Shown piece by piece: positions 1 to 64,000 of a DNA stretch of 64,000 nt. The stretch covers positions 744,001 to 808,000 of the forward strand of contig NZ_RQJO01000009.1 in assembly GCF_003858635.1 (NCBI RefSeq). Direction: 5' to 3'. Each line of letters starts with the position of its first letter. Within the stretch, counting starts at the first letter, position 1. Source of the DNA: Larkinella rosea. Its GTDB lineage: Bacteria > Bacteroidota > Bacteroidia > Cytophagales > Spirosomataceae. The notes beneath the pieces were generated by a model. It did no database searches, was not told where the DNA came from, and worked only from the letters and a program-made list of their open reading frames with translations. Both the position numbers and the translations under genes were made by a program.

Positions 1-134
1 ACGGAAAAATGGTTTCCAATCCGGTGGCCGTCTGGTTCCGCGATCTTGTCTTGCCGTTTTTTATCAAACAAGGCGCCAAAGCCTCGGAAGAGGTGCTTTC
101 GTATAAAGTGGAGTGGGAGCGGGAAGTGGCGTAG
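1..134 (+). CDS. C-terminal end of a probable FAD-dependent monooxygenase (partial)
   Basis: Only the last 43 codons lie in the window; the frame runs from base 3 to the TAG at 132-134. The visible tail contains SNPVAVWFRDLVLPFF, followed by a charged end. A tail of the form 'GK..xNPxAxxxRD..LP' resembles the C-terminus of UbiH/PhzS-like FAD monooxygenases, where this helix follows the flavin-binding domain. That is a family resemblance recalled from short sequence, not a proof. The 5' part lies upstream of the window. The stop codon overlaps the left flank of the inverted repeat at 140-228. Confidence 0.4.
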   Translation, partial: GKMVSNPVAVWFRDLVLPFFIKQGAKASEEVLSYKVEWEREVA

Positions 135-139
135 GAAAT

Positions 140-228
140 AATGAACAATTAATAATGAACAATGAATATAGGCGTGATCTCTATTTCTCTTTCATGCTGT
201 GTTCATTGTTCATTATTAATTGTTCATT
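140..228. repeat. Long intergenic inverted repeat, 'AATGAACAAT' family, copy 1
   Basis: Two perfectly complementary 27-base arms (140-166 and 202-228) flank a 35-base loop between two convergent genes. Each arm contains AATGAACAAT twice, so it also holds a short direct repeat. The 18 bases at 132-149, starting with the upstream stop codon, recur exactly at 21021-21038 beside the second copy (21029-21072). It could fold as a strong bidirectional terminator, but the shared flank points to a dispersed element. Confidence 0.8.
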
Positions 229-238
229 CCAAACCGAC

Positions 239-1504
239 TTACTCCAGTGCCTGATAAACTGCGATTTTGAATTTTCGGCGGAACTCGGTCGAGTGGGCGT
301 AGGGTTGGACGTTGGTGAAAATCAGCAGAACCAGGTTTTCTTTGGGGTCGATGGTGTATTCAGAACAATACATTCCACCCCATCCGAATGATCCCGGACT
401 CATTTCATTGCCATAGCTGCTTTCCGGGGTGACAATCTGAAAACCGAGGCCAAACTTGTCGTTGTAAGCGCTGGTTTTTGCCTCGCCGATCTGGTTTCGC
501 AACATCATCTCCACGGTTTTCCGACCCAGAATCCGCTTGTTGTTGAAGGTGCCGCCGTTGAGCATCATCTGGCAGAATTTGGCGTAATCTTCTACTGTAC
601 TGACCAAACCAGCTCCGCCCGAAAAATAGGTTTTGGCACCTTCCACGGCGAACGACCGGTAGGAATTATTTTCGTGGAGACTGAGCGGTTTTTCAACGCT
701 GCTTTTCGAATACAGCTCCACCAGTCGGCTGGCTTTGTTGGCGGGCAGGTAAAAGTACGTGTCGCTCATGCCGACCGGTTCCAGTACGCGTTCGCGCAGC
801 GCCACATCCAGCGGTTTTCCGGACAGGATTTCGACCAGACGGCCAATAATATCGGTGTTCAGGCCATACACAAACTCTTCGCCGGGATCTTTGGTGAGTG
901 GTCGGGCGGCAATCCGGTTGACGACCTCTTCCAGTTTGTCGGTCTGCAACGAATTGAAAAACGGGACTTTAAACTCGGGGCGCTGGTCGAGCGGGTGTTC
1001 GTAGGGAATACCGGCGTTGTGACTCAGCAGGTGCCGAACGGTAACTTCGCGTTTGGCGGGTCGGGTTTCGTAGGTGCCTTTTTCCTTGTCGGCGCTGATC
1101 AGCACCCGCGGATTTTTGAACGCCGGAATGTATTTGGAAATCGGATCGTCGAGCAGGAATTTTTCTTCTTCAAACAACGTCATCAATGCCACGGTAATGA
1201 CGGCTTTCGACTGGGACGCAATGCGGTAAATATCGTCGCGTTTGAGCGGGGTTTTCTTTTCTAAATTGCTGTATCCAAAGGCTTTGTAATGCACGATCTT
1301 GCCGTTCCGAGCCACAAACGTCACTGCGTTGGGGGCTAATCCTTTATCAATAAATTCCTGCAAATAATTGTCCAGGCGTTTGAGTCGGTCGGCCGAAAAA
1401 CCGGCGTCGGCGGGCGATTTGGCAGTGGTGAAGGTTTGGGCGGGCGATTGAGCAAAGGCAACCTGAAGGGTCAACAGGAAGCCCAAAAGTAGGAATTTAA
1501 ACAT
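239..1504 (-). CDS. Secreted serine hydrolase, class C beta-lactamase/esterase family
   Basis: A 421-residue protein with a clear signal peptide (hydrophobic stretch ending VAFAQS). The class C beta-lactamase/DD-peptidase-like fold is indicated by the SxxK motif SQSK in IASQSKAVITVAL, where Ser is the acylated nucleophile and Lys the base. Further marks are a tyrosine motif in FVYGLNTDIIGRLVE and a WGG turn in GSFGWGGMYCSEY in place of the KTG/HxG box. This set is typical of the broad 'serine hydrolase' group (esterases, D-aminopeptidases) rather than true beta-lactamases. Predicted periplasmic or secreted; substrate unknown. It stands alone, convergent with the upstream gene, with an 88-base gap to the Uma2 gene. 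Confidence 0.9.
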   Translation of the reverse strand: MFKFLLLGFLLTLQVAFAQSPAQTFTTAKSPADAGFSADRLKRLDNYLQEFIDKGLAPNAVTFVARNGKIVHYKAFGYSNLEKKTPLKRDDIYRIASQSKAVITVALMTLFEEEKFLLDDPISKYIPAFKNPRVLISADKEKGTYETRPAKREVTVRHLLSHNAGIPYEHPLDQRPEFKVPFFNSLQTDKLEEVVNRIAARPLTKDPGEEFVYGLNTDIIGRLVEILSGKPLDVALRERVLEPVGMSDTYFYLPANKASRLVELYSKSSVEKPLSLHENNSYRSFAVEGAKTYFSGGAGLVSTVEDYAKFCQMMLNGGTFNNKRILGRKTVEMMLRNQIGEAKTSAYNDKFGLGFQIVTPESSYGNEMSPGSFGWGGMYCSEYTIDPKENLVLLIFTNVQPYAHSTEFRRKFKIAVYQALE

Positions 1505-1592
1505 GTACGGTTTTTGAGGTTAAGAGGTAAAGGCGTAATTTCCCTCAAAAATGAGAAAAAGAATTATTCCTCATTTGATGAACATGGAAATT

Positions 1593-2186
1593 TTACAAAA
1601 TCACCTCCATCTCAAAGCCTTCTAAAACCTCTTCGCCCGATAGCACCACTTTTTCACCCGTCCGAATTTCAAGCGAACCGGTTTCCCGATAAATTGTGAC
1701 GGTTTTCTCAATCCGGTCGATGAGCCAGCCGAGCCGACAACCATTCGCCTGGTATTCGTCCATTTTGGCTTTTAATTCATGTATCGAATCCGTTTTGGAA
1801 CGAATTTCAATCACGAAATCTGGACAGATGGGTGCAAATTTCTCCCGTTTGGCTTCCGGTAAGGCATCCCAGCGATCTTTCCGAATCCAGGATACATCCG
1901 GCGACCGAACCGCCGAATTGGGAAGGGTGAAACCGGTTGACGAATCGAACACGTAACCTGTCTTCTTTTTACGGTTCCAGATAACCACATCTGCGGACAT
2001 CTCCGAATTGTAACGTCCTGTTTCTGATCCGGTGGGAGGCATAAGAATGATATTTCCGTCGGCATCGCGCTCCAGACGCAAATCCCGGTTGGCCTGACAC
2101 AAGGCAAAGAAATAGTCGTCGTCAAACTGGTATTGACGCGGTGGGTGAAGTGTCAGGTGGTCGGATTGCTGAATCGTCGCAAGCAT
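1593..2186 (-). CDS. Uma2 family protein (DUF820, PD-(D/E)XK nuclease fold)
   Basis: A 197-residue protein with the Uma2/DUF820 layout: N-terminal YQFDDDYFFALCQANRD, then SPDVSWIRKDRW (first acidic residue), PDFVIEIRSKTDS (the D...ExR/K active-site strand), and a helix LKAKMDEYQANGCRLGWLID. The family has a restriction-endonuclease-like fold and is strongly expanded in Cyanobacteria and Bacteroidota; a cellular role is not established. All core acidic and basic positions look intact. It is monocistronic. A second, diverged Uma2 protein is at 28577-29215; the two differ too much to be a recent duplication. Confidence 0.88.
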   Translation of the reverse strand: MLATIQQSDHLTLHPPRQYQFDDDYFFALCQANRDLRLERDADGNIILMPPTGSETGRYNSEMSADVVIWNRKKKTGYVFDSSTGFTLPNSAVRSPDVSWIRKDRWDALPEAKREKFAPICPDFVIEIRSKTDSIHELKAKMDEYQANGCRLGWLIDRIEKTVTIYRETGSLEIRTGEKVVLSGEEVLEGFEMEVIL

Positions 2187-2328
2187 GGGGCACGGCTTTT
2201 GTCAAATATAACACAAATGGTTCACTTTTGGGGTCGTAGATATTAAACCGCAATTGCTCTTTGCCATTTCCCGAAACCCCAATCATTATTCTTCATTACA
2301 AAATTTTACAAAAAAATCAATGCGTAAT

Positions 2329-2358
2329 TTTGACACATTGAATCTTTGTTTACTTTTG
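2329..2358 (+). promoter_or_regulatory. Predicted Bacteroidota housekeeping promoter for the 2432 gene
   Basis: TTTG at 2329-2332 and TACTTTTG at 2351-2358 are separated by 18 bases. This fits the Bacteroidota consensus TTTG-N(17-23)-TAnnTTTG. The start codon at 2432 lies about 70 bases further on. The 218-base intergenic region (2187-2404) otherwise shows only A+T-rich sequence. It is predicted from sequence only. Confidence 0.6.
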
Positions 2359-2431
2359 GTACAATGAATCGGCGTTTTAATTACAAGCTCCCGGTTTTCT
2401 GGTTTTGACGAACTTTATCTGGTGGAGTATC

Positions 2432-3322
2432 ATGGTGTTAGCTCGGATAGTTGGTTTCCTGCTGGTACTCGTATTGTCTGGCTCTGTACGGGCGGCAAAG
2501 GTTGATACGCTCGAAATTCAGAGCACTGCCATGAAGCGGACCCTGCGGGCGGCTGTAATCCTGCCGGAGCGGTATGGAGAAAAGAAATCGCGGAAAGCCA
2601 ACCAGCTATTCCCGGTTTTGTACCTGCTCCACGGCGGCACGGGTGGTTTTCGCGACTGGCTGACCAAAACGCCCGACAAAACCCTGCTGCATCGGCTGGC
2701 CGACCACTACAACCTGATCATCGTGACGCCCGATGGCGATCCGACCAGCTATTATTTCGACAGTCCGCTGGTGGCAAGCAGTCAGTTCGAAACGTTTATT
2801 TCGAAAGAGGTAGTCGAGAAAATTGACAATACTTACCGCACGATCCGCGACCGAAAAGGCCGGGTCATTGCGGGTTTGTCGATGGGCGGACATGGCGCAA
2901 TGTTTATCTCGAGCCGTCATCCCGAATTGTATGCGGCTGCCGGGAGCATGAGTGGAGTAATGAACATTAATACCGCCACCTGGAAAGTTGCCGCCGATTT
3001 TGCCAAATCCCGCGCAGAAAACCTTGCCCGTTTGCTGGGACCGCCGAAAGAAGGCAATGCTCCGTATCCGGGCCTTACGATGGTAACACTCGCCGATCGG
3101 CTGAAAAGCAACAGCTTACCCTTGATTTTCGATATCGGGGTGGATGACTTTCTCATCGAAGGAAACCGGGATCTGCACCGCCAATTGGTTGAAAATAAAA
3201 CGCCCCACGACTACACCGAACGACCCGGCGCGCATACCTGGGAGTATTGGGAAAATGCCTTGCCGTATCAGGTGTTGTTTTTCAGTAAAATCCTGAAAGC
3301 AAATAACCTGCTGATTCCTTAG
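2432..3322 (+). CDS. Secreted esterase of the esterase D/feruloyl esterase-like family
   Basis: A 296-residue alpha/beta hydrolase of the putative-esterase family (S-formylglutathione hydrolase, feruloyl esterase, antigen 85 relatives). The ATG at 2432 is preferred over an upstream TTG because it places a signal peptide (MVLARIVGFLLVLVLSG) at the N-terminus and has GGTGGAG just upstream. Motifs are the oxyanion-side loop LLHGGTGGFRDW, the nucleophile elbow GLSMGGHG (GxSxG), an acidic residue in IGVDDFLIEGN, and the catalytic His in GAHTWEYW. Likely periplasmic deacylation of a carbohydrate or phenolic ester. It is followed after 46 bases by a second esterase, probably co-transcribed. Confidence 0.88.
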   Translation: MVLARIVGFLLVLVLSGSVRAAKVDTLEIQSTAMKRTLRAAVILPERYGEKKSRKANQLFPVLYLLHGGTGGFRDWLTKTPDKTLLHRLADHYNLIIVTPDGDPTSYYFDSPLVASSQFETFISKEVVEKIDNTYRTIRDRKGRVIAGLSMGGHGAMFISSRHPELYAAAGSMSGVMNINTATWKVAADFAKSRAENLARLLGPPKEGNAPYPGLTMVTLADRLKSNSLPLIFDIGVDDFLIEGNRDLHRQLVENKTPHDYTERPGAHTWEYWENALPYQVLFFSKILKANNLLIP

Positions 3323-3368
3323 GTACGGTTTGCGGTTTTTGAATGCATTAAGTCTTTTACCAACCTAT

Positions 3369-5006
3369 ATGAAAATCAGTGTTCTATTGATTGCTGCGTC
3401 AGTCCTTGCCCTGCCTCTCTGGAGTGCGGGGCAAGGCAAAAAAGAAACCACCGCGCCCATCGTGGCCGGAAAAGATGTGGCCGTTGTGCAAACGGAGTCG
3501 GGCAAAGTCCGGGGTTATGTTCACAATGGTACAGTTACCTTCAAAGGCATTCCGTACGCCAAAGCCGAACGCTTTATGGCACCCACTAAACCGGATTCGT
3601 GGACGGGCGTACGGAGTTCGATGAGCTACGGGCCGGTTTGCCCGCTGATGGACCCCACTATTTCGGTTCAGGACGAATCGGAGTTTGTGTATCACCACGA
3701 CTGGGGCTATCCGAGCGAAGATTGCCTTCGGTTGAATATCTGGTCGTCAGGGGTTAACGATTCGAAAAAACGACCGGTGATGGTCTGGCTGCACGGGGGA
3801 GGACATACCGCCGGTTCTTCGCAGGAATTGCCTTCATACGACGGCGAAAACATTAGCAAGAAAGGCGATGTCGTGCTGGTTTCGGTCAATCACCGGCTGA
3901 ACATTCTGGGATTTCTGGATTTATCGGCTTACGGGGCAAAGTATAAAGGATCTGCCAACACCAGTATCATGGATCTGGTGGCGGCTCTGGAGTGGGTGAA
4001 AGCCAACATTGCCAGCTTTGGGGGCGATCCCAATAACGTTACCATTTTTGGACAATCGGGTGGGGGCGGCAAGGTCAACACGCTGCTTTATACGCCCTCG
4101 GCGAAAGGACTTTTTCACAAAGCCATTATTCAAAGTGGCGGGTTAGGGCTGCATTTTCAGGAGCAGTCGGTTACGAAGCGGATTGGGGCCGCCGTGCTGG
4201 AAGAGCTCAATCTGCAACCGGCAAATGTAGATGACATTCAGCACGTTCCGTACGAAAAACTGGCAGCTGCCGGTAAAAAAGCGGTTCAGAAAGTGCAGGA
4301 ACAGTTGAAAACGGAAGGAAAACCGCTGACGGTTTTTGGTTTGATGTGGATACCGACCCTGGACGGAAGTTTTCTGCCCTATCAGCCCACTGATCCGGCG
4401 GCACAAAGCATTTCAGCTGCGGTTCCGTTGCTGATCGGTTCGACCAAAAACGAATTTATGGCGTCGCTGCGCACGCCCGATAGCAACACATTAACATCGG
4501 AAGAGGCAAAAAAGATGCTGCAAAAACAGTATGGCGACCAGACGGATGCGTACATAGCCGCCGTTAGAAAAGCGTATCCCGCCGACACCAAACCATCGGA
4601 TCTGCTCGACATCGATGGCATGTTCCGGCGGAGCGCGATTAAAATGGCGGATCTGAAAACCGCTTCACCGGCCCCGGTTTATATGTATCTGTTCACCTGG
4701 CAATCGCCGGTGTTGGAAGGACGGTACAAGGCCGTTCACTGCATGGAAATTCCATTCGTCATGAACAACATCGCCCGGTGCGAAGAGATGACCGGCGGCA
4801 CGAAAACCGCTTACGATTTAGCCGACAAAATGAGTCAATCGTGGATTCATTTTGCCCGCAGCGGCAATCCGGGCCACAAGGGGCTGCCGAACTGGCAGAA
4901 ATACACACCAGCCAATGGCGCAACGATGCTCTTTGATAATCAATGTGTTGAGAAGTACCACCACGACAAAGCCGTGCTGGCAATTGGCCCGCAGATTTCG
5001 TTGTAA
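3369..5006 (+). CDS. Secreted type B carboxylesterase
   Basis: A 545-residue carboxylesterase/lipase type B protein. The ATG at 3369 gives a clean signal peptide (MKISVLLIAASVLALP); an in-frame TTG at 3330 would add 13 residues before it. Family marks: GKVRGYVHNGTVTFKGIPYA at the mature N-terminus, oxyanion loop VWLHGGGHTAGS, nucleophile elbow FGQSGGGGK (GxSxG, where most members have GESAG), and the catalytic His in AVHCMEIPFVM. It hydrolyses carboxylic esters in the periplasm or outside the cell; substrate unknown. Its TAA stop forms the first bases of the inverted repeat at 5005-5098. Confidence 0.92.
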   Translation: MKISVLLIAASVLALPLWSAGQGKKETTAPIVAGKDVAVVQTESGKVRGYVHNGTVTFKGIPYAKAERFMAPTKPDSWTGVRSSMSYGPVCPLMDPTISVQDESEFVYHHDWGYPSEDCLRLNIWSSGVNDSKKRPVMVWLHGGGHTAGSSQELPSYDGENISKKGDVVLVSVNHRLNILGFLDLSAYGAKYKGSANTSIMDLVAALEWVKANIASFGGDPNNVTIFGQSGGGGKVNTLLYTPSAKGLFHKAIIQSGGLGLHFQEQSVTKRIGAAVLEELNLQPANVDDIQHVPYEKLAAAGKKAVQKVQEQLKTEGKPLTVFGLMWIPTLDGSFLPYQPTDPAAQSISAAVPLLIGSTKNEFMASLRTPDSNTLTSEEAKKMLQKQYGDQTDAYIAAVRKAYPADTKPSDLLDIDGMFRRSAIKMADLKTASPAPVYMYLFTWQSPVLEGRYKAVHCMEIPFVMNNIARCEEMTGGTKTAYDLADKMSQSWIHFARSGNPGHKGLPNWQKYTPANGATMLFDNQCVEKYHHDKAVLAIGPQISL

Positions 5007-5098
5007 CGTACCCACGGACTTCAGTCCGTGAGATTCTTAATGTATTAAAAGCTACTAGTTGGACATGAATTTCACGGACTGAAGTCCGTGGGTACGTT
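5005..5098. repeat. Double-palindrome inverted repeat, 'CGTACCCACGGACT' family, copy 1
   Basis: Two perfectly complementary 27-base arms (5005-5031 and 5072-5098) separated by 40 bases. Each arm is itself nearly palindromic (ACGGACT..AGTCCGT), so it can form two small hairpins or one long one. Both arms begin AACGTACCC, and the two flanking convergent genes both use this for their stop codon (TAA at 5004-5006; complement of 5097-5099). A second copy with one mismatch between arms is at 50098-50180. The structure resembles REP/BIME elements mobilised by IS200-type RAYT transposases, but no such gene is in the window. Confidence 0.85.
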
Positions 5099-6017
5099 AC
5101 ATCTGCGCCAGCAGATACAGAACCGCCATCCGAACGGCCACGCCGTTTTCGACCTGGTCCAGAATAATCGAATGATGCGAGTCGGCCGCGTCCGACGTGA
5201 GCTCGACACCCCGATTGATGGGGCCGGGGTGCATCAGCACGATCGGACGGTCGAGTTCGTCCAGCATCTTTTTGGAAATACCGTAATAGAGGGAATATTC
5301 GCGCAGCGACGGAAAATACTTGATCTGTTGCCGCTCCAGCTGAATCCGTAGGACGTTGGCGACGTCGCACCAGTTGAGCGCTTCCCGAACGTCGTGGCTC
5401 ACTTTCACGCCCAACTCATTGATGTATTTAGGGATCAGTGTGGTAGGCCCGCAAACCATCACTTCCGCGCCCTGTTTTTGCAGACAGAAAATGTTTGACA
5501 GCGCCACGCGGGAGTGCAGAATGTCGCCGATGATGGCCACCCGTTTTCCCGCAACGTCGCCCAGTTTGTCCTGGATCGAAAACGAATCGAGCAGGGCTTG
5601 CGTCGGATGTTCGTGCGTGCCGTCGCCCGCATTGACGACGTTGGCTTTGATTCGGTCCGACAGGTAATGCGGGGCACCGGGGCTGCTATGGCGCATCACA
5701 ATCATATCGACCTTCATCGCCAGAATGTTGTTGACGGTATCCAGCAACGTTTCCCCTTTTTTCACCGAACTGCCCGACGCCGAAAAATTCACGACATCGG
5801 CCGATAACCGCTTTTCGGCCAGTTCGAACGACAGCCGTGTGCGGGTCGAATTTTCAAAAAAAACATTGGCAATCGTGATGTCACGCAACGACGGCACTTT
5901 CTTGATCGGTCGGTTAATGACGTCTTTGAACTCGCGAGCCGTTCCTAAAATCAATTGAATGTCGTTCTCGGTCAGGTTCTTAATGCCCAGCAGGTGTCGG
6001 ACGCTGAGTTGTTGCAT
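5097..6017 (-). CDS. pyrB: Aspartate carbamoyltransferase catalytic subunit
   Basis: A 306-residue enzyme condensing carbamoyl phosphate with L-aspartate, the first committed step of pyrimidine synthesis. The ATG at 6017 gives MQQLSVRHLLGIKNLT, the usual family start; the longer frame upstream is not conserved. Carbamoyl-phosphate site: FFENSTRTRLSFE; then a lysine loop SSVKKGET, HPTQALLD, and HPGPINRG. The length is standard for the catalytic chain. No pyrI or other pyrimidine gene is adjacent, which is common in Bacteroidota. The stop codon and the last base of the preceding codon lie in the palindromic repeat at 5005-5098. Confidence 0.98.
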   Translation of the reverse strand: MQQLSVRHLLGIKNLTENDIQLILGTAREFKDVINRPIKKVPSLRDITIANVFFENSTRTRLSFELAEKRLSADVVNFSASGSSVKKGETLLDTVNNILAMKVDMIVMRHSSPGAPHYLSDRIKANVVNAGDGTHEHPTQALLDSFSIQDKLGDVAGKRVAIIGDILHSRVALSNIFCLQKQGAEVMVCGPTTLIPKYINELGVKVSHDVREALNWCDVANVLRIQLERQQIKYFPSLREYSLYYGISKKMLDELDRPIVLMHPGPINRGVELTSDAADSHHSIILDQVENGVAVRMAVLYLLAQM

Positions 6018-6161
6018 GGCGCGAATGAGGAGGAAAAGTTTGGCAAAGATAGCTCTCGTCGCGCCGGATTTCAAATCTGACCCGCCCTGTTACGGATATA
6101 AATCCTGTTTTTCGGGAAAACCGCCCGATGGGGCGGGGATTAGTGCACCGGTTTTCCGAAA

Positions 6162-7391
<1,230 letters not shown>

Positions 7392-7414
7392 TCATCTTAA
7401 AAATAAATATTGAA

Positions 7415-7431
7415 TATGTAATTAATACATA
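7415..7431. promoter_or_regulatory. Candidate operator: near-perfect 17-bp palindrome
   Basis: TATGTAATTAATACATA is a palindrome with one mismatched pair around the centre. It sits in the 106-base region between the divergent esterase (start 7349) and the Nudix-like regulator (start 7456), 24 bases before the regulator. This is where a local regulator commonly binds. The binding protein is inferred, not shown. Confidence 0.45.
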
Positions 7432-7455
7432 AAGCTTATTTTTTATTTTTTCTCC

Positions 7456-8220
7456 ATGGATTATAAAAAACAACTCGTAGAATTCTTCAAAGACGTCGAT
7501 GAGCGCTGTATTCTGGGTCTTTCGATTGATTGTGTGATCTTTGGTTTTTATGATAACCAGTTGAAAGTGTTGTTGTTACGCTGGAAGGAAAGCGATGAAT
7601 GGGGATTGCCGGGTGGATTTATTTACAAAAAAGAATCGGTTGATGTGGCCGCCCAGCGGATTCTGGAAGAACGTACCGGAATAAAAGAGCTTTTTCTCCA
7701 GCAGTTTCACACCTTTGGCAAAGATGTTCGCTATAACCGCGTCGAAATCAGCCGGAAGCTGAACTGGCCGGATAATTCAACCCGTTTATGGCCCGACCGC
7801 ACGGTTTCCATTGGTTATTTTGCCCTGGTCGATGTCTCGAAAGTAACACCGACGGCCGATTTTCTGACGGATGAATACCAATGGCTGGATGTCGAAAAAC
7901 TGCCTCCGTTACTTTTTGACCACAATCACATTATTGAAGTCGCGCTAAAAACGCTGCGTGTTCAACTGAGCTGGCAGCCTGTCGGTTACAATTTGTTACC
8001 GGAAAAATTTACCATGCCGGAGTTGCAGCGGTTGTACGAAACCATTCTGAACCGTTCGCTCGATCCCCGCAATTTTTCCAAGAAAATGCGGGCCCTGGGC
8101 ATCATCGAACGGCTGGAGGAACAACGGAAAGGGGGGGCTTTCAAGTCGCCCTATCTGTTTCGTTTCGACAAGGAAAAATACAAAAAAGCCCTCAAAGAGG
8201 GCCATTTAGCATTTAGCTAG
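7456..8220 (+). CDS. Nudix-fold transcriptional regulator with degenerate Nudix box (NrtR/AraR-like)
   Basis: A 254-residue protein with an N-terminal Nudix domain (about 17-150) and a C-terminal winged-helix-like domain (about 165-250, YNLLPEKFTMPELQRLYETI...FSKKMRALGIIER). The Nudix signature is at residues 54-76: G54, E60, R68 and E72 are kept, but two positions normally Glu are Ile69 and Arg73, so hydrolase activity is doubtful. Nudix-winged helix proteins of Bacteroidota include NrtR-type and AraR-type regulators that bind a sugar or nucleotide in the Nudix pocket. Divergence from a carbohydrate esterase suggests a sugar-responsive regulator. The ligand is unknown. Confidence 0.85.
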   Translation: MDYKKQLVEFFKDVDERCILGLSIDCVIFGFYDNQLKVLLLRWKESDEWGLPGGFIYKKESVDVAAQRILEERTGIKELFLQQFHTFGKDVRYNRVEISRKLNWPDNSTRLWPDRTVSIGYFALVDVSKVTPTADFLTDEYQWLDVEKLPPLLFDHNHIIEVALKTLRVQLSWQPVGYNLLPEKFTMPELQRLYETILNRSLDPRNFSKKMRALGIIERLEEQRKGGAFKSPYLFRFDKEKYKKALKEGHLAFS

Positions 8221-8223
8221 AAT

Positions 8224-8258
8224 CAGGAGTCGGAATGTTGACAATTTTCCGACTCCTG
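8224..8258. terminator. Hairpin between convergent genes
   Basis: Perfect 11-base arms CAGGAGTCGGA (8224-8234) and TCCGACTCCTG (8248-8258) with a 13-base loop, directly after the regulator's stop and before the 3' end of the convergent gene. There is no long T-run on either side, so it is probably a bidirectional stop or RNA-stabilising hairpin. Confidence 0.6.
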
Positions 8259-8268
8259 AAACCGTCGT

Positions 8269-9246
8269 TTAGGCCACTACTTTGGCCAGATTTTGGTAGC
8301 TGATCGAAACGTTTTCGATGCCGGGAGCCGCGTCCTGCTCCACAAAATAGTATTTGAGACCAGCGGTTTTGGCGGCCTTGAAAATCCGCTTGAAATCGAC
8401 CACACCGTTTCCTACTTCTGTGATGGTTTTCAGGTCATCTTTGATGTCCTTGATGTGCCAGAGCGGAAACCGCCCCGGCATTTCCTTAAACAAAGCAACG
8501 GGGTCTTTTCCGGCTTTCGTGGCCCAGGCCAGATCCAGTTCCATCTTGACGAGTTCCTTATCTGTCTGAGAAAGAATGAGTTCGTACGGTGTTTTGCCCC
8601 CATCGACCGGGTCAAACTCCGTCGCATGGTTGTGATACGCAAAAGCAATACCGGCTTTTTTACAGGCTTCACCGGTTTTCTGAAACACCTCGATCGACTT
8701 GTTGATTTCATCCAGCGTGGCCACGGGCGTGCTCGCGCAAACGAGGTAACTCAATCCGCCTTCAGCCGCGTCGTCGACCAGCTGCTGGTAATTATCCCGC
8801 AAGTTCGGACGTTTGGCCATGGCCGCCATCAACGCCTGCCGGTCGGCATTGGGTGGCGGACCGCCAGCGGGGGGAGTGGCTCCGGCGGGGGCACCACCCA
8901 CACTGGGCGGAGTTCGGGGCCGAAAAGGAGCGCCACCGGCGTGGTGGGCCCGCCATTTCATGCCCAGATCGTCGATAATGGCCTTAAATTCTTTGGGTTT
9001 GAAACCGTAGTAGCCTTCTTTCAGGCCCCCCGCCGTTTCGATCTCCTTGTACCCAATGGCGGCTACTTTTTGCAACGTGCCCTTCGGATCTTCCGCCATT
9101 AATTTCGTGATGGTGTACAACTGCAAACCGATGGGGGCCGGAGCCAGCAAACCGGTCAGGGAGTTGGGCCGGGCATAAGCCGGTAACATCAGGCTGCTGA
9201 GCGCCAGCGCACCGGAATTTTTGAGAAATTCTCTTCGGGAAGACAT
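8269..9246 (-). CDS. Tat-exported sugar phosphate isomerase/epimerase-like TIM barrel
   Basis: A 325-residue protein of the xylose-isomerase-like/AP-endonuclease-2 TIM-barrel family. The N-terminus MSSRREFLKNSGALALSSL is a twin-arginine signal, so the protein is exported folded, probably with metal. Barrel strands are visible in IGLQLYTI, AFAYHNHATEF (metal-binding His), VKMELDLAWATKAG and LWHIKDIKDD (metal-ligand Asp/His). Residues about 103-134 form a Pro/Gly/Ala-rich stretch not expected in the barrel core, likely a surface loop. Such exported TIM barrels usually occur with Gfo/Idh and DUF1080 proteins. Reaction unknown. It lies 18 bases downstream of the PQQ dehydrogenase gene, so the two are likely co-transcribed. 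Confidence 0.88.
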   Translation of the reverse strand: MSSRREFLKNSGALALSSLMLPAYARPNSLTGLLAPAPIGLQLYTITKLMAEDPKGTLQKVAAIGYKEIETAGGLKEGYYGFKPKEFKAIIDDLGMKWRAHHAGGAPFRPRTPPSVGGAPAGATPPAGGPPPNADRQALMAAMAKRPNLRDNYQQLVDDAAEGGLSYLVCASTPVATLDEINKSIEVFQKTGEACKKAGIAFAYHNHATEFDPVDGGKTPYELILSQTDKELVKMELDLAWATKAGKDPVALFKEMPGRFPLWHIKDIKDDLKTITEVGNGVVDFKRIFKAAKTAGLKYYFVEQDAAPGIENVSISYQNLAKVVA

Positions 9247-9264
9247 GTCGTAACGGGTTTAAAA

Positions 9265-12126
9265 CTACTTCATCATCGGAATAAACTTAATGCTGGATAG
9301 CGACAAAAGCGGTTCGATGGCTTTGGCCTGATCGTTTTTGAAAACCAGGTACACATCATGCTTTCCGCTGGTTTCTTTCAGATCGACTTTCAGCGGAACC
9401 GGGCCGCGGGGTGTATAGGAAGGGGTAGCGGTTTTGGGCTGGGCCGTAACACCGGTTCCGCTGGCCGGAGTAGCTCCGCCAGCGGTTTGGATCGAAGTGG
9501 CGGTCGGGGCGGCATTGGCGGCCCGGGGTTGCGCAACTTCAACGGGAATCTGCCCAATCAGCTCGCCGGTGGGCGAATCCAGGTGAATTTCAACGGTTCC
9601 ACCGACACTACCTTCGCGTTTCTGCGCCGAAGCAATCAGTTCGAGTTGCTTAATGTCGGTCAAATCCAGTTTCTTATACCCGATATACCCGTTCGAAAAC
9701 GCCATCAGACTAACCCCACTTCCCATGCCCCGCGCCTTGATGTCGACGCCTTTGGTGATTTCCGCATCAGCCGGACTTACTTCCGGATTACGTAAAACGA
9801 TCTGACTTTCCGACGTTTGCGAAGGAATCGCTTTGACCGGCGAATCGGTGTAAGCCGCCCGCACCAAAACCGCTCCTTTACCGTTGTCGCCTTCCGGAAT
9901 TTTGACCAGGTAGTCGCCCTGAACCGGCAGTGTGCTTAGCGTTTTTTCGGTGCTGTTCAGGATGTATTTGACGATCGCAGCCGCATCGCCCGCCGACATC
10001 GCCGGGTGAGCGGGCATCGCAACCTCGCCCCAGACGCCACCACCGCCGTTGATGACTTTTTTCACCAGAGGGTTGAATGACTCCGGTTTACCTTTGTACC
10101 GGTTGGCAATATCGTTGAAAGACGGACCGACGGATTTGGACGCAACCTGGTGGCAAACCTTGCAGTCGCTCTGGCCAATCAGCGTCTGAGCTACGGCGAA
10201 TTGCGTGGACGCATCGACACTGCGCTGACTCTGAGCCACTTCCGCGTAATCGAAGCCTTCGGAAGTATAGTCGATGCTGATGGCCACCCGCGACGGTTTG
10301 ATTTTTCCAGAGGCAAGGTTGCCATCTTCTTTGTCCGTTACCTGAACCGCATACTGAATCGGTTTGTCGGGGAAGAAAAACGACTTGTTACCGGTCAGGT
10401 TGATTGAAACAACCGGGGGTTCATTCCCCGCGACGATTTTAACCGATTGGCTGTTGGTTGCACCTTTCGGATCACTTACCGTCAACGTGGCCGTATACAC
10501 ACCGGCTTTATCGAACGAAACCGTCGGATTGGCCGTGGTGAACACGCGGGCCGCCCCACCCGGAGCTGCCACTTTCCACTGGTATTTCAGGGCGTCGCCA
10601 TCCAAATCCTTGCTGCCTTCGGACGACAAGGTGGCCTGAAAGGGAACCGTGCCGCCTTTTTTGCTGGCTGTCGCCTGAACGAGCGGTTTGCGGTTTCCGC
10701 CGTTGTATTCCAGCCGAACCAGCCGGGAGTTGTCACTCTTGCGAAACCAGTTGCTGCCGTATTCCAGTGTATATAAATCACCGTCCGGCCCAAACTTCAT
10801 ATCGATCGGTTCGACGGGGCGGTAATTGGGCAAAACCCGCTCCATGGATTTGTAATCGCCGTTTTCATCCATTGTAATCGCCATAATCCAGCCGCGCGAA
10901 AAGTCGGTGGCAATCCACTTTCCTTCGTAATAGGCTGGCCAGGGCCGCTTTGGATCTTTGAAATCGGAGCGGTGATAAATCGGGCCACCCGTTGCACTGC
11001 GCGAACCGCTGCCAACGAGCGGAAACTTTTCGGAGACGCCGTAGGGATAATAAATGAACGAGGGCGCTACCGGCGGCAATTCCGTCAAACCGGTGTTGTT
11101 GGGCGAATTATTAATGGTTTTTTGGGGATTCTTTTTGTCGAGCGGTTTATTGGTCGCATAGTCAAAAACCGGAAAGGCCTGATCGTTCCCAACAAACCAC
11201 GGCCAGCCGAAGTTACCCGGTTTCCGGGCCTGGTTCAGTTCATCATAGCCACGCGGTCCGATCTCCGTATCTTCGTTGGCATCGGGACCCACTTCACCCC
11301 AGTATAGATACCCGGTTTTGCTGTCGATCGAAATCCGCCAGGGGTTGCGATGGCCCATCGAATAAATTTCCGGGCGGGTTTTGGCGGTTCCTTTGGGGTA
11401 CAGATTGCCTTCGGGAATGGTGTAGGAGCCGTCGGGTTCGGGGTGGATGCGGAGGATTTTACCGCGTAAATCATTGGTATTTCCGGCATGCCCCTGATCA
11501 TCCCAGCTGGCGCGGCCCGGCCGTTCGTCGGTTTGGGCAGCCTGCTGGTTTCCGGTATTGTTGCCAACAGTCAGGTACAGGTTCCCGGCTTTGTCCCAGG
11601 TCATGCCGCCACCGGTATGGCAGCAGACTTCGCGTTGGGTCGTCACTTCCAGCACCACTTTTTCCGAACCTTTCACGAGCTGATCATTGACCAGCTCCCA
11701 ACGGGTCAGTATGTGTTTCTTTTCGGTCGGGTGCGCGTAATACAGATACACCCAGTGGTTTTTAGCAAAATTAGGGTCGAGCGAAAGTCCCATCAACCCT
11801 TCTTCAGCTTCACGCGAAACTCCCTCGGCACTGGTGTATTTGGTATTGACGGGAATTGTGGCAAGCAGACTGACGGTTTTGGTCGCCGGATCGTATTTTT
11901 TGAAACCGCCCTTGCGCTCGATAATGTAAGCAGTCCCGTCCTTTAGGACTTCAAACACCATTGGTTCGTCGAGGTTGTCGGCAATGACGACGGGCGTAAA
12001 CCGGCTTTCGTCCGGTTTTTGATCTTTTGGATTGTCTTGTAATGTAAAGGAAGCCAGCCCAACGATCAGCGTCGCCTTGATCAGGAGGGAGAAGGGTTTG
12101 GAGAGACGGTTTTTAAACTTCATCAT
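9265..12126 (-). CDS. PQQ-dependent sugar dehydrogenase - PKD - cytochrome c fusion
   Basis: A 953-residue exported multidomain protein. Residues about 45-475 form a soluble-glucose-dehydrogenase-like six-bladed propeller (EGLMGLSLDPNF, CCHTGGGMTWDKAGNLYLTVGNN, SMGHRNPWRISID). Residues about 480-568 form a PKD domain (SSEGSKDLDGDALKYQWKV, TATLTVSDPKG). Residues about 645-735 form a class I cytochrome c with CKVCH at 655-659 and probable Met ligand near 700 (VAMPAHPAMS). A C-terminal carbohydrate-binding (CBM6-like) sandwich follows (about 780-950). It should oxidise an aldose or related sugar and pass electrons directly to its own haem. This architecture is recurrent in Bacteroidota. Possibly co-transcribed with the isomerase-like gene. 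Confidence 0.92.
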   Translation of the reverse strand: MMKFKNRLSKPFSLLIKATLIVGLASFTLQDNPKDQKPDESRFTPVVIADNLDEPMVFEVLKDGTAYIIERKGGFKKYDPATKTVSLLATIPVNTKYTSAEGVSREAEEGLMGLSLDPNFAKNHWVYLYYAHPTEKKHILTRWELVNDQLVKGSEKVVLEVTTQREVCCHTGGGMTWDKAGNLYLTVGNNTGNQQAAQTDERPGRASWDDQGHAGNTNDLRGKILRIHPEPDGSYTIPEGNLYPKGTAKTRPEIYSMGHRNPWRISIDSKTGYLYWGEVGPDANEDTEIGPRGYDELNQARKPGNFGWPWFVGNDQAFPVFDYATNKPLDKKNPQKTINNSPNNTGLTELPPVAPSFIYYPYGVSEKFPLVGSGSRSATGGPIYHRSDFKDPKRPWPAYYEGKWIATDFSRGWIMAITMDENGDYKSMERVLPNYRPVEPIDMKFGPDGDLYTLEYGSNWFRKSDNSRLVRLEYNGGNRKPLVQATASKKGGTVPFQATLSSEGSKDLDGDALKYQWKVAAPGGAARVFTTANPTVSFDKAGVYTATLTVSDPKGATNSQSVKIVAGNEPPVVSINLTGNKSFFFPDKPIQYAVQVTDKEDGNLASGKIKPSRVAISIDYTSEGFDYAEVAQSQRSVDASTQFAVAQTLIGQSDCKVCHQVASKSVGPSFNDIANRYKGKPESFNPLVKKVINGGGGVWGEVAMPAHPAMSAGDAAAIVKYILNSTEKTLSTLPVQGDYLVKIPEGDNGKGAVLVRAAYTDSPVKAIPSQTSESQIVLRNPEVSPADAEITKGVDIKARGMGSGVSLMAFSNGYIGYKKLDLTDIKQLELIASAQKREGSVGGTVEIHLDSPTGELIGQIPVEVAQPRAANAAPTATSIQTAGGATPASGTGVTAQPKTATPSYTPRGPVPLKVDLKETSGKHDVYLVFKNDQAKAIEPLLSLSSIKFIPMMK

Positions 12127-12171
12127 AGATAGTTAAGCTTACTTGTGTTTTGTTGAGCATTGATTGAACTA

Positions 12172-12268
12172 AAAAGTCACTTGTTGTCCCAAAGAGCGAT
12201 CCATTTTCATCAATGAACAAAACCGATCAATGAAAATAGGTAACTCGTTGGGAGAACAAATGACTTTT
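12172..12268. repeat. Imperfect long inverted repeat upstream of the PQQ dehydrogenase gene
   Basis: Arms of about 39 bases (12172-12210 and 12230-12268) match at roughly four of five positions, around a 19-base loop. The arms carry AAAAGTCA...TTGTT..TCCCAA. It fills most of the 175-base gap between two minus-strand genes, so it lies in the 5' region of the dehydrogenase and the 3' region of yceI. It could be an old, decaying copy of a dispersed palindromic element or a terminator. Confidence 0.65.
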
Positions 12269-12301
12269 AGTAGCGCAGGAAAAGCTGATAACAGCCCCAA
12301 A

Positions 12302-12955
12302 TTACATCGGCTTCGATTTCTTGCCCACCAGTTTCAGGTCAAGCGAGAACGTATCTTCAATGATGCGGTCAGCGGCCGTGCCAATAATAGCCGCCCGGTA
12401 TTTGATGTCGTATTCCAGCCGGTTGACGGTCAGTTTCGCCGTTGCTTCCACATCGTCACCCGCTTGTTTAACAACCGCCGGGAATGTGATGGGTTTCGTG
12501 GTTCCTTTGATCATCAGATCGCCGGTTACGTTGTAGTTGGGCTCACCGGCTTTAGCACCGGAAATCGCTTCTACTTTGGTGATTTTGAATGTAGCGGTCG
12601 GGTTTTTCTCGACGCCAAAAAAATCATCACTTTTCAGGTGATTCACCACGCGCTCGCTGTTCTTGTTTTCGCTGAGCGTCGTCATGTCGGCCGTGAAATT
12701 TCCCGCCGTCAATTTTTTGCCGTCGAAAACAAACTCACCTTTTGCCAGCTTGATGTTTCCGGTGTGTTCACCACCCACCTTTTTCGAATTCCAGACCACC
12801 GTACTTTGTTCGGGATCAACGGCATACGTGACCGGTTTGGCAACGGTTTTGGCGGAACGTTTTTCGGGGCCGTTGGTTCCGGCAATGGTCATTAATGGGG
12901 CTGCGGTCAGCATAACAACAGCGAGAAAACCGGCAACAATTTGGTTTGTTTTCAT
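12302..12955 (-). CDS. YceI family periplasmic lipid-binding protein
   Basis: A 217-residue protein with signal peptide (MKTNQIVAGFLAVVMLTAAP) and one YceI domain: YAVDPEQSTVVWNSKKVGGEHTG start, LTAGNFTADMTTLS, HLKSDDFFGVEKNPTATFKI, VTGDLMIKGTTKPI, and NRLEYDIKY. YceI proteins are lipocalin-like eight-stranded barrels that bind isoprenoid or other amphiphilic ligands; the role here is not clear. The length is usual. It lies downstream of the large outer-membrane receptor gene, separated by a strong hairpin at 13018-13060. Confidence 0.93.
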   Translation of the reverse strand: MKTNQIVAGFLAVVMLTAAPLMTIAGTNGPEKRSAKTVAKPVTYAVDPEQSTVVWNSKKVGGEHTGNIKLAKGEFVFDGKKLTAGNFTADMTTLSENKNSERVVNHLKSDDFFGVEKNPTATFKITKVEAISGAKAGEPNYNVTGDLMIKGTTKPITFPAVVKQAGDDVEATAKLTVNRLEYDIKYRAAIIGTAADRIIEDTFSLDLKLVGKKSKPM

Positions 12956-13017
12956 TGATAGAGAAGGATGGTTGGTTGAAAGTTAAAAAGTTCGGTTTGA
13001 TTTCCCTGAAGCCAAAA

Positions 13018-13060
13018 CGTCGGACGGAATGAGAATCGTATTCAAACTATCCGTCCGACG
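13018..13060 (-). terminator. Hairpin after the outer-membrane receptor gene
   Basis: Perfect 11-base arms CGTCGGACGGA (13018-13028) and TCCGTCCGACG (13050-13060), placed between the receptor's stop (13094) and the yceI start (12955). In the minus direction it is followed by a run containing TTTTGG, so it may act as a terminator. Confidence 0.6.
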
Positions 13061-13093
13061 AGTCAGCGCATTCAGGTTAGGGATAGTCACGTA

Positions 13094-15787
13094 TTATTTT
13101 TGACGGGGACGAGCACCGCCGGTGGCACCACCCGTTGCCGGTTGAGCTTGTTGTGCACCGCCATTGTCATCACCGCCACCTTTCTGGTCGTCGTTGTTGA
13201 TGGATTTTTTCCGGCGGAGACTGAATCCTGAGCCATCGAGACTCATTTTACCCAGACGGTACGAGAAGTTGACGCGAACACCGGCGTTATACATGCTGTT
13301 CACGCTGCTCTGGGTCAGGATGGGTGATTTCGATTCGGAACGCACTTTGAACGGGTGATTGAAGAAGTTCTCCGCGCCGATACCGATGCTGCCGCGTTTG
13401 TTGTTGAAATCTTTCTTGACCCCCAGGTTGTAGAAGGCAAAACTACCCTGGTAGCCCTGCAGGTTGATCTGCCGTCCGCGACCTCCACCGAAGCCCTGCA
13501 GACCCCAGCCATTTTTCAGGGTGACACTCGTGAACAACCGGCCACCAATGACCCAGCCCGAGTTGGAAGCACCGTAAACCGCACTGGCATTGTTGTTGGT
13601 CAGGTAGGTGTGATACAGGTCGATGCCACCACCCATTTGCCAGATCGAGAACAGCGTCACGTTCGTGAAGAGGTTCACCCCGTAGGCCTGTTCTTTTCCG
13701 ATGTTCTGGAAGCTACTGCTGATCACCTGCTGGTAAATCGGATTCACGACCGAACCGGTATTGCGGGTTACGGTATCGCGAACACTCGTGATGGAATTGT
13801 TGGTGACGCGGGCAAACAGCGTGGCATTCAGGTAGAATTTCTTAACCTGTCCGCTCAATCCCAACTCGAAGTTGTCGGTTAGTTCCGGTTTCAGGAAGGG
13901 ATTTCCCTGGCTGATGTTGAGCGGGTTGGATACATTGATGTTCGGATTCAGGAACTGAATGCCCGGGCGTTGAATCCGGCGGTTGTAACCCAGTTTAACA
14001 ATCTTGCCACCTTTGATGCTCTTCGATACATTGACGCTCGGAACAAATACGCCGTAGTTCGGAATGGTGCTCAGGTCGCTGCCTTGTTCGGTCTGGCTGA
14101 AATGTGCGTTGATGAAGGTATATTCGTAACGGCCACCGGCTTTCAACGTCCATTTTGTTTTGGAAGCGTAGGTGTAAGCCACGTAACCGGCGGTGATGTT
14201 CTGGTCATAATTCAGCGTATTCGCCTGTTGATTCGGGCTGTTCTGGTAGTTCTCGTTATCACCGGTGGCGATGAAATATTTGTAATCGCTGTTCACGTTC
14301 CGGAAAATTCCTTTCCCCCCAAATTCAAGCAGCTGATTCTTTTTAATCGGTGTCTGGTAGTCGATCTGCAGGGTGGATTCCTGGTTGTAGCTCAGGTTGT
14401 CGTTGCGCTGGCGACCGGTGATCGTGTGCATATCGGTGCCGTTGAGCAGTTCGGCCACAAAATTGTTGGTGTTGTTGTTGCGGCTGTAGAGACCCAGAAC
14501 GCTCAATTCCTGATTTGGTTTGTAGGTTTTGGTGTAGCTAACGTTCGCATCGACCGTTCCGGAAGTGTTCTTCGTTGCCACGTTCCGGCCCGACATACTC
14601 GCCAGCAAGTTCAGGTACGACAACGTTTGGAGGTTATCCTGGAAGTTGGTCATGTTTCGCAAGCCGTACCGAACTGTGGCCGTCAACGAGGTGTTTTTGT
14701 CGATGTCGTAATCCCAACCGAGCTGGTAGTTGCCAAACATGCCGCGCTGACGCGTATCGGCCGACTGAATGGTCGTGGTCGTTCCAACTTGTCCAATGGT
14801 GCTCTGCGTGCTGTTGAACGCACCTTTGATGTTGTACATCGCCCGGCCAAAACCACCGAGGTTGAAGCCCATTTTACCCTGGCGGTAGCTGGCGTTCAGG
14901 TTCAGGTTCGAACTCCGGTTTCCGGTGCCTAAATCCACGTTCATGGTAGCCCCCTGTAACGTGTTCTTTTTCGTTACAATGTTGATAATACCGGCGGAAC
15001 CTTCGGCGTCGTATTTGGCAGAAGGGCTCGTAATGACTTCGATCGACTTGATCATGTCGGCGGGAATCTGCTTCAGGGCATCGGCCACGCTGGTTGCCAC
15101 AATCGTCGAGGGTTTGTTGTTGATCAACACCCGAACGTTGCTGCTGCCGCGCAGGCTGACGTTTCCGTCGAGATCGACGCTCAGCATTGGCACTTTCCGC
15201 ATGATATCGGCGGCATCACCACCTTTGGACGTAATGTCTTTTTCGGCGTTATACACCAGCCGGTCCACTTTCTCTTCAATCAAAGCCGCCTGACCTGTAA
15301 CGGTGACTTCACCCAGCATCCGAACATCCTGGGCTAATTTGACGACGCCAACGTTGATATCCGAACCCTTTACAATCGTGATGGGGGCCGACGTTTTATT
15401 CTGGTAGCCGAGAAACGAGTATTGCAGTTTATAGGTACCGGGAGCCAGTTTTGATAAGGTAAATTTCCCTTTGCCATCCGCCGTCGTGCCGTCGATGGGC
15501 TTGTTGGTTTTCGTATCAATTAAAGCGATGGTAGAATATTCAACGGGCTGATTCGAGGTGGAGTCCATCAACAGACCGGTGATTTTTCCGTTGCCTTTAG
15601 GACGATCGTCGTCGGCCGTACCGGGAATGAAGGTTTTCTCTTTTTGCTGATCACCGCCACGCTGGCCACCCATACCCGGGCCGCGCATCCCACCGCCAAA
15701 ACCGCCACCACCCGGAAATTGAGCGAATGCTTGAACTGTGATCAGGCTGATTGCTACTAAAAATAGTGAGAGGGAAAATTTGTTCAT
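13094..15787 (-). CDS. TonB-dependent-receptor-like outer-membrane protein with disordered ends
   Basis: An 897-residue outer-membrane protein. The ATG at 15787 gives the signal peptide MNKFSLSLFLVAISLITVQA; an in-frame ATG at 15808 adds seven residues. The mature start is Gly-rich (FPGGGGFGGGMRGPGMGG). Then come a CarboxypepD_reg-like domain (KITGLLMDSTSNQPVEYSTI), a plug (IMRKVPMLSVDLDGNVSLRG; KSIEVITSPSAKYDAEGSAG) and an OMP_b-brl-type barrel. The C-terminus after the barrel is again low complexity, rich in Gly, Ala, Gln and Asp. No SusD partner is adjacent, and this subgroup is usually found without one. Its substrate is unknown. Confidence 0.9.
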   Translation of the reverse strand: MNKFSLSLFLVAISLITVQAFAQFPGGGGFGGGMRGPGMGGQRGGDQQKEKTFIPGTADDDRPKGNGKITGLLMDSTSNQPVEYSTIALIDTKTNKPIDGTTADGKGKFTLSKLAPGTYKLQYSFLGYQNKTSAPITIVKGSDINVGVVKLAQDVRMLGEVTVTGQAALIEEKVDRLVYNAEKDITSKGGDAADIMRKVPMLSVDLDGNVSLRGSSNVRVLINNKPSTIVATSVADALKQIPADMIKSIEVITSPSAKYDAEGSAGIINIVTKKNTLQGATMNVDLGTGNRSSNLNLNASYRQGKMGFNLGGFGRAMYNIKGAFNSTQSTIGQVGTTTTIQSADTRQRGMFGNYQLGWDYDIDKNTSLTATVRYGLRNMTNFQDNLQTLSYLNLLASMSGRNVATKNTSGTVDANVSYTKTYKPNQELSVLGLYSRNNNTNNFVAELLNGTDMHTITGRQRNDNLSYNQESTLQIDYQTPIKKNQLLEFGGKGIFRNVNSDYKYFIATGDNENYQNSPNQQANTLNYDQNITAGYVAYTYASKTKWTLKAGGRYEYTFINAHFSQTEQGSDLSTIPNYGVFVPSVNVSKSIKGGKIVKLGYNRRIQRPGIQFLNPNINVSNPLNISQGNPFLKPELTDNFELGLSGQVKKFYLNATLFARVTNNSITSVRDTVTRNTGSVVNPIYQQVISSSFQNIGKEQAYGVNLFTNVTLFSIWQMGGGIDLYHTYLTNNNASAVYGASNSGWVIGGRLFTSVTLKNGWGLQGFGGGRGRQINLQGYQGSFAFYNLGVKKDFNNKRGSIGIGAENFFNHPFKVRSESKSPILTQSSVNSMYNAGVRVNFSYRLGKMSLDGSGFSLRRKKSINNDDQKGGGDDNGGAQQAQPATGGATGGARPRQK

Positions 15788-15917
15788 GATTTCGTACCCA
15801 TTATGCATTGAAGTTACAAAACAACAATCTCAATTGTATTCTGGAAAATGGAATAGACTAAAGGGGTGGGAACATCGCCGGATGGCGTCTTTTCACCGAT
15901 GAATCCAAACGGTACTG

Positions 15918-15949
15918 TCAAACCGCCGGTCAGTTGACCGGCGGTTTGA
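15918..15949. terminator. Strong palindromic terminator
   Basis: Two perfect 15-base arms (15918-15932, 15935-15949; core AACCGCCGGTCA) sit just past the stop of the small secreted protein gene at 15958. No T-run follows in the minus direction, but the stability and position fit transcription termination. Confidence 0.65.
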
Positions 15950-15957
15950 CCATCTGA

Positions 15958-16344
15958 TTAGTCGATGGAAATGGTGCGGTTTGTTACGGGCGTGGGTACG
16001 TTGGTCGAGATATTGATCTCCTGCGTCTTCGTCGTCGCACCGTCGGTAACAATGACTTTATAAATTCCGTCGCTCAGGCTGCTGATATCGAAGCGGGTAC
16101 GGAAGGCTTTTTCGTGTTTGTTCAGCCATTGGGTTGCCTGCGTAATACCGGCTTCGTTGACGATCCGGATGGTCAGGTTAGCCCCTTCCAGATTTTGAAC
16201 AACCACGTCGAGTTTCATGTGCGCGGGAAAGGCAATAACGGAGGTTTCGAACGGGGCTTTGTCTTCCGTTGCAGTAGCAGGGGTGGCGAAACTGGCGGTA
16301 GAGACGCAGAAGGCGATAAACAGGGAAGCGATTGCGGTTTTCAT
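15958..16344 (-). CDS. Small secreted protein, T9SS-sorting-domain/DUF3244-like
   Basis: A 128-residue protein. The ATG at 16344 is chosen because it gives a signal peptide (MKTAIASLFIAFCVSTASFA); the upstream in-frame extension has no such sequence. The mature part is a single beta-sandwich: LDVVVQNLEGANLTIRIVNEAG, then FDISSLSDGIYKVIVTDG. The latter matches the form of type IX secretion C-terminal sorting domains and of small DUF3244-like proteins. Here the domain stands alone, with no passenger, so it is more likely a stand-alone periplasmic or surface protein than a T9SS substrate. Function unknown. Confidence 0.75.
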   Translation of the reverse strand: MKTAIASLFIAFCVSTASFATPATATEDKAPFETSVIAFPAHMKLDVVVQNLEGANLTIRIVNEAGITQATQWLNKHEKAFRTRFDISSLSDGIYKVIVTDGATTKTQEINISTNVPTPVTNRTISID

Positions 16345-16820
16345 TGTATTGGTGTTTTTGTGTGAAATATGGTGCGTTTGTAGGTTAGCGAGCGGTTTGC
16401 GGTTGACCAACGATACAAAGCAACAGCGGATAAAATCGCCCTCAAAACGCGATATACCAGCGAGTTAGAGACGCCGATTAATGAGGTGATTTGACCGATT
16501 AATGCTAGAAAACCGCCACTTTATGTTCAAAATACATTTTGAAGCGGACTAATAGGTGAAAACAGGCAATTGGTCGGGACAAGATGGCAATTTGTCGATT
16601 CTCAAATGCGGTTTCCGAAATTGTGACGTATGATTGTAAATCATTTGACGACGTTCCTAGTTCGGCGTTCATCAATATGGAGTTTCCGCCGAACTTATAC
16701 ATAGATTTTATTTAATAGAGATGGTAGTTGGACAACCTGGTTTCATTTGATGCCAGGTTGTTTTGTCATTCTGGAAGAAATTAGTCAACTTGTGAGTATC
16801 GCCTGAAATCCTATCATCCC
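16345..16820. other. 476-base intergenic region with a plus-strand terminator-like hairpin
   Basis: There is no convincing gene. The 64-codon minus-strand frame at 16505-16702 has no recognisable features. CCGATTAATG occurs twice (around 16474 and 16496). A hairpin with arms ACAACCTGG (16732-16740) and CCAGGTTGT (16753-16761) is followed by TTTT, a plus-strand intrinsic-terminator shape only 56 bases before the histidine kinase start at 16821. No upstream plus-strand gene exists for it to end, so an unannotated RNA or a leader attenuator is possible. Confidence 0.45.
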
Positions 16821-17891
16821 ATGAATTTACTCACGTTACGCCGAAACGTCCCGGTTCTGATTCACGTATTAGCCTGGGGCTTACTGGGTTTTGCCCTGCT
16901 GGTTTATCAGCCGCTGAATTGGGATGTTACCCTGCCGACGCTTTTCTGGATCAAACAGGGCATTTACTTCGCCTTGCTGGTAGGCGCTTATTATTTCAAC
17001 GCACTGGTACTCGTTCCCCGCTTGCTTTTTCGCGACCAAACCGGTCTCTATATCGCTTCCATTGTCGGAACCGCAGCCATGGTTCTGATTCTGCTTTTTA
17101 ACATCGACACCTGGTTTGATCTGCCGGAGAAAATGTTTCGGGCTTTTCACCCGGAGGGCGGGGTTCGCAAACCCCGCAATATCTGGGGCTGGAGCCAGTC
17201 GGTTTTAGTTACAACTTTCCTCATGCTCGGAATCGGAACCAGCATTGCGTCCGTCCAGAAGTGGCAGGAAGACGCCCGGCTGCGGCTCGACCTGGAACAG
17301 GCCCGGGTGAGCTCCGAACTTTCGTTTCTGAAAGCCCAGATCAATCCGCATTTTTTCTTCAATACACTCAATAATATTTACGCCCTGACGCTCATCGATG
17401 GCGAAGCGTCCCGGGAAGCCCTGCACCGGCTGTCGCGGATGATGCGGTACGTTCTCTACGAAACCGGTAACAATACCACCATGCTGAGCAAGGAAATTGA
17501 CTTCGTGCAGGATTACATTCAACTCATGCAACTCCGGCTGACGGACAAGGTAACTGTGACGCTCGAACAGCCCAAACCGCTGCGGGATGTGCCGGTGGCG
17601 CCGATGCTTTTGCTGCCATTCGTCGAAAATGCGTTCAAGCACGGCGTCAGCGCGATGTTGCCCAGCCGGATCGTCATCAGTATTCACCAGGAAGGTTCCC
17701 AGTTGGAAATGGAAGTGAGAAACACGATCTTTCCCGAAAAAAATCAGTCACTCGAAGTCGGTAGTGGCATTGGCCTGACCAACACGCGTCGGCGGCTCGA
17801 TTTGCTGTATCCCGAACGCTATGAACTTTCCGTGAAGGAAGATGCCCCCGCCAACGAGTACCTGGTTCATTTGAACCTGCAACTCTCATGA
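16821..17891 (+). CDS. LytS/YesM-type sensor histidine kinase
   Basis: A 356-residue membrane kinase. Four hydrophobic segments (about 11-31, 41-66, 75-95, 125-145) are followed by a His_kinase domain with KAQINPHFFFNTLNNIYAL (phospho-accepting His177) and an HATPase domain (LLPFVENAFKHG, GSGIGLTNTRRRLDLLYPE). It has the short periplasmic/extracytoplasmic loops of the Bacteroidota 4-TM LytS group, with no separate sensor domain. It overlaps the response regulator gene by 4 bases (ATGA), so translation is coupled. The signal is unknown. Confidence 0.95.
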   Translation: MNLLTLRRNVPVLIHVLAWGLLGFALLVYQPLNWDVTLPTLFWIKQGIYFALLVGAYYFNALVLVPRLLFRDQTGLYIASIVGTAAMVLILLFNIDTWFDLPEKMFRAFHPEGGVRKPRNIWGWSQSVLVTTFLMLGIGTSIASVQKWQEDARLRLDLEQARVSSELSFLKAQINPHFFFNTLNNIYALTLIDGEASREALHRLSRMMRYVLYETGNNTTMLSKEIDFVQDYIQLMQLRLTDKVTVTLEQPKPLRDVPVAPMLLLPFVENAFKHGVSAMLPSRIVISIHQEGSQLEMEVRNTIFPEKNQSLEVGSGIGLTNTRRRLDLLYPERYELSVKEDAPANEYLVHLNLQLS

Positions 17892-18643
17892 CGTTAAATT
17901 GCATTGCGGTCGACGACGAACCCCTGGCGCTCGGGCTGGTCTGTGCGTTCATCGACAAAACCCCTTTTTTAACCCTGGCCGGGCGGTACAGTAGTGCCGT
18001 CGAAGCGTTACAGGGTCTCCACAATCATCCGGTCGATCTGTTATTTCTGGATATTCAGATGCCCGATCTGACGGGAATGGAACTGGCCCGGGTGCTGGAA
18101 CGCAATCAAACCGGCCACGCTCCCCGAATTATTTTTACGACGGCTTTCAATCATTTTGCCCTGGAAGGGTACAAAGTCGATGCGCTGGATTACCTGCTTA
18201 AACCGTTCAATTACGAAGAATTTCTGCGGGCGGCCAATAAGGCACGGGCGTATTTTGAACTGATTCACCGGCCTGTCGTGACTCTGCCTTCGCTGCCCGA
18301 ACCCGAAGAAGAGTATCTCTTTCTAAAGGTGGAATACCAGCTGGTGCGCATTGCCTTCAATGATATTCTGTACATTGAAGGACTGAAGGATTACGTAAAA
18401 GTGCATTTGCGGAAAGAGCGGCCCGATGCCGTTTCCAAACCCATTCTGTCGCTGACCAGTTTGAAAGCACTGGAAGACAAGCTCCCTTCCCGGCGGTTTA
18501 TGCGCGTTCACCGCTCATTCATTGTCGCTTTGGACAAAATCGAAGCCGTCACGCGTAACACCATCCAGATCGGAACTGCCACTATTCCGGTCAGCGATCA
18601 GCACAAAGATGCGTTTAATCAATTCCTGAGCCGCTGGTCGTAG
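17888..18643 (+). CDS. LytTR-family response regulator
   Basis: A 251-residue regulator. The REC domain (1-120) has DDEP, phospho-acceptor Asp55 in LFLDIQMPDLTG, a Thr in TTAFNHFALEGY and Lys in LLKPF. The LytTR DNA-binding domain (about 150-248) has FLKVEYQLVRIAFNDILYIE and RFMRVHRSFIVALDKIE. It pairs with the upstream kinase. Its last 29 bases overlap the 3' end of uxaB on the other strand, so convergent transcripts would be complementary there. Targets are unknown. Confidence 0.96.
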   Translation: MTLNCIAVDDEPLALGLVCAFIDKTPFLTLAGRYSSAVEALQGLHNHPVDLLFLDIQMPDLTGMELARVLERNQTGHAPRIIFTTAFNHFALEGYKVDALDYLLKPFNYEEFLRAANKARAYFELIHRPVVTLPSLPEPEEEYLFLKVEYQLVRIAFNDILYIEGLKDYVKVHLRKERPDAVSKPILSLTSLKALEDKLPSRRFMRVHRSFIVALDKIEAVTRNTIQIGTATIPVSDQHKDAFNQFLSRWS

Positions 18644-20159
18644 ACTCTGCCGTTACCAGTTGCCGTTCGAGGGTAGCTTCAACGCCTAACGTCAGCAGGT
18701 TGTTGAGATGATCGGCCACGGTGTCGGCAAAACCACTGAGGGTTTCCAGTTCGGTTTCCCACAAGGCCGAATCGGCACAGAGCGTCTGCACAAAATTCCG
18801 CACGGAAGCCGGATCGTGGACATCCACTTTGTTCCACATGTTGTAGAAATACTCGGCGTAGTCGTCGCGAATCGGGTAGGTGATGATGCCGCCGGATGGG
18901 GTGGTGGCTTCGCCTAGGTACACGCCTTTTTCAAACCGGACGGCTTTCATAAACCGCAGGTAAGCCGCAAATCCGAGCGCCATTCGCTGCGGAATCTGCT
19001 GTTGCTGCTCCACATACCGTTGAATGGTCGGCAGGTTGCGGGCGCGCATTTTCGAGGTTTCGTGCAGCGTAATGCTCAGCAACAGGTGCTCAATGAACGG
19101 ATTCCGAAACCGGTCGAGCACGTCGGCGGCAAACTCGCGAACGGCGTCCGGATTTTCTTCCGGAATCATCCATTCCGGCAAGGTCGGCACAATTTCCTGC
19201 GTAATCACTTCCTCCACGAAACGACTCATCAGCGGGTGGTTCATCATTTCATTGACGGTTTCCAGACCGAGCAGATAAGCCAGCGGAACGCTGATGGTGT
19301 GGCCGCCGTTCAGGACACGCAATTTGCGTTCCCGGTAAAAATTAATATCCTCGTCGATAATGACATTCGGATCTGCTTTGGCAAAGGTCAAAACGCTTTT
19401 CACCCGATCATCACCCTCGATGGCCCAGAGCCGATACGGTTCGGCCATGATCAGCAGCTTGTCTTCGTAGCCCAGTTTCTGCTGCGCCTGCTGATGGGTT
19501 TCGGCATCCGGTTTTCCCGGTACAATACGATCAACCAGCGAGTTACAGAAACGAACGTGGTATTTGAGCCACTTCATAAATAGCTTGCCCAGCTCGTTGT
19601 GTTTAGCCAGTTTTTCAACGATGTCGCGCAGTTTCAGGCCGTTGTCCGAAATTAATTCCGTGGGAATCACCACCAGCCCTTTGCTGCGTCCCCCACCGAA
19701 GTTCTTGAATCGTTCGTACAGAAACGCCGTCAACTTGCCGGGGTAGGATTGGGGCGGATTTTGGAAAATACTTTCCGCAACGTACTGTATGCCAACTTCC
19801 GTAGTATTGGAAATGATGACCTGCAGCGACGGCTTTTTAGCAATATCCAGAATGGCTTTCCAATCCTCCTTCGCCGAAAGAACGCGGCTGATGGCCGAAA
19901 CCACCGTGTGTTGGTCGACCGTTTGACCCTTCTGAAAACCGCGTGTAACCACCGTATACAAACCGTCCTGTTCCGCAAACTCATCCGTAGCTCCACCGGT
20001 CGATTTTACAACCACAATGCTGCCGTTGAAAATACCCTGCTGGTTGGCCTTATTGATGAGGTAATCGGGTAGCCCACGCAGCAAAACGCCCGTGCCAAAT
20101 TGCAGCACGCGCTCGGGATGGGTAGTGGCCGGATGGGTCGAACGATTCAGTGGTGTCAT
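18615..20159 (-). CDS. uxaB: Tagaturonate reductase (altronate oxidoreductase)
   Basis: A 514-residue member of the long-chain polyol dehydrogenase family (mannitol dehydrogenase type). It shows ERVLQFGTGVLLRGLPDYLI (nucleotide site), SNTTEVGIQY, VIPTELISDNG, FCNSLVDRIVPG, and the catalytic motif K-x4-N-x2-H in RKLRVLNGGHT. The match to E. coli UxaB is close along the whole length, so NADH-dependent reduction of tagaturonate to altronate is expected. It is about 30 residues longer than E. coli UxaB, and its C-terminus overlaps the convergent lytTR gene by 29 bases. First gene after kdgA, kdgK and exuT. Altronate dehydratase (UxaA) is not in the window. Confidence 0.94.
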   Translation of the reverse strand: MTPLNRSTHPATTHPERVLQFGTGVLLRGLPDYLINKANQQGIFNGSIVVVKSTGGATDEFAEQDGLYTVVTRGFQKGQTVDQHTVVSAISRVLSAKEDWKAILDIAKKPSLQVIISNTTEVGIQYVAESIFQNPPQSYPGKLTAFLYERFKNFGGGRSKGLVVIPTELISDNGLKLRDIVEKLAKHNELGKLFMKWLKYHVRFCNSLVDRIVPGKPDAETHQQAQQKLGYEDKLLIMAEPYRLWAIEGDDRVKSVLTFAKADPNVIIDEDINFYRERKLRVLNGGHTISVPLAYLLGLETVNEMMNHPLMSRFVEEVITQEIVPTLPEWMIPEENPDAVREFAADVLDRFRNPFIEHLLLSITLHETSKMRARNLPTIQRYVEQQQQIPQRMALGFAAYLRFMKAVRFEKGVYLGEATTPSGGIITYPIRDDYAEYFYNMWNKVDVHDPASVRNFVQTLCADSALWETELETLSGFADTVADHLNNLLTLGVEATLERQLVTAESTTSGSGID

Positions 20160-20251
20160 GGGTTGGATAACGTTTCGCTGTTGTCTCGAAGGGAATCAAC
20201 TAATCTTGTAATGTGTAAAAGTAAGGCTTAAACGCATTGGGCGCAACCTGA

Positions 20252-20358
20252 GAGTTAAGAGTTATGAGTTAAGAATGAAGAGTTAAAAAAGCTTGCGTCA
20301 GCCAACCGCCGGGCGGCCCCGTTATAACTCTTCACTCTTAACGTATAACTTTTAACTC
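20252..20358. repeat. Long inverted repeat, 'GAGTTAAGAGTTA' type
   Basis: Two 34-base arms (20252-20285 and 20325-20358) match at 30 positions around a 39-base loop that contains a G+C-rich core. The right arm enters the 3' end of kdgA (stop at 20338), so the last six or seven codons and the stop of kdgA are part of the repeat. The arms are themselves made of GAGTTAA/GTTAAGA near-repeats. Confidence 0.8.
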
Positions 20359-21012
20359 GTTAAGAATGGCAATCACTTCCCGGGCTTTGGTTTCGATCTG
20401 GTCGAACTGGCGGTTTTTCAGGACGTCTTTCGGAAATAATTGCGAACCGATTCCGACGGCGGTCACGCCCGCGCCAAACCAGGAACTCAAACTCGCCTGG
20501 GTGGGTTCGACGCCACCGGTCACCATGATGCTCGTCCACGGCATCGGACCTTTAACGGCTTTGACAAAACCGGTTCCGAGTGTATCGCCCGGAAAAGCTT
20601 TCACGATCTCAACGCCAAACTCTTCGGCAGTCGAAATTTCGGTGAGGGTTGCACAGCCGGGCATGTAAGCGACCTTCCGGCGGTTGCAGGTTCGGGCAAT
20701 GGATTCGTGGAACGACGGGCCAACGATGAAATTCGCGCCCGACTGAATGTACAGCGCGGCCGTGGCGGCTTCGACGAGCGTTCCGGCCCCCAACACCAGA
20801 TCCGGGAAATCGCGGGCGGCAATTTTGGCTAATTCGGAGAACAGTTCGTGGGCAAAATCGCCCCGGTTGGTGAATTCAAACGCCCGGATTCCTGCCCGGT
20901 AGCAGGCTCCCAACACTTCACGACAAACCTCCGCATCGGCGTGGTAAAAAACCGGTACCACCGGCACCTGCCGAATGGTCTGGTAAACATCTAATCTTGA
21001 AAAACGAGCCAC
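20338..21012 (-). CDS. kdgA: KDPG/KHG aldolase
   Basis: A 224-residue class I aldolase cleaving 2-keto-3-deoxy-6-phosphogluconate to pyruvate and glyceraldehyde-3-phosphate. Active-site residues in place: Glu46 in RAFEFTNRG and the Schiff-base Lys138 in VEIVKAFPGDTLG; the phosphate loop is MVTGGVEP. It acts after KdgK in hexuronate breakdown. The C-terminal codons fall in an inverted repeat (20252-20358). A 69-base gap with another inverted repeat separates it from kdgK. Confidence 0.95.
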   Translation of the reverse strand: MARFSRLDVYQTIRQVPVVPVFYHADAEVCREVLGACYRAGIRAFEFTNRGDFAHELFSELAKIAARDFPDLVLGAGTLVEAATAALYIQSGANFIVGPSFHESIARTCNRRKVAYMPGCATLTEISTAEEFGVEIVKAFPGDTLGTGFVKAVKGPMPWTSIMVTGGVEPTQASLSSWFGAGVTAVGIGSQLFPKDVLKNRQFDQIETKAREVIAILNELKVIR

Positions 21013-21028
21013 GACTTTTTTAGGAAAT

Positions 21029-21072
21029 AATGAACAATGAACTTCAACAGGTTGCTCCGTTCATTGTTCATT
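21029..21072. repeat. Inverted repeat, 'AATGAACAAT' family, copy 2
   Basis: Perfect 14-base arms (21029-21042, 21059-21072; AATGAACAATGAAC and complement) lie between kdgA and kdgK. The 18 bases at 21021-21038 are identical to 132-149 beside the first copy, showing that these two sites share ancestry. Being inside the likely operon, it may lower readthrough or shape mRNA processing. Confidence 0.8.
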
Positions 21073-21081
21073 GTATAAAAA

Positions 21082-22077
21082 TTATCTTCTCAATCGGCCG
21101 GATTTATCACCGCCGACTACGGCTTCAACTTCCTGAACGGTAACCAGGTTTGCGTCACCTTCGATGGTGTGTTTCAGGGCCGTTGCGGCCGCACCGAATT
21201 CAACGGCGTATTGCGGGTCGTTTTTGGTGACCAGACCGTAAATCAGTCCGGCCAGGTAGGCATCCCCACCGCCAATCCGGTCAACGATGTGCGTAATGTC
21301 GTAAACGTCCGACGTGTACGTTTTGGTGCCATCGAATAGCTTGGCCATCAGTCGGTTATGCGATGCGCTCAGCGATTGCCGTTCCGTGTCGGTAAAATAC
21401 CGGTTCCGCGGAAAGAGCGTTTGCATGCCCCGGCAGGCGGCTTCGAAGGAGTCGGCTTCCACGCCGTAGAGTTCTTCGAAGTTTTCCTGATTGCCCAGCA
21501 CCAGATCACATCCGGCGGTGAGGGCCGGCAGAATGTCCTGCGGTTTTTTACCGTATTTCCACAAATTACTTCGAAAATAAATATCACCCGAAACCATCAC
21601 CCCCAGTCGGTTGGCGGTCTGAATGGCTTCCTGCAAACAATCGGCGGCCTGCTGCGACAATGCGGGTGTAATGCCCGACCAGTGGAACCAGTCGGCTCCG
21701 GTCAGGATGGTTTCCCAGTCGAAATCACCGGGCTGAATCAGCGAAAAGGCCGAATCGTAGCGGTCGTAAATAATTTGGCTGGCGCGGCTAACGGCCCCGG
21801 TTTCCAGAAAATACAAACCTAATCGTCCGTTCCCAAAGCTGATGCTTTCCGTATCGACGCCGTGGTAACGTAACGTGGCGGCAGCCGCCCGACCCAGTGC
21901 ATGGTCGGGAAACCGGGTTACGTGTGTGGTTTTACACCCGAAATAGGCCAGCGAAACGGCCACATTGGCTTCCGTTCCGCCATAGACTACATTCAGGGAA
22001 TGCGCCTGATTGAATTTTGCAAAACCGGGCGGAGCCAGTCGCATCATGACCTCGCCGAAAGTGACTATTTTTTTCAA
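21082..22077 (-). CDS. kdgK: 2-keto-3-deoxygluconate kinase (PfkB family)
   Basis: A 331-residue ribokinase-family sugar kinase phosphorylating KDG to KDPG. The N-terminus FGEVMMRLAPPGFAKFNQA and YGGTEANVAVSLAYFG are typical of KdgK; the catalytic Asp272 is in DRIGGGDAYLAG. The substrate-lid region reads SGDIYFRSNLW where most KdgK proteins have a D-x-N-Y-R pattern, so the usual Asn is Tyr here; the Arg-Ser-Asn-Leu-Trp part is kept. Position between kdgA and exuT supports the call. Confidence 0.93.
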   Translation of the reverse strand: MKKIVTFGEVMMRLAPPGFAKFNQAHSLNVVYGGTEANVAVSLAYFGCKTTHVTRFPDHALGRAAAATLRYHGVDTESISFGNGRLGLYFLETGAVSRASQIIYDRYDSAFSLIQPGDFDWETILTGADWFHWSGITPALSQQAADCLQEAIQTANRLGVMVSGDIYFRSNLWKYGKKPQDILPALTAGCDLVLGNQENFEELYGVEADSFEAACRGMQTLFPRNRYFTDTERQSLSASHNRLMAKLFDGTKTYTSDVYDITHIVDRIGGGDAYLAGLIYGLVTKNDPQYAVEFGAAATALKHTIEGDANLVTVQEVEAVVGGDKSGRLRR

Positions 22078-22221
22078 TTACAAAAGTTGTTTGGGGTAAA
22101 CGGCTTCTGATGGTTTCGTGGGTTAAAATGACGGGCGCAATTACCCGGTTTTAACTTTCAAACCATTCTTAATCCTTACCGATTTTTTATACAATCCCGC
22201 CATTTTTAGCCCGTTGAATGC

Positions 22222-23562
22222 TTAAACACCAATGCTTTCCAGTTCTTTTCGGGTCACGGGCTGCATCGTTGGCGACAGCAGGTGGATAATCACCAGCGCA
22301 ATCAGGTACGTCGAACTGGCCACGATGAACAACGGCAGATACCCCAGGTTCACGCGGATGTTTCCGGCAATGGCCGCCAGCAAAATACCGCCCATTGCAC
22401 CAAACATCCCGCCAATTCCGGTGACAGAAGCCACGGCACTTTTGGGAAACAGATCGGACGCAAACGTGTACACATTGGCCGACCAACCCTGGTGGGCTGC
22501 CGTTGCTAATGAAATCAAGGCAATGGCTACGTAAATACTACTGGTTTGGGCGGCAAAAAAAATCGGAACAACGCAAACTGCGCAAATTAGCATGGTGGTT
22601 TTGCGCGCCCGGTTGGCCGACCAGCCCATGTGAATAAACTTGGACGACAACCAGCCGAACAGCACACTGCCGCCGTCGGAAACGATGTAAATGACCAGAA
22701 AAGGCAATCCGACGTTTTTTAGATCCAGCCGCTGGTCGAGCGATTCGCTGCTGTTGAAGAAGTCGGGGAGCCAGCTGAGGTAAAACCACCAGATGGGGTC
22801 GCACATGAACTTACCGACGATGAACGCCCAGGTTTGCCGGAACCCCAGCAAACGCCACCACGACAGTTTTTCTTCCGGAATGGCTTCTTCGTGATCCTGT
22901 AAAATATAATCCAGTTCGGCTTTGCTGACGCGCGGATGTTCTTCGGGACGGCGGTAAATCCGTAACCACGCAATCAGCACCAGAAAGCCCAGTAAACCGG
23001 TGGCAATGAACGAAACCCGCCAGCCAAACCGGATCGTAAGCCACGGAATCAGGGCTGCGGTGGCAATGATGCCGACGTTGGTTCCGGCGTTGAACAACCC
23101 CGTCGCAAACGATCGTTCTTTTTTGGGAAACCACTCGGCGACGGATTTAATGGCCGATGGGAAATTCCCGGCTTCGCCGATGCCCAGCATAAACCGCACG
23201 ATGCTCAGCCCGCGCAACGATCCGATAAAGGCATTCAGAACGCCCGCAATACTCCAGACAATGATGGAAAGGGAATACCCGCGCTTGGTACCAACCCGGT
23301 CGATGAGCCAGCCGGTCAGGAGAAATCCCAGGGCGTAGGCAACTTTGAAAACCGTATCGATGTAACTGTAAAGTACTTTGAACTGATCCAGATCGCTTTC
23401 GGTCAGGGCCTCCCCGGCGGTTTTACCCATCATTTCCCGCCGGAACGTTTCGTCGATCATCGTGAACGAAAGCACCTGCCGGTCGATGTAATTGATGGTG
23501 GTCGCGAAAAACAAAAGCAGCACAATTCGCCAGCGATAGTTTCCGGATTGATCGGGCTTCAT
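22222..23562 (-). CDS. exuT: Hexuronate transporter, MFS (ACS family)
   Basis: A 446-residue, 12-TM major facilitator of the anion:cation symporter family. It shows GNYRWRIVLLLFFATTINYIDRQVLSF at the start, the MFS loop motif DRVGTKRGYSLSIIVWS, and GIGEAGNFPSAIKSVAEWFPKKERSFA, which is characteristic of ExuT/GudP/DgoT proteins. It should import galacturonate/glucuronate with protons. It leads the minus-strand cluster exuT-kdgK-kdgA-uxaB and is divergent from an acyl-CoA synthetase at 23742. No FadR/GntR-type uxu regulator is adjacent. Confidence 0.9.
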   Translation of the reverse strand: MKPDQSGNYRWRIVLLLFFATTINYIDRQVLSFTMIDETFRREMMGKTAGEALTESDLDQFKVLYSYIDTVFKVAYALGFLLTGWLIDRVGTKRGYSLSIIVWSIAGVLNAFIGSLRGLSIVRFMLGIGEAGNFPSAIKSVAEWFPKKERSFATGLFNAGTNVGIIATAALIPWLTIRFGWRVSFIATGLLGFLVLIAWLRIYRRPEEHPRVSKAELDYILQDHEEAIPEEKLSWWRLLGFRQTWAFIVGKFMCDPIWWFYLSWLPDFFNSSESLDQRLDLKNVGLPFLVIYIVSDGGSVLFGWLSSKFIHMGWSANRARKTTMLICAVCVVPIFFAAQTSSIYVAIALISLATAAHQGWSANVYTFASDLFPKSAVASVTGIGGMFGAMGGILLAAIAGNIRVNLGYLPLFIVASSTYLIALVIIHLLSPTMQPVTRKELESIGV

Positions 23563-23741
23563 GAAAGGAGGTTTGCAATCATTTGAAAAGACAAAATTCT
23601 GCGAAGTATAGTAATTTTACAACACGATGCTATTTTAGCCGGACAAAGTTAATTTTTCGGCCCGATTCCCAATCATTCTGCCTGCGTGTGAGTAATTCTT
23701 TCCGGTAACCCGCTTACGTATACTTTAACGCATAAACGGCT

Positions 23742-25463
23742 ATGGTTCAACCGGAAAAACCCGCACTAACGGCCTACGTAGAGCACGTTAGAGACCTCAT
23801 CATTCGTGAAAAATTTAATGATCTGCCGGAGCTTGCGATTACAAAACCGGTGTACTTCAATTGGGTCACCGATGTATTTGAAGCACTGAATGTCGCTGCG
23901 TTTCCGGAAAAATCGGCTTTGATCTGGACCAACGGCGACCGGACCGAGACGTTCACATTTAGTAAACTGGCCGAACAGTGCAACCAGTTGCTGAATCTGC
24001 TTCGGGCAAACCAAGTGCAGCAGGGCGACATCATTCTGTCGCAGCTCTCGAGCCTTCCGCCGATCTGGACGTCGATACTGGCCGTGATCAAAGGCGGTTT
24101 TAAGCTGATTCCGGTCGCAACCATTCTGGGCGTCAGCGACCTGGTCTACCGCTTTGGCCGGTTAACGCCGAAAGTGATTCTGGCCGATCCGGAAAACGCG
24201 GAAAAAATCGACACGGCCGAAAAACAGGCCACGATTCATATCGGATTGAAGATCCTGACCGAAGGCCACCGCGACGGCTGGATTACGTACGACGAAATCC
24301 GAAACTACGACAAAACCGCCGAGGCCGCGCAAACTCGGGCCGACGATCCGTTGTTTCTATTCTTTACATCCGGAACCACCGGAATGCCGAAAATCGTCAG
24401 CCATACGCATTTCACGTACCCGATCGGTCACCTGACCACCGCTTCGTGGATTGGCCTGAAACCGGACGATCTTCATTACAACATTGCGCAGCCGGGCTGG
24501 GCCAAGTTTGCCTGGAGTAGTGTTTTCGCCCCCTGGAATATGGGTTCAACCATTTTTTCGTATAACCAGCCGGGACGCTTCGACGCCAAATGGCAGCTCC
24601 AGCAACTTGAAACCCATAAAGTGACCACGTTCTGCTGCCCCCCGACGGTGCTCCGCATGCTGATTCAGGAAGACCTGAGCCAATTCCGGCTAAGTCTGCG
24701 GGCGTGTGTGGCCGCCGGAGAACCGCTGAATCCCGAAGTGATCGACGTCTGGCGAAAAGGCACCGGTATCACAATTCGCGACGGTTTTGGGCAAACGGAA
24801 AGTTCCTGCATCGTTGGTAATCTGCCGAATGACGAGATCAAACCCGGAAGCATGGGAAAACCGCTCTTTCTGTATGATGTGGTAATCGCCAGCGACGAAG
24901 GACAGGAACAGCCGCTTTACGAAGAAGGAACAATCTGCGTCAGGATGGATACCGGAAGGCCGAACGGGATTTTTTCCGGGTATTTCAATGAGCCTGAAAA
25001 AATGAAAGCGGTTTTTCGGGAAGGTTTGTATTTTACGGGCGACAAGGCGTACAAAGATCAGGACGGCTACATCTGGTTCGTGGGCCGCGACGATGACGTG
25101 ATCAAATCGTCGGATTACCGCGTTGGCCCGTTCGAAGTGGAAAGCGCCCTGCTCGAACACGACGTGGTGGTTGAATCGGCGGTGGTGGGAAGCCCGCACC
25201 CGGTGAAAGGCTTCGAAATTAAGGCATTTGTGGTATTGGTACCGGGTTCCGAGCCTTCAAAAGAGCTTGCCGAACTACTTTTTTCGTTCAGTCGGGAACA
25301 TCTGGCGCCGTTTAAAATGCCCCGGATCATCGAATTTGTCAACGAGTTGCCGAAAACGATCAGCGGTAAAATCCGGCGGGTTGAACTACGCGCCCGGGAA
25401 GCCCGCAACAAACTGGACGGACTGGTGATCGAGAAGGAGTATTGTTATGCCAAGAAATCATAA
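23742..25463 (+). CDS. Acyl-CoA synthetase, medium-chain/acetyl type (AMP-forming)
   Basis: A 573-residue ANL-superfamily adenylating enzyme. Motifs: A3 P-loop FFTSGTTGMPKIVSHTH, A5 GFGQTESSCIVGN, A7 GDKAYKDQDGYIWFVGRDDDVIKSSDYRVG, and A10 Lys in KTISGKIRRVEL. The overall sequence (FNWVTDVFEALN...) fits medium-chain acyl-CoA synthetases rather than acetyl-CoA synthetase. The next gene, another ANL enzyme, starts 11 bases after its stop. It has no evident metabolic tie to the surrounding hexuronate genes. Confidence 0.9.
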   Translation: MVQPEKPALTAYVEHVRDLIIREKFNDLPELAITKPVYFNWVTDVFEALNVAAFPEKSALIWTNGDRTETFTFSKLAEQCNQLLNLLRANQVQQGDIILSQLSSLPPIWTSILAVIKGGFKLIPVATILGVSDLVYRFGRLTPKVILADPENAEKIDTAEKQATIHIGLKILTEGHRDGWITYDEIRNYDKTAEAAQTRADDPLFLFFTSGTTGMPKIVSHTHFTYPIGHLTTASWIGLKPDDLHYNIAQPGWAKFAWSSVFAPWNMGSTIFSYNQPGRFDAKWQLQQLETHKVTTFCCPPTVLRMLIQEDLSQFRLSLRACVAAGEPLNPEVIDVWRKGTGITIRDGFGQTESSCIVGNLPNDEIKPGSMGKPLFLYDVVIASDEGQEQPLYEEGTICVRMDTGRPNGIFSGYFNEPEKMKAVFREGLYFTGDKAYKDQDGYIWFVGRDDDVIKSSDYRVGPFEVESALLEHDVVVESAVVGSPHPVKGFEIKAFVVLVPGSEPSKELAELLFSFSREHLAPFKMPRIIEFVNELPKTISGKIRRVELRAREARNKLDGLVIEKEYCYAKKS

Positions 25464-25474
25464 ATCCGACCGGA

Positions 25475-27118
25475 ATGACCGCCCAGCCAGCCTACGTAAA
25501 AGGTTCGGAAGCAACCCCGTTGCTACCCGACACAATTGGTGACAACCTGCGCCGTACGGTTTCCCGGTTTCCCGACCGGGACGCGCTGGTTTGTGTGGAG
25601 CAAAATTACCGGGCCAGTTACCGGGAATTTTACGATCAGACGACCCGGGCGGCCCGGAGTCTGCTGGCTTCGGGCGTAAAACCGGGTGACCGGCTGGGAA
25701 TCTGGTCGCCGAACCGCAGCGAGTGGGTGGTGATTCAATACGCCACTGCCCGCATTGGCGTCATTTTGGTCAATATCAACCCCGCCTACCGCAGCAATGA
25801 GCTGGCGTTTGTCATCAGCCAGTCCGGGATTTCGTTCATGGTATCGGCGCTTAAATTCCGAAAACTGGACTACAAGGCCATGCTGGAAGCAGTCGGTCCG
25901 GCCTGCGAAATGCTGCGCGAAACAGTCTACCTCGACCTGAATTGGGACGAATTTCTGGAACGTTCGCGGCACATCGGCGATGAAGAACTGGCGGCTGTTG
26001 AAGCCACCGTAAAAAATACCGATCCGGTCAATATTCAGTACACCTCGGGAACGACCGGTTTTCCGAAAGGTGTAACGCTGACGCACAAAAACATTCTCAA
26101 CAACGGTTATTTCATCGGGATTCGCCTGAAATACACGGAGGAAGACCGGGTTTGCATTCCGGTTCCTTTCTATCACTGCTTCGGAATGGTGATCGGCAAT
26201 CTGTGCTGTACGTCGCACGGGGCCTGTATGGTTGTACCGTCCGAAAGCTTCGATCCGGCCAGGGCATTGCATGCTGTGGAACTGGAAAAATGCACGTCAC
26301 TGTATGGCGTACCTACGATGTTCATTGCGGAATTGCAACTGCCCGGTTTTGATGGATATGACCTCCGGTCGCTCCGAACGGGCGTGATGGCCGGTTCGCC
26401 GTGTCCAATCGAGATCATGAAACAGGTGCAGTCGAAAATGCACATGAAAGAGGTCACGATTTGTTATGGAATGACCGAAACGTCACCGGTTTCCACCCAA
26501 ACCGTGATCGGAGCTCCACTGGAAAAACAGGTCAGTACGGTCGGAACCATTCACGATCACCTGGAAATCAAGATAATTGACCCGGAAACCCACGAAACTT
26601 GTGAGCGAAACCGGCCCGGAGAATTGTGCACGCGGGGGTATTCGGTCATGAAAGGGTACTGGAACAACGAAGCGGCCACCCATGCCGTGTTGGATGACGA
26701 AGGCTGGATTCATACCGGCGATATTGGCGTGATTGACGACGACGATTACATCACGATCAGCGGCCGCATTAAAGACCTCATCATTCGCGGAGGAGAAAAC
26801 ATTTCGCCGAAAGAAATTGAAGATTTCCTGTATACGCACTCGAAAATCGAAGATGTGCAGGTGATTGGAGTCCCCTCCCAAAAATACGGGGAAGAGGTGA
26901 TGGCCTGGGTAAAAGTAAAAAAAGGAGAAGAGCTGACTGCACTCGAGCTGATCGAATTCAGTAAAGAAAAGATTGCTCATTTTAAAGTTCCACGGTTCTG
27001 GAAGTTCACCGACTCGTTTCCGATTACAATTTCCGGGAAAGTCCGAAAGGTGGAAATGCGCGAGATATCGACTGCCGAACTGGGACTGGATCATGAGGGA
27101 CGCCATTCAAATAAGTAA
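25475..27118 (+). CDS. Fatty-acyl-CoA synthetase (FadD/ACSF2-like)
   Basis: A 547-residue AMP-forming ligase. The ATG at 25475 (MTAQPAYVKG) is preferred to a TTG at 25442 that would overlap the previous gene. Motifs: IQYTSGTTGFPKGVTLTHKN, CYGMTETSPVSTQT, HTGDIGVIDDDDYITISGRIKDLIIRGGENI, and FPITISGKVRKVEMRE. The sequence resembles ACSF2-type medium/long-chain acyl-CoA synthetases. Probably a two-gene operon with 23742-25463, used for exogenous fatty acids or branched acids. Confidence 0.9.
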   Translation: MTAQPAYVKGSEATPLLPDTIGDNLRRTVSRFPDRDALVCVEQNYRASYREFYDQTTRAARSLLASGVKPGDRLGIWSPNRSEWVVIQYATARIGVILVNINPAYRSNELAFVISQSGISFMVSALKFRKLDYKAMLEAVGPACEMLRETVYLDLNWDEFLERSRHIGDEELAAVEATVKNTDPVNIQYTSGTTGFPKGVTLTHKNILNNGYFIGIRLKYTEEDRVCIPVPFYHCFGMVIGNLCCTSHGACMVVPSESFDPARALHAVELEKCTSLYGVPTMFIAELQLPGFDGYDLRSLRTGVMAGSPCPIEIMKQVQSKMHMKEVTICYGMTETSPVSTQTVIGAPLEKQVSTVGTIHDHLEIKIIDPETHETCERNRPGELCTRGYSVMKGYWNNEAATHAVLDDEGWIHTGDIGVIDDDDYITISGRIKDLIIRGGENISPKEIEDFLYTHSKIEDVQVIGVPSQKYGEEVMAWVKVKKGEELTALELIEFSKEKIAHFKVPRFWKFTDSFPITISGKVRKVEMREISTAELGLDHEGRHSNK

Positions 27119-27186
27119 CTATTATTAGGATTCTGACCATTCAAAGTATTCTGAAAAACCGCCCGTAAAAGCTACGTTCCGAAATG

Positions 27187-27216
27187 AGTAGAAGCCGTTC
27201 AACGGCCTGCTTTTCT
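27187..27216 (+). terminator. Possible terminator between the acyl-CoA synthetases and uxuA
   Basis: GCCGTTCAACGGC forms a short stem extended by AGAA/TTTCT-type pairing with a small bulge and followed by TTTTCT. It lies in the 119-base gap before uxuA and is the only hint that uxuA has its own transcript. Confidence 0.35.
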
Positions 27217-27237
27217 AGTAAAATTATCCGCAAAAAA

Positions 27238-28443
27238 ATGGCATTAGAACAAACCTGGCGCTGGTTCGGCCCCGCCGATCCCGTGAGTCTCGCCGATATT
27301 AAGCAAGCTGGCGCAACGGGAATTGTAACCGCGTTACACCATATTCCGAACGGAAAAGTGTGGTCCGTCGATGAAATTAACACCCGTAAATCCATCATTG
27401 AAGCCGCCGAACCCGGCGGAAGCCGACTGACCTGGTCGGTGGTGGAAAGTATTCCGGTACACGACGCCATCAAAACCCGCGCCGACGGTTTTCAGCAATA
27501 CATCGAGAACTACAAGGAGTCGATTGTGAACCTGGGCCGCTGCGGCATCGATACGGTTTGCTACAATTTCATGCCGGTGCTGGACTGGACGCGCACCGAT
27601 CTCGACTATCCTATGCCGGACGGATCAACGGCTTTGCGATTCGATGCGACGGAGTTTGCGGCTTTTGAACTGTTCATCCTGAAGCGCCCCGGTGCGGAAG
27701 ATCATTACACGCCCGAACAGATTCAGAAAGCCCGGAACCGCTTTGAGTCGCTGGACGAAACCGCAGCATTGCGCTTGCAGCGGAACATCATCGCGGGCCT
27801 GCCGGGTTCGGAAGAAAGCTATACCGTCGAGCAGTTTCAGGCGACATTGGATACGTATAAGCACATCGGTGATAAGGAGTTACGCGAAAATCTGTATGCG
27901 TTTTTGCGGGAAATTGCCCCCGTTGCGCAGGATGCGGGCGTTCGGTTGTCGATTCACCCCGACGATCCCCCGTATCCGATTCTGGGTCTGCCGCGCGTCG
28001 TGAGTACGGAAGCCGACGCCCGGCTGGTGCTGGACGCCATCGATATTCCGGCTAATGGCCTGTGCTTCTGCACCGGTTCGTACGGCGTTCGGCCGGACAA
28101 CGATTTGGCGGGCATGGTCGATCGGTTAGGAAACCGCATTCATTTCATTCATTTGCGCGCTACCAAACGCGATGAGGAAGGAAATTTTTACGAAGCCAAC
28201 CACCTCGACGGCGACGTGGATATGTTTGCCGTAATTAGTGCGTTGTTGGGCGAACAGCGTCGTCGGGAAGAGGAGGGAATCGAAAATTTCCGGATGCCTT
28301 TCCGGCCCGATCACGGCCACAAAATGCTCGATGACCTGAACTCCGGCAAACGCACGAATCCCGGTTACACGGCCATCGGACGCCTGCGCGGGTTGGCCGA
28401 ACTGCGCGGTTTGATGCTCGGAATCGAGCGGTCGAGTCTTTGA
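27238..28443 (+). CDS. uxuA: Mannonate dehydratase
   Basis: A 401-residue TIM-barrel enzyme converting D-mannonate to 2-keto-3-deoxygluconate. The ATG at 27238 ([18 protein letters not shown]) matches the family start; the frame extends 18 codons upstream without conservation. Family marks: [75 protein letters not shown], and [12 protein letters not shown]. It belongs to the glucuronate branch; its upstream partner fructuronate reductase (UxuB) is not in the window. It is separated from uxaC by a Uma2 gene. Confidence 0.97.
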
Positions 28444-28472
28444 TTTTTGTATATTGGCGGAAGGAAAAGATT

Positions 28473-28565
28473 GGTTTACGGTTTTCCGTTTCCGGTTTTC
28501 GGTGGCTGACGCGTTCTTGGATCGGCGCTAGCTACCGGAAACCGGAAACGGAAAACCGTAAACCC
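28473..28565. repeat. Long inverted repeat between uxuA and the Uma2 gene
   Basis: Arms of about 34 bases (28473-28506 and 28530-28565; GTTTACGGTTTTCCGTTTCCGG and near-perfect complement, three or so mismatches) around a 23-base loop. The arms contain the near-repeat unit TTTCCGG/TTTTCCG. It lies between two genes on the same strand. Confidence 0.8.
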
Positions 28566-28576
28566 AAAACCGACAA

Positions 28577-29215
28577 ATGGCGGAAGTACAGGAAAAACAG
28601 ACTACAAAACGCAGTCCGGCGCAACGCGAGGCCCGGACCGCGAGGGCTCGTTTGCTCGAAACGCTCGTCTATGAGATGTGGGACGGCAAACCGGTTTATT
28701 ACGCCGGGTACAAGGATGTCTTGAACGGTATTAAATCGGCAGAAAACGTAATGAGTTCGAGTTTGTTACAGGGAATACTGATTGCCAAACTGGTGGCCCG
28801 GTTAATCAATGCGTTGAATGAAGAGGAGTTTACGGTGGTTACCAATGAGTTAGGAGTTCAATTTAAAAAGAATGACTGGCGAGCCTGCGATATCGCCGTT
28901 TTTTCGAATCCGCAACTGGAAGGTCAGGATCTTTCCAAATACGCCTGGGTTCCGCCGAAGATTGCGATTGAAGTGGACACCAAAGCCGACTTCAGCCGTT
29001 TCCATTCCGATTTTAATTATTACCAGGAAAAAACCACTCAGTTATTGAATTTTGGCATCGAAAAAGTGATCTGGATTTTTACGGAATCAAAAAAAATCTG
29101 GATTGCGGAACCCCAGAAAGACTGGATTTTGAAGAACTGGGACCAGCCCATCGACGTCTTGCCGGGCTGTTCATTCGTACTTGATGCGTTGTTGACGGGT
29201 AAAAAGTCGGCGTAA
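28577..29215 (+). CDS. Uma2 family protein (DUF820)
   Basis: A 212-residue protein with an Arg/Lys-rich N-terminus and the Uma2 core: ACDIAVFSNPQL, PPKIAIEVDTKADFS (D...E-x-D), and YYQEKTTQLLNFGIEKVIWIF. The nuclease-fold core is visible, but the final active-site position is Asp-Thr-Lys rather than the more common E-x-K/R. It is inserted between uxuA and uxaC, next to an inverted repeat, which suggests later insertion into the uronate locus. A distant relative is at 1593-2186. Function unknown. Confidence 0.85.
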   Translation: MAEVQEKQTTKRSPAQREARTARARLLETLVYEMWDGKPVYYAGYKDVLNGIKSAENVMSSSLLQGILIAKLVARLINALNEEEFTVVTNELGVQFKKNDWRACDIAVFSNPQLEGQDLSKYAWVPPKIAIEVDTKADFSRFHSDFNYYQEKTTQLLNFGIEKVIWIFTESKKIWIAEPQKDWILKNWDQPIDVLPGCSFVLDALLTGKKSA

Positions 29216-29249
29216 CCGACTTTGCCTGTTAAACGAAATCATTACGATC

Positions 29250-30662
29250 ATGCTGGTTGATCAACCGATTAAATCCTTTTTAGACGAAGATTTTCTGCTT
29301 CAGACCGATACCGCCCGGCGGCTTTACCACGACTATGCCAAGGCGATGCCGATCATCGACTACCACTGTCACCTGCCGCCCGACCAGATAGCCGCCGATA
29401 AAACATTCGAAAACCTGACGCAAATCTGGCTCTACGGCGATCACTATAAATGGCGGGCCATGCGGACCAATGGCATTGCGGAAAAATACTGCACCGGCGA
29501 CGCATCGGATTACGAGAAATTCCAGAAGTGGGCCGAAACCGTACCGTATACGATGCGGAACCCGCTCTACCACTGGACGCACATGGAGTTGAAAAACCCG
29601 TTCGGGGTTGAAACCGTGCTGAATGCCACGTCGGCCCGGCAGGTTTACGATACCTGTACCGAGCAACTGCCCGGCATGTCGACCCGCGTCTTGCTGCGTC
29701 ATTTCAACGTCAAAACCGTCTGCACTACCGACGACCCGACGGATTCACTCGAACATCATAAAAAGATTGCGGCCGACGGTTTTGAGATCAAAGTGCTGCC
29801 AACCTTTCGTCCCGACAAGGCGATGGCGATCGACGATGTGCCGGTTTTTCAGGCGTATGTCAAACGGGTCGGCGAGGTTTGCAATCAGGACATCCGGACG
29901 CTCGATGTGTTCATCGAATGCCTGAAAAACCGGCATGATTACTTTGCCAAAGCCGGTTGCCGGTTGTCGGATCACGGCCTGGAACTTATTTACGCGGAGC
30001 CCTATACCGAATCGGGAGTTCGTGCGGTTTTTGAGAAATTACTTTCCAATGCGGTTTTGAGCGAAACCGAGCGGCTGCAATTCAAGTCGTATATGCTCGA
30101 CCGGTTTGCGGAATGGGATTGGGAAAAAGGATGGACGCAGCAGTTCCACCTGGGTGCGCTGCGCAACAACAACAAACGAGCCCTGCGAACGCTTGGGCCG
30201 GATACAGGTTGGGACAGCATCGGCGATTTCCGGCAGGCAGGTCCGCTGGCGCGGTTTCTGGGCGGCCTGGACGACCGGGATCAACTGGCCAAAACCATTC
30301 TGTACAACCTGAACCCGGGCGATAACGAAATCATGGCGACCATGATCGGTAACTTCAACGATGGTTCGACGCCGGGCAAGATTCAGTTTGGATCGGGCTG
30401 GTGGTTTCTGGATCAGAAAGACGGCATGGAGCGGCAGATCAACGCGTTGTCGAACATGGGTTTACTGAGCCGTTTTGTCGGCATGCTGACCGATTCGCGC
30501 AGCTTTCTGTCGTACCCCCGTCACGAATATTTCCGCCGGATTCTCTGTAACATTTTCGGTAACGATGTCGAAAACGGTGAATTACCCAATGACATCGAGT
30601 GGATCGGGAAGCTCGTTCAGAATATTTGTTATAACAACGCCGAAGAATATTTCGGGTTTTAA
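29250..30662 (+). CDS. uxaC: Uronate isomerase
   Basis: A 470-residue amidohydrolase-superfamily isomerase interconverting glucuronate/fructuronate and galacturonate/tagaturonate. Motifs: IDYHCHLPPDQIA (metal HxH), NATSARQVYDTC, VCTTDDPTDSLEHH, LSDHGLE, and TMIGNFNDGSTPGKIQFGSGWW. The length is usual. It feeds both uxaB and uxuA, so it links the two hexuronate branches. Ends just before an inverted repeat shared with the convergent amidohydrolase gene. Confidence 0.97.
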   Translation: MLVDQPIKSFLDEDFLLQTDTARRLYHDYAKAMPIIDYHCHLPPDQIAADKTFENLTQIWLYGDHYKWRAMRTNGIAEKYCTGDASDYEKFQKWAETVPYTMRNPLYHWTHMELKNPFGVETVLNATSARQVYDTCTEQLPGMSTRVLLRHFNVKTVCTTDDPTDSLEHHKKIAADGFEIKVLPTFRPDKAMAIDDVPVFQAYVKRVGEVCNQDIRTLDVFIECLKNRHDYFAKAGCRLSDHGLELIYAEPYTESGVRAVFEKLLSNAVLSETERLQFKSYMLDRFAEWDWEKGWTQQFHLGALRNNNKRALRTLGPDTGWDSIGDFRQAGPLARFLGGLDDRDQLAKTILYNLNPGDNEIMATMIGNFNDGSTPGKIQFGSGWWFLDQKDGMERQINALSNMGLLSRFVGMLTDSRSFLSYPRHEYFRRILCNIFGNDVENGELPNDIEWIGKLVQNICYNNAEEYFGF

Positions 30663-30672
30663 AAAATTGAGG

Positions 30673-30780
30673 AAAGGATTAAAGGAGGAAGGGACGAAGG
30701 GAGGAAAATGCAAAGCACATCCTTTTCCCTTCGTCCCTTCCTCCTTTAATCCTTTCTTCCCTTAATCCCTTCCTCCTTTA
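30673..30780. repeat. Long inverted repeat of AAGGAGGAAGGG text, with a third partial copy
   Basis: Perfect 30-base arms (30673-30702, 30726-30755; AAAGGATTAAAGGAGGAAGG...) lie between convergent uxaC and an amidohydrolase gene. A third, direct partial copy of the right arm (about 30762-30780) forms the last codons (KGGRD) and stop of the amidohydrolase, so the repeat runs into coding sequence. Confidence 0.82.
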
Positions 30781-32057
30781 TACACTTTCCCTTCTTTCAT
30801 CACAAACCGCACGGTTTGCAGCGTTTTAATATTCTGAAGGGGATTTTCATCGACGGCGATGAGGTCGGCGAGTTTACCGGTTTCGACGGAGCCAATCTGC
30901 GTTTTCATGCCCAATAACTCGGCGTTGACGATCGTCGCCGACTTAATGGCTTCCAGGGGTGGCATACCGGCTTCTACCATGTATTCGAACTCTTTGGCAT
31001 TGTAGCCGTGGACGAAAACGCCCGCGTCGGTGCCGAACGCGATTTTGACACCCGCCTTGTAGGCTTTGGCGAATGTTCCCTGAATCAGCGGGCCGATGGC
31101 CAGGGCTTTACGCGTAACGAACGGCGTATAATACCCAAATATTTTGGCCGAATCGGAGGTTACTTTGCCTGCAATGATCGTCGGAACATAGTAAGTGCCG
31201 TGCTTTTTGAATAACTCGATGGCTTCGTCGTCCATCATCGTACCGTGTTCGATGGTATTCACGCCCGCCCGAATAGCCCGCTTCATCCCTTCGGCACCGT
31301 GGGCGTGAGCGGCCACGGCAAATCCGTAGTCTTTCGCGGCTTCGACCACCGCCCGGACTTCTTCTTCCGTGAACTGCGGCCCCGAACCGTCTTTGGCGTT
31401 GCTCAAAACACCCCCGGTGGCCGTAATTTTGATCAGGTCCGAACCGTCTTTATACCGTTGTCGCACGGCTTTCCGGGCTTCTTCGGGGCCGTTGATAACG
31501 CCCTCGTTCGGTCCCGGATCACCCATCAAATCCTTGCGGTAACCATTGGTCGGGTCGGCATGCCCACCTGTCGTGGCAATGGTTTTGCCCGCCGTAAAAA
31601 TGCGCGGCCCATCGACTAATCCGCGGTTGATGGCGTTCCGCAGCGCGACGTTGACACCCGTACCGCCCAGATCGCGAACGGTCGTAAATCCCGCCAGGAG
31701 GGTCGTTTGAGCGTATTTTGCCGATTGAAACGCCACATCCGGCACGTTCAGTGTAAACCGGTCGAGCGTGCCGCCCCGGCGGGTTTCCCCTTCGAGGTGG
31801 ACGTGCATGTCGATCAGGCCGGGCAATACGGTTTTGGTTTTCAGGTCGATCAGCCGATCCGAAGCCGCCGGTTTGGTATACCCTTTCTGGATGGCGGTAA
31901 TTTTAGTGCCTTCCACGATCACCGTTATTTCGCGCTGGAGGTCGTTGCGAACGCCGTCGAGCAGGCTGCCGCAATGAATCAGCGTCCGTTGCTGGGCGAA
32001 GAGGGGAGAAGTACTGAGAAGGAAAACCGTCAGGGAGAGGAAGTAGTATTTTTTCAT
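30762..32057 (-). CDS. Exported amidohydrolase, imidazolonepropionase/prolidase-like
   Basis: A 431-residue metal-dependent amidohydrolase. The ATG at 32057 gives the signal peptide MKKYYFLSLTVFLLSTSPLFA; the 11 codons upstream overlap a terminator hairpin and are rejected. Metal and catalytic residues: LIDMHVHLEG, a probable carboxylated Lys in DLIKITATGG, AAHAHGAEG, NTIEHGTMMD, and AFGTDAGVFVHG. The group includes Xaa-Pro/Xaa-Arg dipeptidases and lactonase-like enzymes, so a periplasmic peptidase or lactamase is possible. Its last five residues come from an inverted repeat. Confidence 0.92.
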   Translation of the reverse strand: MKKYYFLSLTVFLLSTSPLFAQQRTLIHCGSLLDGVRNDLQREITVIVEGTKITAIQKGYTKPAASDRLIDLKTKTVLPGLIDMHVHLEGETRRGGTLDRFTLNVPDVAFQSAKYAQTTLLAGFTTVRDLGGTGVNVALRNAINRGLVDGPRIFTAGKTIATTGGHADPTNGYRKDLMGDPGPNEGVINGPEEARKAVRQRYKDGSDLIKITATGGVLSNAKDGSGPQFTEEEVRAVVEAAKDYGFAVAAHAHGAEGMKRAIRAGVNTIEHGTMMDDEAIELFKKHGTYYVPTIIAGKVTSDSAKIFGYYTPFVTRKALAIGPLIQGTFAKAYKAGVKIAFGTDAGVFVHGYNAKEFEYMVEAGMPPLEAIKSATIVNAELLGMKTQIGSVETGKLADLIAVDENPLQNIKTLQTVRFVMKEGKVYKGGRD

Positions 32058-32075
32058 GCTATTGATGGTTTTAAA

Positions 32076-32103
32076 GCAAAAAAGCCGCATGGATTGCGGC
32101 TTT
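32076..32103 (-). terminator. Intrinsic terminator for the DUF4920 gene
   Basis: Arms AAAGCCGCA and TGCGGCTTT (32081-32089, 32095-32103) with a 5-base loop; read on the minus strand, the stem is followed by a T-run. It lies between the DUF4920 stop (32158) and the amidohydrolase start (32057) and supports the shorter amidohydrolase start. Confidence 0.75.
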
Positions 32104-32157
32104 CAAGATACATATTTATCAGAATCGGAATGTGATTCCGGTCTGATTGTCAGCTTT

Positions 32158-32613
32158 TTATTTTTTCACGATCACGCCATCCGCCGTGAACGTAAGGGCT
32201 TTTTCGGGCTCGGTGATTTTGGCGATATCCTCCTTGCTTTTTCCGGCATCTTCGGCGTAATGGCGAAGTTCGGCGACGGACGTGGTTTTGGTTTCGGCGG
32301 TGCCTTCAAAAACCACATTTTTTCCGGCAATGTCTTTCGGAACAAAGAAACCGTAGTCGCGGAACCGCACCAGCATGGTTTGGTTATCAGCGGTTTTGAC
32401 GCGCATCCAACAGCCTTTTACCTGGCAAACCGACTCGACGGTTCCTTCCACTTTGGTCGCTAACTCTTTTTTATCGCCCATTTTGGCCGCCAGTGCCGTC
32501 GTTGGTGTGGCGTTATCGGCGGTGATTTTTTTGCCGTGGTAACTCACATTGTCCTGTGCGACGGCGCTGAGTGAGACTCCGAAGGCAAGCGTCAGAATAG
32601 CTAGGTATTTCAT
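32158..32613 (-). CDS. DUF4920 family secreted protein
   Basis: A 151-residue protein. The ATG at 32613 gives signal peptide MKYLAILTLAFGVSLSAVAQ. The DUF4920 core follows: VEGTVESVCQVKGCWMRVKT, MLVRFRDYGFFVPKDIAGK, and VVFEGTAETKTTSVAELRHYAEDAGKS. Two cysteines in VCQVKGCW are conserved in the family and may bind metal or form a disulfide. OB-fold-like periplasmic protein; function unknown. Monocistronic, with a promoter at 32644-32671 and its own terminator. Confidence 0.9.
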   Translation of the reverse strand: MKYLAILTLAFGVSLSAVAQDNVSYHGKKITADNATPTTALAAKMGDKKELATKVEGTVESVCQVKGCWMRVKTADNQTMLVRFRDYGFFVPKDIAGKNVVFEGTAETKTTSVAELRHYAEDAGKSKEDIAKITEPEKALTFTADGVIVKK

Positions 32614-32643
32614 AGGCTGATGCGGTTTTTGAAGTGATTTACA

Positions 32644-32671
32644 CAAAAATAGTAAAAAAGGCGATTGCAAA
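32644..32671 (-). promoter_or_regulatory. Predicted promoter of the DUF4920 gene
   Basis: On the minus strand, TATTTTTG (complement of 32644-32651, a full TAnnTTTG box) is preceded after 16 bases by TTTG (complement of 32668-32671). The spacing is slightly short. The start codon at 32613 is about 30 bases downstream. Confidence 0.5.
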
Positions 32672-33238
32672 ATAGCCTACATTAGGTATATAAAATTCCG
32701 GATTTAGGTTACATTTTTTAGCTGTAGCCGGTTTTTAAGTGTCTGTAAATTAGCCAATATGGAAATTATTACTATTAGTTTCGTGTAGAATCGTGGTGGT
32801 TTCACGCGATTGGATTTGCTTTTCCGGGTGTGCCATCGTCGTAAATAATAAATTGTATCATGACCTTTCCCGCAATCCTGCCTGGTCAGGCCTCTTTGGG
32901 GTAATCAGCCGAATTTTTAGTAGAAGTGACCGAGTCGCAACAGAAAATTCAGTTGCCGTTGCCAGGCCAATCGTTGGGCCTAAATTTTTTGCAAGTGCTG
33001 AAGCCCCTGCATCAGCAGGTGATCAAAGTGATCAAGAATTAAAGGATACTCGGCTCATTCAGGTGATCGGTCTGATTAACGGACGTTCGTCTGACCGACC
33101 TTTTTTACGGGTATTCGGTGAAAAATTGACGCTGTTTTTTCAAATCGAGCCGGTTTCTGCCGGAAATGGATGAATAAAAAACCGGAAACCCGTTTCAATT
33201 GCCGCTTTTTTTTAAAATTGCTGATATTTTGACCCAAC
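32672..33238. other. 567-base region without a convincing gene
   Basis: No gene is recognised between DUF4920 and the DinB-like gene. A plus-strand 126-codon frame (32793-33173) has no family features. In another frame an ATG at 32860 reads MTFPAILPGQASLG, then an in-frame TAA (32902-32904), then 45 further sense codons to the TAA at 33040-33042, including QLPLPGQSLGLNF. This could be a decayed small gene, but the evidence is weak. GTGATCAA occurs twice around 33019-33033. Confidence 0.3.
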
Positions 33239-33763
33239 ATGGACAACCGCAGATACCCCATCGGCCTTTTTAACTACAAGGAAACGTATTCGCCGGAAGA
33301 GCTTTCGCAATTCATTACCGTTTTAGAAACCATCCCCGCCAGCTACCGGCTGCTGGTCGAAAACCTGTCGGCGGAAGATCTGGCTAAAACCTATCGGGAA
33401 GGAAGCTGGACGGTTCAGCAACTGATTCACCACGTCAGCGACATTCAGCTGGTCCACTTTTTTCGGATGAAAAAAGCACTGACGGAGCCTGATTATGAGG
33501 TGGTAACGCTTATCGATATGGACAAATGGGTGCAAACACCCGATGCAAAAACCGCCCCGATCGAGGATTCGCTGGCATCATTTGACAGCATTACGCGTCG
33601 CTATGTTTACCTGATGAAGTCGTTGACGGAAGAGCAATTGGCCATCAAATATTACCACCCGGTTCGCAAAATATGGTTCAACCAGGCGCAGGCCATGGCG
33701 ATCTCGGCCTGGCACACCCAACACCATCTCGCGCATATCAAACTGGCGTTGTCGGACGAGTAG
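33239..33763 (+). CDS. YfiT/BstA-like DinB-fold protein (bacillithiol transferase family)
   Basis: A 174-residue DinB-superfamily four-helix protein. RRYPIGLFNYKETYSPEEL, YREGSWTVQQLIHHVSDIQLVHFFRMKKAL and WHTQHHLAHI are characteristic of YfiT/BstA proteins. The three metal His lie in HHVSD and HTQHH. Family members are annotated as metal-dependent hydrolases or thiol S-transferases acting with bacillithiol; Bacteroidota often make bacillithiol. Preceded by the long gap at 32672-33238; no partner gene. Confidence 0.9.
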   Translation: MDNRRYPIGLFNYKETYSPEELSQFITVLETIPASYRLLVENLSAEDLAKTYREGSWTVQQLIHHVSDIQLVHFFRMKKALTEPDYEVVTLIDMDKWVQTPDAKTAPIEDSLASFDSITRRYVYLMKSLTEEQLAIKYYHPVRKIWFNQAQAMAISAWHTQHHLAHIKLALSDE

Positions 33764-33874
33764 GAGGGCGGTTTTCCAAAACCGTACTCTGCCCGTTTCG
33801 GATATAAAAATCATGACCGGTGGCTAAGTAACGTTTTAAAGTAGATCCCAATAGGCAATAACTAAAAATATAGT

Positions 33875-33882
33875 TATATTTG
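33875..33882 (+). promoter_or_regulatory. -7 box upstream of the truncated TlpA-like gene
   Basis: TATATTTG fits the Bacteroidota TAnnTTTG box and lies 38 bases before the start at 33920. No clear -33 TTTG is seen at the right distance. Confidence 0.4.
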
Positions 33883-33919
33883 ATCAGTCCATTGGTTTCT
33901 ACCAGAACGTTCGCTAACT

Positions 33920-34738
33920 ATGCCATTCAAAACGATTTTTTCCCCGCTAAAGGTAGCTTTACTACTTTTTGAAACGTCATTTTTCGGGCTGTTTGGGGGG
34001 ACGGATTCGTGGGCTTTTGCAAAAGAAGCACCGGATTTTAAAGCGGAAAGAGTCGTTATTAGCGGACAGGTAAAACTTGCTGGAAATTCTTCCCGGGTCA
34101 TTTCGCTCATCTATGCCCAATTAACCGCTACACCAACCCGGCTCACTTCGATACTGGATTCATCCGGTCGTTTTCAATTTGATTTTGAAATCGTACGCGC
34201 ACGCGATATGACACTAAGGTACGATAAAGGAGTCGTCGAATTATATGTTAACCCACTGGATAGCTTGTACATCCGGTTAACATCCGCGGATTTTCAGAAA
34301 ACGCGGTATCCTTCGGTTATCCTTTCGGGAAACCATCCGGAAACCTCGCGGGATATGCTGAGATACCATCAGTATACCAACCTGGAAAGCTTTCGGCCGA
34401 ACCCAAAAGATAAATCGACGGAAGCCTATTTGTCAGACATTAAAAAACGGATTTTTTCTGAGGATTCGCTCCTGGTCGCTTTCAACCGGACACACCATCC
34501 TACGCAGGAATTTAGCAATTGGGCTAAGAAGGATATTCGCTATCGGAATGCCAATTATCTGGTCGATTTCGAAGCATTCCATTCATTTCAAAAGATCCTC
34601 CTCCGGCGACATCATAAAAACGCGCCTGAATCAGTTAGCCGACTAAGGAATCAGCCGCCCGTCCGCCAACTAAAACCGGACAGATGTTGTCCGAAACCGT
34701 ACAGGAATTTCAACGAAAAGGCCTTAAAGGAGCTCTAA
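33920..34738 (+). CDS. Truncated N-terminal domain of a TlpA-like thiol-disulfide oxidoreductase (probable pseudogene)
   Basis: A 272-codon frame. Residues about 40-220 look like the N-terminal beta-rich domain plus helical linker of large Cytophagales TlpA proteins (VVISGQVKLAG, FEIVRARDMTLRYDKG, LYVNPLDSLYIRLT, IRYRNANYLVDFEAFH). After about residue 222 the frame turns Arg/Pro/Lys-rich and unlike a protein core. A different frame (34639-34770) then reads sensible sequence, KTGQMLSETVQEFQRKG to SSWYDS and stop. The thioredoxin domain with CxxC is absent. So the gene appears frameshifted and deleted just before the ABC permease at 34804. The family call is moderate. Confidence 0.55.
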   Translation: MPFKTIFSPLKVALLLFETSFFGLFGGTDSWAFAKEAPDFKAERVVISGQVKLAGNSSRVISLIYAQLTATPTRLTSILDSSGRFQFDFEIVRARDMTLRYDKGVVELYVNPLDSLYIRLTSADFQKTRYPSVILSGNHPETSRDMLRYHQYTNLESFRPNPKDKSTEAYLSDIKKRIFSEDSLLVAFNRTHHPTQEFSNWAKKDIRYRNANYLVDFEAFHSFQKILLRRHHKNAPESVSRLRNQPPVRQLKPDRCCPKPYRNFNEKALKEL

Positions 34739-34803
34739 ATACGGTTTTATCGTCATGGTATGATAGTTGAGCTTCCTTTGCAAATCCGCAATCTTTCCGA
34801 CCT

Positions 34804-37194
34804 ATGCTGCAAAATTACTTCAAAATTGCCTGGCGAAACCTGATTCGAAACAAGACGTACAGCCTTCTGACGCTTCTGGGTTTGGCCAGCGGCATGACCT
34901 GCGTCCTTCTGCTCGGCCTTTACGTCCGGGATGAATTAAGCTATGACCGGTATCATAAAAATGCCGCCCATATTTATCGGGTCAACCTGGACATTCGCTG
35001 GGCGGATAATGAATACAAACTGGGCATTGCTTCGGCACCCATGGGGCCCGCTTTGCAACACGAATACCCGGAAATCCGGAACGTGCTGCGAATAAAAACC
35101 GGGAATGAAAATCTGTTCCGGGTAGGCGAAAAAGCGCTGTATGTCAAGCACCTGATCTATGCCGACTCGACGCTGTTTTCGTTCTTTGATTACACCTTCA
35201 TCGCAGGTAGCCCAAAAACCGCCCTGATGCATCCGAACAGCGTAGTGCTGACCCGGAAACTGGCGATGAATCTGTTCGGCAAAACGGACGGTTTGCTGGG
35301 AAAAACCGTTCTTTTCAAAGAGGACCAGCCTTTTACGGTAGCCGGAATTATCGGCGACATACCGGGAAATCACCACCTGAAATTTGACGCCATTCTGCCT
35401 TATACCAACCCGAAAGCCAGCGGGATCCGGCTCGAAAAATGGGATAGTTTCAATTCGGCAGTTTACGTTTTACTGAATCAGGAAAGTGATCGGGCCGGGC
35501 TGGAAAGCAAAATGCCGGCCTTCTATAAAAAGTATATTGCCAAGACCATTGGCGATGATAGCCGGGCTAAGGTAAAATTCAACGTCACGTTCCAGCCGCT
35601 GACAGAAATGCACCTGCGGTCGACTCACCTGATGGGCGAAGAAAATGGGAGCACGATGGCCTACGTGTACACATTTTCGGCCATTGGTTTGTTCATTTTA
35701 TTGATCGCCATCTTCAATTACATCAATCTGGCAACGGCCCGGTCGGCTGGCCGCGCGAAGGAAATCGGGGTGCGAAAAGCCATCGGCTCGCTGAAGATTC
35801 ACCTCGTGGCGCAGTTTCTGACCGAATCCTTTTTGCTGGCGTTTTTAGCCAGCTTCGTCAGCCTGACGCTGCTGTATACGCTGCTGCCTTTTTTCAATCT
35901 GATCGCCGATAAATCCCTGTCACTGGACTTTTGGAACTGGCAAACCGCCGGATTTCTGGCGATTTTTACAGTATTGGTCGGTTTGGTCAGCGGACTTTAC
36001 CCCGCTTTTATTCTGTCCCGATTCAAACCGGTTTCGGTGTTAAAAGGAAGTTTTACCGGCAGCGGGAAAGGGGCGCTGTTGCGGAAATCGCTGGTGGTGC
36101 TGCAATTTGCCATTTCGATGGTTATGATCGTGGGAACGATCGTCGTATACCGGCAGTTGCAATACATGCGAACGACACAGCTGGGCTTCAATCAGGAACA
36201 GGTCATTTCGCTGGCGCTCAAATCGCCATCGGTGCAGGAGTCGGCTACGGTTTTGAAAACCAGGTTGTTGCAGAATGGTCTGATTACGAATGCGAGCCTG
36301 ACGAACGGTTCGGTTGGCGGTGAAATCAATGACAAATCGACCTACAGTTTTTATGTCGGCGGAAAAGAGCAACCCATCAGCACGGAACATTTCGCCGTGG
36401 ATGCCGACTTCCTGAAGGTGTTGAAAATCAGGCTAAAAGAAGGTCGTAATTTCTCGCCGGAGCTGAGCAGTGACTCTACCGGGGCGGTTCTGGTCAACGA
36501 AGCGATGCTTAAGCGCTTAGGCTGGAAAAACCGGACGACGGGATTGATTGAAGTAAACGAAAAGAAAGTAGCGATTGCGGGGGTCATCAATGATTTCCAC
36601 CTGCGCTCGCTCCACAACCAGATCGAACCGCTGCTGCTGGTCATGAGCCGGAAAAAAGGCGATCATTTGCTCATCCGGGTGGCTCCGAAAAATATTCCGG
36701 CGGCCCTGGCGTACGTGCAGAAGACGTTTGAAGAAGTAAACCCGAATCAGCCGTTCGAATACACTTTTCTGGATCAGACATTTGCCGAACAATACCGTTC
36801 CGATGAACGGAAAGGCGGTTTGTTTCTGGCCTTTTCGGGCATTGCCATTTTCATTGCCTGCCTCGGACTGTTTGGTCTGGCGACTTTCACGGCCGAGCAG
36901 CGCAGGAAAGAAATTGGCGTTCGGAAGGTGCTGGGGGCTTCCGTGGCCAGCGTTGTGGCGCTGTTGTCGCAGGACTTTCTGAAACTGGTGCTGATTGCCA
37001 TTGCGCTGGCAACACCGGTTGGCTGGTACGTCATGCGGCAGTGGCTTATGGATTTCGCCTACAAGATCGATATTGACTGGTGGGTGTTTGCGCTGGCGGG
37101 CTCGCTGGCGTTGCTGATTGCGTTGCTTACGGTCATTTTCCAGAGCGTCAAAACCGCGTTGATGAATCCGGTGCAGAGCTTGCGGGCCGAGTGA
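34804..37194 (+). CDS. MacB-type ABC transporter permease (two FtsX repeats)
   Basis: A 796-residue membrane protein with two MacB_PCD/FtsX halves. The first begins KIAWRNLIRNKTYSLLTLLGLASGM (TM1), has a large periplasmic domain (about 50-280), then three TMs with AGRAKEIGVRKAIGSLKIHLVAQFL. The second begins near 430 and ends with TAEQRRKEIGVRKVLGASVASVVALLS and three TMs. The two ...EIGVRK... motifs mark the coupling helices. No ATPase gene is adjacent, as is usual for this Cytophagales group, so the partner must be elsewhere. Likely substrate unknown: lipoprotein, peptide or antibiotic export. Confidence 0.93.
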   Translation: MLQNYFKIAWRNLIRNKTYSLLTLLGLASGMTCVLLLGLYVRDELSYDRYHKNAAHIYRVNLDIRWADNEYKLGIASAPMGPALQHEYPEIRNVLRIKTGNENLFRVGEKALYVKHLIYADSTLFSFFDYTFIAGSPKTALMHPNSVVLTRKLAMNLFGKTDGLLGKTVLFKEDQPFTVAGIIGDIPGNHHLKFDAILPYTNPKASGIRLEKWDSFNSAVYVLLNQESDRAGLESKMPAFYKKYIAKTIGDDSRAKVKFNVTFQPLTEMHLRSTHLMGEENGSTMAYVYTFSAIGLFILLIAIFNYINLATARSAGRAKEIGVRKAIGSLKIHLVAQFLTESFLLAFLASFVSLTLLYTLLPFFNLIADKSLSLDFWNWQTAGFLAIFTVLVGLVSGLYPAFILSRFKPVSVLKGSFTGSGKGALLRKSLVVLQFAISMVMIVGTIVVYRQLQYMRTTQLGFNQEQVISLALKSPSVQESATVLKTRLLQNGLITNASLTNGSVGGEINDKSTYSFYVGGKEQPISTEHFAVDADFLKVLKIRLKEGRNFSPELSSDSTGAVLVNEAMLKRLGWKNRTTGLIEVNEKKVAIAGVINDFHLRSLHNQIEPLLLVMSRKKGDHLLIRVAPKNIPAALAYVQKTFEEVNPNQPFEYTFLDQTFAEQYRSDERKGGLFLAFSGIAIFIACLGLFGLATFTAEQRRKEIGVRKVLGASVASVVALLSQDFLKLVLIAIALATPVGWYVMRQWLMDFAYKIDIDWWVFALAGSLALLIALLTVIFQSVKTALMNPVQSLRAE

Positions 37195-37237
37195 GTAAAA
37201 CCGCCTGAACTTCCATTTGCATAACCTATCCCCAACC

Positions 37238-38146
37238 ATGAAGCTGATTCAATCTTTATCTGTCTGTTTCCTAATTACTTTTGAAACGATCGGCCAGCGG
37301 ACGATGCCGGTTTCGTCGATGTACCTGAATCAAAAACCGCCGGGTCTGGTCGCGGAGGTGTTTGCGCCGGGGGCGGTTTCGGCGAAAGATAAATACGAAT
37401 ACGGCTCCGTTTTTTCGAAAGATGGCAAGGAGTTTTATTACGCCGTTATCATCAACAAAAAACCGCAAATCCGGCTGATTCGGTTTGAAAACAACCACTG
37501 GACCGAACCGGCAATCGTCCTGGCCAGTGATCAGTACGAATACAACGATCCGTTTCTGTCACCGGACGGAACGAAGCTGTTTTTCATTTCCGACCGCGCG
37601 GCCGACGGAAAAGGGGCGAAGAAAGATTTTGACATCTGGTACATCAACCGGACCAAAACCGGTTGGGATTCCTCCCGGATCATTAGCGCCGGAAAATTCA
37701 TCAATGCCGGAAAAAACGAATACTACATGTCATTTACCAAAGACGGAACGATGTATTTCTCGTCGAACCGGGGAACCGGTCAGGCCAACGACAACAATTA
37801 CGACGTGTATTCGTCCCGGTTTTCGAAGGGAGAATTTCAGCCCGCACAGAAGCTCGACGGAGCGGTCAACAGCGATCATTACGAAGCTGACGTGTTTGTG
37901 GCCCCCGATGAGTCGTACCTGATTTTTTGCGCCGAGCGGCCCGACGGTTTGGGGAAGGGCGATCTGTTCATCAGTTTCAAAGACGCAAAAGGAGGGTGGC
38001 AGAAAGCCAAAAACATGGGCAAAACCGTCAATACCGATCAATATGAGTTTTGCCCCTTCGTTTCCAGCGATGGAAAATACCTGTTTTTCAGCCGGGATGG
38101 TGACCTTTTCTGGATCAGTTCTGAGGTGATTAATGCGCTTCGGTAA
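37238..38146 (+). CDS. Secreted PD40 (TolB-like) beta-propeller protein
   Basis: A 302-residue secreted protein. The ATG at 37238 gives a short signal-like stretch (MKLIQSLSVCFLITFETIG); a TTG at 37217 would add seven residues. It contains about five PD40 blades: YGSVFSKDGKEFYYAV, DPFLSPDGTKLFFISDRA, YYMSFTKDGTMYFSSNRG, VFVAPDESYLIFCAERPDG and CPFVSSDGKYLFFSRDGD. Such propellers serve as binding platforms in the periplasm. It follows the permease gene after 43 bases and may be co-transcribed. No catalytic residues recognised. Confidence 0.88.
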   Translation: MKLIQSLSVCFLITFETIGQRTMPVSSMYLNQKPPGLVAEVFAPGAVSAKDKYEYGSVFSKDGKEFYYAVIINKKPQIRLIRFENNHWTEPAIVLASDQYEYNDPFLSPDGTKLFFISDRAADGKGAKKDFDIWYINRTKTGWDSSRIISAGKFINAGKNEYYMSFTKDGTMYFSSNRGTGQANDNNYDVYSSRFSKGEFQPAQKLDGAVNSDHYEADVFVAPDESYLIFCAERPDGLGKGDLFISFKDAKGGWQKAKNMGKTVNTDQYEFCPFVSSDGKYLFFSRDGDLFWISSEVINALR

Positions 38147-38149
38147 CTA

Positions 38150-38184
38150 AAAAAGCCGCAAACGGATTCCATTTGCGGCTTTTT
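38150..38184. terminator. Bidirectional intrinsic terminator
   Basis: Arms AAAAAGCCGCAAA (38150-38162) and TTTGCGGCTTTTT (38172-38184) with a 9-base loop. A T-run follows the stem on both strands. It ends the convergent propeller and Gfo/Idh genes. Confidence 0.88.
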
Positions 38185-38193
38185 GAAAGTTTA

Positions 38194-39567
38194 TTACAAG
38201 CCGGCAATTCGCCAGCCGTCGCGGTAAATCCGGCTCAGATACCGCTCCGCGTCGGGATTATTCGGGAATTTCATCCTGGCTGCATCCCACTCCAGCAGTT
38301 TGCCGGGCACGCGAATGGCCACCGTTCCCAGCAGAATCGCTTCGGTCATGGGGCCGGATTGGGCGAAGTGCGACTCGGTTTTTTCACCGCCAAGGCAGGC
38401 ATCCACAAAATGGTGGTAGTGGTTGCGATCGGGCAGTTCGGGTACTTTATAGTTTTCAAAACTGGTTTTTGGTAACAAAACCGGGAACCCACCGTGCGGA
38501 ATGAGCAGCGCACCTTTTGTGCCAATCAGCATCGCCGATTCGGCCGGGTAATCCGCGACCGAATACAAGGCCCGGATTTCTTCCGGTGGGTAAAATTCAC
38601 CGTCGAACCATTCCAGGGGCAGGGTTTTTGACTCGGTCATTTTATTGCCGGGAAACGTCCACGTGATGTGGTTACCCTGCGGCCAGGTGTCGGCCCGACG
38701 CGCGGGGGAATCTTCCCAGGATTTCTGCACTTCGGCAATCACCGATTTGGGCGGTTTCAGGCCCAGACCTTTCCAGACGGCATCGAAAATGTGGCAGCCG
38801 ATGTCGCCCGACCAGCCGGTTCCGAAATCCTGCCAGGCCCGCCATTTGGAGGGGTGGTAGATGTCCGGCGAAAAAGGCCGCGCGGGGGCGGTTCCGAGCC
38901 ACAAATCCCAGTTCAGGGTTAAGGGCGCTTCCTGCCCTTCGGCCGGGCGCGGTCCCACGAGCCGGTAATTTTCAACGGCGCCGGGGCGGTTTGAGCACAG
39001 GTAAGCGTGTTTGATTTTACCGATAGCACCTTCTTTAATCCAGCGCACGGCCGTGCGGTCGCCTTTGGTGGCAGCAATCTGCGTACCGAGTTGGGTGATG
39101 ACCCCGGCTTTGACGGCGGCTTCGGTCAGGGCGCGCACCTCCGCCACATCGTGACACATCGGTTTCTGGCAATAAACGTGTTTGCCCGCCCGAATGGCGT
39201 TTACGGCAATGGCGAAGTGGTTATGATCCGGCACGGTCACGTTCACCGAATCAATTTTGTCGCCTTCTTTTTCGAGAAGCTCGCGCCAGTCGGTATAGGT
39301 CCGCGCATTCGGGAAGGCTTCCGACGCTTTTTTCAACCGAACCGAATCCACGTCACAGAGGGCGACAATATTGACCTTGGAGTGCTTGCCGAACTGATTC
39401 AGATCACCCCAGCCCATGCCTCCGACGCCGATGCAGGCATGGTTGAGTTTGTCGTTCGGACCGAGCTTACGTTTGGAAGCCCGGAGCGCCAGCGGGGGAG
39501 CCAGGGCAGTTGCCGCAGCCGCCAGCAGAAAATCCCGCCGGGAAACGGTGAAGTCTTTTTCTTTCAT
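38194..39567 (-). CDS. Tat-exported Gfo/Idh/MocA family oxidoreductase
   Basis: A 457-residue dehydrogenase. The ATG at 39567 gives MKEKDFTVSRRDFLLAAAATALAPP, a twin-arginine signal. The Rossmann part has ACIGVGGMGWGDLNQFG; EKP-like motif CQKPMCHDVAE; catalytic-type His/Asp in WRAWQDFGTGWSGDIGCHIFD. Exported Gfo/Idh proteins of Bacteroidota carry tightly bound NAD and oxidise or isomerise sugars, including 3-keto formation. It is divergent from a DUF1080 protein, its usual genomic partner. Confidence 0.93.
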   Translation of the reverse strand: MKEKDFTVSRRDFLLAAAATALAPPLALRASKRKLGPNDKLNHACIGVGGMGWGDLNQFGKHSKVNIVALCDVDSVRLKKASEAFPNARTYTDWRELLEKEGDKIDSVNVTVPDHNHFAIAVNAIRAGKHVYCQKPMCHDVAEVRALTEAAVKAGVITQLGTQIAATKGDRTAVRWIKEGAIGKIKHAYLCSNRPGAVENYRLVGPRPAEGQEAPLTLNWDLWLGTAPARPFSPDIYHPSKWRAWQDFGTGWSGDIGCHIFDAVWKGLGLKPPKSVIAEVQKSWEDSPARRADTWPQGNHITWTFPGNKMTESKTLPLEWFDGEFYPPEEIRALYSVADYPAESAMLIGTKGALLIPHGGFPVLLPKTSFENYKVPELPDRNHYHHFVDACLGGEKTESHFAQSGPMTEAILLGTVAIRVPGKLLEWDAARMKFPNNPDAERYLSRIYRDGWRIAGL

Positions 39568-39741
39568 TTTTAAAGGATTTAGGAGTTGAAATAGCAAGGA
39601 AATCGAGGTTGTAAACTACCCATTTCGATTCGCTAACCGGATGTAAATTAAATCGATAATCGAGAATTTCCAATCGGCATTTACAGAAACCCGCTTATCT
39701 TTAGCCCACGGTTATTTAATCGACTCCAAACCCATTCACTG

Positions 39742-40533
39742 ATGAAATATTCGATCAACCCATTACTTCCCTTTCGATTTTTTTTATTCCTATCCGTCTT
39801 CTGTTCGGGTATTCTATTGCGTGCTGAAGCGCAGGTGGGTGTGGGGACCAAAGCCCCGAAAGATGCTGAAGTCCTGTTCGATGGATCGCGTAAGATGCTC
39901 GACTCAAAATGGATTTACTGGGAAGGCCCCCGGTTTGCCGCTACCCCGCCCATTAAATGGACCATTGAAAAAGACCCCACCGGAAAAGGCACGGTTCTGA
40001 ACACCAACGACCCTACGGCGAAGGGCGGCATATACGGTTCTGCTGACATTGTAACCAAGCAGCAATTCCGCGATTTCCGGTTGCACATCGAGTTCTATAT
40101 TGTAAAACCGGGGGGCAACAGTGGCGTCTATCTGCAAAACCGCTACGAAATTCAGGTGCTCGACGGCGACACGACCTCGCATGGAATGGCGGCCGTGATC
40201 AACGAAACGCCCTCACCGTATTACGCATACAACGGCGTGGGCAAGTGGAACGCCTACGACATTGTTTTCCGGGCCGCCCGCTTCAAGGATGGTAAACGCA
40301 CCGAAAAGGCCATGCTGACGATGTATTTCAACGGCAAAAAAGTACATAAGAATCAGGGTATCAACCAGGTGTGGGGCGGCAAAAATTCGGGCATCGATGG
40401 GGGCAATGATGGCGGAAAAGGCATCACCGACACACCGGGCGGGCTGAAACTGCAGGCCGAAGGCCACGATGTGTATTACCGGAACATCTGGATCAAGGAA
40501 CTGGATCTGAAGACGGCCGAAACGGATTTTTGA
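39742..40533 (+). CDS. DUF1080 protein (3-keto-glycoside hydrolase/lyase family)
   Basis: A 263-residue secreted protein with signal peptide (FFLFLSVFCSGILLRAEA) and one DUF1080 laminin-G-like sandwich: AEVLFDGSRKMLDSKWIYWEG, FRDFRLHIEFYIVKPGGNSGVYLQNRYEIQVLD (cut here as one continuous element), GKWNAYDIVFRA, and KLQAEGHDVYYRNIWIKEL. DUF1080 proteins cleave 3-keto-glycosides made by Gfo/Idh partners. The divergent Gfo/Idh gene supports this role. A weak -7-like box (TATCTTTA, 39696-39703) lies upstream. Confidence 0.92.
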   Translation: MKYSINPLLPFRFFLFLSVFCSGILLRAEAQVGVGTKAPKDAEVLFDGSRKMLDSKWIYWEGPRFAATPPIKWTIEKDPTGKGTVLNTNDPTAKGGIYGSADIVTKQQFRDFRLHIEFYIVKPGGNSGVYLQNRYEIQVLDGDTTSHGMAAVINETPSPYYAYNGVGKWNAYDIVFRAARFKDGKRTEKAMLTMYFNGKKVHKNQGINQVWGGKNSGIDGGNDGGKGITDTPGGLKLQAEGHDVYYRNIWIKELDLKTAETDF

Positions 40534-40539
40534 AAAAAG

Positions 40540-40567
40540 TCAGGGCCTGGGATGCTCCGGGCCCTGA
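40540..40567 (-). terminator. Terminator between convergent genes
   Basis: Arms TCAGGGCC (40540-40547) and GGCCCTGA (40560-40567). On the minus strand it is followed by CTTTTTTC, a T-run, so it mainly ends the gene at 40591-41247. Confidence 0.7.
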
Positions 40568-40590
40568 ATTCACTACGATTTATTGGGTGA

Positions 40591-41247
40591 TTACTTCTGA
40601 TTCGCCATTACCTTTTCGGTCAGAAATTGCATTAACTCCGTCGCTGATTGCAAGGCCGGCCGCGCCAGTGCATCATTGAATAAAACGTTGATTGGCCCTT
40701 CCCCAAAATAGAGTCCGTCAGATACCAGAAACGAAATCCGGACATTCCCCTCTTCCGGATACGGACGTCTTGCCCCGTTCCACGGACCAATTTTGGATAC
40801 GATCGAGATGCTGTCCTGAAACAGTTTATTGCTCAGCGCGAAGGATTGGGCGTCGACGGTTTCCCAAATGATGAGCTTTTCGGAATGATTGATATACCGC
40901 GCCGTTCCGTCCTGAAACGAAGCCAGGACATCCAGCCCGTCGTCGAGACCAACTTCGATAATAACCGCCAGCAGCTCCCGTTTGGCAATTCGTTGACCGC
41001 TGGTTCGTAAGCGGCTGTAGGCGAGGATTTTGGCCCGGGATTCTGCCTCAGGATCGGCGGCCACTTTCTGCAAATCGGCAGCGTAAACCGTGTCGGCTAG
41101 CAAGACATTCCAGGGGTACTGATACGGCTCCTGCATGACGCCTTTGTACAGGTCAGGATTGTCGCCGAAAAGCAGTTCATAAACCGTGTTTAGCGATTGC
41201 TCCCGATATGGTTCCGGGGCGGTGTTGAAGTTGTTAGTGTGTGTCAT
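40591..41247 (-). CDS. Conserved hypothetical protein, 218 aa
   Basis: The ATG at 41247 (MTHTNNFNTAPEPYREQSL) is preferred: the 42 codons upstream are Cys/Ser-rich and look noncoding. No family with known function is recognised. The visible pattern is a soluble alpha/beta protein with no signal peptide: NTVYELLFGDNPDLYKG, YPWNVLLADTVYAADLQKVAADPEAE, RELLAVIIEVGLDDGLDVLA, and ARYINHSEKLIIWE. The C-terminus ends in a helix (ATELMQFLTEKVMA). Monocistronic. Confidence 0.75.
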   Translation of the reverse strand: MTHTNNFNTAPEPYREQSLNTVYELLFGDNPDLYKGVMQEPYQYPWNVLLADTVYAADLQKVAADPEAESRAKILAYSRLRTSGQRIAKRELLAVIIEVGLDDGLDVLASFQDGTARYINHSEKLIIWETVDAQSFALSNKLFQDSISIVSKIGPWNGARRPYPEEGNVRISFLVSDGLYFGEGPINVLFNDALARPALQSATELMQFLTEKVMANQK

Positions 41248-41429
41248 CAGTTGTTGTTCGTGTGTTGAATCGATCCGGTAGCGGCCGGATTCGGATTCAA
41301 ATGTCTGAAAACAACAGTGACAACAATAACCAGACTTGGTAACGGGTAGAGATCGGTTAATAGCTGGCGCCATTTCCGAACCGGAAGACTCAACGATGAC
41401 GGCAGAACGTTTGAGCGGTTTTTTAGCCG

Positions 41430-42284
41430 TCAGCCCAGCTCAAAAGTCGTCACCCCAAAAACGCCGTTGATGTCGATTTCGGGAATGGGCCCGGTATACA
41501 TACGGGCCGTTTCAAAAACCGGTTGCATCCCATGCCGCTCGGCGAGAGCTACGGCGTCGGGGTTCACAGCCGGAACATCCAGATAATAAGGAGCTTGTGG
41601 AGGGATTTGCTGACCAAGTGCGTTTAGAAGATGCTCGGCCACGTCCAGTGTTTCGGCAAATAAAGGACCGATTTTATACCCCTGTCGGCAGGGACGAATC
41701 ATGCCGTACCCTTGAATTTGATTTTCGGTAACAACGGCCAGCGCGACGGCTTCCGGTTGCCGAAGCCACGCAGTGAGAAACTCCGGTCGATCGGCTGGGA
41801 AATACCGCCGGTCGTAAGCCATCAGCTCATCAAACGAAAGTTGATGGCACGAAACCAGGCTGGCGCTGGTTTGCGGAATGAATTCGGGCGTATTCATTCC
41901 TTCGTAGCGGATGTTATTATAGGCAAACTGAAAACCGGAGCGTTTGTAATTTTCCTGCTGCGCTACCACACCGTCGAGGCCGATGTTGCGCCCTTCCAGG
42001 TGCTGCATGGCGGCTTTCCAGATTTCCAGCCCGTAACCTTTGCCCCGGTAGTCCGGTCGGACGATGTAAAAACCGATAAATCCGAAATCCGGTCGGTAAC
42101 GAACCGCCGAAATGCAGGCAACCGGCTCGCCGTTCAGCCAGCCTCCCAGAAAGCCCTCCGGATCAGCGGCATAAAAACCGGGTGCGTCGTGTAAACCGGG
42201 GTTCCAGCCTTCGGCAGCGGCCCAAGCTACCGCCATTTCCTGCAATTCCGGGAGCGTCATCCGGCGAATTTGTAGTTCACTCAT
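41430..42284 (-). CDS. Two-domain GNAT acetyltransferase (YitH-like)
   Basis: A 284-residue protein. The N-terminal GNAT domain (about 5-130) has FIGFYIVRPDYRGKGYGLEIWKAAM, with the acetyl-CoA loop RPDYRGKGYG. The C-terminal half (about 145-280) is a second, degenerate GNAT-like domain (GYGMIRPCRQGYKIGPLFAE; YLDVPAVNPDAVALAERHGM) typical of YitH/Acetyltransf_18 proteins. Substrate unknown. It ends 15 bases after the start-side boundary of the receptor gene at 42299, so the two minus-strand genes are probably co-transcribed. Confidence 0.9.
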   Translation of the reverse strand: MSELQIRRMTLPELQEMAVAWAAAEGWNPGLHDAPGFYAADPEGFLGGWLNGEPVACISAVRYRPDFGFIGFYIVRPDYRGKGYGLEIWKAAMQHLEGRNIGLDGVVAQQENYKRSGFQFAYNNIRYEGMNTPEFIPQTSASLVSCHQLSFDELMAYDRRYFPADRPEFLTAWLRQPEAVALAVVTENQIQGYGMIRPCRQGYKIGPLFAETLDVAEHLLNALGQQIPPQAPYYLDVPAVNPDAVALAERHGMQPVFETARMYTGPIPEIDINGVFGVTTFELG

Positions 42285-42298
42285 GATCCGAGCTGGTT

Positions 42299-44740
42299 TT
42301 AATAATCGCCTTCCCCCACATCCTTCGTTTTTTTCTTGGCCTGCCGCAAGCGGTAGTTGAACGTCAGGTTAATTTGTCGCAACCGGCCCTGCGAGTTGTT
42401 TTCGGTGTAAAAATTAGCCCCTTCCGTAATCGACCGAAACCGCCGGGAGTTGAATACGTCAATGACGTTGAGCGTTAGCGTGGCATTATTTTTCATAATG
42501 TCCTTGCTGACCGCAAAATCCAGCGTCGCAATGGCTTTGCGTCTTCCCTGCGGGGTTTGTTGCGGGGCTTCGTAGTTGGCGCGGAGCTGAACGTCGGTTT
42601 TGTCCCAGACCGTCAGACGGTTCGTGGCCCGCACAAACCAGCTATACGTATCGCTCTGGAAGGTGGCATCGAGGTTGTTGCCGTTCGTGATCGCCCGGAA
42701 AAAGTTGAAACTTCCGTCCATTTTCCACCATTTTAAGGGCGTATACGAACTCGTGAACTCCGCTCCGTACGAATCTTCGGTGGCCAGGTTTTCGGGACGG
42801 GTGTTCGAGAAACCGTTGGCGTCGACCCGGCGTATCCGAATGATTTTTCCGGTCGTATAGCGGTAATACAGCGACGAACCAATCGAACCTTTTGCGAAGT
42901 ATTTGATGTGACCCACCTCAAACGCATCCGTGAATTCCGGGTTCAGATCGGGGTTCCCGCTGAAGAAATTCCGGTTGTCGCTGAACGTCATGAACGGGCT
43001 TAAATCGTTGTACGTCGGTCGGCGCACCCGGCGGCTGTAGCTCAGTTGCAGCGCATTCTGACGGGGCAGGTCGTAGGTGACGTGTACGCTCGGGAACAGG
43101 TTGGCGTAACTGCGCGGATTCACGTCGTTCGTTTGTTTCAGCGTGGTCGTTACGTCCGTCCACTCGGCCCGTAAACCGGCCTGGTACGACAATTTGCGGG
43201 TTTTGTTGCCGACAATCCCGTAGACCGCGTTGATATTTTCTTCGTACAGAAAGTCGTTGGTCAAACCGGGCAGCGGCACCCAGCCGCCGTCGGACGTCTG
43301 CTGACGAACCCAGTAGTCGTTGGTCATGTCGCGCGAACTACTCCGCAAACCGGCTTCAAACTTGCCGTCCTTGGCAAAGGGCTGCACGTAATCGATCTGC
43401 ACCAGAAACTGCTTCTCTGTTTCGTCGTTGATCGAGCGTTGCAAGGTAGCCGGAATGGTGGACGGGCTGCCGTCGGGCAAGACGTTTTTCTGTCCAAAAT
43501 ACTGGTCGGATTTTTCCCAGTTGTCCAAATAACGGACGTCCATATTTAGTTCGTGACCCTGCCGTTTGAACGAGCGTTTGTAACTGATGGCGTATTCGGA
43601 ATTCGGCTCGGTTTCGGTTTCGTCCTGCGTCCGGTACGTAATACCGATCGGGTTGCTGAGGTTCGAAATATAATCCCGGTAACGGATGTCCGTAAACCGC
43701 TTCCCTTTGCTGATCCGCCAGGTGTACGAGCCCGTCAGGACGTTTTTGTCGTTGAAAAAATAATCGATCCCCGCCCGGGCGTTGTTGTTCTGGCCTTTCA
43801 GTTTGTAGTCCGAATTCTGCTGGGTTAAAAAGGTCGAATCGTTGCGGTATACTTCCTGATACTGGGTGCTGCGGCCGGGCGAATTGCGGTACGAGGCCGT
43901 GTAATTGACGAAAAAATTCAGGTTTTTACGCCGGTAATTGACGTTGGCGGCCAGCCCATAATTGGGACGATAACCCGTAATGATGTCGAACGACCCGTTG
44001 AAGCCTTCTTTTCGCTCTTTCTTGAGAATGATGTTGATGATACCGCCCATGCCCTCCGCTTCGTAGCGGGCCGACGGATTCGTGATCACTTCAATGCGTT
44101 CGATGGCGCTTCCCTGCAATTGCTGCAAACCGCTGCCGCCCTTGATGCTGACCAGGCCGGACGGTTTTCCGTCGATCAGAATCCGAACACTGCCGCTGCC
44201 CCGCAGACTAACGTTCCCCTCGACATCGACGGCCACTGACGGCACATTGCTCAGAATGTCGGCGGCCGTTCCGCCCGCGTTGGCGAGGTCTTTGCCGACG
44301 TTAAAAATCTTCTTATCCAGCGAGAATTCCATCGAACTCTTCTCGCCCTGCACCACCACCTCATCCAGCGTACTGGCCGAAGCGGTAAGCTTAATCGTCC
44401 CCAGATCGAGCGGAGAATTTTCTTTGGTCAGCCGTACTGCTGATTTTTTAAGCGGTTTATACCCAATGAATTCCAGTACGGCATAGTAGTTTCCGGCAAC
44501 GGCATCGACTGAAAAATCACCGGTTTCGGTCGTAATGGCTCCGGCCACGAACGAGCTGTCGGCCTGTTTGAACAACCGGACGCTGGCGAAGATCAGGGGC
44601 GCGTTGGTTTGGGCATCTAAAGCTTTTCCTTTCACTTTTAATTTCCCATCCTGCGCGAAGCCAGACGAGGGGAAAAGGAACAGAGACAGGATGATACTAC
44701 ACAGCCAAAGTAGAGCGGTTGGATAGGTAAAAAAACGCAT
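42299..44740 (-). CDS. Outer-membrane TonB-receptor-like protein
   Basis: An 813-residue outer-membrane protein. ATG 44740 gives a signal peptide (MRFFTYPTALLWLCSIILSL); ATG 44770 would add ten residues. Domains: CarboxypepD_reg-like (about 35-115, KVKGKALDAQTNAPLIFASV), plug (ADILSNVPSVAVDVEGNVSL; IERIEVITNPSARYEAEGMG), and an outer_membrane beta-barrel family C-terminus rich in aromatic strands. It is a distant paralogue of 13094-15787 with the same domain order. No SusD is adjacent. Substrate unknown. Confidence 0.92.
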   Translation of the reverse strand: MRFFTYPTALLWLCSIILSLFLFPSSGFAQDGKLKVKGKALDAQTNAPLIFASVRLFKQADSSFVAGAITTETGDFSVDAVAGNYYAVLEFIGYKPLKKSAVRLTKENSPLDLGTIKLTASASTLDEVVVQGEKSSMEFSLDKKIFNVGKDLANAGGTAADILSNVPSVAVDVEGNVSLRGSGSVRILIDGKPSGLVSIKGGSGLQQLQGSAIERIEVITNPSARYEAEGMGGIINIILKKERKEGFNGSFDIITGYRPNYGLAANVNYRRKNLNFFVNYTASYRNSPGRSTQYQEVYRNDSTFLTQQNSDYKLKGQNNNARAGIDYFFNDKNVLTGSYTWRISKGKRFTDIRYRDYISNLSNPIGITYRTQDETETEPNSEYAISYKRSFKRQGHELNMDVRYLDNWEKSDQYFGQKNVLPDGSPSTIPATLQRSINDETEKQFLVQIDYVQPFAKDGKFEAGLRSSSRDMTNDYWVRQQTSDGGWVPLPGLTNDFLYEENINAVYGIVGNKTRKLSYQAGLRAEWTDVTTTLKQTNDVNPRSYANLFPSVHVTYDLPRQNALQLSYSRRVRRPTYNDLSPFMTFSDNRNFFSGNPDLNPEFTDAFEVGHIKYFAKGSIGSSLYYRYTTGKIIRIRRVDANGFSNTRPENLATEDSYGAEFTSSYTPLKWWKMDGSFNFFRAITNGNNLDATFQSDTYSWFVRATNRLTVWDKTDVQLRANYEAPQQTPQGRRKAIATLDFAVSKDIMKNNATLTLNVIDVFNSRRFRSITEGANFYTENNSQGRLRQINLTFNYRLRQAKKKTKDVGEGDY

Positions 44741-44770
44741 GCCCGTTGGGGTCGTAAAGGTTAAATTCAT

Positions 44771-45112
44771 TCGGAATGGGTATACTGATTCGCTAAAGCC
44801 GGGAGGTGGCCTGATTCATGAAAGACCAGTCGGGAGCCGTCGGGCGGTTCCTTTGATCGCTATTATTTAGTAGAGATGATCCCTTGCAGACCGCAATCTG
44901 GAAGTTATTTGGCAAAAATAGGACTTTTTGGGTTCAGACGAAAACTAAAAAAGGATTGCTCCCAAAAAATCGGGCCATGGGTCGGGATTGGATGGGCAGC
45001 CGTTGGTTTATCGACAGCAGTGAAAAATGGAGAGTGAAAACTCCGTGAGTAACCCACAGGAAATGAGTGCTTTTAGGAATAATGATCTACCTTTCGGCTG
45101 AACTCTGACCCT
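44771..45112. other. 342-base divergent intergenic region
   Basis: No gene is seen. On the minus strand a TATTTTTG box (complement of 44913-44920) fits a -7 element for the receptor gene but is about 140-170 bases upstream of its start, implying a long leader. A weak stem GGAGCCG..CGGTTCC occurs near 44836-44854. TACCTTTC (45088-45095) is a poor -7 candidate for the plus-strand gene. Confidence 0.35.
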
Positions 45113-45394
45113 ATGAATCGCTACATCGTCATTTCCAACCATACCGAGGCCGATTGCCGCATGGCAATCAAGTATTTTCGGGCTTATCACGCCGGTTTTT
45201 TAACGCATTTCGAATGGGGCTGTTACGACGACGACCACAATGCGTACGCCATCATCGAAGCCGACAGCCACGAACAGGCACTGATGGCCGTTCCGCCCCT
45301 GTTCCGCGAAAAAAGTAAAGTGATCAAACTGACGCATTTTAAGCCCTTTGCAACGGTTGACACGGCGCACGGAACGCCTTCTGTTGACTCGTAA
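45113..45394 (+). CDS. Small conserved protein (93 aa), ferredoxin-like fold predicted
   Basis: Not recognised with certainty. The order YIVISNHTEA - DCRMAIKYFRAYHAG - LTHFEWGCYDDDHNAYAIIEADSHEQALMAVPPLFREKSKVIKLTHF suggests a beta-alpha-beta-beta-alpha-beta unit, as in small GYD/DUF3303-like proteins. No signal peptide. It lies 44 bases before the membrane histidine kinase and is likely the first gene of that operon, so it may be a soluble partner of the kinase or flavoprotein. Confidence 0.7.
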   Translation: MNRYIVISNHTEADCRMAIKYFRAYHAGFLTHFEWGCYDDDHNAYAIIEADSHEQALMAVPPLFREKSKVIKLTHFKPFATVDTAHGTPSVDS

Positions 45395-45438
45395 CCGCCC
45401 ATACCGTTTCCACTAGTTCTCTGAACGATCCGCATCCG

Positions 45439-47037
45439 ATGATAAACATCGTTGATTACATTGCGTCCATCGGGATACAGCCGAATGACCGGGAAGATGC
45501 TATTCTTCAAAAGCGGTTTTTGGTCTATCAGGCCCTGTTGATGAGTGGCGGGGGCATCCTCTGGGGCATTCTGGCGTTGGTGCTGAACCGCGAATGGCAA
45601 TCGACCGTTCCGTTTGGATACGTTCTGATCACTGCGGTAAATCTGTTGTATTTTCATCATTCCGGCGATTTTCGGGTGGTGAAAGCCATTCAAACGGGCA
45701 TCAGCCTGTTGCTGCCTTTTCTGTTTCAGTGGGTGTTGGGCGGTTTTATTGCTTCGGGAGCCGTGATGCTGTGGGCGTTGATGTCGCTGGCGGCTTCGGT
45801 CACTTACCAGAGCAACCGAAAGGTGGCATTCTGGTTGGGGTTATACATCGTGCTGACCCTATTTAGTGGGTATTTTGATCAGAATTTTAAAGCGTGGATT
45901 CGGCCCGACGATGCGGAAGCGTATTCCGTTCCGGCGATGGTGATGAACATAGCCGTTATTTCAACTATTCTGTTGTGGCTGGTCAATTTTGTGGTGCGGG
46001 GCAAGAACGAAGCACTTCAGCGTTTGCAGGAAGCCCAGTTGCAGGTTGTTCAATCTGAGAAAATGGCTACCCTGGGAACGCTGGCGGCCGGGGTGGCCCA
46101 CGAACTGAATAATCCGGCGGCTGCAACCCGCCGGGCATCGCAGCAACTGCGGACGGTTTTATCGAAACTGGAACAGGCACGGCTGGAGGTCGATCACCTC
46201 GATTTGTCGCCGGATGACCGGGAATTCATGAATCGTCTGGAGAAACAGGCCCTGAACCGGTCGACGAAACCCGTGTACGTCGACTCGTTGCAACGTGCTG
46301 ACGACGAGGCCAATACCGAAGAGTGGCTGGAAGATCACGCTATCGAAAACGCCTGGGAACTGGCCCCGGCGCTGGTCTCGATGGGATTATGCAAGAAGGA
46401 ATTGAGTCAGCTGGCTCCGGCCTATGACGAAACGCCGTTTCGCGCCATTGTCGTCTGGGCGGCCCACCTGTATCCGGTCTATTCGTTGCTGCACGAAATC
46501 AGCGAAGGTTCGGGCCGGATTTCGGAGATTGTCGTTGCACTGAAAAATTATTCCTTTCTGGGGCAGGCACCTATTCAGCAGGTCAATGTGCACGAAGGCA
46601 TCGAAAATACGCTGATTATTTTACGCAGTAAGTTGAAGGCGGGTATTACCGTCCATCGGGCCTATTGCGCTGAGGTACTGGAAATTACGGCCTACGGCAG
46701 CGAACTAAACCAGGTCTGGACCAACCTGATCGACAATGCGATCGGGGCGATGGATTCCAACGGCGAACTGACGATTCGGACCCGAAAAGACAAAAACTGC
46801 GTGGCGGTGGAAATTGAGGACAATGGACCCGGCATTCCGGCGGAGATCCAATCGCGGATATTCGATCCGTTTTTCACGACCAAAGCCCCCGGCCAAGGAA
46901 CCGGTCTGGGCCTTTCGACCTGCTACGGAATCATCACCGAAAAGCACAAAGGATCGATCAACGTACAGTCCAAACCGGGAAAAACGACGTTTACGGTCAA
47001 ATTACCGATCCATTACCTGATTCCAGATTGTAACTAA
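45439..47037 (+). CDS. Membrane histidine kinase (partner of the REC-flavoprotein)
   Basis: A 532-residue kinase. N-terminal 5-6 hydrophobic segments between about 28 and 186 (e.g. [46 protein letters not shown]), then a coiled linker and HisKA with His221 in [19 protein letters not shown]. Residues about 240-370 form an unusually long insert between the H-box and N-box. The catalytic part has [36 protein letters not shown] and [12 protein letters not shown]. It lies 49 bases before the response-regulator fragment and is probably in the same operon. Confidence 0.92.
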
Positions 47038-47086
47038 GAAAGCAGAGCAGTTTTACCCAAACAAGAATTCAGTCAGTCTGAGAAGT

Positions 47087-47473
47087 ATGGCACAAACCAA
47101 ACCTGTAGTCTTTTGCGTAGATGATGACGCGGAAGTTCTGGCCGCCATCGAGCGGGACTTGCGGCAACATTATAAAAGCCAATACCGGCTCATCAAATCC
47201 GGTTCGGCGCAGGAAGCCCTCGAAGCAGTCCGGCAATTGAAACAGCGGGGAACGCCGGTGGCGTTGTTTCTGGTCGATCAGCGGATGCCCGGAATGACCG
47301 GAACGGAATTTCTGACCGAAGCCCGAAAACTATTTCCGGAGGCAAAAAAAGTATTGCTGACGGCTTATGCCGATACCGAAGCCGCTATTGTCAGCATCAA
47401 TTCCATTGGCCTGGATCATTACCTGATGAAACCCTGGGACCCGCCGGAACAAAAACTATCCGGTTTTGGATGA
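47087..47473 (+). CDS. Response-regulator domain, 5' part of a frameshifted REC-flavoprotein gene
   Basis: A 128-codon frame with a complete REC domain: CVDDDAEV, phospho-acceptor Asp64 in LFLVDQRMPGMTGTEF, LLTAYADTEAA and Lys in LMKPWDPPEQK. It then stops after LSGFG. In the neighbouring frame the sequence continues YPVLDDLLAEWTTEV, exactly where fused REC-TrxR-like proteins continue. The joint is at about 47452-47458 (AAAAACTATCCGG). Compared with the expected ..EQKLYPVLDDLL, two bases appear missing (or one extra). So 47087-48752 is best read as one gene interrupted by a frameshift. Confidence 0.85.
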   Translation: MAQTKPVVFCVDDDAEVLAAIERDLRQHYKSQYRLIKSGSAQEALEAVRQLKQRGTPVALFLVDQRMPGMTGTEFLTEARKLFPEAKKVLLTAYADTEAAIVSINSIGLDHYLMKPWDPPEQKLSGFG

Positions 47474-48752
47474 TTTGCTGGCCGAGTGGACAACGGAAGT
47501 TCGACTGCCCTACGAAGGAATTCGGGTGGTGGGCGCACGCTGGAGTTCACGGAGTTACGAGGCAAAAGAGTTTCTGTCCCGCAATCAGGTTCCGTACCAG
47601 TGGATCGATGTGGACGAGGATGAGGCCATTGGCGAACTCGTCAAACCGATGTCGGACGAGCTGACGCGGCTGCCGGTGATTTTGTTCCCGGATGGGTCGA
47701 GTCTGGTAGCCCCGTCGAATCTGGAACTGGCCGAAAAAGCCGGTATTACGACGAAGGCCCAAAAACCGTTCTACGATTTGGTCGTCATTGGCAGCGGGCC
47801 GTCGGGGCTGGCCAATGCGGTTTACGGCGCGTCGGAAGGTTTGCGGACCATCATCATTGAACGCAGTGCGCCGGGCGGACAGGCAGGTTCGAGTTCGCGC
47901 ATTGAAAATTACCTCGGTTTTCCGTCGGGCATTACCGGTGCCGATCTGGCGCATCGGGCCGTCGCACAGGCCAAGCGGTTTGGGGCTGAAATGCTGACAG
48001 CGCAGGAAGCGGTTTCGTTTCGGCGCGACGACCCGTATCGCTACGTCAGGCTGTCGGACGGATCAGAAATCTGCTGTTACGCCATCGTATTTGCCACCGG
48101 GATGTCCGTGAAAAAGCTGGAAGTTCCTGGCATTGAGGAGTTACAGGGCTTGGGTGTGTATTACGGAGCCGCCATGACCGAAGCCGCTACCTACCGCGAT
48201 AAAGACATCTGCATCGTGGGGGGCGCCAACTCAGCCGGACAGGGCGCGATGTTTTTCAGTCGGTACGCCCGAAGTGTCACGATTTTGATCCGGGCCAAAA
48301 CCCTGAGCCCGGCCATGTCGCATTACCTCGTCGATCGGATTGAAGCGACGCCCAACATTACTGTCCTGGCGGAGGTGGAAGTAGCGTCGGTAACGGGCAA
48401 TACCCACCTGGAAAAAGTGGTCGTTCGAAATGTCGAAACCGGCGAAGAAACCGCGCTGGACATGGCGGCCATGTTTATCTTTATCGGTTCGGCCCCGCAC
48501 AGCGATATGGCCGAAGGCTTCGTTCCCTGCGACGACAAAGGGTTCATTCTGACTGGCCCGGATTTGCCGAAAATCAACAACAAAACCAAAGGCTGGACGC
48601 TCGACCGCGACCCGTTTTTATTCGAAACCAACGTTCCGGGAGTTTTTGCCGTCGGCGATGTGCGGAGTGGAGCCAACCGGCGGGTGGCAGCCGCGGTGGG
48701 CGAAGGGTCGGCGGGAATTTATCTGGTGCAGCGGTATTTGAAAACCGTGTAA
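47466..48752 (+). CDS. Grx-like + thioredoxin-reductase-like flavoprotein lacking redox cysteines (3' part of split gene)
   Basis: A 428-codon frame from a TTG at 47466. Residues about 1-90 resemble a glutaredoxin/thioredoxin-like domain (IRVVGARWSSRSYEAKEFLS, VPYQWIDVDEDE), but the CxxC position reads SSRS. Residues about 95-425 are a TrxR-like flavoprotein: VVIGSGPSGLANAVYGASEG (FAD), ERSAPGGQAGSSSRIENYLGF, then GVYYGAAMTEA where TrxR has CATC, a second dinucleotide site (CIVGGANSAGQGAMFFSR), and GVFAVGDVRSGANRRVAAAVGEGSAG. No redox-active cysteine pair is left. Likely an NAD(P)H/FAD sensor or reductase controlled by the REC domain. Confidence 0.88.
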   Translation: MDDLLAEWTTEVRLPYEGIRVVGARWSSRSYEAKEFLSRNQVPYQWIDVDEDEAIGELVKPMSDELTRLPVILFPDGSSLVAPSNLELAEKAGITTKAQKPFYDLVVIGSGPSGLANAVYGASEGLRTIIIERSAPGGQAGSSSRIENYLGFPSGITGADLAHRAVAQAKRFGAEMLTAQEAVSFRRDDPYRYVRLSDGSEICCYAIVFATGMSVKKLEVPGIEELQGLGVYYGAAMTEAATYRDKDICIVGGANSAGQGAMFFSRYARSVTILIRAKTLSPAMSHYLVDRIEATPNITVLAEVEVASVTGNTHLEKVVVRNVETGEETALDMAAMFIFIGSAPHSDMAEGFVPCDDKGFILTGPDLPKINNKTKGWTLDRDPFLFETNVPGVFAVGDVRSGANRRVAAAVGEGSAGIYLVQRYLKTV

Positions 48753-48763
48753 ATGTCTTCTAA

Positions 48764-49222
48764 TCAGAGCGGTTTTAGGGTGGAAAGGTGTTTTTTTAGC
48801 AGGGGATCTTTTTCCATCAAGGTCTGAATCCGGGCGAGTTGATCAGCCGGTAGCCTTGGCGACCGGCCGATGATGTCGACTCCTTCGGGGGTAAACAGCG
48901 TTTTCGAAAACCAGATGACGGCCCACTGGCCCGACGAATCCAGCAAGGCTACTTTCCATTGGCTGCGGACCAGACTCAGCAGCCCTTTTCCCCGCCAGAC
49001 AAACGCCCGCTCGTCCGTTGGGTCCGGCATATCAAAACCGGTCAGGGTTTGCTTTTTATTGTTTTTCAGGTACTTCACTTCGTCCAGTAACCCGGTTTTG
49101 CCTTTTTTATTCGCGAGCGTGTAGGTAAACGTCGGATTGGTTTTGTCGCCCTTCAACCACATGGGGAAATTAGTGCTGCAAATAAACCAGGTTCCAACCA
49201 GCGTTTGAAGGAGCGTGTCCAT
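48764..49222 (-). CDS. Lipocalin-like small protein
   Basis: A 152-residue protein without signal peptide. VGTWFICSTNFPMWLKGDK at the start, LLDEVKYLKNNKKQTLTGFD, FVWRGKGLLSLVRSQWKVAL and WAVIWFSKTLFTPEGVDIIGR follow the G-x-W and alternating strand pattern of lipocalin-like barrels. It probably binds a small hydrophobic ligand. It is convergent with the preceding flavoprotein gene (11-base gap) and divergent from the TlpA-like gene. Confidence 0.8.
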   Translation of the reverse strand: MDTLLQTLVGTWFICSTNFPMWLKGDKTNPTFTYTLANKKGKTGLLDEVKYLKNNKKQTLTGFDMPDPTDERAFVWRGKGLLSLVRSQWKVALLDSSGQWAVIWFSKTLFTPEGVDIIGRSPRLPADQLARIQTLMEKDPLLKKHLSTLKPL

Positions 49223-49314
49223 GTCGTGAAGGGTATCGTAAATTGTTAAATTGGTGCGTTTTATTAAAAACCGTTGAGCGGAACAAAACCGCTATTCTTA
49301 AACCCAAATTTGCC

Positions 49315-50094
49315 ATGATTGTGAGGAATGTGCTTGGTTTTTTAGTGCTGACAGTGGTTTTTTATTCCTGTTTCCAAAAACGGCCCTACGGAAATCCGGT
49401 TCAGGCTCCGGCGACCATTCTGAAAGACATGGAGAGTTTCTGGAATTACAAAGCCAGAAATGTCCGGCTTTACGAAGATTACCAGGCCTTGGACCCGGAA
49501 TCAAACGTCATTCCGAAGAAGGATTTTCTGAAAAAAATAGCCACCGGAGAGTACTTTCCGTTGCGGCTTTCTTCGATCGATTCAATGGCATATTACCGGT
49601 TGCAGCCGATCAAGAAGACGACGAATCAGGACATTCGAACCACCGTTAAATACTGGGGACTCGAAGAACTGGAGCATTTTCAGAAAGAAGGAACCGCCAT
49701 GCCCGACTACCAATGGGTGGACATGGAAGGCAAGCGATACACGAAAGAAACGACCAAAGGGAAAATTCTGGTGGTTAAATGCTGGTTTCTGGCCTGTCTG
49801 CCCTGCATTCAGGAAATGCCGGCCCTGAATGAATTGAAACGGCAATACGAAAGCCGCGACGATCTTCTTTTTGTGAGTTTATGCATGGACCCGAGCGATA
49901 AAGTCGCTGCGTTTTTAATGAAAAAGCAGTTCGATTATGCCACCGTCCCGGATCAGGAATCATTCTTGACGGATCAACTACAACTCAATGCCTATCCAAC
50001 CCATTTTGTGATCAATAAAAAGGGCCTGATCACCAAAAAAGTGAACGATTATCACGCTCTGGCGTACGCGTTGAAAAAGGAGACATCGCGGTGA
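49315..50094 (+). CDS. TlpA-like thioredoxin-fold lipoprotein
   Basis: A 259-residue lipoprotein. ATG 49315 gives a lipoprotein signal (MIVRNVLGFLVLTVVFYSC, lipobox FYSC); the 24 codons upstream lack features. A helical region (30-130) is followed by a thioredoxin domain (about 135-255) with the redox site CWFLACLPCIQEMP (CLPC), cis-Pro in AYPTHFVINKKG. It should reduce or isomerise disulfides in the periplasm. It is a complete protein, unlike the truncated TlpA-like gene at 33920. Followed by the palindromic repeat at 50098-50180. Confidence 0.9.
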   Translation: MIVRNVLGFLVLTVVFYSCFQKRPYGNPVQAPATILKDMESFWNYKARNVRLYEDYQALDPESNVIPKKDFLKKIATGEYFPLRLSSIDSMAYYRLQPIKKTTNQDIRTTVKYWGLEELEHFQKEGTAMPDYQWVDMEGKRYTKETTKGKILVVKCWFLACLPCIQEMPALNELKRQYESRDDLLFVSLCMDPSDKVAAFLMKKQFDYATVPDQESFLTDQLQLNAYPTHFVINKKGLITKKVNDYHALAYALKKETSR

Positions 50095-50097
50095 TTA

Positions 50098-50180
50098 CGT
50101 ACCCACGGACTTTAGTCCGTGTTTTTTTAGGATTTTGTTGGATATAACCACAAAAATACGGACTAAAGTCCGAGGGTACG
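50098..50180. repeat. Double-palindrome inverted repeat, 'CGTACCCACGGACT' family, copy 2
   Basis: Arms of 23 bases (50098-50120, 50158-50180) with one mismatch. Each arm is a small hairpin (ACGGACT..AGTCCGT); the left one is followed by TTTTTTT, which also makes it an intrinsic terminator for the plus strand. The convergent DUF6526 gene's TAG stop (50181-50183) abuts the right arm in the same TA(A/G)CGTACCC context as at 5097. It is the same element as 5005-5098, with CTTTAG/CTTCAG variation at the hairpin centre. Confidence 0.88.
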
Positions 50181-50618
50181 CTACACCCGCCGATCATCCG
50201 GCAACCAGTTGACGATAGACTTTTTAATGGCTTTCGGGCTCAGGTTTTCGGATAGCGCACGTTGCGTCAAAACCGGTAATTCCTCGTCGGATGCAAACCG
50301 CAGGGCCAGAATCTGACCGAACGAAAGTTGGTTTTCGATGGTTTCCAATCGTTGCCCCGTCAATACATAATACCGAAACCGCATCTCCATCCGAACGATC
50401 CGGTCCTGATTCATCAGGGCATAATGCTGCCGCAGCATGAAGGAAACCCAGATGATCAGGAAAATAACGACACTGATAAAAAGCCAGATGAGCGTCTGTT
50501 CGTCGGATTTGATGGTGTAATAAATACTGATTCCCAAGAGAATAAGGGCGACAGGATAAAATACAAAGTGGTGCGGAGGGTAATATCGGACGTGGTTTTC
50601 GTAATTTTGGGCTTTCAT
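50181..50618 (-). CDS. DUF6526 family membrane protein
   Basis: A 145-residue protein; ATG 50618 (MKAQNYENHVRYYPPHH) is the family start, against a GTG three codons upstream. Two TM segments (about 20-38 and 45-64) are followed by a cytoplasmic helical tail: RMEMRFRYYVLTGQRLETIENQLSFGQILALRFASDEE. Typical of DUF6526 proteins, function unknown. Convergent with the TlpA-like gene and divergent from the DEAD-box gene at 50696, with about 77 bases between starts. Confidence 0.9.
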   Translation of the reverse strand: MKAQNYENHVRYYPPHHFVFYPVALILLGISIYYTIKSDEQTLIWLFISVVIFLIIWVSFMLRQHYALMNQDRIVRMEMRFRYYVLTGQRLETIENQLSFGQILALRFASDEELPVLTQRALSENLSPKAIKKSIVNWLPDDRRV

Positions 50619-50695
50619 TGCGTTCACGAACGTTGGATTCAGACGTTCATCATAAAGTGTTTAATGGTCTGTATTGTTTTGCAGACAACAAGGAT

Positions 50696-52027
50696 ATGAC
50701 TTTTGAAGATTTAAATCTAACAAAACCGCTGTTAAATGCCCTGACGGATCTGGGCTACACAACGCCTACGCCTATTCAGCAGAAGGTTTTTTCGGTGGTG
50801 ATGTCGGGAAAAGACGTTTGCGGAATTGCCCAGACCGGAACCGGCAAAACATTTGCCTACCTGCTGCCGTGTCTCCGTCAGTTCCAGTTTTCGAAAGACC
50901 GGTTGCCGCAGTTGCTCATCATCGTGCCAACGCGGGAGTTGGTGGTGCAGGTCGTGGAAGCGGTTCAGCAATTGACAACCTCCATGAATCTGACCGTTGT
51001 CGGCATTTACGGCGGGGTGAACATCAAACCGCAAATTGCGGAAGTCGAACAGGGAACGGACGTGCTGGTTTCGACGCCCGGCCGGCTGATCGATCTGTCG
51101 ATCAAAGGGTTACTCAAAACCAAATCCATTAAGCGGCTGGTGATCGATGAGGTGGACGAAATGCTGAACCTCGGTTTTCGGACGCAGCTGGAAACCATTC
51201 TGGATCTGCTCCCGGCCAAACGGCAAAACCTGCTGTTTTCGGCCACCATGACCGAAGAGGTGGAAGGGCTGATCGAAACGCATTTCAATAATCCGGTCCG
51301 GGTAGAGGCTGCTCCGGCGGGAACGCCCCTCGAGAACATTCGCCAGACGGCCTATGCGGTTCCGAATTTTTACACCAAAATCAATCTGCTCGAACACCTG
51401 CTGCGGCAGGATGCCGATATGACCAAAGTGCTGGTTTTTGTCGCGACTAAAAATCTGGCGAATCAGCTTTACGAACAAATGGAAGCGAAGTTTCCGGATC
51501 AGGTGGGCGTGATTCATTCCAACAAGGAGCAAAACTACCGGTTCAATTCGGTTCGGCAGTTCCAGGACGGCAATTTCCGCGTGCTGATTGCGACCGACAT
51601 CATCGCCCGGGGGCTGGATGTGGCCGAAGTGTCGCACGTCATTAATTTTGATTTGCCGGAAGTTCCCGAAATGTACATTCACCGGATTGGCCGAACGGGC
51701 CGCGCCGACCGGAACGGAATTGCCATTGCCTTCATCACGGAGCGGGAAAGCGAAGAGCAAACCGCCATTGAGCAGGTGATGAACTACGCGATTCCGATGC
51801 TGCCGCTGCCCGATGATCTGACTATTTCAGACGTGTTGACCGAAGATGAAAAACCGACGGTGAAGATGAAAAATCCGGGCGTCAAAATCCACCTGAGCGA
51901 TACGTTCGGCGGGGCCTTTCACGAAAAAATTGAGAAGAATAAAAAGGTGAATGTGCGTCGGAATCACGCGGAGGAAATGATGAAAAAATACGGCAAACCG
52001 ATCCGGAAAACGCGGAAGAATAACTGA
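50696..52027 (+). CDS. DEAD-box RNA helicase with DEVD motif II
   Basis: A 443-residue helicase. ATG 50696 (MTFEDLNLTKPLLNAL) follows an AAGGA sequence; the longer frame upstream is not conserved. Motifs in order: Q motif YTTPTPIQ, I AQTGTGKT, Ia PTRELVVQ, II IDEVDEML (DEVD, not DEAD), III SAT, IV VLVFVATK, V ATDIIARGLDV, VI HRIGRTGR. A Lys/Arg-rich tail (about 395-443) is typical of RhlE-type proteins. It should act in ribosome assembly or RNA turnover in the cold. Confidence 0.94.
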   Translation: MTFEDLNLTKPLLNALTDLGYTTPTPIQQKVFSVVMSGKDVCGIAQTGTGKTFAYLLPCLRQFQFSKDRLPQLLIIVPTRELVVQVVEAVQQLTTSMNLTVVGIYGGVNIKPQIAEVEQGTDVLVSTPGRLIDLSIKGLLKTKSIKRLVIDEVDEMLNLGFRTQLETILDLLPAKRQNLLFSATMTEEVEGLIETHFNNPVRVEAAPAGTPLENIRQTAYAVPNFYTKINLLEHLLRQDADMTKVLVFVATKNLANQLYEQMEAKFPDQVGVIHSNKEQNYRFNSVRQFQDGNFRVLIATDIIARGLDVAEVSHVINFDLPEVPEMYIHRIGRTGRADRNGIAIAFITERESEEQTAIEQVMNYAIPMLPLPDDLTISDVLTEDEKPTVKMKNPGVKIHLSDTFGGAFHEKIEKNKKVNVRRNHAEEMMKKYGKPIRKTRKNN

Positions 52028-52063
52028 TAATCAGTCAATTGTAATAATTTTCATACCCCTTTT

Positions 52064-52091
52064 CCGTGGGCTGTGTCTGCACAGCCCACGG
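52064..52091. terminator. Perfect 12-bp hairpin after the helicase gene
   Basis: CCGTGGGCTGTG (52064-52075) and CACAGCCCACGG (52080-52091) around a TCTG loop, 36 bases after the stop. No T-run follows on the plus strand. On the minus strand it is followed by AAAAGG, so it is more REP-like than a canonical terminator. Only one copy is in the window. Confidence 0.6.
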
Positions 52092-52142
52092 AGATGAGAT
52101 GGTCTAGTTGAAGGTATTTTAGTTCTTGTGAATTAAGCAGCA

Positions 52143-52298
52143 TTATTGATATTTCTCAATCAAATACCGGTTATACTCTTCTTTAAGATCCAAATTAAGG
52201 GGTATTGAAATATTGGATCTCATGCTTTTAACAAATGGCGTAATTTTTATTTCGGCTTTTTTTATCTCCGACACTTTCGATGCCATTTTCTTCTTCAT
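52143..52298 (-). CDS. 51-codon remnant of a DUF6364-like antitoxin
   Basis: A small minus-strand frame, ATG 52298 to TAA 52143-52145, reading MKKKMASKVSEIKKAEIKIT, then PFVKSMRSNISIPLNLDLKE and EYNRYLIEKYQ. The pattern ITP-(I/F)VKS-(L/M)-.....DxKxEYxxxLxEKYx is the C-terminal half of DUF6364-type antitoxins as I recall it. The usual N-terminal ribbon-helix-helix part is not found upstream, and the frame runs open to a TAA at 52398-52400. It is probably a decayed gene; a short intact protein is possible. It lies opposite the 52400 helicase leader. Confidence 0.45.
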   Translation of the reverse strand: MKKKMASKVSEIKKAEIKITPFVKSMRSNISIPLNLDLKEEYNRYLIEKYQ

Positions 52299-52348
52299 TC
52301 GGCTGACCGTTTTTTTAATGTAAATATACAGGTTTGGTGTAAGTAATC

Positions 52349-52377
52349 TTTCACCCCGGTATTTAGTGGTATCTTTG
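52349..52377 (+). promoter_or_regulatory. Predicted promoter of the second DEAD-box gene
   Basis: TTTC (52349-52352) and TATCTTTG (52370-52377, a full TAnnTTTG box) with a 17-base spacer, 22 bases before the ATG at 52400. The rest of the 372-base gap holds the hairpin at 52064-52091 and the antitoxin remnant. Confidence 0.6.
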
Positions 52378-52399
52378 CCGCTCGTAAACGGGAAATATT

Positions 52400-53542
52400 A
52401 TGTCTTTTTCATCGCTTGGATTATCTGCACCACTCCTCAAAGCCGTTGAGGAACAGAGTTATACAAATCCGTATCCCATTCAGGAAGAGGCTATCCCGGC
52501 GATTCTGAAGGGACATGATGTGCTGGGAATTGCCAAAACCGGATCGGGAAAAACCGCCGGTTTTGTCTTGCCGATTCTGGAGCGGTTTCAGCGTAAAAAG
52601 ACCACCAATGACCGCAATGCCAAAGTCCTTGTGCTGGTGCCGACGCGCGAACTGGCTGTTCAGGTGGCCGACGTTTTTCAGACGCTGGGGGCCAATCTGC
52701 CCCGGCGCGTGAAAACGCTGGCGGTCTACGGCGGGGTGTCGATCAACCCGCAAATGATGGCGTTGCAGGGGGCCGAAGTGGTGGTGGCTACTCCCGGACG
52801 CTTGCTGGATCTGGTGTCGTCCAACGCCTTACACCTGTGGGACGTCGAAGTGCTGGTGCTCGACGAAGCCGACAAAATGCTGGAACTCGGGTTTGCCGAA
52901 GAAATGAACGAAATTTTTGAAATGTTGCCCAAAAACCGCCAAAGCATTCTGTTTTCGGCCACCTTGGGCGATTCCATTCAGGGCATTCGGGAGAACCTGC
53001 TGCGAAATCCAATCAAAATTGAAATCGCGGAAGAACCCCAAAATCTGGCCCTGATCAAACAGGTCGCCTACCGCATCGATCCCGAACGCAAGGGGCCTTT
53101 GTTGCGGTATTTGATCAAAGAGCGGAAAATGACGCAGGTGCTGGTGTTTGTTTCCTCAACCCGAACGGCCGACAATCTCGTGGTGAAGCTGCGGAAAAAC
53201 GGCATTCCGGCCGAGGCCATTCACGGCGACAAAAGCCAGGGCGCCCGGACGGAAACCCTGCGCAAATTCAAAACCGGACAGTTGGCGGTAATGGTGGCTA
53301 CAGATCTGATTTCCAGAGGAATCGATATTCAATTATTGCCGTATGTCGTCAACTTTGAACTGCCGCGTTCGCCGAAAGATTACATTCACCGGATTGGCCG
53401 GACGGGCCGGGCCGAAGCCGAAGGCGAAGCCATTTCGCTGATCTGTCCCGACGACGAACACCATTTTAAAATCATCCAGAAAAAAATGGGCAAGCGGGTT
53501 GAAATGATCGAAACCGAAGAACTGAGCCTGAAAGGGTATTGA
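52400..53542 (+). CDS. DEAD-box RNA helicase, short RhlE-like
   Basis: A 380-residue helicase without long extension: Q motif YTNPYPIQ, I AKTGSGKT, Ia PTRELAVQ, II LDEADKML, III SAT, V ATDLISRGIDI, VI HRIGRTGRAEAEGE. It ends directly after helicase domain 2, so RNA targeting must come from the core or partners. Paralogue of 50696-52027, likely through divergence rather than recent duplication. Ends just before an inverted repeat. Confidence 0.94.
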   Translation: MSFSSLGLSAPLLKAVEEQSYTNPYPIQEEAIPAILKGHDVLGIAKTGSGKTAGFVLPILERFQRKKTTNDRNAKVLVLVPTRELAVQVADVFQTLGANLPRRVKTLAVYGGVSINPQMMALQGAEVVVATPGRLLDLVSSNALHLWDVEVLVLDEADKMLELGFAEEMNEIFEMLPKNRQSILFSATLGDSIQGIRENLLRNPIKIEIAEEPQNLALIKQVAYRIDPERKGPLLRYLIKERKMTQVLVFVSSTRTADNLVVKLRKNGIPAEAIHGDKSQGARTETLRKFKTGQLAVMVATDLISRGIDIQLLPYVVNFELPRSPKDYIHRIGRTGRAEAEGEAISLICPDDEHHFKIIQKKMGKRVEMIETEELSLKGY

Positions 53543-53543
53543 G

Positions 53544-53644
53544 GAGACAAGAGAAGCGCGACAAAAGAGCAGAGACAAGGAAAAAAAGAAACCAAACCGA
53601 TCAGGTTTCGCTGCCAGCGGTAGATGTCTTTCTTCTCTTGTCTC
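53544..53644. repeat. Inverted repeat of GAGACAAGAGAAG type
   Basis: Perfect 13-base arms (53544-53556, 53632-53644) extended by imperfect pairing of GAGA/TCTC-rich sequence on both sides, between convergent helicase and dinB genes. GAGACAAG also recurs inside the left half (around 53571-53578). It is built like the other intergenic repeats but from different text. Confidence 0.65.
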
Positions 53645-53660
53645 ATCTCTTTCATCTCTT

Positions 53661-54158
53661 TTAAAAATTCGGTTCGTCGGCGCTCGGGCCGTAGCTTCCC
53701 GGAATCGGGATATTCAGCAGGCGAAGGAAAACGCCCAGTTGCGCCCGGTGGTGGACAATCTGGCTGTAAGTCATCCGGATCATTTCGCCCTTCGTGGTAT
53801 CGCTGTAAATGTCGTCGCCGTTACGCAGCACCCACCGACCCGCCAATTCACCCTCATTGGCTTCCGATAAATGCGCTTTTCCATCGGCCAGCGTCCGGTC
53901 AAAATACTCCACCAATTGGGAAGTTTCGTTGATCGAAACCGGTTGGTAAGGAGAGGTGGCAAAATCCAGTCCATTGGTGGTTAACGCCAGGGTTACCCAC
54001 GAAGGCAGTTCGGCAATGTGCGTGGATAAGGTGCGGATGTCCATGCTTTTTTCGTGCGGTTTCCAATCGTACTTGTCGTCGGGAACGCGGCCCAGCATGT
54101 TCCGGGTGGTCTTGGCTTCCTGATCCATTTCCTTCAAAAGCATTTCGATTTGTGACAT
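53661..54158 (-). CDS. DinB family protein
   Basis: A 165-residue DinB-like four-helix protein; ATG 54158 (MSQIEMLLKEMDQEAKTTRN) is the family start, nine codons inside the longer frame. Metal-His pattern: STHIAELPSWVTLAL, and YSQIVHHRAQLGVFLRLLN; VPDDKYDWKPHEKSM is typical. Metal-dependent hydrolase or thiol transferase fold; specific role unknown. A TAAATTTG -7 box lies upstream on the minus strand (complement of 54183-54190). Confidence 0.9.
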   Translation of the reverse strand: MSQIEMLLKEMDQEAKTTRNMLGRVPDDKYDWKPHEKSMDIRTLSTHIAELPSWVTLALTTNGLDFATSPYQPVSINETSQLVEYFDRTLADGKAHLSEANEGELAGRWVLRNGDDIYSDTTKGEMIRMTYSQIVHHRAQLGVFLRLLNIPIPGSYGPSADEPNF

Positions 54159-54376
54159 TGTCGTAGGAGTTTGTTTACAGTACAAATTTACCGGAGCCGG
54201 GTGACAGCCCTATGTCAGTAGCCTTTGGTCTGAAGCAAATAAAAACCGGTTTTTCACGTCTCCTGCCCCGGTTTTCCAAAAACCGCCCGGATCGATTCGG
54301 ACTTTTTTCAATTAAATTTTATAGCTCCTTTATCCTATTTCCAACTTCAGGTGTCTCTATGGTGTAAATCGGCAGC

Positions 54377-55630
54377 ATGGAAGATTTTAGGGAGTATTTC
54401 AGGCAAAGTGAATGGATCGTAAAACATCTGAAGGGAGAACTGAGCGATCAGGAAAAGGAAGAACTCGATCGGTGGGTTGCCCAAAGCGAGCACAACCGGG
54501 CTTTATTTGAAAAATTAACGGGCGAAGAAATTCTCGACCTCGAACTGAAACGGTTTGCTTCGTCCGGTAAAAGCGAAGCCTGGGATCGGATTGTCGCCGA
54601 GACAAACATCCGTTCAGCGTCGCAAACTGCGTATAGGGGTAGGCGTTGGATTTGGTACGCGTCTGCGGCTGTAATCCTGCTGGTTTCGGGTTTATTCACG
54701 TACCGGTTTTTCCAGAAATCGACAGTAGAAAATCGCATTGTTCAGCAGCCTGCCGATTTTGTGCCGGGAACCAGCAAAGCGGTTTTGACGCTGGCGGATG
54801 CTTCCCAGATCAATCTGGACGACGCGGGGAGTGGCGAAATTGCCCGACAGGCCGACGCCATCATTACCAAAACCGCCGATGGTCAACTGGTGTATAATGC
54901 CTCGAAATCACCGGTTTCGTCCGTTGAAAGCACCGACTCCAACCCGGGTTTTAATACCATCCGTACCCCACGCGGAGGAAAATACCGGGTCATTCTGCCG
55001 GATGGGAGCAAGGTCTGGCTGAATGCGGCATCCTCCCTGAAATACCCGACACGGTTTGCGGAAAACGAACGGAAAGTCGAGTTGATGGGCGAAGCCTATT
55101 TTGAAATTGCAAAGATTAGCCTGCGCGGACGAAATGGGAAAAACGGAACGATCCCGTTCCGGGTTCGTTCGGCGGGGCAGGTTGTCGAAGTATTGGGCAC
55201 CCACTTCAACATCAATAGTTATTCGGACGAAAAAACCGTAAAAACCACGCTGCTGGAGGGGAGCGTCCGCGTCTTAACGGGAAAACAGCCGGAAACCGGA
55301 TCACTGTCGCTGATTCTGAAACCGGGCGAGCAGGCCCAACTGGCGACGGGTAATAAACCGAAGCTGCAAGTCATTTCCCGGGCGAATGTAGAAGAAGCCG
55401 TTGCCTGGAAAAATGGGCAGTTTCAGTTCAAGGATACCGACATCCAGACGATTATGCGGCAGATTTCCCGCTGGTACGATGTCGAAGTGGAGTTTCAGGG
55501 CAAAGTACCGGAAACAAAATACCGGGGCCGGATTTCGCGGGACGTTCCGCTGTCCCAGCTTTTCCAGATTCTGCAAACAAGTGGTGTGAACTTTAAAATA
55601 GATGGACGAAAAATAACCGTAAAATCCTAA
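54377..55630 (+). CDS. FecR-family anti-sigma/signal transducer
   Basis: A 417-residue membrane protein: cytoplasmic N-terminal helix (about 1-85, WIVKHLKGELSDQEKEELDRWV), one TM (about 91-110, IWYASAAVILLVSGLFTY), a periplasmic FecR domain (about 195-300, TPRGGKYRVILPDGSKVWLN, GEAYFEIAK) and a C-terminal DUF4974 STN-like domain (FKDTDIQTIMRQISRWYDVEV). It normally holds an ECF sigma factor and is triggered by the SusC STN domain. Here no sigma gene precedes it; the upstream neighbour is the minus-strand dinB. So the sigma factor is either elsewhere or lost. Confidence 0.94.
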   Translation: MEDFREYFRQSEWIVKHLKGELSDQEKEELDRWVAQSEHNRALFEKLTGEEILDLELKRFASSGKSEAWDRIVAETNIRSASQTAYRGRRWIWYASAAVILLVSGLFTYRFFQKSTVENRIVQQPADFVPGTSKAVLTLADASQINLDDAGSGEIARQADAIITKTADGQLVYNASKSPVSSVESTDSNPGFNTIRTPRGGKYRVILPDGSKVWLNAASSLKYPTRFAENERKVELMGEAYFEIAKISLRGRNGKNGTIPFRVRSAGQVVEVLGTHFNINSYSDEKTVKTTLLEGSVRVLTGKQPETGSLSLILKPGEQAQLATGNKPKLQVISRANVEEAVAWKNGQFQFKDTDIQTIMRQISRWYDVEVEFQGKVPETKYRGRISRDVPLSQLFQILQTSGVNFKIDGRKITVKS

Positions 55631-55687
55631 GCGAACCGAGCTGTTGGCGGCCAGGCCGGGAATAGCAACAGGTTTCCCGATAAAAAA

Positions 55688-55715
55688 GCCGGACGGTGTT
55701 GCGAGCACCTCCGGC
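55688..55715 (+). promoter_or_regulatory. Hairpin in the FecR-SusC gap
   Basis: GCCGGA...TCCGGC plus inner GGTG/CACC pairing with one bulged base gives a roughly 10-bp stem in the 179-base leader of susC. No T-run follows, so it may set the lower limit of readthrough or protect the mRNA. Speculative. Confidence 0.35.
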
Positions 55716-55809
55716 CGGAAATTCGGGATAACCTGCCTGTGAACAGACAGGAATGTAACTTTTCAATGGACATCGAAACCTTTACAAACTCCCAAATCCC
55801 TACAAAAGT

Positions 55810-58800
55810 ATGGAATATTCTACCTTTTCCCTACGGCACTGGTTGTCAGTGCCGTGGTGCCGGTTTAGTGACGTGATCCGGACGTTGTTAACCGGCATAA
55901 GTCCGGGTACGAAACGAAAATGGATGATGCGAATCAATTTTATGACCCTCCTTTTGCTGGCCGCTACGGTCCATATCCATGCCACCGGATACGGTCAACA
56001 ACGTATTTCGCTCTACGAGCGGAACACGCCACTCGAAAAGGTGCTGGACAAAATCGAACAGCAAAGCGGGTATTCGTTCTGGCTGCAAACCGAGCTGCTG
56101 CAGAAAAGCAACAAGGTATCGCTGTATTTGAAAAATGCGCAGCTGGAAATGGTTCTGAGCGAGGTTTTCAAAAACCAGCCGCTGACGTATTCGATCATCA
56201 ATAAAACGATTGTGATTAAAAAGAAAGCGGAAACCGGGGCAGCTAAAACGTCGGCGACCGACCCGTCGACCAGCATCGAATCGAGACCCCGACTCAATCT
56301 GGAATCAGGTGGCGAACTGGCCCGGAAGCGGCTGGATTTGCTGGCCGACAAGATCCAGATTCCCCGGAATACAGTCATGATCGTGACCGGTACTGTCACC
56401 GACGAAGCCGGTCAGGGCTTGCCGGGCGTGAGCATCGTGGTTAAAAATACAACTCAGGGAACGACGACCGATGCCGACGGTAAATTTCGAATCAATGTCG
56501 AAAAACCGGCGGTGCTGGTGTTTTCGTTCGTCGGGTATGCCACGCAGGAAGTGCCCATTGGTAACCGAAACAACCTGGACATTCAACTGGTAGCGGACGA
56601 TAAAATCCTGAGCGAAGTTGTGGTGGTGGGCTACGGAACGCAGTCGCGCCGGAATGTAACCGGTTCGGTGACCAAAGTGGACATGAAGCAAACCGAAAAC
56701 CTGCCAAATACCAACGTTGCCCAGGCGCTGCGCGGGCGGGTGGCCGGGGTACAGTTTACGGACAACGGGCGGCCGGGTCAGGGCGGAACGATTCTGATTC
56801 GGGGCCAGCGGTCGATTTCGGCGGGCAATAATCCGCTGATCATTCTGGACGGTATTTTCTTCGATGGCAGCCTGAACGACATCAATCCCGGCGATGTGGA
56901 GTCGATGGAAGTGCTGAAAGATGCCTCGGCTACAGCCATTTACGGTGCCCGGGCTGCCAACGGCGTTATTCTGATTTCGTCGAAACGCGGAACGTCCGAG
57001 AAACCCACTATCCGGATCAGTTCGTATTACGGCAGTTCGTCCTGGAGCTACAAACCCAAATTACTATCGCCCGAACGCTACATTGAAAAAACACTCGAGT
57101 GGCGGAGACAAAGCGGTCTGGACGCCGATCCCGCCAAAATCAGCGGGTATCTGACGGCGACGGAAGCCAAAAATTATGCGGCCGGCAACGTGATCGATCC
57201 CTGGGAGGTCGTCTCGCAATCGGCCGGGATTCAGAATTATGATCTGAGCATTTCGGGACGCTCGGGACAGACCAATTACTTTATCTCCGGAAATTTCAAC
57301 AAAGAAAAGGGCTTGATTTACAACGATATGGCCGGTCGGAGCAGCGTTCGGATCAACCTCGACAACCAGATTACGAAGTGGCTGAAAGTGGGCGTCAATG
57401 CGCAATACGCCGAACGGGATCTGTCCGGCATCGAATCCAACGTCGGAAACGCGTTCGGAACGTCTCCGTTTAATGCGGTTTGGCTGGACGAAGCCAAAAC
57501 CGATCCGAACCCGTTTCCCAACGAAGACGGATTGATTGGCAGTATTAACTACGACGCAATCATCAAGAAAAACCGGGAACTTCAACGTAACCTTTTTGCC
57601 AATTTTTACGCCATTGTCGACATCCCATTCGTCAAAGGGCTGACGTATCGGATCAACTATTCGCCGAATTACCGCTGGTATAACCTGGATAATTTCAGCC
57701 CGATTTATCAGCGCAATAAAATCAACAGCACCGGAAGTGCCAGCCGTCGTACTGATTTGAATAAAAACTGGGTGCTGGAAAATATTCTGACCTACACCCG
57801 CCAGATCGGCGCGGATCATAATTTCGATGTCACGCTGTTGTACGGGCGGAACCAGGCGTATTCCGAATCGGTAACGGCCACCGGAACCGACTTTACCGGG
57901 GCAAGTGACGTCAATGGCTGGAACAACCTGTTGCTGGCCAAAATACAAACTGCCAGCACCTCGGCCTCCAATATCGACGCCATTTCCACGATGGCCCGGC
58001 TGAATTACCGGTTCAAAGACCGGTATCTGCTCACGCTGACCACCCGGCGCGATGGGAACTCGGTGTTCGGAGCCAACAACAAATTCGGAATTTTTCCGTC
58101 CGCTGCCCTCGCCTGGATCGCTTCGGATGAACCCTTTCTGAAATCAGTTCCGTGGATTAATCTGCTGAAAGTTAGGGCTTCGTACGGATCGGTGGGAAAT
58201 CAGGCGATTTCGGCCTACCAGTCGCTGACCCGGCAGGGACAGGTTCAGTACGTATTCGGCGACGGAGGAACGACCTCGACGGGGATTTTTCCGGCCAACC
58301 TGGCCAACCCGAACCTGAGCTGGGAAACCACGACCACGGCCAACTTTGGCGTCGATTTCGAAATCTGGAAAGGCCGGGTGGGTGGTACGGTTGAGTACTA
58401 CAACATGGACACCAAAGACCTGCTGCTGAGTCGCCAACTGCCTTCGCCAACGGGTTTTGCCAACATCCTGACCAATGTCGGGGCCACTAACAACAAAGGT
58501 GTTGAAATCACGCTGAATACGCTGAATATGCAGCGGGGCGCTTTCGAATGGAGCAGCAACCTGACGTTTTCGACCAATAAAAACCGCATCGTCCATATTT
58601 ACCGGAGCGACGTGGACGGCGACGGCGTGGAGGACAACGACATCGGCAACAAATGGTTTGTCGGTCAGCCCATTTCGATTGTTTACGATTACCGCATCGA
58701 CGGGGTTTATCAGCAGGATGATCAGATTCCGTCGAACCAGAAAGCCGGTTTTTACCGCTTGCAGGACGTCAATAACGACGGAAAAATCGACGCCAGCGAC

Positions 58801-59301
58801 CGCCAGGTGCTGGGTTCGTTGCAACCCAAATACCGCTGGAGTTTTACGAACACCGCCAAATATGGCCCCTTCAGTTTGATGCTGATGCTCAATGCGTTAC
58901 AGGGCTGGATTGCGCCTAATCCCAAACTTGCGCTGGTATCCGATGCGGGTTCCATCGGGTCGGGTAATTTTCCGGGCCGGGCGGCCAACTTTCAGGATGT
59001 CGGCTGGTGGACTCCGGAAAACCGGTCCAACACGCAGACATCGCTGGTCTATACCAACCCCTACAACCACGGTTATTACCAGAGCCGCGATTTTGTCCGC
59101 GTTCAGGAAGTAGCACTGGCGTACGAATTTCCCCGTAACTTGGTCAACCGGTTGAAAATGAGCAACCTGAGAGCGTACGTCAGCGGCCGGAATCTTTACA
59201 CGTTCACGCCCTGGCAGGGGATGGACCCGGAAAGTGGCAACCAGAGCAATTCCTTTCCAACACCGCGCACGGTTTCGGTGGGCGTGAACATGAGTTTTTA
59301 A
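55810..59301 (+). CDS. SusC/RagA-family TonB-linked outer-membrane transporter with STN domain
   Basis: A 1163-residue outer-membrane transporter. A hydrophobic export segment (FMTLLLLAATVHIHATGYGQ, about 44-63) precedes an STN domain (about 66-140, TPLEKVLDKIEQQSGYSFWL), a linker, a CarboxypepD_reg-like domain (VTGTVTDEAGQGLPGVSIVV), the TonB box-like EVVVVGYGTQ, a plug (VAQALRGRVAGVQFTDNGRP; MEVLKDASATAIYGARAANG) and the barrel to a terminal aromatic residue. STN presence means signalling to the upstream FecR. It works with the SusD after it to import an oligosaccharide. Confidence 0.96.
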   Translation: MEYSTFSLRHWLSVPWCRFSDVIRTLLTGISPGTKRKWMMRINFMTLLLLAATVHIHATGYGQQRISLYERNTPLEKVLDKIEQQSGYSFWLQTELLQKSNKVSLYLKNAQLEMVLSEVFKNQPLTYSIINKTIVIKKKAETGAAKTSATDPSTSIESRPRLNLESGGELARKRLDLLADKIQIPRNTVMIVTGTVTDEAGQGLPGVSIVVKNTTQGTTTDADGKFRINVEKPAVLVFSFVGYATQEVPIGNRNNLDIQLVADDKILSEVVVVGYGTQSRRNVTGSVTKVDMKQTENLPNTNVAQALRGRVAGVQFTDNGRPGQGGTILIRGQRSISAGNNPLIILDGIFFDGSLNDINPGDVESMEVLKDASATAIYGARAANGVILISSKRGTSEKPTIRISSYYGSSSWSYKPKLLSPERYIEKTLEWRRQSGLDADPAKISGYLTATEAKNYAAGNVIDPWEVVSQSAGIQNYDLSISGRSGQTNYFISGNFNKEKGLIYNDMAGRSSVRINLDNQITKWLKVGVNAQYAERDLSGIESNVGNAFGTSPFNAVWLDEAKTDPNPFPNEDGLIGSINYDAIIKKNRELQRNLFANFYAIVDIPFVKGLTYRINYSPNYRWYNLDNFSPIYQRNKINSTGSASRRTDLNKNWVLENILTYTRQIGADHNFDVTLLYGRNQAYSESVTATGTDFTGASDVNGWNNLLLAKIQTASTSASNIDAISTMARLNYRFKDRYLLTLTTRRDGNSVFGANNKFGIFPSAALAWIASDEPFLKSVPWINLLKVRASYGSVGNQAISAYQSLTRQGQVQYVFGDGGTTSTGIFPANLANPNLSWETTTTANFGVDFEIWKGRVGGTVEYYNMDTKDLLLSRQLPSPTGFANILTNVGATNNKGVEITLNTLNMQRGAFEWSSNLTFSTNKNRIVHIYRSDVDGDGVEDNDIGNKWFVGQPISIVYDYRIDGVYQQDDQIPSNQKAGFYRLQDVNNDGKIDASDRQVLGSLQPKYRWSFTNTAKYGPFSLMLMLNALQGWIAPNPKLALVSDAGSIGSGNFPGRAANFQDVGWWTPENRSNTQTSLVYTNPYNHGYYQSRDFVRVQEVALAYEFPRNLVNRLKMSNLRAYVSGRNLYTFTPWQGMDPESGNQSNSFPTPRTVSVGVNMSF

Positions 59302-59326
59302 GGTTCCATTCCTAACGATATTCACC

Positions 59327-60943
59327 ATGAAAAATAGATTCAATGTGCTGATTGGCACCTTTACTACCTTACTTGTGCTGCTGGTTTCTCAGGCCTGCAA
59401 GGATTCGGTACTGGACGAAAAACCGCTTTCCTTCCTGTCACCGGATATTACGCTGGTTAATAATGCCGGTTTTCAAAGCGCCATAACCGCCCTCCATCAG
59501 GGGGCCCGCGAGCTGATGGGTATCGATGATTCCAACACCTACTGGTCGCTCTACCTGGCCACCGATATTGGTTCCATTGGCGTCCGGGATGTGCTGTTGC
59601 GGGATTACAACACCCAGTTAACGCCCACATATACGGCGGTCAACTGGTTTTGGGAATGGGGATACCTGACCATGTTGCCCCGCGCGAACCAGATTATCGA
59701 CTACGCCCAGCGGCCCACCGCCGTCTGGAAAGACGATGCCGAGAAGAATGCGGTATTGGCCGAAGCCCGTTTTTTTCGGGCTTACACGCTCAACCTGCTG
59801 ACCAATCTGTACGGCGATGTGCCCATTATCGATAAAGTGGCTACCGAGCCGAAGGTTGACTACAAGCGGGATGCCCGCAAAGACGTGCTGGAATTTGCGA
59901 AAGCGGATCTGGAGTTTGCATCGCAGTGGCTGCCGCTGAACGAACCGCAGGGGGGGCGCATCGTCAAAAATGCCGCTGATCACCTGCTGACGGAAGTCTA
60001 CATCAGTTTGGGAAATTACGACAAAGCCATCGAAACCGCTACGGCGGTGATCAGTTCAGGACGTAATCAGCTAATGACCAGCCGGTTTGGAACGACAAAA
60101 GCGCAGCCGGGCGATGTGTATTCCGATCTGTTTAAAGACGGAAACATCAACCGGTCGGGCGGAAATCTGGAAACCCTGTGGGCCATTCAGTATGAGTTTC
60201 AGACGCCCGGCGGGGTCAGTGTGGCCGGAATCGGGAAGCCCTGGCTGCGGTGCTGGGGCGCCCGGTATTTCGACGCCCGCGATCCGGACAACGCGTCGGG
60301 CATGGTGATTGCCGACAGCCTGGGGCGGGGCGTGAGCTGGATGCGCCCCAATAATTACACCTTGTATACGATCTGGAAGGATGATCCGGCGGATATGCGC
60401 AACTCGGGCTATAACATTCGGCGGAAGTGGTATTACAACAATCCGGCTTCCAAATACTACCTGCAGGAGGTAAAATACCACGTCAATCTGGACACGCTTT
60501 ACCACGTTTATCCGGCGTTCCGAAAAATTGAAGGGCTATCGCTGGCCGGTGCCGCCAACGGCCGGACGTTCAGCGACTGGCCGATGATGCGGCTGGCCGA
60601 AACCTATTTGCTGCGCGCGGAAGCCTATTTGCTGAAAGGCGACAAACAAAAAGCTGCCGACGACATCAATGTGCTTCGGAAACGGGCGAATGCCAAACCG
60701 GTTTTGGCCGCTCAGGTCGATCTGGATTACATTTTGGACGAGCGGTTGCGGGAACTGATTATTGAGGAACCCCGCCGGTTGACGCTGAACCGGATGGGAA
60801 AAACTGCCGAACGAATCCGGAAATACAACGGCTTCAGCGCCACCATGACCAGCGTTCAGGATCGGAATGTTCGGTATCCGATTCCGCAGAAATTCATTGA
60901 TGCGAATTTCGGGTTGAAAGTCGCGCAAAATCCGGGGTATTGA
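59327..60943 (+). CDS. SusD/RagB-family surface glycan-binding lipoprotein
   Basis: A 538-residue lipoprotein (LLVLLVSQACKDSVLDEKPL; lipobox SQAC). TPR-like helices of the SusD fold are seen: AEARFFRAYTLNLLTNLYGDVPI, DHLLTEVYISLGNYDKAIETA, and the C-terminal RLAETYLLRAEAYLLKGDKQKAADDINVLRKRAN (read across two helices), ending DYILDERLRELIIEEPRR. It caps the SusC barrel and binds its glycan. 25 bases after susC. Confidence 0.95.
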   Translation: MKNRFNVLIGTFTTLLVLLVSQACKDSVLDEKPLSFLSPDITLVNNAGFQSAITALHQGARELMGIDDSNTYWSLYLATDIGSIGVRDVLLRDYNTQLTPTYTAVNWFWEWGYLTMLPRANQIIDYAQRPTAVWKDDAEKNAVLAEARFFRAYTLNLLTNLYGDVPIIDKVATEPKVDYKRDARKDVLEFAKADLEFASQWLPLNEPQGGRIVKNAADHLLTEVYISLGNYDKAIETATAVISSGRNQLMTSRFGTTKAQPGDVYSDLFKDGNINRSGGNLETLWAIQYEFQTPGGVSVAGIGKPWLRCWGARYFDARDPDNASGMVIADSLGRGVSWMRPNNYTLYTIWKDDPADMRNSGYNIRRKWYYNNPASKYYLQEVKYHVNLDTLYHVYPAFRKIEGLSLAGAANGRTFSDWPMMRLAETYLLRAEAYLLKGDKQKAADDINVLRKRANAKPVLAAQVDLDYILDERLRELIIEEPRRLTLNRMGKTAERIRKYNGFSATMTSVQDRNVRYPIPQKFIDANFGLKVAQNPGY

Positions 60944-60969
60944 TTCGCAACAGGCCTAAAATTTAGTTT

Positions 60970-61002
60970 GCCGCTGACGGTAACTCGAACATCGTCAGCG
61001 GC
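60970..61002 (+). promoter_or_regulatory. Hairpin after susD
   Basis: Perfect 9-base arms GCCGCTGAC (60970-60978) and GTCAGCGGC (60994-61002) in the 101-base gap between susD and the glycosidase-like gene. No T-run; likely a 3'-end stabiliser or partial terminator that lowers downstream expression. Confidence 0.45.
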
Positions 61003-61044
61003 TGGTAAAGCACGGCCGGATGCGACTGGAACTGTACAGAAACG

Positions 61045-63261
61045 ATGAAAAAACTGACGATATTCCTGACCCTTTGGCTGGTTTCCTGTGCGCCGACCGC
61101 ACAACGACACCGTTCCGTTTTGCCGCTCAATCACTGGAAAATCATTTCGGGCAGTGATTCGGAGCTTCCCTTAAAAACCGCGTCGGAGGAGTTGAAGCGG
61201 TTTCTGGAACGTTCGGGCAAGCTGCCGATTTTTATTCAATGGGCGTCAGCACAGGAGCAAACCCCGGCGTCGGGCAGTGTGTTGATCGGTACACCCGCAA
61301 CGCATCCCTTGTTGGCCAACTGGATTCGGAGCGGCCGGATCAAACCCGTCGCGGAATCGGCGACAGTCGATCAGTACGAAATCGCGGTGGTCGATGGCGC
61401 CGTCGCCGTGGTGGGGAGTAACCCACGGGCGGCTCTGTATGCGACGTATCACCTGGAAGATATTCTGAACCGGGACGGCGGTATTCCGGCCGACTTTCAC
61501 GAATCGGCCAGGCCGGTTTTGGATTTGCGGATTCTGCACCCCCGCGCCCGGGGCGATTTTGAAAGTTACAAACCGACCGATTTTGAGTTTATCGCCCGGA
61601 CGGGGGGCAATCGGGTGTTGCTTCAGCATGATTGGATGAAGGAAAAAACGTTGTTCAGCTTTGTGGAATGTCCCGAATTTCCGAATGTGACACCTGCTGA
61701 CGAACTTCGAAAAAACCGGGAGCGGCTTCGGTTGTACCTCAATTGGTGCCAACAGTTCGGTTTGGGGGCGGGCCTGTGGCTTTGCGAGGTCGTTTGTCAG
61801 GGCGGGCCGTGGGTTCCGGCCGACAAACGGTCGGCTTTCCTGACTCTTTTTCCGGAAGAAGTGCTGTCGGAATCAGGTTCGCATCAGGGCAAAGTGTTGT
61901 GTCTGGCGCATCCACGGGTCGAAAAAGCGTATCGGCAGATGGTTCGGCAATTGGTAACCGATTTCCCGGAACTGCAATTCGTGCTGACGTTCACGCTGGA
62001 TTCCAACGGCGAACTCTGCGATCCGACTGCCTGCAAACGGCATCACAACGTCAGTAAGCTGACGCAATACAACCAGTTCCAGCGCCTGTTGCTCGAAGAG
62101 TCCCGAAAAATGCGGTCTGATTTTCAGGCCATTTCGGTTGTCTGGTCGTGGCGTTTCCGAAAAGAAGTCGATTTCCTGGCCCAACAGGCCGCTATGCCAC
62201 CCGGCAGCGGACTGGCGACCTTGCCCGACGCCGAAGCCTGGTCGTTCGACCGCAAGCTGACCAACGCATTGCGCGATCAGGCGAAAACCGTGCGGCAAAA
62301 CCGGCAAACCCTGCTCGGTTACGACATTTTTCTCTGGGGCGACGACACCATTTTTCCCTCCACGGAGCTGTATGATTTCCCGTTCGGCATTGCCGCTAAG
62401 GTAAACCGCTGGCAGGAGTTGGGTGCCGATGGTGTTTTTGACCAATGGGGTACGCAGGCGGAATATTCGCCCGTCAATGCCGTCGCGCTACGAGACCTGT
62501 TTTTTCACCCGGAGCTGACCGATCCGTCGCGCGTTACGGCCTGGGCGGAACAACTGGCTACTAATCAGTATGGTAAGGCAGCGGGACAATCCGTTTTGGC
62601 GGCCTGGAAGGAAATCGAAACCGCTCAGCAAATCCAGTCGGATCATACCTATTACTGGCACCAGTTGCGACCCAACTGGGCGAAGGTTTCGCTGGCGGCA
62701 CCCTTGACCGCTTCGGCATTGCAGAAAATTCAGCTATCGGTGTTCGACCAGCCGACCTTAACCGGCATCGAACCGCCCAAGCCCGATGGTTCCCGAAATT
62801 ACAGCCCGCCGAACGACGATGTGGCGGCTGCGCAGGTCATTGGCGTGGCGCTGGAGAAAGCCATCGGGCATTTTCAGTCGGCGGCTGCCCATCTTGAAAA
62901 GGCACTCAAAACCGTACCCGCCGAACAACCAGCGGCCAGTGCCTACTGGCTCCCGATGGGTGATGCCGAACGAAAACCGCTAACGACCCGGCAACAGCTT
63001 GAAAAACAGTTGCTTGCCGTTCGGTTACAGGCCGATGTGCAGCGCGAGCTGGCGCATTTTTTTACGGCGTACTCAATTGCAAAAAATCTGTCGGAGGCAG
63101 ATACACCGGAAAATACCCGGAAACGGGCGCAATTACGGGCCATCCAGGCTGAAGCGCTTCGTACGTCGACTGCCCTGGCTCAATTGCTGGAACAAACCGG
63201 TACGAAAGGGCGGGCGGTGCTGCAACTTCGTGCCCGTGTCGTAGGGCTTCCAGAGTTCTGA
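61045..63261 (+). CDS. Glycosidase-like lipoprotein (alpha-glucuronidase-type N-domain)
   Basis: A 738-residue lipoprotein (IFLTLWLVSCAPTA; lipobox LVSC). The N-terminal 20-160 region (TASEELKRFLERSGKLPIFI; QYEIAVVDGAVAVVGSNPRA; LYATYHLEDIL) resembles the GH67/GH20-type domain that precedes catalytic TIM barrels. A barrel-like middle (about 170-500) contains LILHP-type and LWLCEVVCQGG, FVLTFTLDSNGELCDP and DIFLWGDD segments. A helical C-terminal region (about 560-735) follows. No family can be named, so the activity is unknown; uronate-cleaving hydrolase is one idea because of the nearby hexuronate genes. Confidence 0.7.
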   Translation: MKKLTIFLTLWLVSCAPTAQRHRSVLPLNHWKIISGSDSELPLKTASEELKRFLERSGKLPIFIQWASAQEQTPASGSVLIGTPATHPLLANWIRSGRIKPVAESATVDQYEIAVVDGAVAVVGSNPRAALYATYHLEDILNRDGGIPADFHESARPVLDLRILHPRARGDFESYKPTDFEFIARTGGNRVLLQHDWMKEKTLFSFVECPEFPNVTPADELRKNRERLRLYLNWCQQFGLGAGLWLCEVVCQGGPWVPADKRSAFLTLFPEEVLSESGSHQGKVLCLAHPRVEKAYRQMVRQLVTDFPELQFVLTFTLDSNGELCDPTACKRHHNVSKLTQYNQFQRLLLEESRKMRSDFQAISVVWSWRFRKEVDFLAQQAAMPPGSGLATLPDAEAWSFDRKLTNALRDQAKTVRQNRQTLLGYDIFLWGDDTIFPSTELYDFPFGIAAKVNRWQELGADGVFDQWGTQAEYSPVNAVALRDLFFHPELTDPSRVTAWAEQLATNQYGKAAGQSVLAAWKEIETAQQIQSDHTYYWHQLRPNWAKVSLAAPLTASALQKIQLSVFDQPTLTGIEPPKPDGSRNYSPPNDDVAAAQVIGVALEKAIGHFQSAAAHLEKALKTVPAEQPAASAYWLPMGDAERKPLTTRQQLEKQLLAVRLQADVQRELAHFFTAYSIAKNLSEADTPENTRKRAQLRAIQAEALRTSTALAQLLEQTGTKGRAVLQLRARVVGLPEF

Positions 63262-63336
63262 CAATCAGATAAAGACTGAAAATCGTTCTAACCCACTCCG
63301 GTTTATCAAATCCGGGATTGCTTATTACTGTACCCA

Positions 63337-64000
63337 ATGAAAAAAATATTGAAAGCGATTGCGCTGATTGCGTTCGCGATCCCCGTCGCAGCGCAGCAGC
63401 GGAATGCCACTCATATCCAGAAAGTTATCGCATCGGCGGATGTAATTCGTTCCGCTTATACCGACGAACCCGTCATTAATCTCTACCAGGGGAACGGCCT
63501 TTTTGGTTGCTCCTACGGTTTGTTGGGATTGCACATTCACCCGGCCAAAGCCAGCACGCACCACAAATTTGGGAACACCCGGTTTATGCACCTGGAACAC
63601 CGGGGGCGCGGTAAATTCGGGGGTGATTATCTACTGCCACTCGCTCAACTGTACTGGGCCGATGCGTTTCAGACCGTTTCGGAATTTAGCCAGCACCAGG
63701 CTTTTTATGAGGGAACGATTACCACTAGGTTTCGCGCCAGCAACCGCACGATTGCCGTAAAAACCTGGTTTGACCCCGTTGACCGGAATCTGTCCGGAAT
63801 TGCCATTCAGTTAAAAGGGGAGCCGATCCGGGTTATTCTGGACCCGGCCAGCGATGTGAAAGGTCACTACGATCAGCGGATCAGCCAGGTCAGCAAGATC
63901 AGTGCGGTAAAAGACCAGTGGAAAATTGAACTGACGGGATTGGGGACTACAACGCCCCTGTATCTCAAAACGAATGCGGTCGTAACGCTGGAGGGAAACG
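63337..64000 (+). CDS. N-terminal part of a secreted glycoside hydrolase-like protein (runs off the window)
   Basis: The frame opens with ATG 63337 and continues past the end of the window (221 codons seen). Signal peptide MKKILKAIALIAFAIPVAAQ; then VINLYQGNGLFGCSYGLLGL and a beta-sandwich-like region (FYEGTITTRFRASNRTIAVK; PIRVILDPASDVKGHYDQRI). An N-terminal 'NG-x-FGC-x-YG' region followed by a beta-sandwich is typical of GH65/GH95-like (six-hairpin) glycosidases. The catalytic domain is not visible. Third enzyme of the PUL, 75 bases after the previous gene. Confidence 0.72.
   Translation, partial: MKKILKAIALIAFAIPVAAQQRNATHIQKVIASADVIRSAYTDEPVINLYQGNGLFGCSYGLLGLHIHPAKASTHHKFGNTRFMHLEHRGRGKFGGDYLLPLAQLYWADAFQTVSEFSQHQAFYEGTITTRFRASNRTIAVKTWFDPVDRNLSGIAIQLKGEPIRVILDPASDVKGHYDQRISQVSKISAVKDQWKIELTGLGTTTPLYLKTNAVVTLEGN

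Follow-up and report, generated by a model that had tools for sequence, protein, structure and literature searches.

The window analyzed here, a stretch of 64,000 nucleotides (C12:744001-808000) of the 8.17 Mb Larkinella rosea genome, carries a two-component gene cluster whose response regulator joins a receiver (REC) domain to a glutaredoxin (Grx)-like and thioredoxin reductase (TrxR)-like flavoprotein with no CxxC redox pair; in the window this regulator is split over two reading frames. In our preferred reading, to which we give about an even chance of being right, regulators of this kind would be kinase-switched NAD(P)H/FAD effectors that pass electrons to a putative non-disulfide acceptor. 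The REC-TrxR fusion itself is not new: an earlier note on this DNA had already called it known, and the architecture is found both in the literature (PMC5847659) and in database records. The new part, and the one worth following, is a family of small proteins whose gene is linked to the cluster.

All four genes of the cluster lie on the + strand, in the order 93-aa protein, kinase, REC and flavoprotein, with 44 bases before and 49 bases after the kinase gene (Table 1). The REC and flavoprotein ORFs overlap by 8 bases and are in different frames. Re-reading of the ORFs reproduced the coordinates, the domains and the REC/flavoprotein junction given in the earlier note, as well as its statement that a kinase gene and a gene for a 93-residue protein precede the REC ORF. 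Further downstream, an AhpC/TSA-type redoxin protein (Pfam) is encoded at 49243-50094 and two DEAD-box helicase-like genes, recognized by eye, occupy 50618-53542. A helicase-like gene is also present at locus L036, two genes after its REC-TrxR gene.

Table 1. Features of the REC-TrxR gene cluster (positions within the window).
Feature	Position	Strand	Remarks
93-aa protein	45113..45394	+	Pfam matches at E 0.17 or worse; candidate partner
Histidine kinase	45439..47037	+	HATPase_c (Pfam 3e-26), HELNNP box; membrane-like N-terminus by eye
REC (receiver) ORF, 128 aa	47087..47473	+	Pfam Response_reg 5e-15; stop after the frame change
Asp64 of REC, predicted phosphorylation site	47276..47278	+	Invariant, 109/109 listed relatives
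Frame-change stretch	47440..47475	+	Single frame here in relatives
Grx-like + TrxR-like FAD/NAD(P) module, 428 aa from TTG	47466..48752	+	Pyr_redox_2 7e-33; TIGR01292 9e-69, below cut-off
Glutaredoxin/mycoredoxin-like domain	47523..47738	+	TIGR02200 4e-10; CxxC site reads SSRS at 47544-47555
TrxR-like domain	47772..48740	+	Cys-free site loop YYGAAMTEA at 48159-48185; GGANSAG at 48219-48239
TrxR redox site, reading GAAM	48165-48176	+	CATC position of the earlier note

The two ORFs had been interpreted as parts of a single gene broken by a shift of frame, with an expected intact length of about 560 residues, and the relatives bear this out. The listed protein-collection relatives closest to the window share at most 83% identity with its flavoprotein part and are single proteins of ~555 aa. 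Out of 120 relatives listed, 109 have lengths of 535-570 aa, all of them single proteins; the remaining 11 are the window's own 428-aa ORF and 10 short proteins that start inside REC. The genome itself encodes an intact paralogue of 553 aa (49% identity; L002:1492-3153). When 390 genomes of the phylum were sampled (E<=1e-90), a family member was found in 53 and a REC-bearing copy in 48. The 55 matches listed from this sample comprise 48 in which a single open frame runs through REC and flavoprotein, six that start after REC, and the window copy. In other words, 48 of 49 REC-bearing copies are read in one frame, and the exception is the window copy, whose match starts at query residue 122. The short relatives and the matches that start after REC may reflect contig ends, genuine forms without REC or breaks, and may thus leave room for further broken copies. 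As can be seen, the window copy has all three parts of a REC-TrxR fused response regulator in the right order but in two frames, and is a broken member of this group.

Compared with L036, the nearest DNA relative used, dN is 0.20 for REC and 0.18 for the flavoprotein part, while dS is 1.4 for REC and not estimable for the flavoprotein part. The flavoprotein ORF contains no second lesion over its 428 codons. Since dN is low in both parts and no second lesion is present, the frame break is of recent origin or an error in the sequence; either fits.

The window copy is a second copy, whose orthologue was not found in the eight other same-genus genomes sampled (E<=1e-60); each of these has one paralogue with 46-49% identity. 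In a FastTree phylogeny (55 sequences, one TrxB as root), the window copy groups with metagenome-derived P0004 and P0005 (0.95) and apart from the paralogue of its own genome (L002), a placement that both lateral gain and differential loss would fit. A second, frame-broken copy that accompanies an intact 553-aa paralogue and lacks an orthologue elsewhere in the sampled genus could be a pseudogene without present function. We take this possibility seriously and still regard it as unlikely, for the copy has a single lesion and low dN over 428 codons, and the neighbouring kinase and small-protein ORFs are intact.

The earlier note described the protein as one that seemed to have lost disulfide chemistry and asked whether CxxC is absent throughout the family. 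The absence of CxxC stands: no pair is present in any member checked, in sets of 109, 44 and 26 sequences that partly overlap. A loss specific to the window copy does not stand, being excluded by the own-genome paralogue, which also has no CxxC, together with all other members checked; since the pair is absent across all of them, its absence is an old trait of the family. Among the 109 listed full-length relatives, the first position of the Grx site is S or N in every case and never Cys, while the fourth is S in 89 of them and C in the other 20. Across the TrxR loops of the same proteins Cys occurs once, at a single position in a single protein, so that no CxxC pair is possible in any of the 109. 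The set of 44 includes REC-fused, cNMP-fused and stand-alone members from Bacteroidota, Cyanobacteria, Deinococcus, Caballeronia, Paraburkholderia and Streptomyces. When these are aligned with the canonical TrxB of the L. rosea genome (L003), none of the 44 has a Cys in the four columns that correspond to its CAVC, and in two (L070 and L073) the fourth Grx position is Cys. A site loop G[VI]YYG[AS][AS][MTR]TEA, with no Cys, was found in all 26 further members (L108 in this set duplicates the locus of L021). The loop of the window protein is one residue longer than that of L003, and either GAAM or AAMT may therefore pair with CAVC; neither has a Cys.

With thioredoxin reductase TrxB the window protein has in common the fold and the FAD and dinucleotide motifs; it differs in having no CxxC and in its TIGR01292 (thioredoxin reductase) score, 231.6 bits against a cut-off of 343.45. 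The motifs for FAD and NAD(P)H binding, GSGPSGLA and GGANSAG, are near invariant in the family. The Grx-like part is matched by the mycoredoxin model TIGR02200 with 39.8 bits (E 4e-10; cut-off 89.5), its match to Pfam Glutaredoxin is also below cut-off, and the CxxC or CxxS active site of glutaredoxins and mycoredoxins is missing from it.

REC residues D12, D13, D64, T92 and K115 are each invariant in the 109 listed relatives, and the window copy keeps all five. A kinase core was found within ~3 kb at 23 of 24 REC-bearing loci, the window, as the source of the query, included (22 of the 23 others; the miss is L058). The cores at other loci are 31-58% identical to that of the window kinase. The kinase is usually encoded by the next gene; it is three genes away in L065 and divergent in L037, L038 and L050. 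When 26 more REC-bearing loci were searched with 1.5 kb flanks, a kinase core was present in 24; within such flanks, none was found in L079, L092 and L097, L079 being outside the 24-locus count. The N-termini of the kinases vary: that of the window kinase looks membrane-like by eye, whereas L049 has PAS, L065 has REC, and L052 and, below cut-off, L051 have a cNMP-binding domain. The invariant pocket and the presence of a kinase core at most REC-bearing loci agree with the view, put forward in the earlier note, of a predicted phosphorylatable REC with a linked kinase. In NCBIfam, REC is matched best by NF053512, a model for c-di-GMP phosphodiesterase response regulators of the NosR family (103 bits, cut-off 400), which suggests kinship of the REC domain with that group. 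A gene named low temperature requirement protein A lies near REC-TrxR in L065 and L066, the Nostoc and Deinococcus plasmid loci.

Members that have a cNMP domain or no regulatory domain in place of REC (L061, L070-L073) were also inspected, and a kinase core was found at none of the five. These members form separate branches of the tree, so the contrast with REC-bearing loci also follows phylogeny. The flanking genes of one of them, L071, include one annotated as a GAF protein and one for a response regulator. This locus, from Gloeocapsa sp. PCC 7428, carries a stand-alone 430-aa Grx-TrxR gene (L071:4019-5311), likewise with no CxxC, which adjoins genes for thioredoxin-domain and DsbA-family proteins.

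One can envisage a two-component system with an enzyme, in place of a DNA-binding domain, as its output. Here the kinase would phosphorylate REC, and REC would, together with the Cys-less Grx-like domain, gate the TrxR-fold NAD(P)H/FAD module, control presumably running in this direction. With CxxC absent, there is no need for the swing of TrxR to a flavin-oxidizing state, and the module may stay in an arrangement like the flavin-reducing one and act as a flavin reductase. An AF2 model of the protein is of moderate quality and was built without FAD (mean pLDDT 82.9, pTM 0.58; residues 261-286 below 50), and the conformational argument is therefore weak. Reduced FAD would then pass its electrons to a separate acceptor, which may be a protein or else a small molecule, for instance a quinone. 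In the open-access literature, to which this survey was confined, the titles and abstract openings of the matches listed include no study of REC-TrxR activity.

The flavoprotein could also be a sensor instead of an actor: NAD(P)H-reduced FAD would alter the binding between REC and the kinase and in this way inform the latter of the cell's NAD(P)H or redox status. The variable N-termini of the kinases next to an almost fixed TrxR loop are consistent with this idea, as is the fact that the module without CxxC has no obvious catalytic exit. We nevertheless find it rather improbable, because the invariant phosphorylation pocket of REC suggests that the signal flows from kinase to flavoprotein, and because the cNMP-fused members without a kinase (L061, L070, L072 and L073) resemble enzymes under direct ligand control.

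The 93-aa neighbour is a candidate redox partner, judging from its conserved residues and its gene neighbourhoods. This protein has 1100 homologues at E<=1e-3; the earlier note had not recognized it as a member of a conserved family that turns up in further clusters of this kind. In window numbering, H10, C15, W35, C37 and P61 are kept in all 120 homologues listed and in all 11 hits from the phylum sample. H32 and H42 are likewise present in all 120 listed homologues; in the phylum hits, H32 is kept in 8 of 11 (T, T and K replace it in L082, L083 and L084) and H42 in 10 of 11 (Cys in L078), and a His-to-Cys swap at the latter position would suit a metal ligand. No Pfam hit and no Foldseek match at E<=0.001 were obtained for the 93-aa protein, neither of which shows a new fold. 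Its predicted order of elements is b-a-b-b-a-b (pLDDT 76), and the model only weakly matches Dabb-like, PII-like and Lrp-like folds. L084 (G077:C34:38000-38251), which is distant from the rest of the family, begins with an apparent signal peptide, as judged by eye; some members may therefore be exported.

Homologues of the 93-aa protein are encoded in the REC-TrxR clusters of four other loci. In L037, L050 and L079 the gene follows the REC-TrxR stop codon at a distance of 14, 17 and 49 bases, respectively, and in L051 it lies upstream of the kinase gene. The small protein was not found in REC-TrxR loci L036, L038, L049, L052-L060 and L062-L069, nor within the 1.5 kb flanks of L092-L117. In the phylum sample it is present in 11 of 395 genomes (E<=1e-6). 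Five of these also have REC-TrxR, with the genes clustered in four (in the fifth, G220, they are on different contigs), and six have none (E<=1e-60 or 1e-90). This co-occurrence is mildly above chance, with a hypergeometric probability of 0.009, or 0.03 when the L. rosea genome is left out (4/10), values that ignore kinship and use 53/390 as the frequency of family members. A paralogue of the small protein, with 31-34% identity, is present in six of nine same-genus genomes, L. rosea included. In all six loci (L043-L048) its gene lies 35-72 bases after that for an FAD oxidoreductase similar to SQR/FCSD, an assignment based on Pfam in two of the six (Pyr_redox_2; FCSD_central below cut-off) and on a common motif in all six. 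In L. rosea the pair is located at L048:1468-1737 and 1782-2942, on the - strand. Another small protein gene, of the zf-UBP type, occurs near REC-TrxR in L052 (5899-6171; the locus of the L. rosea paralogue), L053 (5454-5726) and L069 (8107-8460), which span Bacteroidota and Streptomyces.

A rival proposal is that of a thiol or metal-redox system whose cysteines are supplied in trans, for example by Cys15 or Cys37 of the 93-aa neighbour or, elsewhere, by the zf-UBP protein. In its elaborate form, the cysteine-free TrxR would be kinase-switched and would hand NAD(P)H electrons via FAD to a small protein dedicated to this task; the fixed Cys and His residues of the latter, as thiols or a metal site, would replace CxxC in trans, and the small family would serve at least two flavoprotein classes, REC-TrxR and SQR/FCSD-like. 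The fixed H10, C15 and C37 with the nearly fixed H32 and H42, the clusters in the window, L037, L050, L051 and L079, the paralogue directly after an FAD oxidoreductase in six of six genus loci and the zf-UBP neighbours all argue for it. The small protein is, however, missing from most REC-TrxR loci, six of the 11 genomes that have it are without REC-TrxR and G220 carries the two on separate contigs; the proposal is a long shot, in both its general and its more elaborate form.

As read, the window copy would yield REC as a protein of its own, and a separate Grx-TrxR protein may be made through coupled re-initiation at the TTG in the overlap. That a programmed or tolerated frameshift yields both free REC and the joined protein is very improbable: the 8-base overlap with a TTG just upstream of the REC stop and the stand-alone 430-aa protein of Gloeocapsa (L071) would suit it, but one frame is the rule, both in the phylum sample (48 of 49 copies with REC) and among the 120 listed relatives (109 are single proteins, 535-570 aa long), and programmed frameshifting is disfavoured for this reason.

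With other REC-TrxR fused response regulators the window system shares domain order, length (~553 aa) and the neighbouring kinase, and it differs from them in the split over two frames and in the linked gene for a small His/Cys protein. In the cNMP-binding TrxR-like proteins, the same Grx-like and TrxR-like part, likewise with no CxxC, follows a cNMP domain that replaces REC (by record name in L070 and L073, by eye in L061 and L072), and no kinase core was found at these four loci; two of the records are titled 'cyclic nucleotide-binding domain-containing thioredoxin-disulfide reductase'. TrxR-like ferredoxin/flavodoxin-NADP reductases are electron-transfer flavoproteins with a TrxR fold and no CxxC, in which a C-terminal extension stacks on FAD and ferredoxin or flavodoxin is reduced. 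They are weaker matches to the window protein (best E 5.5e-15, compared to 1.5e-53 for TrxR), which has REC and Grx-like domains in addition. In AhpF a TrxR-like module stands behind a Trx-fold domain, as in the window protein (4o5q, E 9e-32); AhpF retains its CxxC pairs, whereas the window protein has none. The reverse situation is described in PMC9025218, where the related TrxR variants FFTR and DDOR keep CxxC and are without the NADPH site.

REC-TrxR proteins are common, a REC-bearing copy being present in 48 of the 390 phylum-sample genomes. Source records name them FAD-dependent oxidoreductase (the name carried by the plasmid records of the fusions) or thioredoxin reductase, though no copy checked has a redox cysteine pair. 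Their electron acceptor, once known, would define an enzymatic, non-transcriptional output of a two-component system, and the linked small His/Cys protein is a concrete candidate for this acceptor.
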